A stretch of 54,979 nucleotides of DNA from the NCBI GenBank assembly GCA_903932425.1, contig CAIZGG010000277.1, positions 1 to 54,979 on the forward strand, read 5' to 3'. The translations under genes and the position numbers were made by a program. This DNA comes from an uncultured beta proteobacterium (GTDB lineage: Bacteria; Pseudomonadota; Gammaproteobacteria; Burkholderiales; Burkholderiaceae_B). This document shows, piece by piece, positions 1 through 54,979 of this stretch. Numbering within the stretch: position 1 is the stretch's first letter; each line of letters begins with the position of its first letter. The notes beneath the pieces are model-generated. The model was not told the DNA's origin, did not search any database, and was given only the letters and a program-made list of their open reading frames with translations.

Positions 1-371
1 CATGCCAGTGGGCAAGAAATTTTGCATCAAAAATTTCGCGTAAAAAGCCAGCGCCCGGGCGAATCACTGTCCAACCATGGTTTTTGAGGGATCAGGTCGA
101 CAAACTCGATCTCTAAGATGTCGCCAGGTTTCGCGCCTTTGACAAAAATGGGCCCAGTAAGAGGGTGCCCCGCTTTTTTGTCGTTACGAGCGAGGTCTTC
201 AAACACCATGTGCGGTTTGACTTGGCCATCAGCGGCGTCGCGGGTCTCAAGCAGAATGTCTTCGCCAGGAGCAACCTCAAGAAGCGGCTCGATATCAGGA
301 TGCCAACGGTTATGGCCTGTGCCAGGGTCATCGCGCAGGCGACGGTTGCGGTCAATATGGATAGATTTCAT
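1..371 (-). pseudogene. Acetamidase/formamidase, 5' part, frameshifted and cut by window edge
   Basis: The first 93 codons from the ATG at 371-369 encode the N-terminus of an FmdA/AmdA-type acetamidase/formamidase, which hydrolyses short aliphatic amides to ammonia and an acid. By eye 84 of 93 residues match the intact paralogue at 35255-36364. The reading frame then derails into a stop at position 27, at a run of five T on the plus strand (81-85; AAAAA in the coding sense). Relative to the paralogue there is one extra base there. In the corrected frame homology resumes at once (PGAGFLREIF, then FLAHW) and runs to the window edge. It is therefore either a genuine frameshifted pseudogene or a homopolymer sequencing error in a live gene. 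The rest of the gene lies outside the window. An upstream in-frame extension to about 527 has no family similarity, so the ATG at 371 is the start. Confidence 0.8.
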
Positions 372-388
372 GCAAATACAATAACCTA

Positions 389-408
389 ACATTACTGAAT
401 GGTAATGT
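389..408. promoter_or_regulatory. Inverted repeat upstream of acetamidase fragment
   Basis: A perfect 7-bp inverted repeat, ACATTAC and GTAATGT, surrounds a 6-base spacer. It lies 18 bases upstream of the acetamidase start codon (371) and about 180 bases upstream of the divergent gene at 586. Position and symmetry suit a repressor or activator operator, but no regulator is assigned. The rest of 372-585 shows no gene. Confidence 0.3.
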
Positions 409-585
409 GCTCGGCAGACAAAAAATGACAAATTGGCTGAACTTTGTGCCAATATAAAAGTACTAATGGGATAGCTGGGGTACTTGGATAGGGGTTGAGC
501 ACAAGTGTTAATCTGCCTACCAAACAAGATGCCGAATTCAACAGCGTTAGAGTGTAGTTTGATCGTTCACGAATGTGGGGGACGT

Positions 586-1017
586 ATGAAAAAAATTCTT
601 TTAGCCTTGTCGTTAGTGTTCAGTGTGATGGCAGCAACAAATGCTGACGCTTATTGCTGTCGTGGCGGCGGTTATCGTGGTGGGTATGGCGGCGGCTACG
701 GTGCTGGTTGGGTTGTCGGCGGCGTTGTCGCAGGTGCCGTGATTGGTTCGGCCTTGGCCGCACCCTATTACTACCCCCCCAGCTACTACGGGCCAAGCCC
801 GTATTACACGGCGCCGCCGGTGGTTGTTCAACAGCCCGTGATTGTCCAGGCACAGCAGCCCGTTGTTCAAGGGCAGCAGCCGTTGATCGTTCAGACACAA
901 TCAAATAATGGCAGCATGTCGACCACGACGCTTAAGCCTGCGCCAGCGGGCTACCACTGGCAGATTATGACAAATCCCCAGACAAACCTTTCGCAAGTCG
1001 TATTAGTGCCTAACTAA
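586..1017 (+). CDS. Small secreted Gly/Tyr/Pro/Gln-rich protein
   Basis: 144 residues. The ATG at 586 is preferred because it follows a GGGGGA-type ribosome site and opens directly onto a signal peptide (MKKILLALSLVFSVMAATNADA). The mature protein has four parts: a Gly/Tyr segment with CCRGGGYRGGYGGGYG; a hydrophobic Gly/Ala/Val stretch (VVGGVVAGAVIGSALAAP) resembling a glycine-zipper membrane segment; a Tyr/Pro-rich segment; and a Val/Gln-rich segment rich in QQP. The C-terminus (PAGYHWQIMTNPQTNLSQVVLVP) looks like a small folded tail. This composition is typical of glycine-zipper envelope proteins of unknown function in proteobacteria. It stands alone between the acetamidase fragment and a binding-protein gene. 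Function not recognised. Confidence 0.75.
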   Translation: MKKILLALSLVFSVMAATNADAYCCRGGGYRGGYGGGYGAGWVVGGVVAGAVIGSALAAPYYYPPSYYGPSPYYTAPPVVVQQPVIVQAQQPVVQGQQPLIVQTQSNNGSMSTTTLKPAPAGYHWQIMTNPQTNLSQVVLVPN

Positions 1018-1025
1018 TACTTTGT

Positions 1026-1085
1026 CCTTGCTGTATTGCGTTAGCAAGGGCAATCAGTGCACCGATCAGCTGATCGGTACGGCAC
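1026..1085. other. Two hairpins downstream of the small secreted protein gene
   Basis: CCTTGCT (1026-1032) pairs with AGCAAGG (1043-1049). It is followed by a perfect 18-bp palindrome ACCGATCAGCTGATCGGT (1061-1078), flanked by GTGC and GCAC that extend the stem with a bulge. Only a three-T run follows, so this is at best a weak terminator, or an operator for an unknown regulator. The remainder of 1086-1302 holds the leader of the next gene, and I see no other gene there. Confidence 0.4.
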
Positions 1086-1302
1086 TTTGCTCAAGACCTT
1101 TAGCCATCTCATTTTCCCCTTGTGTTTGTTTTCTGGCTCACAGGCGGCATACCCCTGATATTGCAGGCAGTGCAAACCCTTACCTTGAGGACTGCTAGAT
1201 TTGTGTTTTAGCCCCCTATACTAGTTTCTCGCGCGGTCATTGATTGTGATGGTCGCAGCGACGCGTGCTTTTGTATGACAAATAATAATTCAGGGGATAA
1301 TA

Positions 1303-2520
1303 ATGAAATTACGCTTACTAGTGTCTTCTCTAGCAATGGCAGGATTTGGCGTCGCGACGTCAATCGCTCATGCCGCAATCTCTAATGACGTGATTCGCAT
1401 CGGCTTCACCACCGATATGTCAGGCGTCTACGCCGATAATGATGGCCCAATGGGAGTTGAGGCGATACGCTTGGCGATTGCCGATGCGGGTGGTGCAATT
1501 GACGGAAAAAAAATTGAATTATTAATTCTGGATCATCAGAATAAACCTGATATCGCAGCGTCTAAAGCGCGCGAGTGGTTTGATCAAGAAAAAATTGACG
1601 TGTTGATAGCGGGTTCGAACTCTGCAGTCGCATTAGCGTTATCCACCGTAGCCACTGAAAAGAAGAAACCTATTTTTGCGATTGGTGCAGGCTCTTCTGA
1701 TCTTACGAATGCGCAGTGTTCGCCTTACATGGTTCACTACGCCTACGATACCGTTGCCCTCTCAAGAGGTACGGCGTCTGCGGTCGTCAAAAATGGTGGT
1801 GACAGTTGGTTTTTTATTACGGCTGACTATGCGTTTGGGCATTCGTTAGAGCGCGATGCTGCCGCGGTGGTTAAAGCAAGTAAAGGATCAGTCAAAGGCG
1901 CAGTCAAGGTACCTTTAGCTGCGTCCGATTTTTCATCTTACATGCTGCAGGCTCAAGGTTCAGGCGCGAAGATTCTTGGGTTGGCGAATGCGGGTGGTGA
2001 CACGGTTAATTCGATCAAAGCCGCAAACGAATTTGGCGTCACTAAAACCATGAATATGGCCGGTTTGCTCGTGTACATCAACGATATTCATGCTCTTGGT
2101 TTAGAGGCGACCCAAGGCATGTATTTGACTGACTTTTGGTACTGGAATGCTAATGATACAAACCGCGCTTTCACCAAACGCTTCCAAGTAAAGTTTCCGA
2201 AGTTTGTACCAAATATGAATCAGGTCGCAGACTACTCTGCAGTCGCCTTTTATTTAAAGGGCGTCAAAGAGACTCACTCGACTGATACTGATGTCATGAT
2301 GAAGTGGATGAAGTCAAACAAAGTTAATGATTTGTTCGCTACGAATGGTTACGTTCGCCCAGAAGATGGTCGGATGATTCATGACATGACACTAATGCAA
2401 GTGAAAAAGCCATCTGAGTCGAAAGGGCCTTGGGATTACTACAACATCATTGCGAACCTAAAGGGCGAAGATATCTTTACCAAGCTATCTGAAAGCACCT
2501 GCAAGTTAGTGAAGAAATAG
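1303..2520 (+). CDS. Branched-chain amino acid type ABC substrate-binding protein
   Basis: 405 residues, a periplasmic binding protein of the LivJ/Leu-Ile-Val family (Peripla_BP_6 type). The signal peptide is about 24 residues (ending SIAHA). The mature start DVIRIGFTTDMSGVYAD is the usual first beta strand and ligand loop of this family. The motif GSNSAVALALSTVA with SSDLTNAQCSPY matches the region that contacts the ligand carboxylate and amino groups. The ATG at 1303 follows CAGGGGAT. No LivH/M/G/F permease or ATPase genes are adjacent, so it is an orphan receptor here that may share a transporter encoded elsewhere. In Burkholderiales such proteins bind amino acids, amides or aromatic acids; the ligand cannot be read from the sequence. 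The acetamidase fragment upstream would fit an amide ligand, but that is only proximity. Confidence 0.88.
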   Translation: MKLRLLVSSLAMAGFGVATSIAHAAISNDVIRIGFTTDMSGVYADNDGPMGVEAIRLAIADAGGAIDGKKIELLILDHQNKPDIAASKAREWFDQEKIDVLIAGSNSAVALALSTVATEKKKPIFAIGAGSSDLTNAQCSPYMVHYAYDTVALSRGTASAVVKNGGDSWFFITADYAFGHSLERDAAAVVKASKGSVKGAVKVPLAASDFSSYMLQAQGSGAKILGLANAGGDTVNSIKAANEFGVTKTMNMAGLLVYINDIHALGLEATQGMYLTDFWYWNANDTNRAFTKRFQVKFPKFVPNMNQVADYSAVAFYLKGVKETHSTDTDVMMKWMKSNKVNDLFATNGYVRPEDGRMIHDMTLMQVKKPSESKGPWDYYNIIANLKGEDIFTKLSESTCKLVKK

Positions 2521-2548
2521 ATGGCTTGTGGGATGTTGAATGAACCCT

Positions 2549-2618
2549 CTCAAGCGCGTCTAGTGGGCTTGAGTCCTTGAGTGCTTGAAGTCACTAGGGC
2601 AGTGCGATATCGCACTGC
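2549..2618. terminator. Hairpins between convergent binding-protein and glpR genes
   Basis: CTCAAGC (2549-2555) pairs with GCTTGAG (2567-2573) in the convergent gap. A perfect 20-bp palindrome, GCAGTGCGATATCGCACTGC, occupies 2599-2618 inside the last codons of glpR. Neither has a T run, so a bidirectional termination or mRNA 3'-end role is only suggested. Confidence 0.35.
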
Positions 2619-3361
2619 AATCCAGCATCCTCAAACAACTTTCTAAACGGTTCAGGTGGTTCCATGTCGGTGAACAGACGATCGAGTTCGTTGATGTGCC
2701 CAAGCTCTACCATGGCGGGTCGGTAAAATTTGCTGCTATCTGCAGCAAGCCAGACTTGCCTTGAATGTTTAATAATGGCGCGAGAGACTTTGACTTCACG
2801 ATAGTCAAAGTCTCTTAAGGTTCCATCCGTCTCGATAGAAGAAATGCCAATTAAACCGATGTCGACTTTAAATTTTGTGATGAATTCGACAGTCGCTTCG
2901 CCGACAATGCCGCGATCTCTAGACCGGACGACCCCCCCTGCGACAATCACCTCGCAATCGACATTGTCAGACAAAATTGCGGCAACATTCAGGTTGTTTG
3001 TAATGACGCGCAAGCCTTTTCGGTTGATAAGCTCTTGTGCAACAGCTTCGGTGGTGGTGCCGATATTCAAAATCAATGAGCAACCGTCGGGAATAGAATT
3101 TGCGACCATTTTCGCAATGCGTTGTTTCGCTTGTGAGTTGAGAATTTTTCGTTTGCGATAAGCAATATTTTCAGTCGTTGAGTTCGCAGGGCGCACACCA
3201 CCATGAAAACGGACTAAAAAACCCGCAGCAGCCAGTTGTTTGAGGTCTCTGCGTACCGTTTGAAGGGTCACGCCAAAGCGCTCAGCCAGATCCTCGACAG
3301 AGGCCGATCCCGAGGATTGCACAGATTCAATCAATTGCAATTGCCTTGGATTGGGGGTCAT
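2594..3361 (-). CDS. glpR: DeoR-family glycerol regulon repressor (GlpR-like)
   Basis: 255 residues from the ATG at 3361; a TTG four codons upstream is possible. The N-terminal DeoR winged helix-turn-helix covers about residues 4-57 (VEDLAERFGVTLQTVRRDLK, then GFLVRFHGGV). The DeoR sugar-phosphate sensor domain follows, with NIGTTTEAVA as the phosphate-binding loop, ITNNLNVA and the conserved VAGGVVR. GlpR proteins respond to glycerol 3-phosphate and repress glycerol uptake and oxidation genes. The gene diverges from glpD and the importer operon with a 175-bp gap containing a GlpR-like operator, which strongly supports the assignment over other DeoR members. The last codons contain a 20-bp palindrome at 2599-2618. 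Confidence 0.88.
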   Translation of the reverse strand: MTPNPRQLQLIESVQSSGSASVEDLAERFGVTLQTVRRDLKQLAAAGFLVRFHGGVRPANSTTENIAYRKRKILNSQAKQRIAKMVANSIPDGCSLILNIGTTTEAVAQELINRKGLRVITNNLNVAAILSDNVDCEVIVAGGVVRSRDRGIVGEATVEFITKFKVDIGLIGISSIETDGTLRDFDYREVKVSRAIIKHSRQVWLAADSSKFYRPAMVELGHINELDRLFTDMEPPEPFRKLFEDAGLQCDIALP

Positions 3362-3536
3362 GGTGGTTGCCAAAGATGGATGAATGAATGTTTTGACACA
3401 AGCTTAATCACACAAAAACGATATTGCAACAGCAAAAAAGACAAAAAAGAACATAAATACGGGTTTTTACTCATATCGATTTCGCAATTAAAGAGCGTAT
3501 AAGTACATACGAACAATAAAGAGCGTAAATGTTCAA
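3362..3536. promoter_or_regulatory. glpR-glpD divergent promoter region with GlpR-like operator
   Basis: AT-rich intergenic region. ATGTTCAAATGCGAACA (3529-3545) closely resembles the E. coli GlpR operator pattern (ATGTTCG, then CGAACAT) and overlaps the glpD start codon. A half-site CGAACA lies at about 3510-3515. A 10-bp direct repeat AAAGAGCGTA occurs at 3490-3499 and 3518-3527, 28 bp apart. A TATAAG hexamer near 3498 could be a -10 element, but no convincing -35 is visible. The arrangement suggests repression by GlpR in the absence of glycerol 3-phosphate. Confidence 0.5.
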
Positions 3537-5096
3537 ATGCGAACAGAGTTTGATGCAGTTGTGATTGGTGGTGGGATTAATGGTGCGGGCATTGCGCGCG
3601 ACCTTGCCGGTAGAGGGTTGTCGGTGATGTTGTGCGAGCAGCACGATCTTGCCTCGCACACATCTTCAGCTTCGACCAAATTAATACACGGTGGTTTACG
3701 CTACCTTGAGTACTTTGAGTTTGGCCTAGTGCGTAAAGCCCTACAAGAACGTGAAGTACTACTTTGTAATGCACCGCATATCATGTGGCCTTTGCGTTTT
3801 GTGATGCCACACGACCGCGGCATGCGGCCCTCGTGGATGATTCGTTTAGGGTTGTTTCTGTACGATCATCTGGCTAAGCGCAACGTCTTACCTGCGTCGC
3901 AAGGCATCAATTTGCAGCGTCACCCCGCGGGCGAGGCGCTTAAACCTGTCTTCAGCAAAGGGTTTGAGTATTCGGACGGTTGGGTCGACGATGCCCGCCT
4001 TGTCGTGTTGAACGCGCTCGATGCGCACGAGCGCGGCGCTACGATTATGACCCAGACGGCTTGCGTAGACGCTATTCGCTCTAAAGATCACTGGACACTG
4101 ACCCTGCAATCAGGTTTTGATGCGTCGCAGACGCACGGCACAGAGCCAACTCCACTGAGGATTAAGGCGCGTGCATTAGTTAACGCTGCGGGTCCCTGGG
4201 CAGCCAAGTTTTTGCAGATGCAGGCGCATCGGTCTGGTACTCGCCCCTTGCGTTTGGTCAAGGGCAGTCATCTCGTCGTAAAAAAATTATTTACGCATGA
4301 CTTCGCTTATATTTTTCAAAATACTGATCGACGTATCAGTTTTGCGATCCCTTACGAGACTGACTTTACCTTGATCGGGACGACAGACGTCAATCATCAG
4401 GGTGAGATTGGTACGGTTGAGATGGACCAAGCGGAGTGCGCCTACATATGCGAGCAGGTCGGTCGTTATTTGCGTCAGACCATCACATCAGACGATGTGA
4501 TCTGGAGTTATTCAGGCGTGCGACCGCTACTTGACGATGCCTCGGGTAATCCCTCGGCAGTCACTCGCGACTATCGTTTGGATCTAGATACGGAAATGGC
4601 ACCTCTACTTTCAGTCTGGGGTGGAAAGATCACGACATATAGAAAATTAGCAGAGCAAGCCGCTGAGTTACTCGCACCGTTTTTATCTAATCAAGCCCCA
4701 GCTTGGACGGCTAAATCTCCGTTGCCTGGTGGTGATCTTGGTCCAAGCACCACGCTATCACAACACCCTGCTCAGGACTTTAACAATTTTGTTGCTGCAA
4801 CGCGCAACCGCTACGGCTGGTTACCAGAAAGTCTCTGTGTCCGGTATGCTCGAACTTATGGAACCCGTTTGAACGCCATGCTGACCGGCGCAACACGCCT
4901 CTCAGATTTAGGATCACTCATTGCTCCAGGGTTGTACGATGTAGAACTGCGGTACCTCGTCAAGCACGAATGGGCGCGGCAGTCTGACGATGTGCTGTGG
5001 CGACGCACCAAGTTAGGTTTGCATATAAACCCGAGCGAACGTCAGGCAGTCGAGCAATGGTTCAAGGACAAGGGAGTGCGCGAACAATGCGCTTAA
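3537..5096 (+). CDS. glpD: Aerobic glycerol-3-phosphate dehydrogenase GlpD
   Basis: 519 residues, the usual length. This membrane-associated flavoenzyme oxidises sn-glycerol 3-phosphate to dihydroxyacetone phosphate and passes electrons to quinone. The N-terminal Rossmann FAD motif is VVIGGGINGAGIARDLAGRG (residues about 9-28). It is followed by the family signatures SSASTKLIHGGLRYLEYFEF and GFEYSDGWVDDARLV, the substrate region IGTTDVNHQG, the FAD motif YSGVRPLLDD and the C-terminal GGKITTYRKLAEQA. The C-terminal domain (HEWARQSDDVLWRRTKLGL) is intact. The start ATG has no strong ribosome site but matches the family N-terminus. glpS begins inside its last codons, indicating translational coupling. 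Together with the downstream importer it channels glycerol, after phosphorylation by a kinase not seen here, into glycolysis. Confidence 0.96.
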   Translation: MRTEFDAVVIGGGINGAGIARDLAGRGLSVMLCEQHDLASHTSSASTKLIHGGLRYLEYFEFGLVRKALQEREVLLCNAPHIMWPLRFVMPHDRGMRPSWMIRLGLFLYDHLAKRNVLPASQGINLQRHPAGEALKPVFSKGFEYSDGWVDDARLVVLNALDAHERGATIMTQTACVDAIRSKDHWTLTLQSGFDASQTHGTEPTPLRIKARALVNAAGPWAAKFLQMQAHRSGTRPLRLVKGSHLVVKKLFTHDFAYIFQNTDRRISFAIPYETDFTLIGTTDVNHQGEIGTVEMDQAECAYICEQVGRYLRQTITSDDVIWSYSGVRPLLDDASGNPSAVTRDYRLDLDTEMAPLLSVWGGKITTYRKLAEQAAELLAPFLSNQAPAWTAKSPLPGGDLGPSTTLSQHPAQDFNNFVAATRNRYGWLPESLCVRYARTYGTRLNAMLTGATRLSDLGSLIAPGLYDVELRYLVKHEWARQSDDVLWRRTKLGLHINPSERQAVEQWFKDKGVREQCA

Positions 5097-6181
5097 AATT
5101 ACAACAAATCGAAAAACGGATGGGTAGCGAACAGCACCTTTATCCGTTGAGTCTTGAGCTTCAACCCAATACGGTAAACGTATTGCTTGGGGTGACGCTA
5201 GCTGGAAAAACGACCTTGATGAGATTGATGGCAGGCCTTGAACCGCCGTCATCCGGAAAGGTTTATGTCGATGATCACGACGTTACGGGCTTTTCGGTGC
5301 GCCAAAGAGATGTTGCGATGGTGTATCAGCAGTTTATCAACTATCCGTCTATGACGGTGTTCGACAATATTGCATCACCCTTACGGTTGCGTCGCGAAAA
5401 AAATATCGAAGCTCAAGTCAAAGCCTTGGCCTCGAAACTGCATATTGAGGCTTTTCTTAAACGACTTCCTGCTGAACTTTCAGGTGGTCAGCAACAGCGC
5501 GTTGCCTTGGCGCGAGCGTTGGCGAAACGCGCGCCCCTTATATTGCTAGATGAACCACTCGTAAATTTAGATTACAAGCTCAGAGAAGAGTTGCGAGACG
5601 AGCTCACCCACATTTTTTCTAACGGCGAGTCAACGGTGGTCTACGCTACCACTGAGCCGAGTGAGGCGCTTTTGTTGGGTGGCTACACTGCAGTCCTGGA
5701 TAGGGGGCATTTGTTGCAGTATGGGCCAACCCCCGAAGTCTTTCATCGTCCGGCATCTTTACAGGTTGCAAGGGCTTTTAGCGATCCTCCGATCAACTTG
5801 ATCGCAGCAAATGTGGCCCCAAGCGGATTTCAGCTAGACCTCGGTGATGGTTTGTTGTTTGGCTTAATCTCGTTTCAATCGCCAGGCGCCACCATGATGT
5901 TGGGGCTACGTGCCAACGCCTTGAGGGTGCAAGCGCGCGCAGGTGACCTCTCTTTAAAAGGTACGGTCGAGCTAGCCGAAATCTCGGGTTCTGATACTTT
6001 TTTACATGTTCGCACCGCGGTGGGCGGGGTAGTGGTTCAATTAACCGGTGTGCATTATTTTGAACTTGGTACGAGCATAGCTCTGCATTTCAATGCCGAT
6101 CATGCGTACGTGTTTGACGAGCATGGTGCTTTAAAGATTGCACCGCAGCAAGTGTCAGCGTCTTTCGAAAAGGTTGCCTGA
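5087..6181 (+). CDS. glpS: Glycerol ABC importer ATPase subunit GlpS
   Basis: 364 residues. Start ATG at 5087 overlaps the glpD stop. This is a MalK-like importer ATPase: Walker A GVTLAGKT (35-42) in the unusual TLAGK form typical of the GlpS branch, Q-loop Q81, signature LSGGQ (131-135), Walker B LILLDE (151-156), and a C-terminal OB-type regulatory domain (about 240-364). The switch histidine position is a threonine (YATTE, T189). It belongs to the glpSTPQUV glycerol transporter first described in Rhizobium leguminosarum. GlpS should form a heterodimer with GlpT on the inner face of the GlpPQ permease. Its own nucleotide site (with T189) is expected to be the weak one, whereas its intact LSGGQ completes the GlpT site. 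Confidence 0.92.
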   Translation: MRLKLQQIEKRMGSEQHLYPLSLELQPNTVNVLLGVTLAGKTTLMRLMAGLEPPSSGKVYVDDHDVTGFSVRQRDVAMVYQQFINYPSMTVFDNIASPLRLRREKNIEAQVKALASKLHIEAFLKRLPAELSGGQQQRVALARALAKRAPLILLDEPLVNLDYKLREELRDELTHIFSNGESTVVYATTEPSEALLLGGYTAVLDRGHLLQYGPTPEVFHRPASLQVARAFSDPPINLIAANVAPSGFQLDLGDGLLFGLISFQSPGATMMLGLRANALRVQARAGDLSLKGTVELAEISGSDTFLHVRTAVGGVVVQLTGVHYFELGTSIALHFNADHAYVFDEHGALKIAPQQVSASFEKVA

Positions 6182-6182
6182 C

Positions 6183-7289
6183 ATGGCGCAAATAGATCTC
6201 GATCTGTCGCACGCGTATCGACCCGACCCCAAGAGTGACTCTGATTACGCGCTTTTGCCGCTCAAAATGACGTTTAGAGACGGCGGCGCTTACGCCTTGC
6301 TTGGCCCGTCCGGTTGTGGCAAAACGACAATGTTAAATGTTATCTCTGGCTTGATACAACCCTCGCAAGGTAGTGTGAGCTTTGGTGGTATCGACGTCAC
6401 GGCATTGACTCCACAGCAGCGAAATATTGCTCAGGTGTTTCAGTTTCCGGTCATCTACGACACAATGACCGTGGCAGAAAATCTGGCCTTTCCTTTGCGT
6501 AATCGCGGCGCTTCATCGAGCCACATTACAAAGCGTGTTGGTCAAATTGCAGAAATGCTCGAAATTAGTCATCAATTGAATCAACGAGCCGCAGGCTTAT
6601 CGGCTGATGCAAAACAAAAGATCTCGCTAGGGCGAGGACTCGTGCGTGAAGACGTGTCGGCTGTGCTGTTTGACGAACCGTTGACTGTCATCGACCCACA
6701 TCTGAAATGGCAATTAAGACGCAAACTCAAGCAAATACACCACGAACTCAAACTGACGCTGATCTACGTGACGCATGATCAGATTGAAGCGTTGACCTTT
6801 GCCCAAGAAATCGTAGTGATGACGCGTGGTCGTGCGGTACAAATAGGCTCAGCAGACGAATTGTTTGAACGACCTCGCCATGTGTTTGTCGGAAATTTTA
6901 TCGGCTCACCCGGGATGAACTTTTTACCTGTCCGTTTTGAGGGTAAGCAAATTATGCTGGGTGCTCACGCACTTGAGATGCCGGCGCAGGCAAAAGAGCT
7001 GCAACTAGCGTCTTTGACGGATTTCGTTTTAGGGGTGCGCCCTGAGTACGTAGAGTTAGCGCAGCCACAGCAAGAAGGTGCCATACCCGTGCGTGTGATC
7101 CGTGCGCAGGACGTCGGTACCCATTGGGTGCTCACCGCTACGATCGATCCAAGTTCTCAGACAGAACCCATTATCATTCGTGCGCGGCTCCCTGCCCAGA
7201 CATTTGTTCCCGCGGTGGGTACGTCAGTCTGGTTCAAGATTATGAGTCCTCACACGTGTTTTTATAAAAATGAGGAGATGATCGCATGA
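6183..7289 (+). CDS. glpT: Glycerol ABC importer ATPase subunit GlpT
   Basis: 368 residues, starting one base after the glpS stop. Canonical Walker A GPSGCGKT (41-48), Q-loop in VFQFP (Q87), Walker B VLFDE (161-165) and switch histidine H198 (YVTHD) are all present. The ABC signature is degenerate: LSADA (139-143) followed by KQKISLGRGL, where LSGGQ would be expected. A C-terminal TOBE-like regulatory domain is present (GVRPEYVELA near residue 280). The second ATPase of the GlpSTPQUV glycerol importer. Its stop overlaps the glpP start by ATGA. The name follows the rhizobial glycerol transporter; it is unrelated to the E. coli glycerol-3-phosphate antiporter GlpT. Confidence 0.92.
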   Translation: MAQIDLDLSHAYRPDPKSDSDYALLPLKMTFRDGGAYALLGPSGCGKTTMLNVISGLIQPSQGSVSFGGIDVTALTPQQRNIAQVFQFPVIYDTMTVAENLAFPLRNRGASSSHITKRVGQIAEMLEISHQLNQRAAGLSADAKQKISLGRGLVREDVSAVLFDEPLTVIDPHLKWQLRRKLKQIHHELKLTLIYVTHDQIEALTFAQEIVVMTRGRAVQIGSADELFERPRHVFVGNFIGSPGMNFLPVRFEGKQIMLGAHALEMPAQAKELQLASLTDFVLGVRPEYVELAQPQQEGAIPVRVIRAQDVGTHWVLTATIDPSSQTEPIIIRARLPAQTFVPAVGTSVWFKIMSPHTCFYKNEEMIA

Positions 7290-8167
7290 AGTCGGTTAAT
7301 CAAAAGGCGTGGTTTTTGATCTTACCTGTGATGCTCTGTGTGGCGTTCTCGGCAATCCTGCCACTTATGACAGTCGTTAATTATTCTGTACAAGATATTA
7401 TTTCGCCCGAGCGTCGCGTTTTTGTGGGCACTGAATGGTTCGCCAGTGTCATGCGTGATAGTGATCTGCACGAAGCGCTTTGGCGGCAGTTGACTTTTTC
7501 TTTTTCAGTACTCGTGGTTGAAATTCCACTGGGAATCTTGCTTGCGCTTTCGATGCCTGCCAAGACCTGGCGGGCCTCTGCAGTGCTGGTGATTGTTGCG
7601 CTTTCGCTGTTGATTCCCTGGAATGTCGTTGGTACGATCTGGCAAATTTTTGGCAGAAGTGATATTGGGCTGTTGGGTGTGGCTTTACAACGACTGGGTA
7701 TCGAATACAACTACACCGGCAACTCTCTTGACGCTTGGTTAACCGTGTTGGTGATGGATGTTTGGCACTGGACGCCGTTGGTCGCCTTGCTTTGTTATGC
7801 GGGCTTACGCTCTATTCCAGATGCGTACTATCAGGCGGCACAAATTGATGGTGCCAGTAAGTTTGCAGTCTTCCGTTATATCCAGTTGCCCAAAATGCGC
7901 GGCGTACTGATGATCGCGGTCTTGCTTCGGTTTATGGATAGCTTCATGATTTATACCGAGCCTTTTGTCTTGACGGGCGGTGGGCCCGGTAATGCAACAA
8001 CGTTTCTGAGTCAGTATTTGACGCAAAAGGCCGTTGGGCAGTTTGATCTAGGGCCTGCTGCGGCTTTCTCATTAATTTACTTTTTGATTATTTTGTTGTT
8101 TTGCTTCGTTCTTTACAACTGGATGCAACGAGTTGGCACTGCCGACAAAGAAGGTACGGATGACTAG
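7286..8167 (+). CDS. glpP: Glycerol ABC importer permease GlpP
   Basis: 293 residues, a MalF/UgpA-type inner-membrane permease with about six transmembrane segments. The first starts near residue 10 (AWFLILPVMLCVAFSAILP). The cytoplasmic coupling EAA loop is clear: YYQAAQIDGASKFAVFRYI, then QLP (about residues 178-199). Another family signature is FVLTGGGPGNAT, before the last helices. ATGA overlap with glpT and an 8-bp overlap with glpQ show tight translational coupling. It pairs with GlpQ to form the channel for glycerol. Confidence 0.92.
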   Translation: MKSVNQKAWFLILPVMLCVAFSAILPLMTVVNYSVQDIISPERRVFVGTEWFASVMRDSDLHEALWRQLTFSFSVLVVEIPLGILLALSMPAKTWRASAVLVIVALSLLIPWNVVGTIWQIFGRSDIGLLGVALQRLGIEYNYTGNSLDAWLTVLVMDVWHWTPLVALLCYAGLRSIPDAYYQAAQIDGASKFAVFRYIQLPKMRGVLMIAVLLRFMDSFMIYTEPFVLTGGGPGNATTFLSQYLTQKAVGQFDLGPAAAFSLIYFLIILLFCFVLYNWMQRVGTADKEGTDD

Positions 8168-8984
8168 TTCAATGAACAAGCCTCGTTTTCAGAAGCGTAC
8201 AATTTTTTTACTACTTTATTTGATATTCGCCATATTGCCCATTTATTGGATGATCAATATGTCGTTCAAAACTAACGAAGAAATTGTTTCAAGCTTTTCT
8301 TTTTTTCCTCACGCGCTAACTTGGGAAAACTATAAAACTATCCTCACAGATGAATCGTGGTACTCGGGTTACATCAATTCGTTGATCTACGTCGCGATTA
8401 ATGTGGTGATATCTTTAACAGTCGCATTGCCAGCCGCTTATGCTTTTTCTCGCTATCAGTTTATCGGTGACAAGCACGTCTTTTTTTGGTTGTTGACCAA
8501 TCGTATGACACCACCAGCAGTATTTTTACTGCCTTTTTTTCAGCTCTACAGCGCCGTGGGGTTGATGGATACTCATTTGGGTGTTGCGCTTGCTCACTTG
8601 GTATTTAACGTGCCACTTGCAGTTTGGATCCTAGAAGGTTTTATGTCGGGTATTCCGCGCGAAATTGACGAGACTGCATACATCGATGGATATAGTTTTC
8701 CTAGATTTTTCTTGACGATCTTTATGCCTTTGATTAAGGCTGGAATTGGTGTCGCTGCTTTTTTCTGCTTTATGTTTAGCTGGGTTGAATTGCTGCTTGC
8801 CAGAACGTTAACAAGCGTCAACGCGAAACCGATTGTGGCCACCATGACACGAACAGTGTCGGCAGCTGGCATGGATTGGGCTACCTTGGCGGCTGCGGGC
8901 GTTCTGACGATTGTGCCGGGTGCGATTGTCATCTGGTTTGTCAGGCATTACATCGCAAAAGGTTTTGCGATGGGGCGCGTGTAA
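8160..8984 (+). CDS. glpQ: Glycerol ABC importer permease GlpQ
   Basis: 274 residues, a MalG-type permease. Six transmembrane segments are suggested (the first TIFLLLYLIFAILPIYWMI). Family motifs are NMSFKTNEE after helix 1 and the EAA loop IDETAYIDGYSFPRFF followed by a short turn and MPL. The start at 8160 is chosen because AGAAGG lies five bases upstream and it overlaps glpP by 8 bp; an ATG at 8172 is the alternative. The partner of GlpP. Not related to the phosphodiesterase GlpQ of E. coli despite the shared symbol. Confidence 0.9.
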   Translation: MTSSMNKPRFQKRTIFLLLYLIFAILPIYWMINMSFKTNEEIVSSFSFFPHALTWENYKTILTDESWYSGYINSLIYVAINVVISLTVALPAAYAFSRYQFIGDKHVFFWLLTNRMTPPAVFLLPFFQLYSAVGLMDTHLGVALAHLVFNVPLAVWILEGFMSGIPREIDETAYIDGYSFPRFFLTIFMPLIKAGIGVAAFFCFMFSWVELLLARTLTSVNAKPIVATMTRTVSAAGMDWATLAAAGVLTIVPGAIVIWFVRHYIAKGFAMGRV

Positions 8985-8999
8985 CGCAAAGGAGACGCT

Positions 9000-9308
9000 A
9001 TGTTCGATTGGATGGCTTGGACAATGCCCGTTGCAATTTTTTTTATAGGCATTGCGCTAATGCTTTTTAGTTTGACGGTATGGGAAATCAAATCACCCTC
9101 TGTCACACGCAAAGGATTTTTGCCAATAGAGACCTCACGTGGAGATCGAGTTTTTATTGGTCTATTGGGTGCGGCGTACATCAACTTGGTCTTTGTTGGG
9201 ATCTCGGCGCGTTTGATGGATTGGTTGAGTTTGACGCAAGAGCCTAGTGTTTGGGTGAGTTTTGTGTGCTCGATGTTGTTTGTGTTGTTTGTCTTGCGTC
9301 GTGGATAA
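9000..9308 (+). CDS. glpU: Small membrane protein GlpU (DUF2160)
   Basis: 102 residues with three likely transmembrane helices (MPVAIFFIGIALMLFSLTVW; about 54-70; about 83-99). The central loop (GDRVFIGLLGAAYINLVFVG) and length match DUF2160, a family found almost only within glycerol ABC transporter operons. Strong AAAGGAG ribosome site. Its role in the importer is not established; an accessory membrane subunit is plausible. Position between glpQ and glpV is the standard order. Confidence 0.85.
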   Translation: MFDWMAWTMPVAIFFIGIALMLFSLTVWEIKSPSVTRKGFLPIETSRGDRVFIGLLGAAYINLVFVGISARLMDWLSLTQEPSVWVSFVCSMLFVLFVLRRG

Positions 9309-9334
9309 GTGTTTGGCTTAAAAGTTTTTACTAG

Positions 9335-9368
9335 TATTGAGCCACGTATTTCCCTGAGGGGTTCAATA
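9335..9368 (+). promoter_or_regulatory. Intercistronic hairpin before glpV
   Basis: TATTGAGCC (9335-9343) can pair with GGTTCAATA (9360-9368), nine pairs with one G-U wobble, in the only sizeable gap (95 bp) of the operon. It may protect the downstream mRNA or attenuate upstream transcripts, allowing the binding protein to be made in excess, as known for other ABC importer operons. No T run follows. Confidence 0.4.
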
Positions 9369-9403
9369 TTTATTTCATAAACGGGGAGAATTGTCAGGAG
9401 ACG

Positions 9404-11137
9404 ATGATGAAACTGCGATACAAAGCACTAGTCTTTGCGACGGTGTATGCAATGGCTGGTATGACCCATGCAGGTGCACCTGAAGCAAAGAAGTGGATCG
9501 ATTCCGAATTTCAACCTTCCACGCTGACTAAAGATCAGCAAGCAGCCGAAATGCAGTGGTTTATTGATGCCGCGCAAAAATTAAAAGCAAAAGGCGTTAC
9601 CGAGGTTTCAGTAGTGTCCGAGACGCTCACGACTCATGAGTATGAGTCTAAAGTGCTGGCTAAAGCTTTCGAAGAAATCACTGGCATTAAGGTTAAACAT
9701 GACTTGATTCAAGAGGGCGACGTTGTTGAAAAGTTGCAGACTTCTATGCAATCGGGCAAGTCAATCTATGACGGTTGGATTTCTGATTCTGACTTGATCG
9801 GTACGCATTATCGTTATGGCAAGATCTTGTCGCTCACTGACTATATGGCAGGTGCAGGCAAAGACTATACCAATCCTGGTCTTGATCTAAAGGATTTCAT
9901 CGGTACCAGTTTTACAACTGCACCTGACGGAAAGATGTATCAACTTCCAGACCAGCAGTTTGCAAACTTGTATTGGTTTCGCGCAGATTTGTTTGCACGC
10001 AAAGACTTACAAGATCAATTTAAGGCCAAGTATGGTTATGAGCTTGGGGTGCCCAAGAATTGGAGTGCCTACGAAGATATCGCTGCTTTCTTCTCTAATG
10101 ACGTGAAAACTATTGATGGTAAGCCAATCTATGGTCATATGGATTACGGCAAGAAGGATCCTTCATTAGGTTGGCGCTTTACGGATGCATGGTTATCAAT
10201 GGCAGGTACTGCTGATAAGGGGATTCCAAATGGTATGCCGATTGATGAATGGGGCATTCGTGTCGCAGACGACAAGTGCACGCCAGTGGGCGCCTCGGTC
10301 TCGCGCGGTGGTGCGACTAATTCACCTGCAGCGGTCTATGCTTTAACCAAGTATATCGATTGGATGAAGAAGTTTGCACCAAAAGAGGCGATGGGTATGA
10401 CCTTTGGCGAGTCGGGACCTGTCCCTGCCCAAGGCCAGATTGCGCAACAAATTTTTTGGTACACCGCGTTTACGGCCGATATGACCAAGACAGGTTTGCC
10501 GGTGGTGAATGCAGACGGCAGCCCCAAATGGCGGATGGCACCTGGCCCGCATGGTCCATATTGGAAAGAAGGCATGCAAAACGGCTACCAAGACGTAGGC
10601 TCATGGACATTCTTTAAAGACCATGACGCTAACAAAGTGGCTGCAGCTTGGCTATATGCTCAGTTCATTACGGCAAAAACGACTTCACTGAAAAAATCGA
10701 TCACTGGTCTGACCTTTATTCGTGATAGCGATATCCGCAGTGATTTCTTTACTCAAAATGCCAACAAGTACGGTGGACTGATTGAGTTCTATCGCAGCCC
10801 AGCTCGGGTTGCATGGACCCCAACGGGCACTAACGTTCCTGATTATCCGAAATTGGCTCAGCTCTGGTGGAAGAACGTCGCACTCGCGGTTACAGGCGAA
10901 AAAACACCGCAGGGAGCGATGGATAATTTAGCCGATGAGATGGATCAGGTGATGGCGCGTTTAGAGAGGGCAGGCATGGCTGTTTGCCCGCCCAAGCTAA
11001 ATGCCAAAAGCGATCCTAGCAAGTGGCTGAGCGATGACCATGCACCATGGAAAAAGCTCACGAACGAGAAGCCAAAGGGTGAAACGGTTGCTTACGATAA
11101 GCTCTTACAAGCTTGGAAAGAAGGTCGAGTTCAGTAA
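9404..11137 (+). CDS. glpV: Glycerol ABC importer periplasmic binding protein GlpV
   Basis: 577 residues, unusually large for a binding protein but normal for GlpV. The signal peptide is about 23 residues (MMKLRYKALVFATVYAMAGM, ending THAG). The mature protein is an extracellular solute-binding protein family 1 type fold. It begins APEAKKWIDSEFQPSTL, as in rhizobial GlpV, and has TVSVVSETLTTHEYES-like strand motifs (here EVSVVSETLTTHEYESKV) and IQEGDVVEKLQTSMQSG. CAGGAG precedes the tandem ATG start (9404 or 9407). It captures glycerol in the periplasm and delivers it to GlpPQ. The last gene of the operon, closed by the terminator at 11157-11184. Confidence 0.93.
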   Translation: MMKLRYKALVFATVYAMAGMTHAGAPEAKKWIDSEFQPSTLTKDQQAAEMQWFIDAAQKLKAKGVTEVSVVSETLTTHEYESKVLAKAFEEITGIKVKHDLIQEGDVVEKLQTSMQSGKSIYDGWISDSDLIGTHYRYGKILSLTDYMAGAGKDYTNPGLDLKDFIGTSFTTAPDGKMYQLPDQQFANLYWFRADLFARKDLQDQFKAKYGYELGVPKNWSAYEDIAAFFSNDVKTIDGKPIYGHMDYGKKDPSLGWRFTDAWLSMAGTADKGIPNGMPIDEWGIRVADDKCTPVGASVSRGGATNSPAAVYALTKYIDWMKKFAPKEAMGMTFGESGPVPAQGQIAQQIFWYTAFTADMTKTGLPVVNADGSPKWRMAPGPHGPYWKEGMQNGYQDVGSWTFFKDHDANKVAAAWLYAQFITAKTTSLKKSITGLTFIRDSDIRSDFFTQNANKYGGLIEFYRSPARVAWTPTGTNVPDYPKLAQLWWKNVALAVTGEKTPQGAMDNLADEMDQVMARLERAGMAVCPPKLNAKSDPSKWLSDDHAPWKKLTNEKPKGETVAYDKLLQAWKEGRVQ

Positions 11138-11156
11138 AACGAGTGTAGTTCAGTAA

Positions 11157-11184
11157 AAAAGAGGAGTCTTCGGACTCCTCTTTT
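11157..11184 (+). terminator. Strong rho-independent terminator after glpV
   Basis: A perfect 12-bp stem (AAAAGAGGAGTC with GACTCCTCTTTT) closed by a TTCG tetraloop, ending in four T and preceded by six A. It is near-symmetric and so may act in both directions. It closes the glycerol operon. Confidence 0.92.
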
Positions 11185-11398
11185 AGTTGAATGGTAATAA
11201 GATTCGGTGCCCCAAGCAATAAGGTGATAGTCAGTTCCGTAATCCCGTATCCAAAAGCGGATGCTATTTTTAACTCGAGGCTGATGTCCTTATTCCCCAC
11301 AAAGGCTTTGGTTTCAGTCAGAGTGCTGACAGCCTGACCATCTACTATTGTCTTTAAATCGACAAAGTTGGCGCTGTGAGAATTCGATATATTGATTG

Positions 11399-11503
11399 CA
11401 GTTTCACGTCGAAGCCGATGATGGCTTTAAGTATGACTATGAGGCTGACTTCTGCAAGGCAACGAATCTCTACATCACCGATTCAACGGTGAAGTACGAT
11501 TAA
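11399..11503 (+). pseudogene. Possible C-terminal gene remnant in a 400-bp gap
   Basis: Between the glpV terminator and the TPR gene (11185-11585) no intact gene is visible. One frame reads QFHVEADDGFKYDYEADF and then CKATNLYITDSTVKYD before a TAA at 11501, with a stop two codons upstream of the first residue and no start or ribosome site. The residue mix looks protein-like (alternating polar and aromatic, as in a beta-rich C-terminus), suggesting the decayed end of a lost gene. No family recognised. Confidence 0.25.
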
Positions 11504-11585
11504 TCATTTGAAAGTACAGGTGTTAAACAACGGCAGCAACGCACGGGTAACAGGTCAAACGCAATAAAATGGCGTGAGACTTGGT

Positions 11586-12785
11586 TTAGCCAACCGAAGC
11601 CAAGGTTCGCTCGATAATCGTACGCTGTGCGTGGCTGCCGCCCAAAGTCACTGAGTTTTTGACACATTCGGTCAGAGCCTGGCGCGCTACTGAAATATCG
11701 CGTGCGCGCCACGAGGTTAAGCCATCCACCCACGCCAAGGCGCTCGAGGCTCCGCCATGCCCTGCTTCAGCGTGTTTTTGCAGGCGCAGGCGACAGGCCT
11801 TTAACGCCCTTGGTTGCCCGGTACCGGCCGCAAGCATAGCCAAATGAAGTTCGGCAAAGACGTTGCCCCCATTTGCAAATTTATGTTGTGCAAATTTTTC
11901 TGCTGTAGTCCAGTTCAGATCGCTTATTCCCCTTAGTTTCAAACGCCACAACAAAGAGGCGGTATCGGTCATACCTACTAAGGGTGGGGCATAGGCGAGG
12001 TGAGGTTCAATCACTGTGAGCAAGCGGTTAATCGCCTGTTCGGTTTGACCTAGTTCAAGTTCGCAGAGCGCCGTATGCCAGTGCACGTGACCAAAAAGCA
12101 TCGCTGTATCGGGGTACTGCGCCAACCATGTTTTGGCAAAACCCATTGCTAGCTCTGGTTCGTTCAGCTCAAACCTTGCATGCATCATCACGTGGGCTGC
12201 ATTACCGTTTGCGGTACGAAGTTCTAGGCTGCGCGAGACAAAGGGCAAACCGGCCTCAGGCTGATTAGTTTCAATCAGGGCCCAGCCACGATGACTGAGC
12301 AACCAAGGGTGATTGGTAGGGTAGTGTGGGACGAGTTTTTGTACGAAGTCAAAACGCTGTTGATCATGATCGGCTTGCCCGCTGAAGGTGATCAAGCCAA
12401 AGGCTCCAAGCGCAAGTGATATGACTAGCGCGTCGCTTGGCCATCGATCAGCATGCGCACGCACGCTTTGCAGCGCTGCAGCAGATCGACCCTCAAGCAT
12501 CAGGTTGATAATGCCAACATGAGATTGCTCGCGTTCGGTCACTGCGTTGACTAAGCGTTGCGCTTTCGTTGAGGCCTCTCGCGCTTCAGTACTGCAGCCT
12601 GCAGACAGCAACAGCAGCGCACGGGTGCTATGTGCTAACGCAAAATCGGGAGCCTGTTCAAGTGCCTGCTCAATCGCTGCGAGCGCGCCGGGCCACGCAT
12701 GCAATTGGCAATCTACCGCATGATCGTAAGCCTTGATTGCGGCGTCAGAGTGACAGGTTACAACCTGATTAAAAGAATCTTTCAA
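11586..12785 (-). CDS. Tetratricopeptide repeat protein (TTC38-like)
   Basis: 399 residues, alpha-helical throughout. TPR-like units are visible: ALAAIEQALEQAPDFALAHS (about 34-53), QSVRAHADRWPSDAL, GLPFVSRSLELRTANGNAAH, AMGFAKTWLAQYPDTA and TEQAINRLLTVIEPHL. The overall pattern, including VMMHARFELNEPELAMGF and GHVHWHTALCELELG, resembles the TTC38-like family of soluble TPR proteins, whose function is unknown. No signal peptide, so cytoplasmic. The start is a TTG at 12785 preceded by AGGTGA; no nearby ATG fits. It lies convergent to the glycerol operon and may share an upstream region with the egtB end. A degenerate 23-bp tandem array lies directly upstream (12809-12957). Confidence 0.7.
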   Translation of the reverse strand: MKDSFNQVVTCHSDAAIKAYDHAVDCQLHAWPGALAAIEQALEQAPDFALAHSTRALLLLSAGCSTEAREASTKAQRLVNAVTEREQSHVGIINLMLEGRSAAALQSVRAHADRWPSDALVISLALGAFGLITFSGQADHDQQRFDFVQKLVPHYPTNHPWLLSHRGWALIETNQPEAGLPFVSRSLELRTANGNAAHVMMHARFELNEPELAMGFAKTWLAQYPDTAMLFGHVHWHTALCELELGQTEQAINRLLTVIEPHLAYAPPLVGMTDTASLLWRLKLRGISDLNWTTAEKFAQHKFANGGNVFAELHLAMLAAGTGQPRALKACRLRLQKHAEAGHGGASSALAWVDGLTSWRARDISVARQALTECVKNSVTLGGSHAQRTIIERTLASVG

Positions 12786-12808
12786 TAATCACCTGATAAA
12801 TAGGTAAG

Positions 12809-12957
12809 CCAATTGAGAAAAACCTTTCATCCCAAGCTAGACAGATCTGTCATGCTAAATGAGAAAGATCCCTTTTTTTTCAACCGAGACAATCTGGCAA
12901 GCCAAATAAGAAATACCCGCTGTGCCAAGTGAGCAGAGCCTATCATACCTAAGATGC
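12809..12957. repeat. Degenerate 23-bp tandem repeat array
   Basis: A diverged motif of the form CCAAATGAGAAAGATC recurs at about 12809, 12832, 12855, 12880, 12902, 12925 and 12948, i.e. steps of 23, 23, 25, 22, 23 and 23. It fills nearly the whole gap between the TPR gene start and the egtB stop. Units share a C-(C/T)-A-A core and often a TGAG. The array is decayed. No gene function is implied. Confidence 0.7.
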
Positions 12958-12958
12958 T

Positions 12959-14185
12959 TTAATCTTTTGCGAGTCTGACACCAGTCAGTTGCCAGCGCGC
13001 ATGCGTCGGGAAAAAATTACGATACGTAGTGCGTGAATGTCCGGCAGGGGTGTAAGCCGAGCTGCCTCGCAGCACCATTTGGTTAATCATAAACTTACCG
13101 TTGTACTCACCCGCGATGCCGCCCCAGGGCCTGTAACCGGGGTAAGAGCTGTAGTTGCTACTGGTCCATTGCCATACCTTGCCAAACAAATCTGCTGCGT
13201 GTTGTCGAGTTGCAAACGCTTCCCACTCGAACTCGGTAGGCAGGCGTGCGCCTGCGTACGCTTTAATATTTTTAGAAGCCCAGCGCGCAAAGGCTTCAGC
13301 TTCGAAGTAACTAATGTGAGTGACCGCGTCTTGCGAGACGAGCTTGCGCTGACCATAAAGTGAAAAATGACAATATGAGCCGTCGTCTTTAAGACTCCAA
13401 TACAGGGGGGCAAAAATGTTTTCGGCTTTTACCCAAGCCCAGCCCGCATCTAACCACCATTGAGCGTTCTGGTATCCCTTATCTTCAATAAATAGCAGCC
13501 AGTCGGCGTTTGTCACCAGCGTGCTACCCAACGCGTGAGCGGAGTTAAACACAGTATGCCTTGGGGCTTCATTGTCAAAGTGAAACGCATCGCCTTGGTA
13601 ACCAATTTCAAGTAAGCCAGATTGTCCTTCAAGCCATTTAAACTCCTCGAGACAAGCGGTTGGTCGCTTATCTTTCAACAAATAAGACGGCAGCAAAGAA
13701 TTCGTCGAAAACAGATGCTGAATGTCGGTTAGTAAAAGCTCTTGATGTTGCTGTTCGTGGTTGATCCCAAGTTGAATCAACCACCGCAGCTCGGCTGCAT
13801 GATTGTGTTTGAATAAGGAATTGATACGAGCATCAATATTTTTACGCCACTCAAAGATCTCAGCTAAGGTCGGTCTAGTGAGCAATCCACGTTGATGGCG
13901 TGGATGCTTATCCCCAACGCCGTTGTAATAGCTATTGAACAAGACGGCGAATTGAGAGTTCCAAAATTTAAAGTTATGTTCATAAGGCTTAAGCAGCATG
14001 ACTTCATAAAACCAAGTCACATGAGCAAGATGCCACTTGGCAGGACTTGCGTCCGGCATCGACTGAGCCTGACAATCTTCGGGGCTAAGCGACGAAACTA
14101 ATTCTGTTGAATAAAGTCGTGACGCATTGAATTGCGCTAAAAGATTTTCAACTGACGCGTCGATTATTTGTGGATTACTTGGCAT
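12959..14185 (-). CDS. egtB: Ergothioneine biosynthesis sulfoxide synthase EgtB
   Basis: 408 residues. A non-haem iron enzyme joining a thiol donor to trimethyl-histidine (hercynine) with O2. The N-terminal DinB-like domain holds the iron ligands: H52 (WHLAHVTWFYE) and the HX3HXE motif HEQQHQE (143-149). The C-terminal formylglycine-generating-enzyme-like domain shows LPTEFEWEAFA, WQWTSSNYSSYPGYRP and GSSAYTPAGHSRTTYRNFFP. The start ATG at 14185 lies inside the end of egtD (11-bp overlap), so the two are translationally coupled. With egtD but no egtA or egtC here, the enzyme may use cysteine directly, as in fungal Egt1 and some bacterial EgtB types. That substrate choice is inference. Confidence 0.93.
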   Translation of the reverse strand: MPSNPQIIDASVENLLAQFNASRLYSTELVSSLSPEDCQAQSMPDASPAKWHLAHVTWFYEVMLLKPYEHNFKFWNSQFAVLFNSYYNGVGDKHPRHQRGLLTRPTLAEIFEWRKNIDARINSLFKHNHAAELRWLIQLGINHEQQHQELLLTDIQHLFSTNSLLPSYLLKDKRPTACLEEFKWLEGQSGLLEIGYQGDAFHFDNEAPRHTVFNSAHALGSTLVTNADWLLFIEDKGYQNAQWWLDAGWAWVKAENIFAPLYWSLKDDGSYCHFSLYGQRKLVSQDAVTHISYFEAEAFARWASKNIKAYAGARLPTEFEWEAFATRQHAADLFGKVWQWTSSNYSSYPGYRPWGGIAGEYNGKFMINQMVLRGSSAYTPAGHSRTTYRNFFPTHARWQLTGVRLAKD

Positions 14186-15125
14186 AAATGACCGCAAAGT
14201 ATTGTTCTGGATCTGTCCAAGTTTTTAGCGCCTGAAAGCCTGATCGGTTCAGTAAATCTTGAATTGATGCGATCGAATATTTATGCGAATTTTCGGTATG
14301 TATCAATTCGCCTTTCTTGAATAAGCGCTGCTTGCCATGCCATGACACAGAGGTATCCCGAAGTGCTTCAAGATAAAGCTCGACCCGTTCTTTCGAATGA
14401 TTAATTACCACTTTGTGACAAAAATGACTGACATCAAAATTTGCAGCTATGATGGCATTGACCGAGCGCAGGATATTCAAATTGAACGCAGCAGTGATTT
14501 TTAGAGGGTCGTCGTAGGCCGCCCGTAACACGCGATCTGCCTTCATGAGGTCAACCCCAATCAGCAGGCCGCCGCCCAGTGCTTCACGTTTGATTTGTGT
14601 CAGCAAGGCGTGGGCCTCAGTCGGTAGAAAATTACCAATGCTTGAGCCTGGATAGAAAAAGGTTCTTGGTGTTTGACTGAGCGTCTCAGGAAGTTTCAGT
14701 GTGTGTGAAAAATCCATGCCAATTCCGTACATGGGGATATCAGCATACTGACTTTGCAGTTTTTCTAAAGCCTCTTTTAAGTACTCAACTGAAAAGTCGA
14801 TCGCTACATAAGACAACGGTTTGATTGATTCAAAGAGGCGGGCGGCCTTTTTGCAATCTCCCGCCCCTAAGTCAATCAATATGGGGTCGTTGCCTAAGGC
14901 TGTCGCGATTTCATTTTTGTATTGCAACAGTATCTCTGTCTCGACGGCGGTCGGATAGTATTCAGGCAAAAGTGTGATTGCGGTAAAAAGATGAGCACCA
15001 AGCCCGTCATACAAAAACTTAGGTGCGATCGTTGCCGATTCTGCAAGCAACCCGGCCTCAATCTCGGTCACGAGGTTTTGTGTCGAGATAACTTGTTGGC
15101 TTTCAAGGAAAACGGGTTTTTGCAT
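14175..15125 (-). CDS. egtD: L-histidine N-alpha-methyltransferase EgtD
   Basis: 316 residues, the usual EgtD length. It transfers three methyl groups from S-adenosylmethionine to histidine to form hercynine, the first ergothioneine step. Visible features: the substrate-side N-terminus KFLYDGLGAHLFTAITLLPE (matching the typical KYFYD-GS-LFE pattern), the SAM-binding loop LIDLGAGDCKKA (83-94), YVAIDFSVEYLKEA, and TFFYPGSSIGNF followed by GVDLMKADRVLRAAYDD. First gene of a two-gene operon with egtB. It diverges from the DUF427 gene over a 110-bp gap. Confidence 0.95.
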   Translation of the reverse strand: MQKPVFLESQQVISTQNLVTEIEAGLLAESATIAPKFLYDGLGAHLFTAITLLPEYYPTAVETEILLQYKNEIATALGNDPILIDLGAGDCKKAARLFESIKPLSYVAIDFSVEYLKEALEKLQSQYADIPMYGIGMDFSHTLKLPETLSQTPRTFFYPGSSIGNFLPTEAHALLTQIKREALGGGLLIGVDLMKADRVLRAAYDDPLKITAAFNLNILRSVNAIIAANFDVSHFCHKVVINHSKERVELYLEALRDTSVSWHGKQRLFKKGELIHTENSHKYSIASIQDLLNRSGFQALKTWTDPEQYFAVIYAK

Positions 15126-15235
15126 GACTGATCTGAGACCTTAGCGAGACTGAGCGATCTGTATAACATGAGATATCATGCAAACAGAGTGTCTATCAGA
15201 TTACCCTGACTCTGAGACATTTTTCGGAGAAGCAC

Positions 15236-15517
15236 ATGAAAGCGATTTGGAATGGTGAAGTCTTAGCTGAGTCTAATGAAACCGTGGTTGTTGAAGGCAA
15301 TCATTATTTTCCCGACTCGGCATTAAAAACTGAGTTTTTTAAGCCTTCCTCCAAGCAAACAATCTGCTCTTGGAAGGGCACGGCTCATTACTACGACGTC
15401 TGCGTGAACGGCGAAACGAACAAAGAGGCGGCTTGGTTCTACCCTCATCCCAAGGTTGAGGCAAATCAAATTCTTGGACATGTCGCTTTTTGGAAGGGTG
15501 TCGAGGTTCGTGCTTGA
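15236..15517 (+). CDS. DUF427 domain protein
   Basis: 93 residues, essentially one DUF427 domain: MKAIWNGEVLAESNETVVVE, then YFPDSALKTEFFKPS, TICSWKGTAHYYDV, and AWFYPHPK with GHVAFWKGVEV at the end. The conserved TXCPWKG-like (here TICSWKG) and FYP motifs are present. A small beta-sandwich-like fold is known for the family; the biochemical role is not established. GGAGAA ribosome site. Divergent from egtD and followed 69 bp later by ygiQ. Confidence 0.88.
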   Translation: MKAIWNGEVLAESNETVVVEGNHYFPDSALKTEFFKPSSKQTICSWKGTAHYYDVCVNGETNKEAAWFYPHPKVEANQILGHVAFWKGVEVRA

Positions 15518-15586
15518 CCATAAGGTTTGCAAGGGCTAAACGCCCAAACAGGCTTACATTGCGTACAATCGGCACGGCTGATTGAT

Positions 15587-18040
15587 ATGACAACTTATAC
15601 AGACGTTTCCCTTTTTCCACGTAACGCCAAGCCCCTGAACAGCTATCGCAAGTTCTGGGCGGCGCGTTTTGGCGTGGCTCCCTTTTTGCCGATGAGTCGC
15701 GACGAGATGACTCAGCTTGGGTGGGATAGCTGCGACATCATCATTGTCACGGGTGATGCCTATGTTGATCACCCTAGTTTTGGCATGGCCGTAATTGGAC
15801 GAATGCTTGAAAACCAAGGGTTTCGCGTTGGCATCATCGCGCAGCCTGATTGGCAAAGTGCCGAACCCTTCAAGGCCTTAGGTCAGCCAAATCTCTTTTT
15901 TGGCGTGACCGCTGGCAACATGGATTCAATGATCAACCGTTATACGGCTGATCGCAAGATACGAAGCGATGATGCGTACACGGCAGGTGACATTGGTGGC
16001 AAGCGCCCAGATCGTGCCGCGATTGTGTACACGCAGCGTTGTAAAGAGGCCTACAAAGAGACCCCAGTGATCTTAGGCGGTATCGAGGGCTCGCTGCGGC
16101 GCATCGCACATTACGACTATTGGTCTGACAAGGTGCGCCGCTCGGTCGTGATCGATAGTAAGTGCGACTTGCTGTTGTATGGCAATGCTGAACGCGCAGT
16201 GGTTGAAATTGCACACCGGCTCGCCGCCAAAGAGCCCATTGCCCAAATGACAGATATTCGCGGCACGGCCTTTATGCGACGCGAAACTCCCGAGGGCTGG
16301 TTTGCGATCGACTCGACAAGTATCGATGCACCTGGCCGTGTCGAAGCGCATGTCAACCCTTATTTAATGATCAGTGAGCAGGCACTCGAGCAGGGCGAAA
16401 GCTGTGCGCGTAACGATGAAGCGCGCGAAGTGGCTGACGCGGCAAATGCTAAAAGCGCGCAGGCAGCTAATGCTAAAACCTTAGGCGCAAACGCAGCAAG
16501 CGCAAAGGCAGCCATCGCTAAGGCCCAAGAGGGTGCGAGATCAGTAGGCAACAGCGAGCGCAGCAGTGGTAAGGGCGCCGCCGGTAAAGGCAACTTAGCC
16601 AGCAACGAAGCTCCCCTCGTGTTTGCGCCAAACCCTGCTCTGCCAACGACTAAAGGCAAGCTCAAGGTGCCGCCGCGTGATCGCAGCGTGATCCGTTTGC
16701 CCTCGTACGAACAAGTGAAGTCTGATCCGGTTTTGTATGCGCACGCCAATCGTGTGCTGCATCTTGAAACCAATCCCGGAAACGCGCGTGCGCTCGTGCA
16801 AGCGCACGGCGAGGGTCGCACCGCACGCGACGTCTGGATTAATCCGCCACCGATTCCGCTCACAACGGCTGAAATGGATCTGGTGTTTGATTTGCCTTAT
16901 GCCCGCAGCCCGCATCCCGTGTATGCGGATGAGAACGGCGGTCACGATGGCGCAACCAAGATCCCCGCTTGGGAGATGATTCGGTTTAGCGTCAACATCA
17001 TGCGCGGCTGCTTTGGTGGGTGTACGTTTTGTTCGATCACCGAGCACGAAGGCCGAATCATTCAAAGTCGCAGTGAAGACTCAGTGATTCGCGAGATCGA
17101 AGATATCCGCGATAAGGTACCCGGCTTTACGGGGGTGATTTCCGATCTTGGTGGCCCAACCGCCAACATGTACCGCATCGGCTGTAAAAGCCCTGAAATT
17201 GAATCGGCCTGTCGCAAGCCAAGTTGTGTGTACCCTGATGTTTGTCAAAATTTAAATACCGATCACAGTTCGTTGATTCATATGTATCGACGTGCTCGCG
17301 CCTTAAAGGGCGTAAAAAAAATATTGATCGGATCGGGCTTGCGTTACGACTTGGCAGTGAAGTCACCAGAATATATTCGTGAACTCGTGACCCATCACGT
17401 CGGTGGCTATTTAAAGATTGCACCTGAGCACACCGAGATGGGGCCTTTGTCTAAGATGATGAAGCCTGGTATCGGTAGCTACGATAAGTTCAAACAAATG
17501 TTTGATCGGTTCAGTGCAGAAGCGGGCAAAAAGCAATTCTTGGTACCGTACTTTATTGCCGCACATCCCGGTACTAGCGATCAAGATATGATGCATCTTG
17601 CGATGTGGCTCAAGAGTCATGGCTTTCGTGCCGATCAAGTACAAACTTTTTATCCTAGCCCAATGGCGACCGCAACTGCGATGTATCACTCGGGGCGCAA
17701 TCCCTTAGGGCGAATCACTCGCACAAGCGAAACGGTTGATATCGTGCGTGGTGATCGCCGTCGCCGCTTGCACAAGGCTTTCTTGCGGTATCACGACCCC
17801 AATAACTGGCCTTTGCTTCGCGAGGCTCTGATGGCAATGGGCCGAGCTGATCTGATCGGCAACGGCAAAAAACATCTGATCCCGTTTCATCAGCCTAGAA
17901 CAGATGGCAGCTATACCAGCGCGCGCCGTAAAAATAGTACTGAATCGACGGTTCGACGACCAGTCGTCCAAGGTAGAGTCTTGACGCAACACACAGGTTT
18001 ACCACCGCGCGGTAAGCCGACCTCCTTTAAGAAAAAGTAG
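15587..18040 (+). CDS. ygiQ: YgiQ-family radical SAM protein
   Basis: 817 residues. The N-terminal YgiQ domain begins [20 protein letters not shown] and [20 protein letters not shown]. The radical SAM core carries the 4Fe-4S motif C475, C479, C482 (GCFGGCTFC). The C-terminal DUF3362-like tail ends in a basic region. A family of unknown reaction, widespread in bacteria. The ATG at 15587 is chosen over an in-frame upstream start because it matches the family N-terminus. Longer than the approximately 740-residue E. coli protein, mainly through an Ala/Lys/Gly-rich low-complexity insertion at about residues 275-345, with repeated ANAK motifs, just before the radical SAM domain. It converges with the next gene, with 6 bp between stops. 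Confidence 0.92.
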
Positions 18041-18046
18041 CGTTGC

Positions 18047-19135
18047 CTAAACGCTATAGCGTTTGATCATTTCTGGATCCGGGTCGCGTCCGAGACCCGG
18101 CCCGGTTGGTACGGCGATGTAGCCATCCTTAACCTCAATTGCGTCTCCAAGCGGATTGGCGCCCAAGTCGGCAAACGAGTATTCAATCATGGGCGTGTGC
18201 GCGAGCGATGCGGCAATATGAACGCTCGCTAGTAACCCGGGGCCAAAGTAGGGGCAGTGCGGGGTCATCACAACGTTGTGTTGCCGCGCTATTGCGGCGA
18301 TTTCCATCATCGGCGAGATCCCGCCAATTTTTGTTACGCTCGGTTGCGCAATATCCACGGCGCCCGCTTTAAACATTTGCTCAAAGTTCTTGACGCTCAT
18401 GGCGTTCTCGCCCGCCGCGATTTTTAAACCGCTCTGGGCTCTGACTTGAGCAAGGCTCTCAAAATCTTCGGGCGGCCAGATGGGTTCTTCGAACCAGCTC
18501 AGGTTGTAGGGGCGAACCGAATCGGCAACGGCCAAGGCTTCTTTCACAGACCAAGGGCAATTGACGTCCATCATCAGGTCAATGTTTGGGCCAATAGCCT
18601 CCCGCGCTGCCTTGACTTGCGCAGCGCCAAGCTCGTGAAGTTTGACGGCCCCATAGCCACGCTCAACGACGCGCGCGCTGTTTTCACCGACTAGGCCAGG
18701 ATCGGTATAGCGCATCAAACTTGCGTAGCAGGGCAGGCGGGAGGCTTTAGCACCACCCAGCAAGGCGGACACGGGCTTGCCTACCGCTTTACCTGCAATA
18801 TCCCAAAGAGCGATATCCAGCCCCGATAGTGCGAAAACCATTGGACCCGTGCGCCCAACGATATGAAGCTTTCTGTTGAGGTCTTCCATCAAGGCAGGGA
18901 TATTGGTCTCGTCACGGCCTAACGCAAGGGGGGCTACCATCGAATGGATTGCGGCTCGTGTGGCGGGCCAGATGCCAAAGCCAAAGGCCTCACCCCAGCC
19001 AACGATACCGGCGTCGGTCTCGACGCGAACCAGAAGGATTTCCATTGAACGGTCAAGCCCTGCGAACTTTGGACGCGGGCCATAGATTTCGAAGGGGAGG
19101 CTTAAAGCGAAGGTGTCGATCTTTCTAATTGTCAT
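18047..19135 (-). CDS. Enolase-superfamily enzyme (mandelate racemase / muconate lactonizing type)
   Basis: 362 residues, full length. N-terminal capping domain (1-125) and a beta/alpha barrel. Metal ligands: D190 (MMDVN), E216 (FEEP) and E243 (AGENA). The base on strand 2 lies in a KxH motif (K165, H167), and H293 (TPHCPYFGPG) with E318 matches the mandelate racemase subgroup. The aspartate that normally pairs with this histidine (QPD) is serine here (QPSVTK, S266). It probably abstracts the alpha-proton of a carboxylate, acting as a racemase or sugar-acid dehydratase. The substrate is not predictable. The Bug receptor gene directly downstream on the same strand (14-bp gap) suggests the imported carboxylate is the substrate. 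Confidence 0.88.
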   Translation of the reverse strand: MTIRKIDTFALSLPFEIYGPRPKFAGLDRSMEILLVRVETDAGIVGWGEAFGFGIWPATRAAIHSMVAPLALGRDETNIPALMEDLNRKLHIVGRTGPMVFALSGLDIALWDIAGKAVGKPVSALLGGAKASRLPCYASLMRYTDPGLVGENSARVVERGYGAVKLHELGAAQVKAAREAIGPNIDLMMDVNCPWSVKEALAVADSVRPYNLSWFEEPIWPPEDFESLAQVRAQSGLKIAAGENAMSVKNFEQMFKAGAVDIAQPSVTKIGGISPMMEIAAIARQHNVVMTPHCPYFGPGLLASVHIAASLAHTPMIEYSFADLGANPLGDAIEVKDGYIAVPTGPGLGRDPDPEMIKRYSV

Positions 19136-19149
19136 GAGGTTTTTTCTAC

Positions 19150-20139
19150 TTATTCAACTTTAATGTTGGCATCCTTGATAATCTTCGCCCACTTCGTAAT
19201 TTCTGAAGGGATCCAAGTGGCAAAGTCATTTGGCGAGCCACCAACAGTCACAAAGCCCTGCTGCTTGAGCTTGGCTTGAAGCTCTGGTGTTTTCAAGGCT
19301 CGATTAACAGCTGTGTTGACACGCCTCACATAATCGTCGGGCGTGCCCAAAGGCGCTATTAAGCCGTTGATCGTGCTGGCATCCACCTTGGGCAAGCCGC
19401 CTTGGGCAAACGTTGCAATATCGGGAAAGAGGTCACTGCGCTCTTTACTGGTGATCGCCAACGCACGCACGCGGCCCGCATCGAGCATGGCCTTCGAACC
19501 CGTCTGCGTTGAAAACATCGCAGTAGTTTGCCCACCGACAAGTTGTGTAATCGCTTCGCTTGCACCTTTGAAAGGGATATTCAGCATTTGAATATCAGCC
19601 TGAACTTTAAACTGCTCTGCCGCCAAATGCGCGCCCGTGCCTTGACCCGCAGAGCCAAAAGTAATTTTGCCTGCGTTTGTTTTTGCATAGGCAATAAATT
19701 CTTGTATGGTCTTTGCTGGCAACAATGGGTTCACCAACAGGATCAAAGGCGAGGTTGCAATAAAGACAATAGGGGTGAAGTCTTTTAGCGTGTCGTAAGG
19801 TAACTTCGCGAGCAAACTTGGGTTGGTAATAAATGCAGCATCAATCATGCCAATCGTCAGGCCGTCTGGCTCTGCCTTGGCTACTGCAAGCGTGCCAATC
19901 GTACTGCCCGCGCCCGCACGATTTTCAACCACAGCTTGTTGACTGAATTCGTCGCCTACGTAGGGTGCAATCAAGCGCGCCAGGGCGTCTGTGGCACCGC
20001 CCGGCCCGTAGGGCACGATGATCCGTATGGATTTTGCGATCGTTGTTTGAGCGTAGGTCTCAGGCGTGAACAGCAGTATGAGTGGTGTGATGCATTGCAG
20101 CAACTTGCAGCGCCAGCGCTGCTTAAGCGGATGGTTCAA
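19150..20139 (-). CDS. Bug (TctC-type) periplasmic receptor 1
   Basis: 329 residues from a TTG at 20139 that follows GGAG. The longer frame from 20184 is possible but starts with an uncharged, non-signal N-terminus. Signal peptide to TYAQ. Family motifs: IRIIVPYGPGGATDALARLI, the receptor NRAGAGSTIGTLAVAKAEPDG, and LPYDTLKDFTPI with VPFKGA-like NIPFKGASEAITQLVGG. Bug receptors bind carboxylates, amides or nicotinate-like molecules for tripartite tricarboxylate transporters; no TctA/TctB is encoded here. It sits just downstream of the enolase-superfamily gene on the same strand, in operon-like spacing. Confidence 0.93.
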   Translation of the reverse strand: MNHPLKQRWRCKLLQCITPLILLFTPETYAQTTIAKSIRIIVPYGPGGATDALARLIAPYVGDEFSQQAVVENRAGAGSTIGTLAVAKAEPDGLTIGMIDAAFITNPSLLAKLPYDTLKDFTPIVFIATSPLILLVNPLLPAKTIQEFIAYAKTNAGKITFGSAGQGTGAHLAAEQFKVQADIQMLNIPFKGASEAITQLVGGQTTAMFSTQTGSKAMLDAGRVRALAITSKERSDLFPDIATFAQGGLPKVDASTINGLIAPLGTPDDYVRRVNTAVNRALKTPELQAKLKQQGFVTVGGSPNDFATWIPSEITKWAKIIKDANIKVE

Positions 20140-20220
20140 GGTAATGTCTCCGAGCCGACAGCATGATGTTTTTTGGTATAGCATAACCGCGATCGCCTAA
20201 AGTAAAACGAAAGAGACGCC

Positions 20221-20592
20221 ATGAATAAAATAATCTTGCTTTGCTCGCTTCTGTTGTTGTCTGGCTGCGCGACTAAAGAATACCTGCAAGCGCAAGACGA
20301 ATGTTCGCCAAACGCTTATCGGCAATTTCCGCCCAACACCATACAGCGGTATGTGCCGCGTACGACGGCGGTCAGGGTTCCAACTGGCGGATCAAAGTGC
20401 GAAAGTTATAACGAAGACAATCGTGTCAAAACGAAATGTGAGCCTGAGATGCGAACCGAGTACCGCACATATCAGTCTTTAGAGTTTGTCGATATCAATG
20501 CTGAACCGCGCGATGCTGTGATGCGAAACTGTACTCGCCAGTTGTGTGTTGAACGTTTTGGAAATCCAGAGTGCAAAGCGCCCGGTGCTTGA
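20221..20592 (+). CDS. Small putative lipoprotein
   Basis: 123 residues. The signal peptide has a lipobox LLLLSGC (Cys16), so it is likely lipid-anchored in the envelope. The mature part is hydrophilic, cysteine-rich (CSPN, KCESYN, KCEPEM, RNCTRQLCVERFG, PECKAP) and ends soon after. The even spacing of cysteines suggests disulphide bonds. No family recognised. Opens away from the Bug gene with a short shared leader. Confidence 0.7.
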   Translation: MNKIILLCSLLLLSGCATKEYLQAQDECSPNAYRQFPPNTIQRYVPRTTAVRVPTGGSKCESYNEDNRVKTKCEPEMRTEYRTYQSLEFVDINAEPRDAVMRNCTRQLCVERFGNPECKAPGA

Positions 20593-20731
20593 GCTGTCGG
20601 TCTTAGCTCGCGTTGATTGCTCTGCTAGGTTGGGATTTATTGCGAAGATGGTATGCAAAAAATTGGCATGAAATTTGCTGCACTCAAACGAGGCGCGCTC
20701 TTGGCTACATTGCGCGCATCTTCGGTTAAAC

Positions 20732-20750
20732 GCGCCCCAATATGGGGCGC
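20732..20750 (+). promoter_or_regulatory. GC-rich hairpin in the leader of Bug receptor 2
   Basis: GCGCCCC (20732-20738) pairs perfectly with GGGGCGC (20744-20750) around a five-base loop AATAT, 25 bases before the start codon. It could terminate upstream transcripts, act as an attenuator, or protect the leader. An AT-rich stretch follows, but not a T run. Confidence 0.45.
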
Positions 20751-20775
20751 ATATATTAATTTAAAGGATATTCGT

Positions 20776-21765
20776 ATGCGCTCGCGTGCCTTCATAAGTG
20801 GTGCCATCTTATTGCTGCTCGGCTTGAGCCTATCTGCCCAGCCTGCTCAAGCCCAGACAAATGCCTATCCTGACAAGTCAGTTCGTATCGTGGTTCCCTT
20901 CCCGCCGGGTGGGGCTGCTGATATTTTTGCTCGCTTGATTGGGCAAAAATATACCGAGCTCTGGGGCGGCAAGCATGCGGTTGTGATTGAAAACCGTGCG
21001 GGTGCAGGGGGCGTGATTGGAAGCGAAGTGGCAGCCAAGGCGCCTGCAGACGGCTACACCTTATTGATGGTGACCGTCGGACACGCGTTAAACCCTTATG
21101 TGTACGCGAAACTTCCGTATGACACCCAAAAGGATTTCACACCTGTTGGCGTGATCGCTAATGTCCCAAGCTTGGTTGTGGTCAGCCCGGCCTCTACTGC
21201 GAGTTCCTTAAAAGATTTTCTAGCGAGTGCTAAAAGCAAACCGGCAACCCTGACGTTTGCGAGTTCGGGTGCAGGTACGACTAGCCATATCGGTGCTGCA
21301 TTGATGGAGTCGATGGGCGGCATTGAGATGGTTCATGTGCCGTATAAAGGCGCAGCGCCGGCACTGCAGGATGTCATGGGAGAGCGGGTCGATATGTCTG
21401 TCGACATTATTTTGTCGTCTCTACCCTTGGTTCAAGGTGGCAAGCTCAAGGCCTTGGCCGTCACAAGCCCCCAACGTTCGCCACTCTTGCCTAACGTGCC
21501 TACAGTTGCCGAGTCGGGTTTGCCTGGCTATGACTTTATGGCGTGGTACATGCTGGTCGCACCGGCGGGCGTACCAGAGCCCATTCTGCTCAAGCTCAAT
21601 GAGGATTTAAGAAAAATTGCGGCGATCCCAGAGGTTCGATCACGTATTGAAAGCATGGGTGGGGTGGTGGCAAGCCCAAGCTTAAATGAGGTGCGCGCGC
21701 AATTGAATGGCGAGTTCGACCGTTGGGCTAAGGTCTCTAAAGAGAGAAATATCAAAGTTGATTGA
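20776..21765 (+). CDS. Bug (TctC-type) periplasmic receptor 2
   Basis: 329 residues. ATG at 20776 after AAAGGA, with signal peptide ending PAQAQ. Canonical receptor motifs: VRIVVPFPPGGAADIFARLI, VIENRAGAGGVIGSEVAAKA, LPYDTQKDFTPVG and VPYKGAAPALQDVMGERVD. No TctAB nearby. Upstream in-frame codons lack a signal-peptide character and are excluded. The following gene encodes a PuuE-like deacetylase on the same strand (147-bp gap), a possible functional partner. Confidence 0.94.
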   Translation: MRSRAFISGAILLLLGLSLSAQPAQAQTNAYPDKSVRIVVPFPPGGAADIFARLIGQKYTELWGGKHAVVIENRAGAGGVIGSEVAAKAPADGYTLLMVTVGHALNPYVYAKLPYDTQKDFTPVGVIANVPSLVVVSPASTASSLKDFLASAKSKPATLTFASSGAGTTSHIGAALMESMGGIEMVHVPYKGAAPALQDVMGERVDMSVDIILSSLPLVQGGKLKALAVTSPQRSPLLPNVPTVAESGLPGYDFMAWYMLVAPAGVPEPILLKLNEDLRKIAAIPEVRSRIESMGGVVASPSLNEVRAQLNGEFDRWAKVSKERNIKVD

Positions 21766-21912
21766 AAACGTCTTTGTACAAGCCTCGACATTCGTGCTGA
21801 GGTCTGACAGAAAAAAGATGATCACGCTTGCTCTGTCTTGAACGAAAAGGCTCGAGCGAAGAAAAACCATAGCCTCGGCTCTGAAAGCGAGGTTTCACAG
21901 AGAAAAAAGATA

Positions 21913-22797
21913 ATGAAGAAACGTGATTTGTTTGGCTACGGGAATATCGCGCCAAGTGTAAAGTGGCCAAACCAAAAACGTGTTGCTGTATCTTTCGTCT
22001 TGAACTTTGAAGAGGGTGGCGAGTTCTCAATGGCAGACGGAGATCCCGTCAACGAGGCTGTATATGAAGTAATCGATCGACAAGCGCAGATCGATCCCTG
22101 TATAGATTCTCACTTTGAGTATGGCACGCGAGTCGGGTATTGGCGCATCGCCGAATTGTTCGAACGCTTTGGCGCTAACTTCACACTCAGTTCTTGTTGC
22201 CGCGCAGTTGAGCGTTCACCTTGGCTGGTGCAAGATGCTGTCAAGCGTGGTCACGAGATTTCTGCGCATGGTTATCGTTGGGAGCGCCACGTTGCGATGG
22301 ATGAGGCCACTGAACGTCAGTCGATCATGGCAACCATCAAAGCCATCGAGCAGGCTAGCGGCAAGCCACCAGTCGGTTGGCATACAAGGTCTAGCCCAAG
22401 CCCCAACACGCGTCGGATACTGTCCGAGCTAGGTTTTTTATACGACAGTGATGCGTATAACGACGACACGCCTTACTTCGTTGACGTTGGTGCAAAGAAG
22501 CATTTGGTCTTGCCCTATGCGTTTGACACGAATGATATGCACTTTCAGCATAGTGATCGCTTCACAACTGCAGAGCAATTTAGTCAATATGTTTGTGAGG
22601 CGTACGACTGGTTAGAACAAGAAGGGCAGGCCTGGCCGCGCATGTTGTCGATTGGATTGCATCTGCGCATGATTGCCCGGCCGGGTCGGATAGGGGCAGT
22701 GCAGCGCATACTGAGTCACCTTCAACAACGTGACTCGGCATGGATCACGACACGCAGCCAAATTGCTCAACATTGGCTGGCGCACAGCAAGCGTTGA
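21913..22797 (+). CDS. Polysaccharide deacetylase-fold protein (PuuE allantoinase-like)
   Basis: 294 residues. NodB-homology deacetylase fold resembling the metal-dependent PuuE branch, which includes a non-canonical allantoinase: start KKRDLFGYGNIAPSVKWPNQ, VAVSFVLNFEEGGEFSMADG, YGTRVGYWRIAELFERFGAN, GHEISAHGYRWERH and a closing GLHLRMIARPGRI. The expected metal and catalytic residues of the NodB core are visible as NFEEGG and SAHGYRW. Ribosome site is weak, but the ATG at 21913 fits the family N-terminus. It probably hydrolyses a C-N bond in a small amide or ureide rather than a polysaccharide. Substrate unproven. Confidence 0.8.
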   Translation: MKKRDLFGYGNIAPSVKWPNQKRVAVSFVLNFEEGGEFSMADGDPVNEAVYEVIDRQAQIDPCIDSHFEYGTRVGYWRIAELFERFGANFTLSSCCRAVERSPWLVQDAVKRGHEISAHGYRWERHVAMDEATERQSIMATIKAIEQASGKPPVGWHTRSSPSPNTRRILSELGFLYDSDAYNDDTPYFVDVGAKKHLVLPYAFDTNDMHFQHSDRFTTAEQFSQYVCEAYDWLEQEGQAWPRMLSIGLHLRMIARPGRIGAVQRILSHLQQRDSAWITTRSQIAQHWLAHSKR

Positions 22798-22969
22798 GTT
22801 GAGCGGCGTGGCGTGGCGGTGCGTGTGTCGCCGCTTAAAGCTAACACTTCAATTGATAGCCGGTTCGAGTTACAGTGTCGGCTGGCAGTACAACAATCAC
22901 ATAATAGGTCAGGTCAGGCTCGAGTCTATAAATTGATTCGGGGGGGCCATAGGCCATCGGAGACGAAAA

Positions 22970-24547
22970 ATGAAGACGACCAAACTGGCGCTCGGTGCCT
23001 CTTTAACTTTGGCGGCTTCGCTGCCGCTTGTCGCAGCGGCCGCAATCACAGAATTTGCGATTAAGTCGACACAAGCTTACGGTGATTTTTCTGCCGGAAA
23101 ATTTGTTCGTATTGAAGCTGAAGCTTTTGGTGAGTTGTCGCCCGCTGAGCCGATCCCCGGGCTTGATCAGGCACCTCGCAACGCGCGCGGGCTTGTTGAG
23201 TATCGCACGCCTGTGACTTTAATCATTCCCGAGTCACCGCGTACCGGCAATGGCAACTTGTTGATCGACGTGCCCAACCGCGGTCGCCCAATTACCCACG
23301 GGCTATACAACAGTCCTCGCGCCCGCCCGCTTGCGATCGGTTCGCTTGACCAAGGAAATGGATTTTTGCAAAACCGAGGCTGGTCAGTCGCAGTCGTGCA
23401 ATGGGAGCAGGGGGAAGGCCCCGTATTTCCGACATTTACGGATAGCAAGGGTGGCAAGCTCTACGCCGAAGGCGTGGGGTTCGCTGCGGTGCGCGACATC
23501 ACCCTGTTTTTACGTGACGCACGCGCAGGCAACCCACTAGCCGGCGCAATTGAGCGCACCTATGCGGTGGGCTATTCGCAAACAGGGCGTTTCTTAAAAA
23601 GCTTTTTGCTCAATGGCTTCAATCAGCTAGAGGGCAAAACGGTGTTTGATGGTTTACACATTACACAAGCTGGGGCTGGCCAATTGCCGTTGCTCGCCGC
23701 GGGGCCAGGGCCTGGCTCAGTCGCTTGGCAAACTCCCAGTCACACAGAGTCCGAATTGCGTGGCGTACACGAAGAGCCCTTTACTTACGCCGACACCATG
23801 AAGGTTGCACAAGCAAAGTATCGCCAGCTTCCACGTGTGGTGGTGAATCACGCTTACAACGACTATCTTGGTGGTCGTGCGGCGCTGACGCGCACGGGGG
23901 CCAATGGTATCGTTGACTTGCCGCAGCCCGACAACGTTCGCATGTTCGATATCTCGGGCTCGCCGCATATAAATGGCCGCGATAAAAACGCAGAGTGCAC
24001 TGAACCTCCGGGTCAGATTGACTGGGCACCGGCAGTGCGCGCGCAACTGATTGTTCTGGATGAGTGGGTGCGAGGCAAGACACCGCCGGATAGTCGCCTC
24101 TTTGAACTTGAAGCACGTCTGAGCGACCCCGAGGTATTTCAGGCACCGAACTTTCTTGCCGGCGCGATGGTGATGGTGCCTAAGCGTGATCTGGATGGTA
24201 ATGCCATGACTGGTGTCGTGTTGCCCGATATTGCTGTGCCAATTGCGAGCCATGGCTATATGAATGCACCGCTGACTGTGCAGGCGTGTCGTCAAAGCGG
24301 TACGTATAGGCCTTTTGCGAAAACTACCGCACAGCGAAAATCTGATGATGCGCGTCTTGCGCTTGATGCTCGGTATCCCGGCGGTATTAATGAATATTTG
24401 ACAAAGATACGTATGGCGACTCGAGCACTTGTTGCAGACCGGTTGCTACTTGCAGAAGATGCGAGTGTGATTGAAAACGCGGCTGCCGAAAACCTTGCAT
24501 TTACACCCACTAAACCGCGTGCACGGGGTGCTACGACGGCTCGGTGA
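22970..24547 (+). CDS. Secreted alpha/beta-hydrolase domain protein (Abhydrolase_10-like)
   Basis: 525 residues with a signal peptide (to about residue 25, LVAAAA). N-terminal beta-rich region (residues 30-100), then YRTPVTLIIPESPRTGNGNL and LIDVPNRGRP. The nucleophile elbow is GYSQTGRF (Ser in GxSxxG), a family-specific pattern for the large secreted hydrolase group Abhydrolase_10. The acid and base residues would lie toward the C-terminus (VNHAYNDYLGGRAAL, SPHINGRDKN). Preceded by GGAG. It may hydrolyse esters or lactones in the periplasm. Gene neighbours suggest an oligotrophic scavenging role, but no substrate is indicated. Confidence 0.78.
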   Translation: MKTTKLALGASLTLAASLPLVAAAAITEFAIKSTQAYGDFSAGKFVRIEAEAFGELSPAEPIPGLDQAPRNARGLVEYRTPVTLIIPESPRTGNGNLLIDVPNRGRPITHGLYNSPRARPLAIGSLDQGNGFLQNRGWSVAVVQWEQGEGPVFPTFTDSKGGKLYAEGVGFAAVRDITLFLRDARAGNPLAGAIERTYAVGYSQTGRFLKSFLLNGFNQLEGKTVFDGLHITQAGAGQLPLLAAGPGPGSVAWQTPSHTESELRGVHEEPFTYADTMKVAQAKYRQLPRVVVNHAYNDYLGGRAALTRTGANGIVDLPQPDNVRMFDISGSPHINGRDKNAECTEPPGQIDWAPAVRAQLIVLDEWVRGKTPPDSRLFELEARLSDPEVFQAPNFLAGAMVMVPKRDLDGNAMTGVVLPDIAVPIASHGYMNAPLTVQACRQSGTYRPFAKTTAQRKSDDARLALDARYPGGINEYLTKIRMATRALVADRLLLAEDASVIENAAAENLAFTPTKPRARGATTAR

Positions 24548-24683
24548 TGCTTTTTGAGGATCGGTTTAGGCTAAAGCCCCAGGCATACATGCTATCTTTA
24601 GTCTTCATCGATAATCCTTTCATCGTAGCCATGATGACGTTCGCTCTTCTGAACGGCTTCAGGCTAAGCTTAGTCAAAGATAA

Positions 24684-26147
24684 ATGATCCAGATCCTTAA
24701 AAAAATTCTCGTGAGCGTTTGGGCGCTCACCGTCGTTTGCCAATTTGGCGTTGCTGTCTCGGCACAACCTGCAACGAGTCAGCAACCCAAAAACATCATT
24801 GTGCTGTTCTCGGATGGCGTCACGGGTTCTCAGTGGGAGTTTGGGCGAAAAACGAGTCAACTCATCCGTCAGAAGCCTTTTGTCGTGACCGATGTTGTGA
24901 TGCAACGCGGGCACTTTGGCTTGATGACAAACTATCCCGCAAACTCCTACATCACGGATTCTGCCGCGGCGGCCTCGGCCATGTCTACTGGCTTTAAAGT
25001 TAACAACGGTGCGATTTCAATCACGCCAGACGGTCAACGTCCGGCCACCCTGGCTCAGGTTGCAAAAGCTCAAGGAAAACGTATTGGGCTGATCACGACG
25101 GCCACTGTCTATGATGCAAGTCCAGCTGCTTTTTCTGTGCATAGCCAATCGCGACGGGAGTCTGAAAATATCGTGAATCAGTACCTCGAACTTCAGCCTG
25201 ATTTATTAATGGGTGGCGGTGCCGAGTACTTTTTGCCAAAGGGCCTAAGTGGTGGCAAGCGACAGGACGGTAAAAACATCATTGAGCTTTTTGCATCGAA
25301 GGGCTATCAAATTGCGAGGCAGCCTGAAGACCTTAACACGCTGCGTGGTGATCGCCTGCTAGGTTTGTTTGCAAATGAAGATTTAGATTTTGAAATTGAT
25401 CGTGATCCAAAAGAGCAGCCAAATTTGGCGCAAATGACAGAGGCGGCGCTAAAGGTCTTAACCCACACGAGCCCTGCTGGTACTGGCGCCAGTGGCACAA
25501 GCGGCAATGGATTTTTTCTGTTCGTTGAAAATGAAAATACGGATACGGCAGGTCATCAAAACGATGTCGCCGCACTGATGCGCGATCTTTGGGCCTTTGA
25601 CGACGCAGTGCAGGTCGCGCTTGATTTTCAAAAGCGTAACCCCGATACCTTGCTCATTGTGACCGGTGATCACGAGACAGGCGGATTTTCACCGACCTAT
25701 GCTCGAAAAACAAAGGCTCCTGCCAGTTCAAGTAATGAGATACGCGTAGGAGATCAACAAATTAAAGTTATTGCGAATTTCAAAACCTCGTTGGATGAGC
25801 TTGCGAATAAATTGAAAGTCAAGGCGAAGCAGGGCGCTGATCAAGCCACAATGAGATCTTATTTTGCTGAGCTGGTCAAAGAAGGCTTGCCTGGCTTGGT
25901 GATTGAGCCTGAGCTTGAAAATCTGATTTTCGAAAATCAGGCGACTGATTTGAACTCTTCGTATTTGCCCGGCAACACTCTTGGCCGCTTAATCGCCCGG
26001 CAAACGGGTTTTTATTGGGCCAGCTCAGGGCACACCAATCAGCCCGTCGTCGTGGCTGCGATCGGGCCTGGATCGCAGTTATTTCAAGGCTTTAGCGACA
26101 ATACGGATTTTGCAAAAAAGTTACAGACCTTGCTGGGCGCAAAGTAA
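24684..26147 (+). CDS. Alkaline phosphatase
   Basis: 487 residues, PhoA-type alkaline phosphatase. Signal peptide to about residue 27 (VSAQ). Metal site: D44 (LFSDG); nucleophile S93 in TDSAAAASAMSTG; the phosphate-binding arginine in ASPAAFSVHSQSRRE; E/D/H ligands in VENENTDTAGHQND; GDHETGG; and a C-terminal SSGHTNQ. All key motifs are present. It releases inorganic phosphate from phosphomonoesters in the periplasm. It converges with the metallophosphoesterase-like gene at 26172-27125, 24 bp between stops. No Pho box could be confidently placed upstream in 24548-24683. Confidence 0.93.
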   Translation: MIQILKKILVSVWALTVVCQFGVAVSAQPATSQQPKNIIVLFSDGVTGSQWEFGRKTSQLIRQKPFVVTDVVMQRGHFGLMTNYPANSYITDSAAAASAMSTGFKVNNGAISITPDGQRPATLAQVAKAQGKRIGLITTATVYDASPAAFSVHSQSRRESENIVNQYLELQPDLLMGGGAEYFLPKGLSGGKRQDGKNIIELFASKGYQIARQPEDLNTLRGDRLLGLFANEDLDFEIDRDPKEQPNLAQMTEAALKVLTHTSPAGTGASGTSGNGFFLFVENENTDTAGHQNDVAALMRDLWAFDDAVQVALDFQKRNPDTLLIVTGDHETGGFSPTYARKTKAPASSSNEIRVGDQQIKVIANFKTSLDELANKLKVKAKQGADQATMRSYFAELVKEGLPGLVIEPELENLIFENQATDLNSSYLPGNTLGRLIARQTGFYWASSGHTNQPVVVAAIGPGSQLFQGFSDNTDFAKKLQTLLGAK

Positions 26148-26171
26148 ATAGGTTTGTCAGCAGTTGAGTCT

Positions 26172-27125
26172 CTATGGAACGATGATTTTTTTCACAGAAA
26201 AAGGCGTTGAATGGCCTTCATCAATCGTGATGTTGACCGCCCCAGTTGTTTTTGCACCAGGCACTTCAAGGCGATAGACGTTTTTTAAGACTTGAGACTC
26301 AAGCAAAAATGCTTGATCGAACTCGAAGGTATGGCTATCACCGTGCACAATCAGTACTGAGCCCTTAAATCCCTTGGCAAGAGGCAACAGAGTTTGCTCA
26401 ATCGAAGCATGATAGCCAGTCTTTTCCGCCAAAGCACCAGTGCGCGACATCGTCCGAATCACATCTGCCTGAAAAGCAAACACGAGCGTCTCAATGTTTT
26501 GCTCAGTCGCAACTCGAAACGTCTCTTTTATCCACGCGATGTTGGACTGATCGCGTGCACGAAATTCTCTTTCAGCCTCAGCATTGTTTGGCGCAAAGCG
26601 ATTGTCGCTACCAACAATGTGTAGGGTTGTGAAGAGCGTGTTCGCAAAGCGCCAGCGCTGATTCTCAATATAGGTTGCATAGTCAGGCATCGCCTTGGTC
26701 TGAGTCACCACCGACAAAGGCGTCTGACCCAAAGATGTCGTAAGGTTGAAAAATTGTGCCCTTAGCTTTGTGAGTCGTTCAAGGGGGTCGTAACTGCCAT
26801 TACTTTTGCGACCGCAGTCTGTCCAATCGTTGTCGCCTGGGGTATAGATCAGTGCGCTCTTAAATAAATCAAAGTGTGCGCGTTGGCGCGCAAACTCTTC
26901 ATCAGAGCAACGCGCGCTGCCTTCTTTGAAATCGCCGACATGTATTGAAAACGGTGGACTCAGTGCATTGATCTGCGTGATCAGTAAGCGATATTTTGAG
27001 CCGGCTGAGTCGTCTGAGCCGTAGGGCAGGTCACCGAGGGCGACAAAGCTGAAAGTCTCTGCACGGACCCCAGACTCAAAGGCCAGAAAGGCAGCTAGGC
27101 ACAAAACCCAAGACATCTTTTTCAT
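26172..27125 (-). CDS. Secreted metallophosphoesterase-like protein
   Basis: 317 residues. Signal peptide of about 22 residues (VRAE end). Calcineurin-like pattern: SFVALGDLPYGSDD near residue 26, a GD-HxG-like HVGDFKEGS, and YTPGDNDWTDC, with a late GDSHTFEFDQAF. The classical GDxH, GDxxD and GNHE set is only partly kept: the middle motif is PGDNDW and the last is HGDSH. It therefore belongs to a divergent secreted subgroup. It might hydrolyse phosphodiesters or be a binding protein. Convergent with the alkaline phosphatase, hinting at phosphorus scavenging. Confidence 0.72.
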   Translation of the reverse strand: MKKMSWVLCLAAFLAFESGVRAETFSFVALGDLPYGSDDSAGSKYRLLITQINALSPPFSIHVGDFKEGSARCSDEEFARQRAHFDLFKSALIYTPGDNDWTDCGRKSNGSYDPLERLTKLRAQFFNLTTSLGQTPLSVVTQTKAMPDYATYIENQRWRFANTLFTTLHIVGSDNRFAPNNAEAEREFRARDQSNIAWIKETFRVATEQNIETLVFAFQADVIRTMSRTGALAEKTGYHASIEQTLLPLAKGFKGSVLIVHGDSHTFEFDQAFLLESQVLKNVYRLEVPGAKTTGAVNITIDEGHSTPFSVKKIIVP

Positions 27126-27266
27126 TGCGAACTCTCTTAGTTAGCTGCTACTTGTGCGAAACCATAACATTGTTAGATGTCAATGTTGCGCATTTAACGC
27201 TGTGAGACCTGTACGAAAGACTTTTCATGGCATACCATCTACTGACAACAACAATCCGGAGACACC

Positions 27267-28532
27267 ATGACCATCGATCGTCGTCAATTTATTAAAACAA
27301 CAGCAACCTTGGCTGCGGCATCTGCTGCGGGCCTCGGCGTGACGAGCAATGCATTTGCGCAAAACACCATGAAACAAGCTGAAGATACCTTGCTAAAGGC
27401 TGCTATTGCGGCTGGGGATGTGCCCGGTGCGATTGCAGCAGTCACGACTTCTGACAAAATTCTCTATGAGGGCGCCTTTGGCGAGCGCGTGCTTGGGCAG
27501 GGTGTGCCGATGACCATGGATACGGTGGTGTGGCTCGCTTCGATGACAAAGCCAATCGTTGGTGCGGCGGCGATGAAACTGGTCGAGCAGGGTAAGTTAA
27601 GTCTGGATGAGCCTGCATCGAAATGGTTGCCGCAACTCGGTAACGTCAAAGTTCTGGCGGGTTGGGATGCACAAGGGCAGGCGGTTTTGCGCGCACCTAA
27701 AAGCCCCATCACGCTTCGTCATTTATTGACACACACGGCCGGTTTTACCTACGATATCTGGAATCCAGAGATGGCCAAGTACATGAAGGGCTTAAATATT
27801 CCTCGCGCGGGTTCGGGTAAAAAGGCTGGCCTGGATGTGCCACTCTCGTTTGACCCCGGCACACAGTGGGAGTATGGCATCAACATTGATTGGGCTGGTC
27901 AAGTGATTGAGGCTGGCAGCGGTATGAAGCTCGGTGAATATATCCAAAAAAACATTACTGATCCGCTAGGTATGACTAGTACGTCGTTCAAGATTTCACC
28001 TGAAATGCGCGAGCGAATGGCCAAAGTACATCAGCGAGGCGAAGACGGCAAGTTGACTGTCACTCAAAATGAGACAAATCAGAATCCAGAATTTGAAGCG
28101 GGTGGAGGTGGCCTCTACTCAACGGCGAACGATTACGTCAAGTTCATGCGCATGGTGCTGAACAAAGGCAAGGGTAATAATCAACAAATTCTTAAGCCTG
28201 AAACCGTAGAGCTGATGTCTCAAAATGCAATGGGGCTCTTGCGAGTCAAAATGTTGCCTACGCAAAATAAAGGCGCGTCGCTAGATGCTGAGTTTTTCCC
28301 AGGTGTGCCAAAGACGTGGGGCTTGAGTTTCATGATTAACGAAGCTTTGGCACCCACAGGTCGCTCAGCGGGCAGTTTGGCTTGGGCCGGTTTGGCCAAC
28401 ACCTTTTTTTGGATTGATCCTAAAAAAGATGTGGCTGGTTTGATCTTGATGCAGGTTTTGCCCTTCGTCGATCAGAAGGCGCTTGGCCTGTTCACCAACT
28501 TCGAGAAAACTGCTTACAGCACCTTAGGTTGA
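27267..28532 (+). CDS. Tat-exported serine hydrolase (class C beta-lactamase/esterase fold)
   Basis: 421 residues. Twin-arginine signal DRRQFIK then an Ala-rich stretch to about residue 31, ending NAFAQ. The catalytic SxxK is S92-M-T-K95 in WLASMTKPIVGAAAM; the second motif is probably Y-x-N (EYGINIDWAG); GGGGLYSTANDYVKFM is the family wall of the active site. This is the esterase/carboxypeptidase-like branch rather than a true beta-lactamase. GGAGAC ribosome site. The Bug receptor gene on the opposite strand converges with it (25-bp gap). Substrate unknown, perhaps an ester. Confidence 0.85.
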   Translation: MTIDRRQFIKTTATLAAASAAGLGVTSNAFAQNTMKQAEDTLLKAAIAAGDVPGAIAAVTTSDKILYEGAFGERVLGQGVPMTMDTVVWLASMTKPIVGAAAMKLVEQGKLSLDEPASKWLPQLGNVKVLAGWDAQGQAVLRAPKSPITLRHLLTHTAGFTYDIWNPEMAKYMKGLNIPRAGSGKKAGLDVPLSFDPGTQWEYGINIDWAGQVIEAGSGMKLGEYIQKNITDPLGMTSTSFKISPEMRERMAKVHQRGEDGKLTVTQNETNQNPEFEAGGGGLYSTANDYVKFMRMVLNKGKGNNQQILKPETVELMSQNAMGLLRVKMLPTQNKGASLDAEFFPGVPKTWGLSFMINEALAPTGRSAGSLAWAGLANTFFWIDPKKDVAGLILMQVLPFVDQKALGLFTNFEKTAYSTLG

Positions 28533-28557
28533 GAATGTTTTAAGGTGCAGCCGCGTC

Positions 28558-29553
28558 TTATTCGACTTTGACTTTCATCTCTTTTAAGATCGCGGCCCAC
28601 CTGACGGATTCGGCTTTTATGAAGGCGCCGAACTCCTCAGGTGACGATCCTTTTGGGTCTTGCCCCTGTGCAATCAGGCGCTCTTTGAATTCAGGTTCAT
28701 TTACAGTTTGAGTGACCGCGTTGCTTAATATTTTGAGCACAGCCGTTGGCATGTTTGCCGGGCCAACCAGGCCGTACCACGTTGACATATCGTAGCCAGG
28801 TACGCCCGCTTCGGCAATTGTTGGAATATTTGGTGCCGCAGCTGAGCGGGTCTTTGTGGTGACACCAAGCGCACGCAGCTGACCTTGCTCTGCAAGTGCG
28901 GCACCGGTGGGTAGATTTGGAAACGCTAAGTCAACAGTGCCTGACAAAAGATGAGGCATTAAGCTACCCGCACCCTTATAGGGGATGTGAACCATATCCA
29001 CGCCTGAGAGCTGTTTAAAGAGTTCACCTGACAGGTGCACGGACGAGCCGATACCCGAAGAGGCAAAATTGACTTTCCCGGGGTTGGCGCGACCGTAATC
29101 GATCAATTCTTTGACGGTTTTAAATTTAGAGTTGCCCGGCACGACTAAAACGTTCGGGCCCGATAAAATTTGACCAATTGGCGTGAAATCGTTGACAGGA
29201 TCGTACTTTGCATCTTGATAGATAAGTGGATTGGTGACATGCCCGATTGACGTGTAAAAAATCGTGTAGCCGTCGGGTGGCGAGCGACGAACAAAGTCGG
29301 TGGCCAAATTACCGTTTGCACCCGGTTTGTTTTCCACAATGACCGATTGCCCAAGAATTTTGCTAAACGAATGCGCGATTTGTCTTCCCACTGTGTCAGT
29401 TGAGCCACCAGGAGTGAAGCCAATCACAACGCGGATGGCCTTGTTTGGAAAATCAGTTGTTTGAGCTAGCGCAGCGCCGCTGGTACAGCAGGCAAAGCCT
29501 AGGGCTGTTGCTGCTGGTATAAATTTTTGTAGCATCGAATAAAGCTGGATCAC
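28558..29553 (-). CDS. Bug (TctC-type) periplasmic receptor 3
   Basis: 331 residues from a GTG at 29553 preceded by GGAG; an ATG at 29535 also fits. Signal peptide to ALAQ. Motifs: IRVVIGFTPGGSTDTVGRQI, VENKPGANGNLATDFVRRSP, YDPVNDFTPIGQ and IPYKGAGSLMPHLLSG. Canonical Bug fold, with no transporter membrane subunits nearby. Convergent with the Tat hydrolase at 27267; downstream of an amino-acid permease gene on the same strand (58-bp gap). Confidence 0.93.
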   Translation of the reverse strand: MIQLYSMLQKFIPAATALGFACCTSGAALAQTTDFPNKAIRVVIGFTPGGSTDTVGRQIAHSFSKILGQSVIVENKPGANGNLATDFVRRSPPDGYTIFYTSIGHVTNPLIYQDAKYDPVNDFTPIGQILSGPNVLVVPGNSKFKTVKELIDYGRANPGKVNFASSGIGSSVHLSGELFKQLSGVDMVHIPYKGAGSLMPHLLSGTVDLAFPNLPTGAALAEQGQLRALGVTTKTRSAAAPNIPTIAEAGVPGYDMSTWYGLVGPANMPTAVLKILSNAVTQTVNEPEFKERLIAQGQDPKGSSPEEFGAFIKAESVRWAAILKEMKVKVE

Positions 29554-29610
29554 TTTTTGGTCTCCGCAAGTGACGGGTGTCTGAGCATTGTAGGGTGCGA
29601 AGCGAGTGTA

Positions 29611-30999
29611 TTAGGATTGTAGGGTACGAAGCGCGCGCCCATTGAGATAGAGCGGGATGAAGCCAAGTAACAGTCCCCCGGTGCCGATGACGTTGGTCAA
29701 GGGATCAAACGACACTGCGCTTAAAAGAGCAATGAACACCATGAAGACGGCACTAAATAAAGGCCACCAAACGTGTGTTAACGACTTGACGAACGAGTCC
29801 TTCAGCAAGCTGCGGTAATACCAAGCGCAGGCGAAACCAGCCAGGCTCATGTAAAAGCAAATTTGAAAACCAATCGCCGAGATTGACTTGACGTGAATGT
29901 CTTTAACAGAGGGTAAATAAGACGAAGCGAACAGTAAGAACACGCCAAGCAGCCAGATTGACAGCGTCGCAACCCAGGGTGTTTGCCACTCGGGGTGAAT
30001 GGAGCTGTAGCGTGGGTGTAAAACTCTGTCGCGCGACATCGCAAAAAGCGTACGGCTAAATTGTAGAATTTGGGTTTCGATGGTGCCGATCGTCGATAAG
30101 ATGGTGGACAGCACCGCGAGATAGCTCCAAGGCTGTGGAAACAGCTTGTCGGCAACCGCGTAGAGAACATTTGTATTGGCCTGAGCGATTTCTTCATCGG
30201 TTAAGACAATGAGTACAACGATCACGATGATGATGTAAAAAAGCATTAAGTTCACCATCGACCAGAAAGCGCCTTTGCTCGATGGCAAAGGGGTGCCGCC
30301 CTTGGTCTCTTCACCTAAGTTCATCGTGACATCCCATCCCCAATAAAAGAAGATGGCAGTGAGGGCGCCTGTTGCAAAGGTTTCTGCGCTAAACGAAAAA
30401 GGCGATACCCAGGCAAAAGATGGTATGTGAGCTGGCTTAGACCCGTATTGCAAAAAGGCACCCACAATCAGTGCCAGGACAATACTTGATTCGACGACAG
30501 TCAAAATCAATTGTGCGTAGCTGGCATGCTTGATGCCCTTACTCACCACAATGGTCACTAGCGTAAGCCAAAGCGCCGATACACAGGTGACCCAAGTTGT
30601 CTGTTCAATGGTTGCAGCATCGACCCAGCCCAGTACGGATAAGATTTTTAAGGTTGAAGTTGCAGCCGGGATTGTTGCAGAGACCATGAAGATGACTGAG
30701 GCAACAAGTAGCCCCCATCCTGCAAAAAAACCCCACCTAGGGCCAAACACGGCGCCAACCCACGCATAGGTTGCGCCCGCATGAGGTGCCATTTTGTTTA
30801 GATTAATAAAGGCAAACAAAATACCAAACATGATCAGTCCGCAGTACAGCACACTGCCAACGGACAGGACCCCGACAGAGGCTACGATAACGGCGGTAGT
30901 GACCGCAACGCTAAAAGCAGGAGCCGAACCAGCGACCCCCATCACTGCAGACTCAAGGGTGCCTAAAGAGCCACCGGCTAAACCTTTTTCTTGTGACAT
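29611..30999 (-). CDS. APC-family amino acid/amine permease
   Basis: 462 residues with about twelve hydrophobic helices. N-terminal family sequence GVAGSAPAFSVAVTTAVIVA, then the signature APHAGATYAWVGAVFGP, the sixth-helix stretch FFYWGWDVTMNLGEETKGG and FSRTLFAMSRDRVLHPRY. This is typical of the amino acid-polyamine-organocation superfamily, close to the branch that includes uncharacterised betaproteobacterial transporters. It probably imports an amino acid or amine by proton or sodium symport. It sits between the Bug receptor and a type II dehydroquinase-like gene, all on the minus strand; the AroQ stop is 98 bp upstream of its start. Confidence 0.85.
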   Translation of the reverse strand: MSQEKGLAGGSLGTLESAVMGVAGSAPAFSVAVTTAVIVASVGVLSVGSVLYCGLIMFGILFAFINLNKMAPHAGATYAWVGAVFGPRWGFFAGWGLLVASVIFMVSATIPAATSTLKILSVLGWVDAATIEQTTWVTCVSALWLTLVTIVVSKGIKHASYAQLILTVVESSIVLALIVGAFLQYGSKPAHIPSFAWVSPFSFSAETFATGALTAIFFYWGWDVTMNLGEETKGGTPLPSSKGAFWSMVNLMLFYIIIVIVVLIVLTDEEIAQANTNVLYAVADKLFPQPWSYLAVLSTILSTIGTIETQILQFSRTLFAMSRDRVLHPRYSSIHPEWQTPWVATLSIWLLGVFLLFASSYLPSVKDIHVKSISAIGFQICFYMSLAGFACAWYYRSLLKDSFVKSLTHVWWPLFSAVFMVFIALLSAVSFDPLTNVIGTGGLLLGFIPLYLNGRALRTLQS

Positions 31000-31031
31000 A
31001 TTGCGACCAAGTGATTGCGTTGAACGGGAAG

Positions 31032-31048
31032 TCTACTTTTTTAGTAGA
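31032..31048. other. Small hairpin between permease and AroQ-like genes
   Basis: TCTACT (31032-31037) pairs with AGTAGA (31043-31048) around TTTTT, in the 98-bp gap between the two minus-strand genes. No clear terminator role. Confidence 0.25.
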
Positions 31049-31097
31049 TTGCGCGCCATTAGTCTAGAGGACACCCAAGGGTTTAGTTCGTGGTGTT

Positions 31098-31532
31098 TTA
31101 TTTGCGACGCACTTCTTTTAGCATGGCATCAAGCCCTAAAAAATACGAATGCACACCAAACCCCGCGATGACACCAACACTGACTTCAGCCAGTATTGAG
31201 TGAATACCGCGCCTTTCGATATTAGTCATGTGCACCTCAATATACGGGAAACTGATCGCTCGCAGGCAGTCCCTTAACGCGTAACCCGCGTACAAAAATC
31301 CTGCGGGGTTCATGACCACGCCGTCTACCCCTTCGTCGACTGCTTGATAAAGGCGCTCAATTGCTTCGCCCTCAAGGTGGGTATAGAAGATTTCAAGGTC
31401 GTAGGCATTCATGCGTGCGTGTTCGAGCAACATTTGATCAAGCTCAGCCGCAGTGGTAGTGCCATAAAGCTCGGGTTGTCTGCGCCCAAGATACGACATG
31501 TTGGGGCCTTGTAATACTAATAATTTGGTCAT
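31098..31532 (-). CDS. Type II 3-dehydroquinate dehydratase-like protein (divergent active site)
   Basis: 144 residues, a flavodoxin-like AroQ fold. The family start is clear: LVLQGPNMSYLGRRQPELYG (N11, R18, Y23 equivalents), followed by NPAGFLY and EVHMTNI. Several AroQ catalytic residues differ from the standard enzyme: the THTS histidine is replaced by Tyr81, and the HAREEFRRHS loop that holds the catalytic arginine is three residues shorter here (ERRGIHS). N75 and H101 are kept. It may be a catabolic or altered-specificity relative rather than a shikimate-pathway enzyme. It stands upstream of the APC permease on the same strand; no other aromatic amino acid pathway genes are present. Confidence 0.82.
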   Translation of the reverse strand: MTKLLVLQGPNMSYLGRRQPELYGTTTAAELDQMLLEHARMNAYDLEIFYTHLEGEAIERLYQAVDEGVDGVVMNPAGFLYAGYALRDCLRAISFPYIEVHMTNIERRGIHSILAEVSVGVIAGFGVHSYFLGLDAMLKEVRRK

Positions 31533-31605
31533 GTCACGATCGCCTGATGATGGTGGATTTTTGCCTGTTATAACGCATTTGTAATGGCACTTGATTATTC
31601 GCTCG

Positions 31606-31752
31606 GCAGAATGAGGCTCACTCGGGAGGATGAGGCTGACTCGGCAGAATGAGGCTGACTCGACAGAATGAGGCTAACTCTACAGAATGAGGCTAACTCT
31701 ACAGAATGAGGCTAACTCTACAGAATGAGGCGAACTCGGCAGAATGTGGTTA
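31606..31752. repeat. 19-bp tandem repeat array, eight units
   Basis: The unit CAGAATGAGGCTNACTCNN recurs with an exact 19-bp step; ATG within each unit is at 31611, 31630, 31649, 31668, 31687, 31706, 31725 and 31744. The central three units are identical, the flanks diverge. The array occupies most of the 326-bp gap (31533-31858), and two copies of GCTCAGGCT (31781 and 31803) further along look like decayed relatives. No gene in the gap. Confidence 0.95.
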
Positions 31753-31858
31753 TAAGGCGGCCGGGTTGCTCTTGGACTCTGCTCAGGCTATGCTTGATCC
31801 GCGCTCAGGCTGCGCTGGGGCGTTTGTCCAATAAATAACGATCTGACTGAGGTCTTGT

Positions 31859-32092
31859 ATGAAGAAGAAAATCCTCCTTGCCGCGACTGCAATGTCTTTA
31901 TGTTTTGCTGTGGGCGTAAGCTACGGCCAAGCGGGTCATGCCCAAAAGGCGATTGATCTCTTGAATCAGGCACTCAAAGAGGCCATTCAATGTGGTGGCG
32001 GCGGCGCTGATGGCTCGGGATGTAAAGGCCCACGGGCAGACGCGATCCAATCGATTAAAAGTGCCATTTCTAGTATGCAAAAATCGCTTTAG
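31859..32092 (+). CDS. Small secreted protein, 77 residues
   Basis: Short gene with a good GAGG ribosome site. The signal peptide (MKKKILLAATAMSLCFAVG, to about VSYGQ) is followed by a predicted helix (HAQKAIDLLNQALKEAIQ), a CGGGGADGSGC loop in which two cysteines could form a disulphide, and a second helix (ADAIQSIKSAISSMQKSL). This helix-loop-helix pattern suggests a small periplasmic helical hairpin. No family recognised. Downstream of the 19-bp tandem array. Confidence 0.6.
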   Translation: MKKKILLAATAMSLCFAVGVSYGQAGHAQKAIDLLNQALKEAIQCGGGGADGSGCKGPRADAIQSIKSAISSMQKSL

Positions 32093-32131
32093 AAGCGAGT
32101 GCACGCAGCCCGAAGGCTTTGATCTTGTCGA

Positions 32132-32905
32132 TCATTCGACAGGGTCAAACCAGTTAAAGACACTGAGCCCGCCATCAACGACAAGCTCGGTGCCGGTGAC
32201 ATAGCCAGAAAACCGGTCAATTAACAGGGTGAGGCCCATTGCAGCAACGTCTTGAGCACTACCAAGACGCTGCATCGGAATTTTCAATGCGAGGTCGCCC
32301 GCGGGTTTAAAACCCCCGGCGGCGATCGCGCCCGGGGTCAGGGCGTTAATGCGGATGCCATGCCGTGCCCAAGCTTTTGCCATTTCTTTAACCAGCATCA
32401 ACATTGCAGCTTTGCTTGTTGCGTAATGTGGCAGATTTCTGGGGGTGTGGGCATGTAGTGAAGTCAAGTAGACCATTCGCCCGGCAATGCCCTCCGCAAT
32501 CATGTGCTGGCCTGCCAAACGGGCCAGTTCAAAACCAGACTTCACGTTCACGTGATACATCGCGTCCCAAATTTCGCTAGTGACGGTGCGCCAGGTGTCT
32601 GATTCGCGCCGCGGCGGGGAGGCCGAGTGCACGACCATGTGGATCGAGCCGAAGGCCGCACGTGCTTGGTCCATGACCTGTTGCGCCGATCCTGTAAGAG
32701 CGAGATCGATCACGGCTCCGTTGGCTGAATGCCCCTTGGCCTGCAACTCGGCAAGCGTATCTGCGAGCTTTTGTTGGTCTGTATCGATCAAAAAAACCTT
32801 AGCTCCTTCGGCGGCGACTTCAAAGGCCAGCGCCCGACCGATGCCGTTGCCCGCGCCAGTGATGATTGCGGTTTGATCGCTGAGGTAGGGGCTCTGAAGC
32901 TTCAT
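32132..32905 (-). CDS. Short-chain dehydrogenase/reductase (SDR) 1
   Basis: 257 residues. The ATG at 32905 is preceded by AGGA. Classical SDR: the NAD(P)-binding GAGNGIG (TGxxxGxG type) near residue 16; acidic residue after strand 2 (FLIDTDQQK), favouring NAD(H); catalytic LTSLHAHTPRNLPHYATSK with Y-x-x-x-K; and C-terminal VVDGGLSVF. Probably oxidises a hydroxy compound. Convergent with the small secreted gene and divergent from the amidohydrolase gene (206-bp gap). Substrate unknown. Confidence 0.9.
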   Translation of the reverse strand: MKLQSPYLSDQTAIITGAGNGIGRALAFEVAAEGAKVFLIDTDQQKLADTLAELQAKGHSANGAVIDLALTGSAQQVMDQARAAFGSIHMVVHSASPPRRESDTWRTVTSEIWDAMYHVNVKSGFELARLAGQHMIAEGIAGRMVYLTSLHAHTPRNLPHYATSKAAMLMLVKEMAKAWARHGIRINALTPGAIAAGGFKPAGDLALKIPMQRLGSAQDVAAMGLTLLIDRFSGYVTGTELVVDGGLSVFNWFDPVE

Positions 32906-33111
32906 GCATGATCCTGTCATTTTTTGGATGTTGGCAAGCAAGTTGTATAGGTCAAGTTAATATAGACGAGTTACACCTTCTCAGCTTGACTTTACCCCAA
33001 GAGTAAAGCGTTCTATGCAGAGATTTGGCGGCAACAGTCCTGCGGCACAGCACTGGCGCGATGAGCCGTTTGGTTGAACGTCCGAAGTTTGAATTGTTCT
33101 TGAGTTGAAAT

Positions 33112-35157
33112 ATGGTCAAGTTTTTCCTTGCCTTTGCTTTGGTCGTCGCTATGCCGGTCTTCGCACAAACACAGGCATTGAAAACCATTCGTTACACCAT
33201 TTTTCTCGATAACGGTGCGGTTGCTGGCGAACAGATCGTCGAGCGTCCCACCGTCGATACGATTAAAGTTCATTTCGATTTCAAAGAAAACGGGCGAGGC
33301 CCTACGCTTGACGAAGTGATCAAAGTTGGTCCCGATCTCACCATGCTTGAGTACAAGGTCACAGGAAGCTCAGAAATGGGCGGTGCGGTTGACGAGCGAT
33401 TTACGCGCAGAGGTGGGCTCGCTGAATGGACTGTGAAAGCTGAGCGGGGCAGCAAGCGCATACGCGGCCCTGCTTTTTATGTGCCGGTCGACTCGTCGCT
33501 TGAAGTGAACTCGCTGATGATTTCGGCGTTGTCATCGACGCGAACCGGCACGCTGCCCCTGCTACCCGAGGGCACGTTGACACAACAGCGTCTTGACGAA
33601 GCAGTGGTCACTCGTGGAACTGAGTCAGATGTGGTGCAGTTAGTCATGCACACTGGGTTAGGTTTAAGCCCACAGTTTTTTTGGGCGACCACGACAGCTG
33701 AAACGCATCTCTTTGCCGCGATTATGCCCGGCACGTCTGCGATGATCAAAGAAGGTTGGGAAGCGAATTTATCTGATTTAAAAAAGCGTCAAGAAGAGGC
33801 TGCCGGCCGTATTCTCGAGCAACGTGCTCGGGATTTGCAGCATCCAATGCGTGGCTTGACAGTCGTTCGTAATGCACGCATCTTCAACTCTGAGACGGCT
33901 ACCCTTTCGGTTGCCTCAGATGTTTATATCCTCAGAGGGATAGTCACGGGTATCTTTCCCTCAGGTACCTACCTGACTCCAGTTGATAACGAGCTTGACG
34001 CAGCGGGCCGCGTGATGTTGCCTGGCTTGTTCGATATGCACACCCATATCAGTCGCTGGTCGGCGTCATATCACCTGACAGCAGGCGTGACCTCAGTGCG
34101 TGACCTCGGTAATTCGAATGCTGAGCTTCAAAAGATCATAGATGAAACACTTGACGGAAGTCTGATGTCGCCGCGCGTTATTCCCGCTGGTTTCATTGAG
34201 GGCGAAAGTGCGTACTCTGCACATGATGGGATTTTAATAAGTGACTTAAACGAAGTCCGCCATGCGATCGACTGGTATTCGCTTCGTGGGTACCCTCACT
34301 TAAAAATTTATAACTCGTTTCCCAAAGAGCTGATACTGGATACGATTTCGTATGCGCACCGTCGCGGCTTGAGAGTGAGCGGCCACGTGCCTGCATTTAT
34401 GCAAGCTGATGACGTGATTGAAGCTGGCTTTGATGAGTTGCATCATATCAATCAAGTCTTTCTAAATTTTTTATCAACGCCGCTGACTGATACCCGAACG
34501 CTTGAGCGTTTTTATATACCGGCCGAGAAGGGGGGCGGCCTTGATTTAGATTCGTTAGAGGTTCAAGAATTTATCGAAAAATTGCGAAATAAAAATATTA
34601 TCGTCGATCCCACACTTGCCACCTTTGATTTTATTAAACAGCGTAATGGCGAGATCGCAGACCCTTATAAAACAATCGCAGATTTCATGCCGCCCGATGT
34701 TCGTCGTGGTTTTAAAACGTCGACTATGAAGATTCCCGATGATAGAACCGCCAGGCGCTATGAGGCTTCGTATAAAAAAATGATTGACTTTGTCGGACGC
34801 TTATATCGCGCAGGAGTACCAATCGTTGCTGGCACGGATGCGCTGGCAGGCTTTACGCTTCATAGTGAGTTGGCGCTGTATGTGAAGGCGGGGCTGACGC
34901 CCGCTCAGGCGCTTCAAGTCGCAACCTATAACGGTGCGAAATTTACCAATACCTTAAACGATCGAGGAACCGTATCAACCGGAAAGTTGGCCGACTTGAT
35001 TTTGATCGACGGCGACCCGACACGTAACATCGAAGATCTTAGAAAAGTCGCGATCGTGATTACGCGCGGAAAATTGATTTATCCCAACGAGATTAACCGA
35101 GCGCTAGGTGTCAAACCTTTTGTCACGAATCCACCCAAGCTACGCAGCTTGAATTAA
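33112..35157 (+). CDS. Large secreted amidohydrolase
   Basis: 681 residues. Signal peptide to about residue 19 (VFAQ). The N-terminal part, about residues 20-250, has no recognised domain: mostly beta-rich sequence resembling a family of uncharacterised bacterial leaders (IRYTIFLDNGAVAGEQIVER). The C-terminal part is a metal-dependent amidohydrolase: composite domain (MLPGLFDMHTHIS, His pair at about residues 308-310), SGHVPAF, then GFDELHHINQ and IVAGTDALAG with the late aspartate near residue 573. The enzyme class includes imidazolonepropionase-like and prolidase-like hydrolases. Reaction unknown; a secreted peptide, ester or lactone hydrolase is plausible. Standalone gene. Confidence 0.8.
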   Translation: MVKFFLAFALVVAMPVFAQTQALKTIRYTIFLDNGAVAGEQIVERPTVDTIKVHFDFKENGRGPTLDEVIKVGPDLTMLEYKVTGSSEMGGAVDERFTRRGGLAEWTVKAERGSKRIRGPAFYVPVDSSLEVNSLMISALSSTRTGTLPLLPEGTLTQQRLDEAVVTRGTESDVVQLVMHTGLGLSPQFFWATTTAETHLFAAIMPGTSAMIKEGWEANLSDLKKRQEEAAGRILEQRARDLQHPMRGLTVVRNARIFNSETATLSVASDVYILRGIVTGIFPSGTYLTPVDNELDAAGRVMLPGLFDMHTHISRWSASYHLTAGVTSVRDLGNSNAELQKIIDETLDGSLMSPRVIPAGFIEGESAYSAHDGILISDLNEVRHAIDWYSLRGYPHLKIYNSFPKELILDTISYAHRRGLRVSGHVPAFMQADDVIEAGFDELHHINQVFLNFLSTPLTDTRTLERFYIPAEKGGGLDLDSLEVQEFIEKLRNKNIIVDPTLATFDFIKQRNGEIADPYKTIADFMPPDVRRGFKTSTMKIPDDRTARRYEASYKKMIDFVGRLYRAGVPIVAGTDALAGFTLHSELALYVKAGLTPAQALQVATYNGAKFTNTLNDRGTVSTGKLADLILIDGDPTRNIEDLRKVAIVITRGKLIYPNEINRALGVKPFVTNPPKLRSLN

Positions 35158-35254
35158 CTAACTTGCTAAGTTTGGGTGGATGTATCTATTACCTCAGGGT
35201 GTAGCACAGGGCAGGGCGACAGCCCGCGCATTTTTGAATGGGGCGGGCGCTGAC

Positions 35255-36364
35255 TTATTTTTCAAAAATGCCTTCAGGCAGCAGTGCGCTGACGCACACA
35301 TTTGGAAGATCTACGGCATTACTGATGCGTAGATCGACAGCTAGTGAGCAGATGACGTACGCTTGCTCGCGACTAAAACCACGTTCGCCAAGTAGCTCAA
35401 TCATGTCTAACAACGCGTTGCGGGCGGCCAGGGTTAGATCTTCACCCTCTTGTGTGCCGTCATCCCGAATCGGTAGCCCTGTGGTCGCCACAAAGTTATG
35501 TGGGGCAGCCCACTGCGGCGCAGCAAAATAACCGGGATGAGAGAAACGTGGAAAGCGCGTTTTGCGTCGAGCGGCTTCGCCCGCAAGCAGTTTGAAGCGC
35601 ACGACCGCAGTGGCTCCCATCTCAATTGCCGTGATGCAACACTCAGAATCACCTTGAGCGTAATGGGCGTCGCCAAGCGAGAACAGAGCACCGTCGACAC
35701 CAACCGGTAACTGTAGTCGCGAGCCGCGTGTCAATTGCTTGATATCGGCGTTGCCGCCATTTTCGCGGGGTGGCATTGTGCGCAAACCTTGGCTGGCAAT
35801 CGGCTCAATTCTGGGCACGGCATCTTGGGCGTCTGGCAATAAGGCAATGCCACCACGTTTAACAAGATCAGTCTCGCGGGCATTCCACCGCAGCATTTGT
35901 TCGTGCGAAGGTGCGACGCCTGCAGTCCCCATGAAGATCCCTTCAGGTATCTTGACACCAGGGATCTGCGCCGAGCGCGCGAAACCCTTATCGATCTCCC
36001 AGTGCGCCAAAAAACGAGCGTCGAAGATTTCTCGCAAAAAGCCAGCGCCGGGTCGAATCACCGTCCAGCCATACGGCTGCGGGGTTAAATCAACAAACTC
36101 GACTTCTAAAATATCGCCAGGCTTCGCGCCCTTCACAAAGATAGGACCGGTCAGAGGATGTCCTGCCTTTTTGTCGTTGCCGGCCAAGTCTTCAAAGGTC
36201 ATGCCAAGTTTTACCTGACCATCCGCGGCATCTCGAGTTTCAAGCAAAAGGTCTTCGCCGGGAGCGACTTCGAGAAGGGGCTCAATATCGGGGTGCCAGC
36301 GGTTATGTCCGGTGCCTGGGTCGTCGCGCAAGCGACGATCGCGATTAATGTGAATAGCTTTCAT
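35255..36364 (-). CDS. Acetamidase/formamidase
   Basis: 369 residues from the ATG at 36364. FmdA/AmdA family: N-terminus MKAIHINRDRRLRDDPGTGH, then PIFVKGAKPGDILEVEF, FLREIFDARFLAHWEI, MGTAGVAPSHEQ and GDAHYAQGDSECCITAIEMG, all typical. It hydrolyses formamide or acetamide, or a related amide, in the cytoplasm. The first 93 residues are about 90 percent identical to the broken copy at 1-371. The upstream in-frame extension has no family similarity, and the exact start lacks a strong ribosome site. The neighbour at 36488 is a Bug receptor on the opposite strand, which may supply the amide. Confidence 0.92.
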   Translation of the reverse strand: MKAIHINRDRRLRDDPGTGHNRWHPDIEPLLEVAPGEDLLLETRDAADGQVKLGMTFEDLAGNDKKAGHPLTGPIFVKGAKPGDILEVEFVDLTPQPYGWTVIRPGAGFLREIFDARFLAHWEIDKGFARSAQIPGVKIPEGIFMGTAGVAPSHEQMLRWNARETDLVKRGGIALLPDAQDAVPRIEPIASQGLRTMPPRENGGNADIKQLTRGSRLQLPVGVDGALFSLGDAHYAQGDSECCITAIEMGATAVVRFKLLAGEAARRKTRFPRFSHPGYFAAPQWAAPHNFVATTGLPIRDDGTQEGEDLTLAARNALLDMIELLGERGFSREQAYVICSLAVDLRISNAVDLPNVCVSALLPEGIFEK

Positions 36365-36487
36365 GATGAGGTCGGTTCCTGTGGGCGGAGAAAGATCGAG
36401 CGATTGCGTATCAAACTTTAATACATTTTGGCGAACCATCACGCACTAAGCTGAATATATTTGTAACAAAGTACGCGGCGTCTTATT

Positions 36488-37492
36488 ATGTGTTTGCAGA
36501 TTAATCATGATTGTTCATATCGGGTGCTGAGTTTGAAATCTTCGATCCTTATTCGTTGGCTATGCATCTTGACGTTAGGCATGCTTGGCGCGAATGCTCT
36601 AGCAGACTCGTCTGAAAATTTTCCTAATAAAGCCATTCGTATCGTCGTGCCTTTTGCCGCGGGCGGGGGCGGTGATTTTATTGCGCGTTCCTGGGCCGAT
36701 AAGTTTTCAGAAACCATCAAGCAACCGGTGATCATAGAGAATCGCGGCGGCGGGAACACCGTGGTCGGCACAGACGTTGTGGCCAAGGCTGCGCCTGATG
36801 GCTATACCTTGTTGCTCGTCGGGGCCAGTATTGCGACCAATCCGGCCTTGATCGAAAAGTTGCCCTACAAAACTCCAGACGACTTTACGCCAATTGGTAC
36901 CGTGATCACCTATGCCATGGGTTTTGCGGCTCGTGCTAACTTGCCTGCTAATGACGTGCAAGAACTGCTGGCTCTCATCAAGGCAAAGGGACCGTTGAGT
37001 ATTGCGACCTCTGGCGATGGTTCGGCGACTGCACTAGCGAATGAATTGTTTAAAGACGCAACGGGCGCCAAGCTGATGGCGGTTCCGTACAAAGGCGCTG
37101 GTCCAGCAGCTATTGACGTAGCAAGTGGTCATGTTGATTTGCTTTTTACTGGGATGTCACAGCTCAAACCGCACCTGGATACGGGTCGGGTCAAGCTTCT
37201 CGCAACCTCAGGATCAAATCGTTTAGCCTCGGCACCAGACGTTCGAACGATTGCCGAGCAAGGTGTCAAGGATTTTGAAGCGGTTGTGTGGTGGGGGATT
37301 CTTGCTCCTGCTAAAACCCCTACTGTCGTCGTGAACAAACTGAATCAAGCACTTGCCGTGAGTTTGAATCATCCTGAGGTAATGAAACGCTTGGCAGTTA
37401 TTGACGGCGAGGTTAGATTGTCGTCGCCTCAGGCGTTTGACGCCTTATTGAAAGACGAGATTGCGCGTTGGGCAAAATTGTATAAACCTTAA
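36488..37492 (+). CDS. Bug (TctC-type) periplasmic receptor 4
   Basis: 334 residues. Signal peptide ends NALADS. A TTG about 15 codons downstream is a possible alternative start nearer the signal sequence. Motifs: IRIVVPFAAGGGGDFIARSW, NRGGGNTVVGTDVVAKAAPD, LPYKTPDDFTPIG and VPYKGAGPAAIDVASG. It diverges from the acetamidase gene (123-bp gap), making an amide or related ligand a reasonable guess. Its stop interlocks with that of the MFS gene on the other strand. Confidence 0.92.
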   Translation: MCLQINHDCSYRVLSLKSSILIRWLCILTLGMLGANALADSSENFPNKAIRIVVPFAAGGGGDFIARSWADKFSETIKQPVIIENRGGGNTVVGTDVVAKAAPDGYTLLLVGASIATNPALIEKLPYKTPDDFTPIGTVITYAMGFAARANLPANDVQELLALIKAKGPLSIATSGDGSATALANELFKDATGAKLMAVPYKGAGPAAIDVASGHVDLLFTGMSQLKPHLDTGRVKLLATSGSNRLASAPDVRTIAEQGVKDFEAVVWWGILAPAKTPTVVVNKLNQALAVSLNHPEVMKRLAVIDGEVRLSSPQAFDALLKDEIARWAKLYKP

Positions 37493-38721
37493 GCGAATTG
37501 ACGCAGTTTTGGCACCAGGATAAAGATAAGGCCCATGATCAGCATTGCACACACGGTGTAGGCGGCGAGTGCGAGTGATGGCCCCCAGCTTTGCGCTGCG
37601 GCGCCGGCCAAAAGATTTCCGAAGGGCAAACTGAGCACCACACCTGTGCGTAGGCCCATGACGCGACCTCGCATCGATTGTTCAGTATTGCTTAAGATAA
37701 GTGTTGCGATCATGGTCCAACAGATGGCTTGGACGATGCCTGCGAAAAATATTAAAAATAGCGACAGGTAGTAAGAGGTAGAAAGCGAAAATAGAAATAA
37801 CGAGAACGGCCATAGCAGCCCACCCATCACCAGCAGACGACCTCGGTGACTTGATTTTTTTTTCGAGACTAACCAGAGGCCTGTGATGAGGGCGCCGCAA
37901 CCAGCCATAGAAGTCAAAAAGCCATAGCCCGCGGGGCCTGCGTCTAAGACGTAACGGGCAAAGAGCGGCAAAAACGAATAGCGATAGGGTGCGACAAAAA
38001 GGTTGAGCATTAAAGCGATGAGCAAGGGCACCAGTACGGCATGGTTGCGCCAGGCGTAGTTGAACCCGCTGAGTAAGCTTTTTAGGGGCGGCTCGTGTAT
38101 TTTTGCAACCGCCTGCTTGACTCCTTTTAGCCGCAAAAGAACAAGTAAATCGAGACAATAAATTATCGCAATAAGCCAGTACGCGCCACTGATACCCAAA
38201 ATCGGAATCAGCAAGCCTCCAAGTGCCGGCCCGACAATGACTGTGAGTTCGGTTGCTACCGAGTTCATGGCGATCGCATTGGTGAGGTCGTCTGGCTCAA
38301 CTAGGTCGGGGATGAATGCCTGACGAGTGGGATTGTCGAGCGCCCAAGTCAAACTGCTGACAAGCGAAAGGGCGATCAAATACCCGACGGTGAGCCAACC
38401 CGTGGTGACTAAGACCAACATGGTGAAAGAGATCAATCCACTGATCACTGAGGCGAGAATCAATAGCTTTCGCCGATCGAGGCGGTCTGCTGCAACGCCC
38501 ATCATCGGTGCTAACAGATAGCCTGCCATTTTGCAGGATGTCACAACCCCCACCATCAGGGCTGAATCGGTTAATTCTAAAGTCAGCCATCCGACCACTA
38601 CCAAATCGGCCCAGCGCGCGGTAGAGGACAGCAGGGTGGTCACCCAAAGCCTGCGAAAGCTGGGGTGACGCAAAGCACTACGTTGAAAGATCTGCCTCAG
38701 GGAGCCTATGATTTTTATCAT
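37489..38721 (-). CDS. MFS transporter (MFS_3/EntS-like)
   Basis: 410 residues with about twelve transmembrane helices. N-terminal SALRHPSFRRLWVTTLLSST is the start pattern of the MFS_3 branch, and GVAADRLDRRKLL in the helix 2-3 loop is the conserved MFS motif A. The C-terminal half has LFARYVLDAGPAGYGFLTSM and the RGRVMGLRTGV motif. Members of this branch usually export siderophores, drugs or metabolites. The stop codon overlaps that of the Bug gene in TTAA. Cargo unknown. Confidence 0.87.
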   Translation of the reverse strand: MIKIIGSLRQIFQRSALRHPSFRRLWVTTLLSSTARWADLVVVGWLTLELTDSALMVGVVTSCKMAGYLLAPMMGVAADRLDRRKLLILASVISGLISFTMLVLVTTGWLTVGYLIALSLVSSLTWALDNPTRQAFIPDLVEPDDLTNAIAMNSVATELTVIVGPALGGLLIPILGISGAYWLIAIIYCLDLLVLLRLKGVKQAVAKIHEPPLKSLLSGFNYAWRNHAVLVPLLIALMLNLFVAPYRYSFLPLFARYVLDAGPAGYGFLTSMAGCGALITGLWLVSKKKSSHRGRLLVMGGLLWPFSLFLFSLSTSYYLSLFLIFFAGIVQAICWTMIATLILSNTEQSMRGRVMGLRTGVVLSLPFGNLLAGAAAQSWGPSLALAAYTVCAMLIMGLIFILVPKLRQFA

Positions 38722-38845
38722 GATTAAGTTTAGCCCGATTGGTCACTGCGGTAATATTTCGCTTGCGCTGAAAGTTGAGACCTAGCCGCCTGGATATGGG
38801 ACAGGCTTTGCCCGACGAGGCGCCCGATAACCGACGAGCTTGAAA

Positions 38846-40066
38846 ATGATGATAAAAAAAACGAAACGCCCCCACATCTTAATTGCAGGCGGCGGGATAG
38901 GTGGTCTTGCTGCAGCGTTAGCCCTGCTTAAACGAGGTTTTGACGTTGATGTCTACGAACAGGCGTCTGAATTGCGCGAGGTGGGTGCTGGCGTACAGTT
39001 AAGTGCCAATGGGGCACGTGTGTTGCACGAGCTCGGTGTCTTGCCCGAGTTTCGCGCGTTAGCCTGTGAGGCTGAGGGCAAAGAGATTCGCCTCTGGAAC
39101 ACTGGCCAAGCCTGGAAGTTGTTTGAGGTCGGCCTTGAGTCTGTCGAGCGTTACGGCTTTGGTCACTATTTAACGTATCGACCTGATCTGTTGGCGGTCT
39201 TGGTAGAAGGCGTACGCCGCGAAAAGCCCGATGCGATTCACCTCAATGCGCGCTGCACGGGCTTTGAGCAATCCGCACAGGGCGTGACGCTTCAATATGA
39301 AACTGCTGGGCAGAGCCATACTGCTGAGGGTGATTGCTTGATCGGCGCAGACGGCGTGCATTCGCGCATCCGCCACGGGTTGTTCGGTGATGACAATCCA
39401 GTTTATACAGGGATGCTCTCTTGGCGTGGCGTAGTGCCCATGGCTCAACTGCCGGCCCATATGCGCAGAATGGTCGGCACGAACTGGGTCGGGCCCGGTG
39501 GCCATGTCGTGCATTATCCCGTGCATCGCGGTGAATACATGAATTTCAACGGCATCATGGAAGTCGAAGGCTGGCAGGTCGAATCCTGGAGCGCGCAAGG
39601 TACGCACGAAGAGTGTCATGCGACGTTTGCCGGATGGCACGATGACATTCACAGCATGATCAGGCTTTTTTCAAAGCCCTACAAGTGGGCACTGATGGGA
39701 CGTGAGCCTTTGCCCCAATGGAGCATTGGGCGTGTGAGCTTGTTGGGGGACGCATGCCACTCGATGTTGCCGATGCTTGCACAAGGCGCTGTGATGTCCT
39801 TAGAAGATGGCGTTGTACTGGCCCGCGCACTTGAGGCGGCGGGCGACGATATTGAACAGGGGCTTGAACGCTATCAGCAAGCGCGCATCGAGCGCACCAC
39901 CAAGGTGGTGTTGGGTTCGGCCGAAAACGGTAAACGCTTTCAAAGTCGTACACTGGCAGACGCGGCTTCTGCAGAAGAGTACGTGAACCGTGAATGGACC
40001 CCCGAAAAAGTTCGGGCGCGCTATCAATGGCTGTACGAATACGATGTTACGACGGTGCCGGTGTAG
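38846..40066 (+). CDS. FAD-dependent aromatic monooxygenase (salicylate hydroxylase type)
   Basis: About 407 residues. The FAD dinucleotide motif is GGGIGGLAAALALLKRG near residue 16, followed by VDVYEQASELREVGAGVQLS (ribose and substrate side), the internal DG motif DCLIGADGVHSRIR, and the C-terminal FAD motif GDACHSMLPMLAQG with LEDGVVLARAL. This matches single-component flavin hydroxylases of aromatic acids such as salicylate and 3-hydroxybenzoate 6-hydroxylase. Tandem ATG start (38846 or 38849). The product would feed ring cleavage encoded elsewhere. An SDR lies downstream on the same strand beyond a tandem-repeat array. Confidence 0.88.
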   Translation: MMIKKTKRPHILIAGGGIGGLAAALALLKRGFDVDVYEQASELREVGAGVQLSANGARVLHELGVLPEFRALACEAEGKEIRLWNTGQAWKLFEVGLESVERYGFGHYLTYRPDLLAVLVEGVRREKPDAIHLNARCTGFEQSAQGVTLQYETAGQSHTAEGDCLIGADGVHSRIRHGLFGDDNPVYTGMLSWRGVVPMAQLPAHMRRMVGTNWVGPGGHVVHYPVHRGEYMNFNGIMEVEGWQVESWSAQGTHEECHATFAGWHDDIHSMIRLFSKPYKWALMGREPLPQWSIGRVSLLGDACHSMLPMLAQGAVMSLEDGVVLARALEAAGDDIEQGLERYQQARIERTTKVVLGSAENGKRFQSRTLADAASAEEYVNREWTPEKVRARYQWLYEYDVTTVPV

Positions 40067-40160
40067 ATTGAAGTACCTGCTTGTAGATCGACGCAAACCG
40101 GTAAAGGTCGAAACAAACAGGTAAGGATCCAGATAAGCAGGGAAGAATCGAGGCAGTTAA
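40062..40160. repeat. Degenerate 20-bp tandem repeat array, five units
   Basis: A recurring element with a GATYG-like core is spaced every 20 bp: cores at 40066, 40086, 40106, 40126 and 40146 (GATTG, GATCG, GGTCG, GATCC, AATCG). It starts right after the monooxygenase stop and ends about 30 bp before the downstream SDR start. Diverged but regular. Confidence 0.75.
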
Positions 40161-40190
40161 ATTTTTATAACAACTGAGATGAGACATAAG

Positions 40191-40958
40191 ATGACGTTAT
40201 TTAATCTCGAAGGACAAGTTGCGATTATTACTGGCTCATCGCGCGGCATCGGCAAAGCCATTGCCGAGCGCATGGCTGAACATGGGGCTAAAGTGGTGAT
40301 CTCGTCCCGCAAGGCACCGGCATGCCAAGAGGTGGTCGATGCCCTGAATGCGCGCCATGGCGCAAATACTGCCATTTCTGTGCCCGCTAATATTTCGTCA
40401 AAGGCAGAGCTTGAAAACTTAGTGGCTGTCGCCAAGCGCGAGTTTGGTAAGGTTGACATCTTGGTGTGTAACGCGGCAAGTAACCCGTACTACGGCCCAC
40501 AAGCCAACATTGCTGATGATCAGTTTCGTAAGATCTTAGACAACAATATCGTGGCCAACCACTGGTTGATCAGTTACGTTGTCCCCGAGATGATTGCTAG
40601 GCGGGCAGGTTCAATCATTATCGTATCTTCGATTGGGGGGCTGAAGGGTTCGCCGGTGATTGGGGCCTATGGCATTAGTAAGGCTGCCGATATGCAACTG
40701 GCACGTAATTTGGCGGTTGAATACGGCCCACACAATATTCGCGTCAATTGCATTGCCCCCGGTTTAGTGAAAACTGATTTCGCGCGTGCCCTGTGGGAAG
40801 ACGAAGCCAACCTGGCCAAGCGCGTTTCAACAACGCCACTACGCCGAATCGGCGAGCCCGACGAAATTGCCGGCGCAGCTGTCTTTTTAGCGTCGCAGGC
40901 GGGGTCTTTTATGACTGGTCAAAGTCTGGTGATTGATGGTGGCGTGACGATCAGCTGA
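40191..40958 (+). CDS. Short-chain dehydrogenase/reductase (SDR) 2
   Basis: 255 residues. Classical FabG-like SDR: the TGSSRGIG cofactor motif near residue 13 and VISSRKAP (basic, so NADP(H) likely). Then VCNAASN (NAG-type), a catalytic IVSSIGGLKGSPVIGAYGIS with Y-x-x-x-K (GYGISK-type, here AYGISKAAD), and the C-terminal LVIDGGVTIS. ATG at 40191 preferred; an ATG at 40179 is possible. It may act on the monooxygenase-derived product or on an independent hydroxy compound. Convergent with a Bug gene. Confidence 0.9.
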   Translation: MTLFNLEGQVAIITGSSRGIGKAIAERMAEHGAKVVISSRKAPACQEVVDALNARHGANTAISVPANISSKAELENLVAVAKREFGKVDILVCNAASNPYYGPQANIADDQFRKILDNNIVANHWLISYVVPEMIARRAGSIIIVSSIGGLKGSPVIGAYGISKAADMQLARNLAVEYGPHNIRVNCIAPGLVKTDFARALWEDEANLAKRVSTTPLRRIGEPDEIAGAAVFLASQAGSFMTGQSLVIDGGVTIS

Positions 40959-40979
40959 CAGCCTTCTAACCCTCAAATT

Positions 40980-41044
40980 CGGGGATTGCGGCTGAATCCC
41001 CGCTTCGCAGCGGGATCAGTTTGGGCGGTATCGTTTTTTGCGAT
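40980..41044. terminator. Overlapping hairpins between convergent genes
   Basis: CGGGGATT (40980-40987) pairs with AATCCCCG (40995-41002). CCCGCT (40999-41004) pairs with AGCGGG (41009-41014). The two stems overlap in CCCCG and so are mutually exclusive. A T6 run follows at 41034-41039 after about 20 bases, flanked by ATCG and CGAT. Plausibly a bidirectional 3'-end element for the SDR and Bug transcripts. Confidence 0.45.
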
Positions 41045-41053
41045 CGATTCAAA

Positions 41054-42055
41054 TTAATCAGCGCGGATATTGTTGCTTTGAACGAGCGCGCGCCACTGTT
41101 TGATTTCGCCTTGCAAGAATGTGGTGAACTGCTCGGGCGTATTGCCAACGGGTTCGATGCCCATTGACTCCATGCGCGCTTTAACGGCAGAGTCTTTGGT
41201 GGCCTCGTTTACAGCTTTTGCGAGCCGTTCAATAATGTTGGTTGGCGTGCCTTTAGCGACAAAGAAGCCATTCCATTCGACTACTCTAAAACCGGCGTAA
41301 CCGGCCTCTTCAAACGTTGGCACATCAGGCAATGCTTCCATTCTGGTCGTGCCTGTTGTTGCGAGTGCGCGCAGTTTGCCAGATTTTAAATGTTGCAGGG
41401 CGGTGATTGGATTTGAAAAATATCCAGCCAGCCTTCCCGCTAAGACATCAGCAATTGCTTGCGCGCCGCCTTTGTAAGGGACGTGTGTCCATTTGATGCC
41501 AGCATCGCGCTGCAGTAACTCAGCCGCTAAATGCGCAGCCCCACCAGCGCCGTATGAGCCGTAGTCAAGTTTATTTGGATTGGCTTTAGCGAAATCAACC
41601 AAGTCTTTTAAAGTTTTAAAAGGGCTTGAGGCGGGTATCACCAAGATCAGCGGCATGTTGATCGCCTGTGACACTGGGATCATGTCTTTAACGGGATCAA
41701 AGGGCAGGTCACGCATCACTGCGTTCACTGCATACGGAAACGTGTCATAAAACATGGTGTAGCCGTCGGTGGGCGCTTGTAAAACCGCCATCGCGCCTAC
41801 CACGCCACTGGCGCCCGGCCTATTTTCGATGATGATGGGCTGACCCAAAATGGCAGACATAGGCTGCGCCAGCATTCTTGAGTTTGTGTCAGCGCCACCG
41901 CCTGGGGTGTAGGGTACGACGAGTCGTATAGGTTTGTCTGGATAGCTGGCCTGCGCGTGCACTGGGCTGTGCAAACTTATAACGGCTAAGGCCAGGCTAA
42001 CCGCGCTGAGGCTCAAGTTAATTGAGCGGCGAATGATCCGAGTGACTATTGTCAT
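41054..42055 (-). CDS. Bug (TctC-type) periplasmic receptor 5
   Basis: 333 residues from the ATG at 42055. Signal peptide to VHAQ. Motifs: IRLVVPYTPGGGADTNSRML, IENRPGASGVVGAMAVLQAP, LPFDPVKDMIPV and VPYKGGAQAIADVLAGRL. Lies 39 bp downstream of the GntR regulator gene on the same strand, so it is probably the last gene of the apionate-type operon rather than an unrelated gene. It would then provide a second receptor beside the TRAP one. Confidence 0.92.
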   Translation of the reverse strand: MTIVTRIIRRSINLSLSAVSLALAVISLHSPVHAQASYPDKPIRLVVPYTPGGGADTNSRMLAQPMSAILGQPIIIENRPGASGVVGAMAVLQAPTDGYTMFYDTFPYAVNAVMRDLPFDPVKDMIPVSQAINMPLILVIPASSPFKTLKDLVDFAKANPNKLDYGSYGAGGAAHLAAELLQRDAGIKWTHVPYKGGAQAIADVLAGRLAGYFSNPITALQHLKSGKLRALATTGTTRMEALPDVPTFEEAGYAGFRVVEWNGFFVAKGTPTNIIERLAKAVNEATKDSAVKARMESMGIEPVGNTPEQFTTFLQGEIKQWRALVQSNNIRAD

Positions 42056-42094
42056 GATTGTCTCGTGTTGAGTTAAAACCAAGTTTCTCTAATT

Positions 42095-42808
42095 TTACTG
42101 ACGTCTGACAGCTGTTTTGTAGAGTTCGTCGGCGCGGTTCAGGTGATTGCGCATGGCCTGCGCCGCGCTCTCGGCATCATGGGCAGCAATGGCTTCGATA
42201 ATTTTTTGATGCTCGGCGAGTGTCAGGCTTTCTGCGCCAGGCGCGTGAACGATTGATTGGTAATAAGCGCTCGCCCAGCCAAACAAGGCCTCAACGATGG
42301 CTGGGAATATTGGATTGCAACTGATCCGAGCGATTTCACGATGAAACAGCATGTCGTGCTTCATGAACAGTTCGCTATTTTGTAGCGCAGCGCGTTGCTC
42401 TTCGTGCCGAAGGTATAACTGTTTGATATCTTGGTCGGTTGCTTTTTCTGCAGCGAGTCGTACCATACCGGTTTCTAAAAAAACGCGGGCCTCTTTTACA
42501 TGCTCAAGCGTCTCGGGTTGAATGCGTAATAAATGGCGAGCGCCTTCTGCAATCTGGTCGATTAACAGGCTTGCTGTCGGCGTTGCGACGCGCGCACGCT
42601 CGCCATGAGAAATTTCTACAATCCCTGAGCGCGCCAAGTCTTGAAGCGCTTCGCGTACGGCGACGCGCCCAACGCCATACGTTTCCATGAGCTCGCGCTC
42701 AGAGGGTAATTGATCGCCCGGCTTAAGTTCTGCGCGCTCAATGCGCTGCATGAGTCGATCTAGAACCTCTTGATAGAGCTTTCGTCTTTGAATGGGTTCG
42801 CTTGTCAT
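42095..42808 (-). CDS. GntR-family regulator (FadR subfamily)
   Basis: 237 residues. N-terminal GntR winged HTH: LYQEVLDRLMQRIERAELKP, then LPSERELMETYGVGRVAVRE (residues about 10-60). The C-terminal FCD effector domain is helical (EARVFLETGMVRLAAEK, then AEHQKIIEAIAAHDAESAAQ with conserved metal-binding type His residues). It is encoded within the catabolic operon, after the kinase gene, so it likely controls this cluster in response to the imported sugar acid. A candidate operator (GTATTAGGTAATAC) sits upstream of dctP. Confidence 0.9.
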   Translation of the reverse strand: MTSEPIQRRKLYQEVLDRLMQRIERAELKPGDQLPSERELMETYGVGRVAVREALQDLARSGIVEISHGERARVATPTASLLIDQIAEGARHLLRIQPETLEHVKEARVFLETGMVRLAAEKATDQDIKQLYLRHEEQRAALQNSELFMKHDMLFHREIARISCNPIFPAIVEALFGWASAYYQSIVHAPGAESLTLAEHQKIIEAIAAHDAESAAQAMRNHLNRADELYKTAVRRQ

Positions 42809-42823
42809 GGCATCGTTCTCTTG

Positions 42824-44200
42824 CTACAGCTTACGACCTGCGCGGATCTCACCATAAAAGCTCGGCCCGCCCATTTGTCCGCCCTTCAGAGCGATTTCCA
42901 GTCCGTCGCGCTGAGAGTTGTCAGACCATGCGCGACATAGGGGAACGCCAGGTGTGATACCTGCACTTAAGGTTAACGCTCGAATCCCTAAGTGGCCGGC
43001 CACCGCCCCAGAACTATCGCCCCCGGCGACAACGATCCGTTTGACTGACGAGCTATCCAAAACTCTGCGCATAATCTCAGCTAAAACTTCCCCGATTTTT
43101 TGAGCCGCTTGCATGCGATTCAAATGCGCAGCCTGCGCCGTTTCATCAAAATTTTTCACCGCGGGATCATCTGGACCTTCGGCTGAAAAAATAAGAGGTG
43201 AAATATTTTTTGCTAGAGCCGCGATCGCCAAGGTCGCTAAGCGGTCAATTTCTATTTGGCATTGCTCTTGAGCAAGAGCCAGCGAAATCTCTAAACGTAA
43301 GACGCAAAAGCCATTGGCACGCGCCCACTTGATTTGTTCGCCGCTCATCGGCGAGCAACTGCCACTGACGACCGCGATGCAATCTACCGCGCGTGCCGTC
43401 GGTAGGTATTGCGTGCTCGGGATCATGCCTTGGTGGCGCCAATAGGCAGTTAAGGCGTACTGTAATCCTGAAGACGAGGCGCTAAACACTTGTTTGCCGC
43501 GATTTTCCCAAAGGAGGCGACCCGCTTCGATCTGAGTGGGTAGGTCGGTCACATCAATCATGATGACGGGTTGATCACTGCCCATCAACGTCTCGAGCTT
43601 GTGTTGCCCTTGGCTTTCAGCGATATCGGTAACATCGATGAGTGCGATGCGCCTTGATGTTTGTTTCGCAAGATGAACCGTCAGGTCGCCTTCGTTCATG
43701 GGGGTCACTGGGTGACGCGACATCGTGGGGTGTCGATCAATGCGGTGAACGACTCCGTTTGCTGCGGCAAATAGATGTCCAAATACTTGATAACGTTTTA
43801 GGCGTGGTGCTCCGACAATCATCGGCGACCACTGTGCCTGCGTGACGTTCATGCCGATATCGATTGCTTGCCCAATCGACCCAATCGCGGCAGAGGAGTC
43901 AAAGGTTGAGCACACTTTATAGTGCAGAACAGGGGCACCAATGTCGGCGAGGCGCTGAAAGATCGCCGGCAAATGCTGTTGCATCCATTCAGGCGTTTGG
44001 CTGCGCGACAGGCCTGCGAGCCCGACACAACGCATGTGTTTAAAATGCTCTAAGTCTGACGGGCGAGGTAATTGCAAAAACAAAACCGTGTCGATACCCG
44101 CAGCCGTGAAGGCTTCCATCACATCGGTTGAGCCCGTAAAGTCGTCGCCGTAATAGGTGAGCAAGGGCCCGTCTGGCAATGTCTGCTTGATGTCAGCCAC
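42824..44200 (-). CDS. oiaK: Four-carbon acid sugar kinase family protein, probable 3-oxo-isoapionate kinase
   Basis: 458 residues from a GTG at 44200; a TTG at 44212 overlapping the RuBisCO-like gene is the alternative. DUF1537 kinase: N-terminal domain YYGDDFTGSTDVMEAF (substrate-binding D-D and ATP side), MPVPLHYKVCSTFDSS-like (here VLHYKVCSTFDSSAAIGS), and a C-terminal nucleotide domain with VVAGGDSSGAVAGHLGIRAL. This family phosphorylates C4 acids such as threonate and erythronate, and in D-apionate catabolism the OiaK members phosphorylate 3-oxo-isoapionate. The neighbouring RuBisCO-like gene and apnO-like gene make the OiaK role the best guess. The family assignment is firm; the substrate is inference. 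Confidence 0.78.
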   Translation of the reverse strand: MADIKQTLPDGPLLTYYGDDFTGSTDVMEAFTAAGIDTVLFLQLPRPSDLEHFKHMRCVGLAGLSRSQTPEWMQQHLPAIFQRLADIGAPVLHYKVCSTFDSSAAIGSIGQAIDIGMNVTQAQWSPMIVGAPRLKRYQVFGHLFAAANGVVHRIDRHPTMSRHPVTPMNEGDLTVHLAKQTSRRIALIDVTDIAESQGQHKLETLMGSDQPVIMIDVTDLPTQIEAGRLLWENRGKQVFSASSSGLQYALTAYWRHQGMIPSTQYLPTARAVDCIAVVSGSCSPMSGEQIKWARANGFCVLRLEISLALAQEQCQIEIDRLATLAIAALAKNISPLIFSAEGPDDPAVKNFDETAQAAHLNRMQAAQKIGEVLAEIMRRVLDSSSVKRIVVAGGDSSGAVAGHLGIRALTLSAGITPGVPLCRAWSDNSQRDGLEIALKGGQMGGPSFYGEIRAGRKL

Positions 44201-44205
44201 AGTCG

Positions 44206-45468
44206 TTACCAAAAGGTCAGGGCACGCTTTAACTCAGGGTGCTCTTGACTATAGTGGGAAAGAGTTGTGCCCGCTTCAGCGGCTTCATAGGCTTGTCGTA
44301 AGGCTCGGACTCCGGCGGCGACACCATCAGGATGGCCAAAGATACCCCCACCCGCTGTTACGATTAAATCCGAATGGCCGATCGCTTTGATCGTATCGTG
44401 CGCCTGCAGGCCAGTTTGCGCTGAGCTAAAAACCGGCACGGCGGTCATCGGCGCCTGTGCATACAGAGGGATACCCACAGAGCGCGCAGCAGCAATGACA
44501 GACTCATCGCTCTCGCTAAATTTGTTGCGCAACCCATTGACATGCAAATGATCAACCCCTGCAAGACGCCAGATTTTTTGCCACGCCGCAAACTCCCAAC
44601 CCAACGCAGGACTTCGGTTTAAATAGCCCCAGCCTGCACGGTGTGCGTGAATGGGCAGTTGGCTGTGCTTTCTGAAAGCTGACATACCTGCTAAGCCAAT
44701 CGAATTCAGGCAGACCATCACGCACGTGCCCTTGTGTGCAAGTACAAAGTCGTGCCGGTGTCTCATTTGATCAAGGTCACCCGTGATGTTAAAGGCGACC
44801 ATGACTTTTTTTCCTGACTGATCGGCCGCACGATTAACGATTTGCATGACGCGTTCAACGCGCTCTTCAAACGGACAGTAGGTTCCGTCAGCTTGCAACT
44901 CGTCGTCTTTGATGAAATCGATGTCGCCCGCGACAAGCATTTGCACTTGTTCTGCAGTTTCAACCGCATTTAAACCGACACTGGGTTTGATGATCGTGCC
45001 GATAAATGGTCCCGTTTGTTTTCCACTCAGACGCCGCGTGCCCGGCATGCCAAACGCTGGTCCCGGGTATGCCTGCGCAAAGGCTTCAGGCAATTCAAGG
45101 TCAAGCAATCTGAGTCCAGATACCTGGGCTAACTCAAATAAATTACCGGCAACGGTTGAGAACACACTTGGCAGGCACGGCCCGATATTGCTCAGGGGCC
45201 ACGAAAGTTTCAGTAGGCAACGCGTGTAAACGTTGGATCGTTTGCCCCCAGGCAGGCTGGGCTGCGTCGAGGTATCTAAAATTGTTAACGACTCAACCTG
45301 CGCGCCTGAGCGCTTTTTTAATGCAGGTGTTTCGGCGGCAAGTTTTAAAAAGGTACCACTTGATTGCTCGCCTGCGATGATCTCAGCGGCTCGGGCTGGA
45401 TCATCGCCTGTTTCTAACCAATACGTTGCATAAAAGCGCTCATCCACGTTATTTGTAGCCCAACGCAT
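44206..45468 (-). CDS. RuBisCO-like protein, probable 3-oxo-isoapionate 4-phosphate transcarboxylase/hydrolase or decarboxylase
   Basis: 420 residues. RuBisCO large-chain fold, not a true RuBisCO. Conserved residues: K161 in GTIIKPSVGL, the carbamylation Lys and metal ligands K187-D-D-E190 (DFIKDDELQ), and H276-R-A in IHAHRAGWGY; the loop 6 region reads VNGLRNKFSES. RuBisCO-like proteins of D-apionate catabolism either decarboxylate 3-oxo-isoapionate 4-phosphate or cleave it with water to 3-phosphoglycerate and glycolate. No tetrulose phosphate isomerase genes follow here, which favours the cleavage branch, but sequence alone does not decide. The start ATG overlaps dctM by 20 bp; a GTG at 45447 directly after the dctM stop is an alternative. 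Start uncertain. Confidence 0.85.
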   Translation of the reverse strand: MRWATNNVDERFYATYWLETGDDPARAAEIIAGEQSSGTFLKLAAETPALKKRSGAQVESLTILDTSTQPSLPGGKRSNVYTRCLLKLSWPLSNIGPCLPSVFSTVAGNLFELAQVSGLRLLDLELPEAFAQAYPGPAFGMPGTRRLSGKQTGPFIGTIIKPSVGLNAVETAEQVQMLVAGDIDFIKDDELQADGTYCPFEERVERVMQIVNRAADQSGKKVMVAFNITGDLDQMRHRHDFVLAHKGTCVMVCLNSIGLAGMSAFRKHSQLPIHAHRAGWGYLNRSPALGWEFAAWQKIWRLAGVDHLHVNGLRNKFSESDESVIAAARSVGIPLYAQAPMTAVPVFSSAQTGLQAHDTIKAIGHSDLIVTAGGGIFGHPDGVAAGVRALRQAYEAAEAGTTLSHYSQEHPELKRALTFW

Positions 45469-46744
45469 GTGGCAACCAGTTGCTTAAGGCTGGGACAAAC
45501 GTTAACAGCATCAAAACGATCCCATGCGCCCATAAAAACGGTTTGAGCTCTCGGGTCAAGTCTGACAGAGGTACTTTCGACACGTTTGAGGTCACGAATA
45601 ACAAGCCGCCCACAGGAGGGGTAATCATCCCCAAAGTGAGGTTGTAGATCACGATCATCGCGAAGTGAATCGGCTCGATTCCCACACTGGCTGCGACAGG
45701 CGCCAAAATCGGCACGAGTACCATCACCCCGGGAAGAGGTTCGATGAAAATGCCAAAGAGCAATAAGAAAATATTGACCACAATCAGAAAGGTCCAGGCA
45801 TTCAAGTGCATGCCTGCGATCCAGCTCGCAACCGCTTGCGGTACGCCTTCTATCGTTAAGATCCAGGCAAAAGAAGCCGACATCCCGATGATCAATAGCA
45901 CAGAGGCTGTCAGTAGCGCAGAACGAAACAAAATGTTTGGCACTGCTTTCCACTCAAGGGTGCGATAGACATACTTGCCGCACAACAAAGCATAAAACAC
46001 TGCGACCACAGAGGCCTCGGTGGGCGTAAACCAGCCTGCGCGCATCCCACCTAAAATAATCACTGGCAATAAGATTGCTGGTAGAGCCTTCCAACTTGTC
46101 AGCCACATTTCTTTGCGGGTTGGATACTCATTATCGCCCTTGTAGTTACGCTGCTTGGATACGTACCAATTCACGATGCACATTGCGACGGCAATGAGTA
46201 CGCCGGGGATCAGGCCCGCGACAAAGAGTGCCCCGACTGAGACCTTATCGTCTGCCAGCGCATAGATGATCATGATGATTGAGGGGGGAATAATCGGCCC
46301 CACAATCGCAGTCGACGCGGTCAACGCTGCAGCGTAAGAGCGCGAGTAACCGGCCTTGTCCATCATGCGAATGAGCATCGATCCTGGGCCTGCGGCATCC
46401 GCTAGAGCCGAGCCAGAGATCCCAGAGAAAAAAGTCAGTGAAACGACGTTGGTGTAGCCCAAACCGCCGCGCTTGTGACCAACGAATTGACCCGCAAATT
46501 TCAACAAGACTTCGGTGAGTGATCCGCCACTCATTAATTCTGCGGCCAGAATAAAGAAGGGCACCGCCATCAGTGGAAAACTGTCGATGCCGGTGAACGT
46601 TTCTTTGAGTAAGACCAGCAGCGGAAAATTAGCCCCTGAAATCAGCAGGGCTGTGATGGTAGATAAGCCAAGCGCAAAAGCGACAGGAACACCGATCGCT
46701 AAATAGACACAGGCGGCAATAAGTAGGACGACGCTGGCGCTCAT
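45449..46744 (-). CDS. dctM: TRAP transporter large permease DctM
   Basis: 431 residues with about twelve helices, typical of DctM. Motifs: FPLMAVPFFILAAELMSGGS, GGLGYTNVVSLTFFSGISG and GPIIPPSIIMIIYALADDK, plus the C-terminal FGIFIEPLPGVMVLVPILAP and LTLGMITPPVGGLLFVTSNV. It is the ion-driven membrane subunit that moves the carboxylate from DctP. ATGA overlap with dctQ. Likely imports the sugar acid processed by the neighbouring enzymes. Confidence 0.94.
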   Translation of the reverse strand: MSASVVLLIAACVYLAIGVPVAFALGLSTITALLISGANFPLLVLLKETFTGIDSFPLMAVPFFILAAELMSGGSLTEVLLKFAGQFVGHKRGGLGYTNVVSLTFFSGISGSALADAAGPGSMLIRMMDKAGYSRSYAAALTASTAIVGPIIPPSIIMIIYALADDKVSVGALFVAGLIPGVLIAVAMCIVNWYVSKQRNYKGDNEYPTRKEMWLTSWKALPAILLPVIILGGMRAGWFTPTEASVVAVFYALLCGKYVYRTLEWKAVPNILFRSALLTASVLLIIGMSASFAWILTIEGVPQAVASWIAGMHLNAWTFLIVVNIFLLLFGIFIEPLPGVMVLVPILAPVAASVGIEPIHFAMIVIYNLTLGMITPPVGGLLFVTSNVSKVPLSDLTRELKPFLWAHGIVLMLLTFVPALSNWLPHALGYK

Positions 46745-47253
46745 AGTGAGGCACTCGCAGTGGCGTCAAAGTGCGCATCTGAGGGGAACGATCTGGTCAG
46801 AACGTAGTCTTTGACGATCAGTAACCAATGGATCAAGGCCATGGCAGCCCCAATCGGTAGGCCAGCGTAGATGATGGCAATCGAAATTTGGGTGGCTGGT
46901 GTTTGCTGATACTGGGTGCGATCCATGTATTCAAGGCCATACCAGGTAAAGAAAGCAAATAGTCCGATGACCAGCAGCGCAATGATCACGCGGATGCCGA
47001 TCGCCACGCCACGTGGTACTGAGTCTTGTAGATTTTCAACAGCGATATGCCCACCATAACGCAGTACGGGGCCACAGCCTAAAAAGGTCAACCAAATCAT
47101 GAGATGGCGCGCGACTTCTTCGGCCCATTCGAGCGAGATATTGGTGGTGTAGCGCAGCACGACGTTGGCAAAAATGATGATCGACATCACCGCCATGATG
47201 AGGATTAAAAGCCATTTATTGATGGCCAAAAAATAGCTTTCAAATGTTTTCAT
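46741..47253 (-). CDS. dctQ: TRAP transporter small permease DctQ
   Basis: 170 residues with four hydrophobic helices (first WLLILIMAVMSIIIFANVVL). The signature RYTTNISLEWAEEVARHLMIW and the GGHIAVENL stretch are typical of the DctQ family. The ATG at 47253 is chosen over a longer frame because it fits the family. Overlaps dctM by ATGA. It works with DctM and DctP. Confidence 0.92.
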   Translation of the reverse strand: MKTFESYFLAINKWLLILIMAVMSIIIFANVVLRYTTNISLEWAEEVARHLMIWLTFLGCGPVLRYGGHIAVENLQDSVPRGVAIGIRVIIALLVIGLFAFFTWYGLEYMDRTQYQQTPATQISIAIIYAGLPIGAAMALIHWLLIVKDYVLTRSFPSDAHFDATASASL

Positions 47254-47325
47254 AGGGATCACTGCTTGATTTGAAATAAAAAAATGGTGGCACACTGAGG
47301 CGCGCCACCCTTTTTGCAGAGAGAC

Positions 47326-48306
47326 TTATTTGAAGTCGCGAATTTTTTGAATATTCTCTGCGCCAAACTCTTTTGCGTACGCGGCGTTGGCTGGCTCAAG
47401 TGCTTTGACGAAGGCAGCTGCATCGACTTTACGCACAACAATCATGCCATCGGCCTCTAGCTGAGCGATGCCGTTTGCATCATCCTCACTGACCTTTTTA
47501 CGTTGTGCAATATTTCCAACTTTAGCAGCGTCGTAAAAGACTTTTTTGTCTGCTTCGCTCAGCTTGTTCATGAAGCGCGGTGAGGTCAAAAACAGGGCAG
47601 GTGAATACACGTGCGCAGTGAGTGACAGATATTTTTGTACTTGTGAAAATTTTGACGATAAGATAATCGGGATAGGATTTTCTTGGCCGTCAACAATGCC
47701 TTGTTGCAGCGCGCCAAAGACCTCAGGGAAGGCCATTGGTGTTGGGCGGATACCAAAGGTGCGATAGCCATCCATGTGTACTTTGTTTTCCATCGTGCGC
47801 ATTTTTAATCCAGCGGTATCCGCGGGCGTGACGATTGGATGCTTATTGTTCGTCATATGACGAAAGCCATTTTCGCTCCACGTTAAGGCAATCAGGCCTT
47901 TAGCAGGAAATTTTTTCAATAATTCTTGACCGCCGGGGCCGTCGAGATAGGCGCGCGCGTGGTCGTAGTCGCGAAACAAGAAAGGGATGTCGACGATTTT
48001 TACTTCAGGAACAAAGTTGCCAACCGGGCCAGTCGAAACGTCAGTGATGTCAAGCGTGCCAAGTTGCACCGCTTCGATCATTTCACGCTCACCGCCCACT
48101 GAACCGGCAGGAAACTGCTGGCATTTATAGCGCCCCTGGGTGCCTTTCTCGATCTCATCACAGAAGGCCGTGACGCCCATGCCATACGATCCGTTGGCGG
48201 CTGAGGTATAGCCGATTTTCACAATCGTTTGTGCACTCGCTGAACCGATTGCGAGCCATGTTGCAGCAGCAATTGAGGTCAGGCGGATGGTTTGTTTGAA
48301 GTTCAT
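47326..48306 (-). CDS. dctP: TRAP transporter substrate-binding protein DctP
   Basis: 326 residues. GAGGGAAAC ribosome site before the ATG at 48306. Signal peptide to SASAQ. DctP motifs: IKIGYTSAANG-like (here VKIGYTSAANGSYGM), the selectivity-helix pattern LKMRTMENKVHMDGYRTFGI and VDGQENPIPIILSSKFSQVQ, including the arginine (R in LKMRTME) that usually contacts a carboxylate. It captures the acid in the periplasm. First gene of the operon on this side, 166 bp after the apnO-like gene stop. Confidence 0.94.
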   Translation of the reverse strand: MNFKQTIRLTSIAAATWLAIGSASAQTIVKIGYTSAANGSYGMGVTAFCDEIEKGTQGRYKCQQFPAGSVGGEREMIEAVQLGTLDITDVSTGPVGNFVPEVKIVDIPFLFRDYDHARAYLDGPGGQELLKKFPAKGLIALTWSENGFRHMTNNKHPIVTPADTAGLKMRTMENKVHMDGYRTFGIRPTPMAFPEVFGALQQGIVDGQENPIPIILSSKFSQVQKYLSLTAHVYSPALFLTSPRFMNKLSEADKKVFYDAAKVGNIAQRKKVSEDDANGIAQLEADGMIVVRKVDAAAFVKALEPANAAYAKEFGAENIQKIRDFK

Positions 48307-48472
48307 GTTTCCCTCTGAAATGAAGTGGTAAGGTTCTTGTTGTTTGACTTCGTAATAATTTGTACGCAATGCTACTAGACATTAGCGGTTGTGGGGTATT
48401 AGGTAATACGCCAACTAAGCTGACGCCCGATTTTAGGTGACCGCGTCAACCGCTGTCCGGTGTCACCCGCTG
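48307..48472 (-). promoter_or_regulatory. Upstream region of the TRAP operon with candidate GntR operator
   Basis: Contains a perfect palindrome GTATTAGGTAATAC (48396-48409) about 90 bp upstream of dctP, suiting a FadR-type dimer. Next to it, a 17-bp motif is tandemly duplicated (TCAACCGCTGTCCGGTG at 48446-48462 and TCACCCGCTGTCAGGTG at 48463-48479), overlapping the end of the apnO-like gene. Promoter elements are not identified with confidence. Confidence 0.45.
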
Positions 48473-49300
48473 TCAGGTGATACGTTCGATGCTTTCGGCG
48501 ATCTCTTTGTTGTCAAAGACCTTTTTCCAATCGTCGCGCATCAGTCGGGGTTTTCCAAAGGTAATCGCCTTGTTACAGGCATCCGAGAACTGCCCAGGAA
48601 TTTGCTTAAAAATAACCGCCGACAAGATCGTCATGTGGCCGAGCAGAAAATCCCTCGCCGCTTCGGCAGGTACACCCCTGGAAACGACTTCATCCATCGC
48701 CTCTCGCATGACGTCCAAGAGTGTCGCACAGACTGTTTCTGAAAGACCGGGCTCGAGCAGCGCCATTTGCTCGACTGTGACGCGATATGACCGCAAAATG
48801 GGCTGGTAGATCGTTTTGGCAATAGCTTCGCCTAACTCAAACGCTTCCTCTGGGCCTTGCATCAGGGCGCTCACGATGGATTGGGGCGCCAGTACTCCGC
48901 CAAAGTAATCGGGTGCCCCGGCCGTATGAACCTCAGGGGCAAAGATGTTGGGGTGGCAAGGGTGTGCCACGAAGTAGGTCAGGTCTGGACGTTTGGGCAG
49001 GTGGCCGGCAAAAGGTGCTGCGGCATCAAGCGTCATCACCATCGTGCCTGCTTGAAGCTGCGGGGCGATTTCGGCGGCAAGGCGTCCGATAAAGCTGTCG
49101 GGCACAGCCAAAATCACGACATCGACTTTGCTCAGAGCGTCTTCCAAGGCAACGCAAGACACGCCTAATTCGTTTTTCAGCCGATCTTTGCCAACTGCGC
49201 TGACTTCTACGTGCCTGACGTCGTACTCTGAACCCATCAGGTTTTTGGATAGGCGCACGCCCATCTTGCCGCCAGCACCAAACAATGCAATCGAAGTCAC
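48473..49300 (-). CDS. apnO: Probable D-apionate oxidoisomerase
   Basis: 275 residues. The GTG at 49300 is preferred, with AAGGG upstream; a TTG at 49309 is possible. NAD-binding Rossmann fold start IALFGAGGKMGVRLSKNL, then DVVILAVPDSFIG, MTLDAAAPFAGHLPKRPDLT and FVAHPCHPNIF, matching proteins annotated as phosphogluconate dehydrogenase C-terminal domain and the ApnO family as I recall it. ApnO oxidises D-apionate and migrates its hydroxymethyl group to form 3-oxo-isoapionate. The kinase and RuBisCO-like genes downstream act on that product. The functional call rests on cluster logic and family resemblance, not on an alignment. Confidence 0.75.
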   Translation of the reverse strand: MTSIALFGAGGKMGVRLSKNLMGSEYDVRHVEVSAVGKDRLKNELGVSCVALEDALSKVDVVILAVPDSFIGRLAAEIAPQLQAGTMVMTLDAAAPFAGHLPKRPDLTYFVAHPCHPNIFAPEVHTAGAPDYFGGVLAPQSIVSALMQGPEEAFELGEAIAKTIYQPILRSYRVTVEQMALLEPGLSETVCATLLDVMREAMDEVVSRGVPAEAARDFLLGHMTILSAVIFKQIPGQFSDACNKAITFGKPRLMRDDWKKVFDNKEIAESIERIT

Positions 49301-49387
49301 GATGATCAACCCTTATCTGTAATGAGCGGCAATGGTATGATGAGTTGACCAGTTCAGGCTACTAGGGCTTGTACCTAATTAAATTAC

Positions 49388-50263
49388 TTAGCTTCTTCGC
49401 TTAATAATAGAGACGAGTTCGGGTAATAGTGCTTGCGGATCAGCCTCCTGACAGGCTTGGGTCAACGAGTTTTTCACGGCCTGAGCGACCGTGTGATCGA
49501 CTTTCATATCTTCAGCCATTTGGTTGTAATAACTTAGATCTTTCAAGCTGTTAGCCAAGCTAAAACGCAGGCTTGAGGTGTCGCCTGCTGTTAAGTAGGG
49601 TTTAAGTCGTTCGAGCGGAGCACCCCAGCCGCCACCCATCGCCAACACCTCAATGAAGGTTTGCGGGTCGATGCCGGATGACAGCGCGCAGGCAGCGGCC
49701 TCGGCCATCAGGGTGACCGAGCCAAGCGACACATAATTGTGCAAAAGCTTCATCCGATGCCCGGCCCCAATCGGCCCTGCATGAACGATGTTCTCGGCAA
49801 AGCATGACAAGAGTGGTTTGCACTGCTCAAAGAGCTGAGCGTCGCCACCGACCAAGAGATTCAGCCGACCTTCAGCTGCCTCTTTAGGCGTTCGGGTCAT
49901 CGGGGCGTCTAAAAAATGACATCCGTAATCAATGACGAATTTTGCAATGCGCTCAGTGGAGGTCGGAATCGAGGTGGAGCAGTCAATGACGATGCTGCCG
50001 GGAGCAAGCCCTTGCAGGACACCGTCTTGACCAAATAGCACGGCCTCAACTTGAGGCGTACCCGTCACGCACAAAATCATGATGTTTGAATGCTCGGCCA
50101 GTGCTCTGGGCGTTTGAAAGGTTGTCACCCCCTGAGCGATGAGTGCGTCAAGCGGTTGGTTGCCTTCGTGCGCCAGCACCGACAGAGAGTGGCCATGCTT
50201 GACCAAATTTGTCGCAATACCATGACCCATCATGCCAATGCCAATCATTCCGATCTTGTTCAT
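49388..50263 (-). CDS. NAD(P)-dependent oxidoreductase (3-hydroxyisobutyrate dehydrogenase family)
   Basis: 291 residues. N-terminal cofactor motif IGMIGIGMMGHGIATNLVKH (GxGxxG), a hydroxyacid site DAPMTRTPKEAAEGRL (the usual D-A-P-V-S-G position), and the catalytic lysine in HRMKLLHNYVSLGS. The family oxidises beta-hydroxyacids. It could prepare a sugar acid for the pathway, reduce tartronate semialdehyde, or be incidental. Same strand as the apnO-like gene, 87 bp upstream of its start. Weakly supported role. Confidence 0.88.
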   Translation of the reverse strand: MNKIGMIGIGMMGHGIATNLVKHGHSLSVLAHEGNQPLDALIAQGVTTFQTPRALAEHSNIMILCVTGTPQVEAVLFGQDGVLQGLAPGSIVIDCSTSIPTSTERIAKFVIDYGCHFLDAPMTRTPKEAAEGRLNLLVGGDAQLFEQCKPLLSCFAENIVHAGPIGAGHRMKLLHNYVSLGSVTLMAEAAACALSSGIDPQTFIEVLAMGGGWGAPLERLKPYLTAGDTSSLRFSLANSLKDLSYYNQMAEDMKVDHTVAQAVKNSLTQACQEADPQALLPELVSIIKRRS

Positions 50264-50369
50264 TTGATACGTTTGCTCTGTTCAGGTGAAGAGTTGAAGT
50301 GGTACGAAGTGTAGCCTTCTGTGCTGAAGCGTGCGTGACTAAGTCGTCTCACGACGCCTGTTGATGCGC

Positions 50370-51296
50370 TTAGGATTGGGTCGAAGACTCTTTAGCGACC
50401 TTAACGATCAACTGGCGCAACCATTGATGCCCAATGTCATTTTGACTTCGTTCGTGCCAGTACGCCGCATATTTTATGCGTGGTAGGCGAATCGGCGGAT
50501 CGATGATTTGCAGGTCGAACTGACCGGAAAATTTGACTGCGAGGCTCTGGGGAATCATTGCGATCATGTCGGTTGAGCTAACCGCATTGGCAACAGTTGC
50601 AAAGTTTTGCATCTGAAAAGACATCGATATCTTTTTGCCTAAGCCGTGCAACGTCTCGTCAATCACTCGGTTTGTTGTGTTCCCTCGTGCTCCTAGCGTG
50701 CGCGCATGAGGAATAGATAAAAAGTCATTAAGCGTTAAATGATCTCTTATACGTGGATGGTTACTCTTTGCAATGCAAACCATTTTGTCTTGAAAACATT
50801 GCAACGAGCGCAACGCGATGTTCGGGTGAATCAGCCAAGCTAACCGAAGATCAACCTCACCGGTCTCAAGCAGTTCAAATGATCGCTCGGGATTTGGTGC
50901 TTTGACTTCAAGTTGCACCTTTGGTGCAAGCTCTCGTAGTTTCGTTAAAAGAGTCGGGATGAGTCTAAGCTCAACATGTTCGGGTGCAGTGATGACAAAA
51001 ACGCGTGTTGATTGTGAAGGCTCAAACGCAGCGGGTGGATTGGTCAGCGCGTTGTACGCGTCCAGAATACTTCGAACCGAACCCTCTATTTGTAGGGCGC
51101 GGTTGGTCGGCGTCATTCGACGTCCAGACCTTAGAAGTAGAGGGTCGTGAAAGAGTTCCCGCAGCCTCGCTAGTGCGAGGCTCACCGCCGGCTGCGTCAT
51201 TGCTAAACGTTCAGCCGTATTTGATACGCTGCGCTCGTTAAGTAAGACAACAAATAGATTCAAAAGTTTGATTTCAATGTTATTAAAGTTATTCAT
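50370..51296 (-). CDS. LysR-family transcriptional regulator
   Basis: 308 residues. N-terminal HTH: LLNLFVVLLNERSVSNTAER and LAMTQPAVSLALARLRELFH with PLLLRSGRRMTPT (residues about 11-65). C-terminal periplasmic-binding-like effector domain (FVITAPEHVELRLIPTLLTK onwards). It diverges from the Bug receptor and hydrolase genes, a usual arrangement for a regulator of a catabolic operon, across a 145-bp AT-rich gap. Ligand unknown; more likely to regulate the plus-strand genes than the apionate-type cluster beside it. Confidence 0.9.
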   Translation of the reverse strand: MNNFNNIEIKLLNLFVVLLNERSVSNTAERLAMTQPAVSLALARLRELFHDPLLLRSGRRMTPTNRALQIEGSVRSILDAYNALTNPPAAFEPSQSTRVFVITAPEHVELRLIPTLLTKLRELAPKVQLEVKAPNPERSFELLETGEVDLRLAWLIHPNIALRSLQCFQDKMVCIAKSNHPRIRDHLTLNDFLSIPHARTLGARGNTTNRVIDETLHGLGKKISMSFQMQNFATVANAVSSTDMIAMIPQSLAVKFSGQFDLQIIDPPIRLPRIKYAAYWHERSQNDIGHQWLRQLIVKVAKESSTQS

Positions 51297-51441
51297 TTTT
51301 TAATATATTTGATATGTAAAAAAAATTATATATTATCGGGTGCTTTACACATAAACTTGTTCAGTTTTGACGCTTTGGACTGCAGAACCTAAATGAGTGG
51401 CATTTGCGCTCAGAATAATGACGTCAACGGAGAGACACGAC
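51297..51441. promoter_or_regulatory. LysR/Bug divergent promoter region
   Basis: AT-rich. TAATATAT (51301-51308) and ATATATTA (51328-51335) form a perfect 8-bp inverted repeat around a 19-base spacer. This could hold LysR binding sites close to the lysR start, though LysR sites normally have shorter spacing. No clear -10/-35 chosen. Confidence 0.3.
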
Positions 51442-52428
51442 ATGCAAACGGTAAAGCGCAGTGTTTTGACTTTGGTTGCTTGCTTTGGACTGGTGCTGAC
51501 GGGCGCCGTAATGGGCCAGGGGACATACCCTGACCGAGCCATTAAGATGATCGTGGCTTGGCCAGCGGGTGGAGGCACAGATAATGTTGCAAGGTTAATT
51601 GCTAAATTCTTGGGGGAGCGGCTCAAGCAACCAATCGTTGTTGAAAATAGATCGGGCGCGAGCGGTGTCATCGGAACGGAGTACGCAGCGAAGGCTGCCC
51701 CAGATGGTTACACGATTCAATACACGGTGGCCGATTCGCATTCGATTAATCCGCATGTTTTTAAGAATGTGTCGTTTGATGCGTTGAAAGATTTTATTCC
51801 AGTCGCCGTAGTTGGAAGCATGCCCAATGTGCTAGTGGCCAATAACTCAGTGCCGGCAAGCAATATGGCCGATTTTTTGAAGCTTGCGCGCGCAGAACCA
51901 GATCGTTTTACTTATGCGTCTTGGGGTATCGCGAGTGGAGCACACATCCGCACCGAGGCATTCAACAAAGAGGCAAAAATTAAACTGCGACATATTCCCT
52001 ATCAAGGGTCGGGGCCTGCATTTGCTGCAATAGTCGGCCAACAGGTCGACGTCATGATGGTGCCCTTGGGTTTGGCTTATGGGAGTGCCAAGGCAGGCAA
52101 GGTAAAGATCCTGGGAGTGGATACTCGCGATCGAGTCGCAGAGGCGCCTGAAGTCCCGACCTTTACAGAGATGGGAATCCCGGTCAGTTTGGCATTTTGG
52201 CAAGGCATTTTGGTGCCAGCTAAAACACCCTCTGACGTGGTGGTGAGGCTCAATAAAGAAATGAATGAAATATTGGCCGATCCTAAGGTGAAGCAAGCCT
52301 TGCTGGGCGTTGGTGTCAACGTGCGATCCAACGATTTGCAGTCCTTAGCCCAATTGGATTTCTACATGAGAGATGAATATCGGCGCTGGGGATCGGTCAT
52401 CAAAGATGCACAAATTATAGAAAAATGA
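51442..52428 (+). CDS. Bug (TctC-type) periplasmic receptor 6
   Basis: 328 residues. ATG at 51442 after GGAGAG. Signal peptide ends AVMGQG. Motifs: IKMIVAWPAGGGTDNVARLI, VENRSGASGVIGTEYAAKAA, VSFDALKDFIPVA and IPYQGSGPAFAAIVGQ. First gene of a plus-strand series with a serine hydrolase and a Rieske oxygenase, controlled in all likelihood by the divergent LysR. It probably delivers the substrate of those enzymes. Confidence 0.93.
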   Translation: MQTVKRSVLTLVACFGLVLTGAVMGQGTYPDRAIKMIVAWPAGGGTDNVARLIAKFLGERLKQPIVVENRSGASGVIGTEYAAKAAPDGYTIQYTVADSHSINPHVFKNVSFDALKDFIPVAVVGSMPNVLVANNSVPASNMADFLKLARAEPDRFTYASWGIASGAHIRTEAFNKEAKIKLRHIPYQGSGPAFAAIVGQQVDVMMVPLGLAYGSAKAGKVKILGVDTRDRVAEAPEVPTFTEMGIPVSLAFWQGILVPAKTPSDVVVRLNKEMNEILADPKVKQALLGVGVNVRSNDLQSLAQLDFYMRDEYRRWGSVIKDAQIIEK

Positions 52429-52455
52429 GCGTTGAACTAATAACAGGAGACGATC

Positions 52456-53640
52456 TTGGTAGCTAAAAAAGCAATTGCCCGTAGCGGTAGTGCCGTACAT
52501 TTTGATTTAAAGAGATTAGAAAAAGTCGCGCAACGCGTCAAGCTTGATATTGAACAATCAAAATATGATGGTGCTCGTATTTTAGTTGCTCATCGTGGTG
52601 AGACGGTATTGGATCTGACTGTGGGCTACGCAGAACGTGATGCAAAGCGGTTGATGCAGTCAGACGCCGTATTCAGTGTGATGTCGATTTCTAAAGTGAT
52701 GACGGCGATTGCGTTGCTTCAATGTGTTGAGCGAGGTGATCTGAGCCTCTTGACCCCTGTGGCGCAAATCATCCCCGAGTTCGCCAAACGAGGTAAGGAT
52801 AAGGTCACAGTGGGGCAAGTATTGACGCATACGGCAGGGTTGGGCATGGCACCTGTGGCCTTGCCAGCGGATGAGATTGGCGTCTTGGCAAAAAGTGTTG
52901 CGGCGATTTGTGAGCTGCCCTTAGAGTCCACGCCAGGAGAATTGGTCAGTTACAGCGCAATGACGGGCTTCACGATCCTTGCCGAAATTGTTCGCCGCCT
53001 GGATGTAAAGAAGCGCCCATTCAGAAAAATAATGGCCGACGATGTTTTGGGACCCCTAGGAATGAAGGACGCAGCTTTTGGCTTGCCTGACCGACTTAGA
53101 AAGCGTCGTGTGCCGGTGATCGTGCGTGATAACGATGCTCCTGAGTTGAATCGCAAGTTTCTCGCTGCGCGAGACCAAGCGGTTACGTCAGAGACTGAGC
53201 TAGCCTCGGGTGGGGCAACGTTTGCGACCGCGAGTGATATTTTGAAGCTGGGTGAAGCCCTGCGCCTAGGGGGCGCATTGAATGGTAATCGTGTGCTTTC
53301 GCCTGCGATGGTGAGGTTAATGACAACGAATCAAACAGGCTTGAAGCCAAATGGCATGATGAACTCGTCGCGTGCCTTACACAGCATGCCGCCGTTTCCG
53401 GCATTTTTAGGCTTAGGGTTATTTTTGCGTGGCGAAGGTTTGTTTCCAAGTCATATCGCATCATTAGCTTCGCCTGGCACCTTTGGTGGCTGGGGGTTGG
53501 GCTCAATGGGGTTTTGGGTCGATCCTGAACGCGAGGTGACGTTTGTCGCCTTAACGTCTGGTGTGATGGAACGAATACGTAACCTGATCCGCTTCCAAGT
53601 GATCGGCGATATGGTGCTGTCTTCCCTAGTAGAAAATTAA
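52456..53640 (+). CDS. Serine hydrolase (class C beta-lactamase/esterase fold)
   Basis: 394 residues. A TTG start at 52456 preceded by AGGAG. No signal peptide, so cytoplasmic, in contrast to the Tat-exported relative at 27267. SxxK motif S77-I-S-K80; a second motif SYSAMTGFTILAEI replaces the usual Y-x-N; GGATFATASDILKLGEALRL and GGWGLGSMGFWVDPER in the C-terminal part. Typical of esterase/lactonase members (EstB-like). 27 bp after the Bug stop and 17 bp before the Rieske gene, so likely an operon. It may cleave an aromatic ester imported through the Bug system. Confidence 0.88.
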   Translation: MVAKKAIARSGSAVHFDLKRLEKVAQRVKLDIEQSKYDGARILVAHRGETVLDLTVGYAERDAKRLMQSDAVFSVMSISKVMTAIALLQCVERGDLSLLTPVAQIIPEFAKRGKDKVTVGQVLTHTAGLGMAPVALPADEIGVLAKSVAAICELPLESTPGELVSYSAMTGFTILAEIVRRLDVKKRPFRKIMADDVLGPLGMKDAAFGLPDRLRKRRVPVIVRDNDAPELNRKFLAARDQAVTSETELASGGATFATASDILKLGEALRLGGALNGNRVLSPAMVRLMTTNQTGLKPNGMMNSSRALHSMPPFPAFLGLGLFLRGEGLFPSHIASLASPGTFGGWGLGSMGFWVDPEREVTFVALTSGVMERIRNLIRFQVIGDMVLSSLVEN

Positions 53641-53657
53641 TTGAGCAGTCTACAAAC

Positions 53658-54869
53658 ATGAATAATGATTCGATTACCGTATTCAAGGGCGATACCAGTC
53701 GCTTGAAAAATGTTATTCCGATACAAGAAAGGGTCGAGCCGACGTTTTACCAAAAGGAGGTTGGGCGAATTTTTAAAAAGGCTTGGCTAATTGTTGGTAG
53801 TGCTGAAGATCTTATTGAAGTCGGTAGTTACAAGGTTGTCGACGTACCTCCGCTCAAGGCCTCCTTGCTGATTGTGCGTTCTGACGATAATCAAATCAGG
53901 GTTTTTCATAATGTCTGTCGACATCGTGGCGATAAACTGGTTCATGATGAGCATGGCTGTAAAAAATCGTTCACTTGTCGCTTTCACGCATGGACATTTT
54001 CTAATAGCGGCAACTTGACGGGAGTTACCGACTCAACTCAGTTCAAAGGGCTTGACAAAGAAAAAATGAGCCTGGTTGAGGTGCAGTCTGAGGTTTGGGA
54101 AAACATTGTTTTTGTAAATTTTGATAAAAATCCCAGTCAAACATTAAAAGAGTGGTTGGGTCCAATTTACGATCAATACAATGGATTTTCTGCGAATCGA
54201 ATAAAAATTGCTGATCATCGTGTTGTGCTCAACACAAATTGGAATCTTGCCGTGAATGCCTTTTGTGAGGGTTATCACAATTTGTATATTCATAAAAATA
54301 CAGTACCTGATTATCAAGGAGGTAAGACGAATCCCAAGAGGCATCGTGCTTATCTTGAAGTTGGTGAGCACTTTGCGCGTTATTCGGCCCATGGCAATCC
54401 AAACCACCAGGCCACACCTGCCGAGGGACTTTTGTTTCGACACTCCAAGCCAATGTTTCCGGCCTTTACGCACTTCAATATGGAAGATCTGCCACCTGGC
54501 GTCAATCCCTCAAGATTTGCCCAATGGGCCTTCGATATTATGCATGTGGTGCCAAATTTTGTAATCGGTCCCCAGGCGAATACTCATTCAATAATGTATT
54601 TTTGGCCAATTGATCATGATAAGACCGATGTGCGTGTGATGCGCTTTGGCTTTAAATCAGATCGCCCGTCAGATCGTATTGCCCAAGCCCACTCGATTAC
54701 GCGTGGAAGAGAAGTCTTGCGTGAAGACTTGGCTACGATGGAGACTAATTATCAAGGCGTTGTGAGTGGAGGTATTCCATATCTATTCTTATCTGAGCAA
54801 GAGCAACTGATTCAGAATCACTACAGAGCAGCAGATGATTTGCTGCGGGACAATGGAAATCAATCGTAA
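53658..54869 (+). CDS. Rieske non-haem iron oxygenase, large (alpha) subunit
   Basis: 403 residues. Rieske [2Fe-2S] ligands C87-x-H89 (CRHRG) and C107-x-x-H110 (CRFHAW). The mononuclear iron site is in NAFCEGYHNLYIH (N200, E204, H207, H212), with E204 where many members have D; the third ligand is expected near the C-terminal acidic region. The sequence places it with aromatic-ring hydroxylating dioxygenase alpha subunits that act on aromatic acids or amines. No ferredoxin, reductase or classical beta subunit is visible; the following gene begins in the same reading block (TAATG overlap). Substrate unknown. Confidence 0.9.
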   Translation: MNNDSITVFKGDTSRLKNVIPIQERVEPTFYQKEVGRIFKKAWLIVGSAEDLIEVGSYKVVDVPPLKASLLIVRSDDNQIRVFHNVCRHRGDKLVHDEHGCKKSFTCRFHAWTFSNSGNLTGVTDSTQFKGLDKEKMSLVEVQSEVWENIVFVNFDKNPSQTLKEWLGPIYDQYNGFSANRIKIADHRVVLNTNWNLAVNAFCEGYHNLYIHKNTVPDYQGGKTNPKRHRAYLEVGEHFARYSAHGNPNHQATPAEGLLFRHSKPMFPAFTHFNMEDLPPGVNPSRFAQWAFDIMHVVPNFVIGPQANTHSIMYFWPIDHDKTDVRVMRFGFKSDRPSDRIAQAHSITRGREVLREDLATMETNYQGVVSGGIPYLFLSEQEQLIQNHYRAADDLLRDNGNQS

Positions 54870-54979
54870 TGACAAGTCTACCGTTAAAGTTTTCCGACTT
54901 AGAAATATTCGTTTCGGATTGGGCTCTAAAGTCAGAAGCCGCGCGATTTCAGAAGCTGCATCAAGTAACGTTGCCACAA
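54869..54979 (+). CDS. Unknown gene, start only (runs off window)
   Basis: Begins MTSLPLKFSDLEIFVSDWAL with the ATG overlapping the Rieske stop. The next residues are KSEAARFQKLHQVTLPQ, and the frame stays open for 37 codons to the window edge. The FSDLE-FV-WAL N-terminus resembles small proteins that accompany Rieske oxygenases and are annotated only as hypothetical. The translational overlap indicates co-expression with the oxygenase. A small-subunit or accessory function is possible. Confidence 0.55.
   Translation, partial: MTSLPLKFSDLEIFVSDWALKSEAARFQKLHQVTLPQ

Follow-up and report, generated by a model that had tools for sequence, protein, structure and literature searches.

Gene content of the locus

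The window, by which we mean the whole contig of 54,979 nucleotides from an uncultured beta proteobacterium that is probably related to the Alcaligenaceae, carries a cluster of seven genes on the minus strand between positions 42095 and 49309 (Table 1). They encode an ApnO-like oxidoreductase, the three components of a TRAP transporter (DctPQM), a RuBisCO-like protein (RLP), an OiaK-like kinase and a GntR regulator. All seven are intact open reading frames (ORFs), as given in a preliminary description of the locus, and their families were confirmed with NCBIfam and Pfam profile scores far above chance. The ORFs of DctM and the RLP overlap by 20 bases. In the source MAG there is a single RLP match and a single PGDH_C match, both within the cluster.

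Table 1. Features of the cluster and its upstream flank.
Feature	Position	Strand	Supporting match or location
GntR/FCD regulator, NanR subfamily	42095..42808	-	NF003011 304.4 bits, cut-off 260
OiaK, 3-oxo-isoapionate kinase (predicted)	42824..44212	-	NF042436 743.8 bits, cut-off 700
RLP, OiaT type by tree placement	44206..45468	-	PF00016 237.2 bits
DctM large permease	45449..46744	-	TIGR00786 422.5 bits
DctQ small permease	46741..47295	-	PF04290 103.1 bits
DctP, TRAP solute-binding protein	47326..48369; likely ATG 48306	-	TIGR00787 241.8 bits
ApnO-like D-apionate oxidoisomerase (predicted)	48473..49309; likely GTG 49300	-	PF16896 239.7 bits
Candidate operator TGGTCAACTCATCATACCA, 19 bp	49333..49351	-	operon head, 23 bases before ApnO-like ORF
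HIBADH-family reductase, upstream of candidate operator	49388..50263	-	best NCBIfam TIGR01505 166.9 bits, below cut-off 340.75

The cluster had been described as devoid of an apiose dehydrogenase and a lactonase, and this held up. No relative of ApsD, ApnL or an apiose-binding protein was found among the contig ORFs of at least 90 amino acids. The ApnL search gave no match in the MAG and did so in three of the four other records searched; the best ApsD match in the MAG covered two thirds of the query at 26% identity, compared with 63–100% in those three records. Completeness of the MAG is 84% and contamination 6%, so that a missing lactonase or dehydrogenase is not proof of absence. An apiose dehydrogenase, a lactonase and an apiose importer, the genes expected where D-apiose is catabolized, do not appear to be part of the locus. 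Growth on D-apiose is reported in a passage of PMC11747546 for a strain in which genes for a lactonase, a dehydrogenase, an oxidoisomerase, a kinase and a decarboxylase occur together.

Predicted pathway and its enzymes

D-apionate is an acid that derives from a sugar of plant cell walls. The gene set is best explained, with a probability of about 0.73 as judged from sequence, by a single operon that imports and degrades D-apionate via ApnO, OiaK, an OiaT-type RLP and DctPQM. In this pathway DctPQM would take up D-apionate from the periplasm, and ApnO would oxidize and isomerize it to 3-oxo-isoapionate, which OiaK would phosphorylate at C4. The RLP would then move the carboxyl group of the resulting 4-phosphate and hydrolyze the product to 3-phosphoglycerate and glycolate, of which the former would enter glycolysis and the latter would probably be used by glycolate oxidase. 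The names of the pathway enzymes and this pair of products reportedly stem from work of Carter et al. in 2018. We infer the individual reactions from tree placement or from an equivalog model. GlcD-like genes are present on contig C422 of the MAG, with GlcD scoring under its cut-off (527.5 versus 567.9).

The kinase clears the NCBIfam equivalog cut-off for OiaK (Table 1), so that its earlier annotation as OiaK-like stands on a curated model instead of a similarity network. For the oxidoreductase at 48473 the closest solved structure is 5t57 (463.7 bits), and no ApnO model was among the matches in the NCBIfam scan of the cluster proteins. The protein is 73–78% identical to genes of Cupriavidus, Paraburkholderia, Caballeronia, Herbaspirillum and Xanthobacter that are co-located with the same RLP and OiaK, some of these loci having adjacent apiose genes. 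It appears to be of the PGDH_C type and near the enzymes of apionate clusters; taken together, the sequence comparisons proposed for it and for the kinase, made with trees, identities and curated models, favor the preliminary assignment. Degradation of another branched or straight sugar acid, with a likeness to the apionate pathway by family only, would be in line with a cluster without apiose dehydrogenase and lactonase, but OiaK passes its equivalog cut-off and the loci that carry apiose modules share ApnO at 73–75% and the RLP at 67–70% identity, which makes this the least probable of the explanations considered.

The RLP aligns with RuBisCO chain 6hun at the KP, KDDE and HRA blocks, which we take to be the metal-binding lysine and acidic active-site residues of the RuBisCO superfamily. 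Its top NCBIfam model is OiaX (NF042437), yet the score of 424.8 bits lies below the cut-off of 700. Two PGAP-named OiaX proteins used as controls scored 775.7 and 780.6 bits and a Xanthobacter RLP 431.8 bits; the OiaX assignment was rejected because the score is under the curated cut-off while the positive controls are above it. In a quick tree without bootstrap, in which congeners stand in for the characterized X. autotrophicus protein, 41 of the 93 rows, including the cluster RLP and three Xanthobacter RLPs, form one group (SH-aLRT 100) that is apart from OiaX. The protein is 68% identical to one of the Xanthobacter RLPs and 42% to OiaX of Rhizobium acidisoli. The best PDB match, 3nwr, was not used for subtyping because it falls outside this group on a long branch. 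A review passage (PMC6302742, citing Carter et al. 2018) reports an X. autotrophicus RLP to be the transcarboxylase/hydrolase and an A. radiobacter K84 RLP to be the decarboxylase. By tree placement, the cluster RLP would be of the OiaT type, a 3-oxo-isoapionate-4-phosphate transcarboxylase/hydrolase. An OiaX-type decarboxylase, forming L-erythrulose 1-phosphate, would agree with the top model but not with its cut-off, the 42% identity or the tree; moreover, oiaX of R. acidisoli has triose-phosphate-isomerase and RpiB-like genes as companions, and no relatives of these are among the contig ORFs. We regard such a decarboxylase activity as very improbable.

Importer exchange among related loci

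The importer was compared across the 37 loci of the group, including this cluster. A TRAP transporter lies between ApnO and the RLP in five loci and DctP alone is present in two; an MFS permease precedes ApnO in 28, and in the remaining two neither was seen. The TRAP import variant is therefore present beyond this genome. TRAP and MFS alternate across otherwise similar gene sets, and the enzymes are common to both layouts. An apiose module adjoins the RLP in seven of the 30 non-TRAP loci of the group; MFS-form clusters without adjacent apiose genes are also common. In four other genomes with an RLP and an OiaK above the cut-off, 18 kb of sequence contained no copy of this TRAP, of this MFS or of the 19-bp site described below.

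A candidate operator at the operon head

One copy of a 19-bp site, TGGT-N11-ACCA, is present on the contig. It was first spotted by eye in this cluster and in locus L033 and then tested on the other loci. The exact site was found in 17 of the 37 loci, including this cluster (16 of 36 relatives), ahead of the ApnO or MFS gene, and thus precedes the first operon gene in both the TRAP and the MFS layouts; the other 20 have no exact copy, and in seven of the loci even a loose match did not rise above shuffled sequence. These counts are partly circular, because the site was defined from the same loci. More independent are its position at the operon head and a scan of 399 genomes of the order, in which the exact pattern occurred in one, namely this genome at this site. 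A FadR-type consensus was also sought upstream of the genes and nothing common to the loci was found.

The GntR protein passes the cut-off of the NanR subfamily (Table 1) and is likely the local repressor. Acting at the 19-bp site upstream of ApnO, it would probably keep the operon repressed as long as no substrate is available.

The TRAP transporter and its ligand

By their NCBIfam and Pfam matches, all three parts of a TRAP transporter, DctP, DctQ and DctM, occur together. We infer that the substrate is D-apionate from the position within the operon, the importer exchange and the shared site. The nearest solved relatives of DctP are 4pdd (69% identical), 4pdh, 4p9k and 4nq8, whose ligands are presumably erythronate or pantoate; we know of none of these as an apionate protein. 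A literature search by PDB code retrieved no paper naming two of the four entries. In the tree 4pdd groups with the DctPs of loci L143 and L144. In L143 the 4pdd-like DctP is part of an otn cluster with a 3-oxo-tetronate kinase and L-threonate dehydrogenase, and these threonate/3-oxo-tetronate enzymes therefore point to erythronate or threonate for the 4pdd/L143/L144 branch.

The closest DctM proteins outside apionate clusters are those of L145 (87% identical) and L146 (81%), which lie near an ETF-QO gene and had no detectable apionate gene within 18 kb. The FAD protein near these sister TRAPs had been considered as a pathway enzyme before it was identified as ETF-QO. In the DctM tree the TRAPs of apionate clusters are interleaved with others. 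Monophyly of the apionate TRAPs was rejected for DctM (p-AU 2.6e-14, in a tree with a long-branch warning) and weakly rejected for DctP (p-AU 0.027); these results fit either several separate gains or one gain with later losses.

These relationships bear on the possibility that the enzymes degrade D-apionate while the substrate of the TRAP transporter is a similar acid, either four-carbon or branched (D-erythronate, L-threonate or pantoate), D-apionate entering by another carrier or being made inside the cell. Such a division would suit the presumed ligands of the solved relatives, the DctP of L143, the interleaved DctM tree and the presence, elsewhere in the MAG, of another OiaK-superfamily kinase (contig C380, 145.1 bits to OiaK). 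The portion of PMC11668362 consulted likewise reports pantoate or erythronate bound in TRAP structures near its protein, without naming the entries. On the other hand, the TRAP genes are placed between ApnO and the RLP, downstream of a rare site, and relatives have an MFS permease at the operon head; in addition, OiaK is the sole kinase of its superfamily among 18 scanned contig proteins (eight by NCBIfam and Pfam, ten by Pfam). We consider uptake of another acid unlikely, though it is the strongest competitor of D-apionate import.

Of the ligand-holding residues of TRAP binding proteins reported in the consulted part of PMC11668362, DctP retains E94, R170, R191, F214 and N231 at a constant offset of 18. 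Position 61 is His in 22 of the 24 aligned rows and Ser in the cluster DctP. This Ser61 is shared with its nearest relative, and both have Asp-Val where their own nearest relatives have Asn110-Thr111. A tentative reading, which we hold to be possible but rather less than even, is that an erythronate/pantoate-type DctP became adapted to a branched sugar acid through Ser61 and Asp110-Val111, next to the conserved arginines that bind the carboxylate. This would yield a D-apionate importer that depends on a binding protein and replaces the MFS permease, within a scavenging operon for the acid alone whose operator is common to the MFS form. Cells of this kind would feed on D-apionate that others release and not on apiose.

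Relation to known systems

The pathway itself appears ordinary, the import variant would be modestly new, and the operator is a candidate. Among the closest known systems is the Xanthobacter OiaT pathway (reported for X. autotrophicus in PMC6302742), with the same order of ApnO-like gene, RLP and OiaK and a 68% identical congeneric RLP. The three Xanthobacter loci examined have an MFS permease ahead of ApnO and no detectable GntR, whereas here DctPQM lies between ApnO and the RLP. The D-apiose/D-apionate clusters with OiaX on plasmids of R. acidisoli FH23 and Shinella sp. H4-D48 share ApnO, a DUF1537-type kinase, an RLP and a NanR-type regulator, but their RLP is OiaX and they carry ApsD-like and ApnL-like genes; in R. 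acidisoli FH23 there is also a ribose-type ABC importer. The Shinella cluster has a TRAP beside ApnO as found here, but its DctP is only 37% identical.

The MFS clusters of Paraburkholderia, Caballeronia, Herbaspirillum and C. necator N-1 (pBB1) contain the same enzymes and mostly a GntR regulator, and in 13 of the 28 MFS loci the MFS gene is preceded by an exact copy of the 19-bp site. They differ by the MFS permease in place of the TRAP and, in some, by an adjacent apiose module; in L058, L059 and L168 the RLP is apart from ApnO-OiaK. The permease scores 275.2 bits against the D-galactonate transporter model TIGR00893, below the cut-off of 395. The otn cluster of L143, with a similar layout in L144, has a DctP 68–69% identical to the one described here, but its DctQ and DctM are 30–40% identical, it encodes L-threonate dehydrogenase and 3-oxo-tetronate kinase, and no RLP or ApnO was detected.

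If D-apionate import is correct, this TRAP branch, with solved relatives presumably linked to erythronate or pantoate, would gain an assigned substrate, and the importer of the D-apionate pathway would be interchangeable. It would also suggest that D-apionate itself is freely available as a nutrient and that freshwater Limnohabitans are among those using it. The 19-bp site may serve as a cheap regulon marker for some of the Burkholderiales and perhaps for Rhizobiaceae.

Relatives of the HIBADH-family reductase encoded upstream of the site occur in six of the seven TRAP or DctP-only loci and in 0 of the 30 remaining loci of the group. In L035 the relative is about 10 kb away and in L163 it is located after GntR.

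Gene content of the probable apionate cluster

Overall, the enzymes of the cluster are known, its import is a variant, and its operator is a candidate. The preliminary description had listed an oxidoreductase, OiaK, a RuBisCO-like protein (RLP), DctPQM and a GntR regulator on one strand; all were found as intact ORFs in the same orientation, with family matches confirming the calls, OiaK lying above its curated cut-off (see table), and the apionate reading was right in outline, with D-apionate as the putative substrate of the transporter. Overlaps of 20 bases (DctM/RLP) and 7 bases (RLP/OiaK) fit a single transcript. The window's MAG (4.07 Mb in 508 contigs; completeness 84%, contamination 6%) contains a single RLP match and a single PGDH_C match, both in this cluster. 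The cluster recurs in L033, a contig from an uncultured Alcaligenaceae bacterium, with proteins 85–96% identical. Three TctC-family periplasmic receptors are scattered around the window cluster.

The reported lack of a lactonase and an apiose dehydrogenase agrees with searches of the incomplete (84%) MAG: no ApnL relative was found (three of four other records searched did match), and the best ApsD match was 26% identical. On C422, another contig of the MAG, a GlcD-like protein scored 527.5, below the cut-off of 567.9, and other GlcD-family matches adjoin it, which makes glycolate oxidation plausible in this organism.

Features of the window and of related loci
Feature	Location	Remark
Candidate operator, 19-bp near-palindrome TGGTNNACTCATCAYACCA	49333-49351	23 bases before ApnO ORF
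ApnO-like oxidoreductase	window, minus strand	PGDH_C, 239.7 bits
DctP	window, minus strand	241.8 bits
DctM	window, minus strand	422.5 bits
RLP	window, minus strand	RuBisCO large-chain catalytic domain, 237.2 bits
OiaK	window, minus strand	743.8 bits; curated cut-off 700
GntR/FCD regulator	window, minus strand	above NanR subfamily cut-off
HIBADH-family reductase	window 49388-50263	
Palindrome GTATTACCTAATAC	window 48396-48409	between ApnO and DctP
TctC-family receptors	window 36488-37492, 41054-42082, 51397-52428	
Lone DctP	L034 8988-9995; L035 9018-9995	
Isocitrate/isopropylmalate-dehydrogenase-family gene	L036 4985-6145	
Looser operator matches	L038 about 12713; L039, L040 about 12686; L042 about 12688; L062 about 12687	
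Operator match, 18/19	L167 about 22024-22042	

Type of the RuBisCO-like protein

Aligned to RuBisCO 6hun, the window RLP keeps, in the aligned blocks, the lysine, acidic and histidine residues of the metal and catalytic site. In a quick tree of 93 RLPs (no bootstrap, midpoint root; best 80 of 126 relatives in genome contigs kept), it falls in a 41-row group (SH-aLRT 100) with members from Limnohabitans, Paraburkholderia, Caballeronia, Herbaspirillum, Cupriavidus necator N-1 and Variovorax and three Xanthobacter proteins. The OiaX (decarboxylase-type) proteins lie outside this group on a long branch, and 3nwr is in a different group. The OiaX model gave 424.8 for the window RLP and 431.8 for one Xanthobacter RLP; two PGAP-named OiaX proteins scored 775.7 and 780.6. 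PMC6302742 assigns decarboxylation of 3-oxo-isoapionate-4-phosphate to the A. radiobacter K84 RLP and transcarboxylation/hydrolysis to that of X. autotrophicus. Because of the tree group, the model scores and this account, the window RLP is most likely of the transcarboxylation/hydrolysis kind, like the X. autotrophicus protein. In C. pinatubonensis, eno, pyk, gpmA and a glycerate kinase gene lie near ApnO, in line with 3-phosphoglycerate as product, although the RLP there shares only 51% identity with the window's and does not belong to its group.

Importer layouts

Layouts were counted in 37 loci of the RLP group (the window and 36 others, four further rows being excluded), whose stretches are of unequal length and in some cases end at contig edges. 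DctPQM lies between ApnO and RLP in five (window, L033, L036, L037, L163), DctP without DctQ or DctM in two (L034, L035), and a same-strand MFS gene directly precedes ApnO in 28; neither TRAP/DctP nor MFS was found in the available stretch of two (L050, L059). The lone DctPs, with DctQ and DctM not detected in those stretches, may be orphan binding proteins or have permease genes elsewhere. GntR was not detected in 7/37 loci (L049, L050, L054, L057, L061, L063, L064); RLP is separate from ApnO-OiaK in L058, L059 and L168, and both ApnO and OiaK are absent from the L050 stretch. An apiose module is adjacent in 7/30 non-TRAP loci (L039, L040, L050, L058, L059, L062 and L168, the last with lactonase and dehydrogenase assigned from separate ApnL and ApsD searches) and in 0/7 TRAP or DctP-only loci.

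OiaK exceeded the cut-off in five of 399 genomes, the window's included; the other four have RLP and OiaK, with neither the window-type TRAP nor the MFS of the relatives within 18 kb. In Shinella an unrelated TRAP, with a DctP 37% identical to the window's, lies beside ApnO, ApsD-like, ApnL-like and OiaX genes; TRAP transporters and apionate genes have thus been joined more than once.

A relative of the HIBADH-family reductase occurs in 6/7 TRAP or DctP-only loci and in 0/30 other group loci. In Limnohabitans parvus (L036) an isocitrate/isopropylmalate-dehydrogenase-family gene separates the HIBADH-like gene from ApnO; L037 has a 362-aa ORF at the corresponding place.

Candidate operator

The exact 19-bp site recurs, one copy each, in 16 of the 36 other group loci, always about 115 bases or less from where the first operon gene is estimated to start (ApnO in L033-L035, MFS in 13). 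It was present in 2/50 other RLP loci, 0/20 DctP or other loci and 0/360 Markov-shuffled sequences. Across 399 genomes of the order the only exact occurrence is the window site, and a one-mismatch search of the MAG gave one extra site (contig C378), not above the reversed control. A looser score adds further group loci, e.g. L036, L037 and Herbaspirillum loci; it did not exceed the shuffled level in L049, L050, L059, L061, L063, L064, L163, L159-L162, L145 and L146. In R. acidisoli, close matches precede oiaX and ApnO. The distribution of the site and its operon-head position support an apionate regulon that includes the TRAP genes, and suggest a candidate target of the NanR-type regulator.

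Five Paraburkholderia loci carry looser matches (15–16 of 19) close to the GntR gene, at comparable positions, which may reflect autoregulation. The C. pinatubonensis match (L167, 18 of 19) lies upstream of a gene annotated 3-keto-5-aminohexanoate cleavage protein, a possible extra regulon member. The separate palindrome GTATTACCTAATAC is also found in L033.

TRAP phylogeny and DctP binding site

In the DctP tree a single clade (99/94) unites six apionate DctPs and leaves out the Variovorax one; 4pdd groups with L143 and L144. The L143 cluster encodes a 3-oxo-tetronate kinase (613.6 bits, cut-off 350), an L-threonate dehydrogenase (444.3, cut-off 350) and an OtnC-like protein below its cut-off (220.6 vs 250); L144 has a similar gene arrangement. 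L036 and L145 form a pair in the DctM tree, as do L163 and L146; the L145 and L146 TRAPs are near ETF-QO, with apionate genes not detected. The apionate label switches at least three times in this tree, which could reflect repeated gain, or gain and loss. This interleaving weakens the homology argument for apionate as the ligand, and the case depends on context. A single clade of apionate DctMs was rejected (p-AU 2.6e-14, on a tree with a long-branch warning).

In 4P47 numbering, PMC11668362 names Arg152, Arg173 and Asn213, together with an acidic residue at position 76 and an aromatic residue at position 196. With a constant offset of 18, the residue type matches at 5/5 places in the window DctP, and the type at E94, R170, R191, F/W214 and N231 is constant in 24/24 aligned rows. 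Position 61 is His in 22/24 rows, the exceptions being the window and L033, which have Ser. These two have Asp-Val at 110-111, where L034-L037 (Limnohabitans-type), L143-L147 and 4pdd have Asn-Thr and Variovorax Ile-Thr; since other apionate-locus DctPs carry different residues, the window/L033 change is not required for the gene setting.
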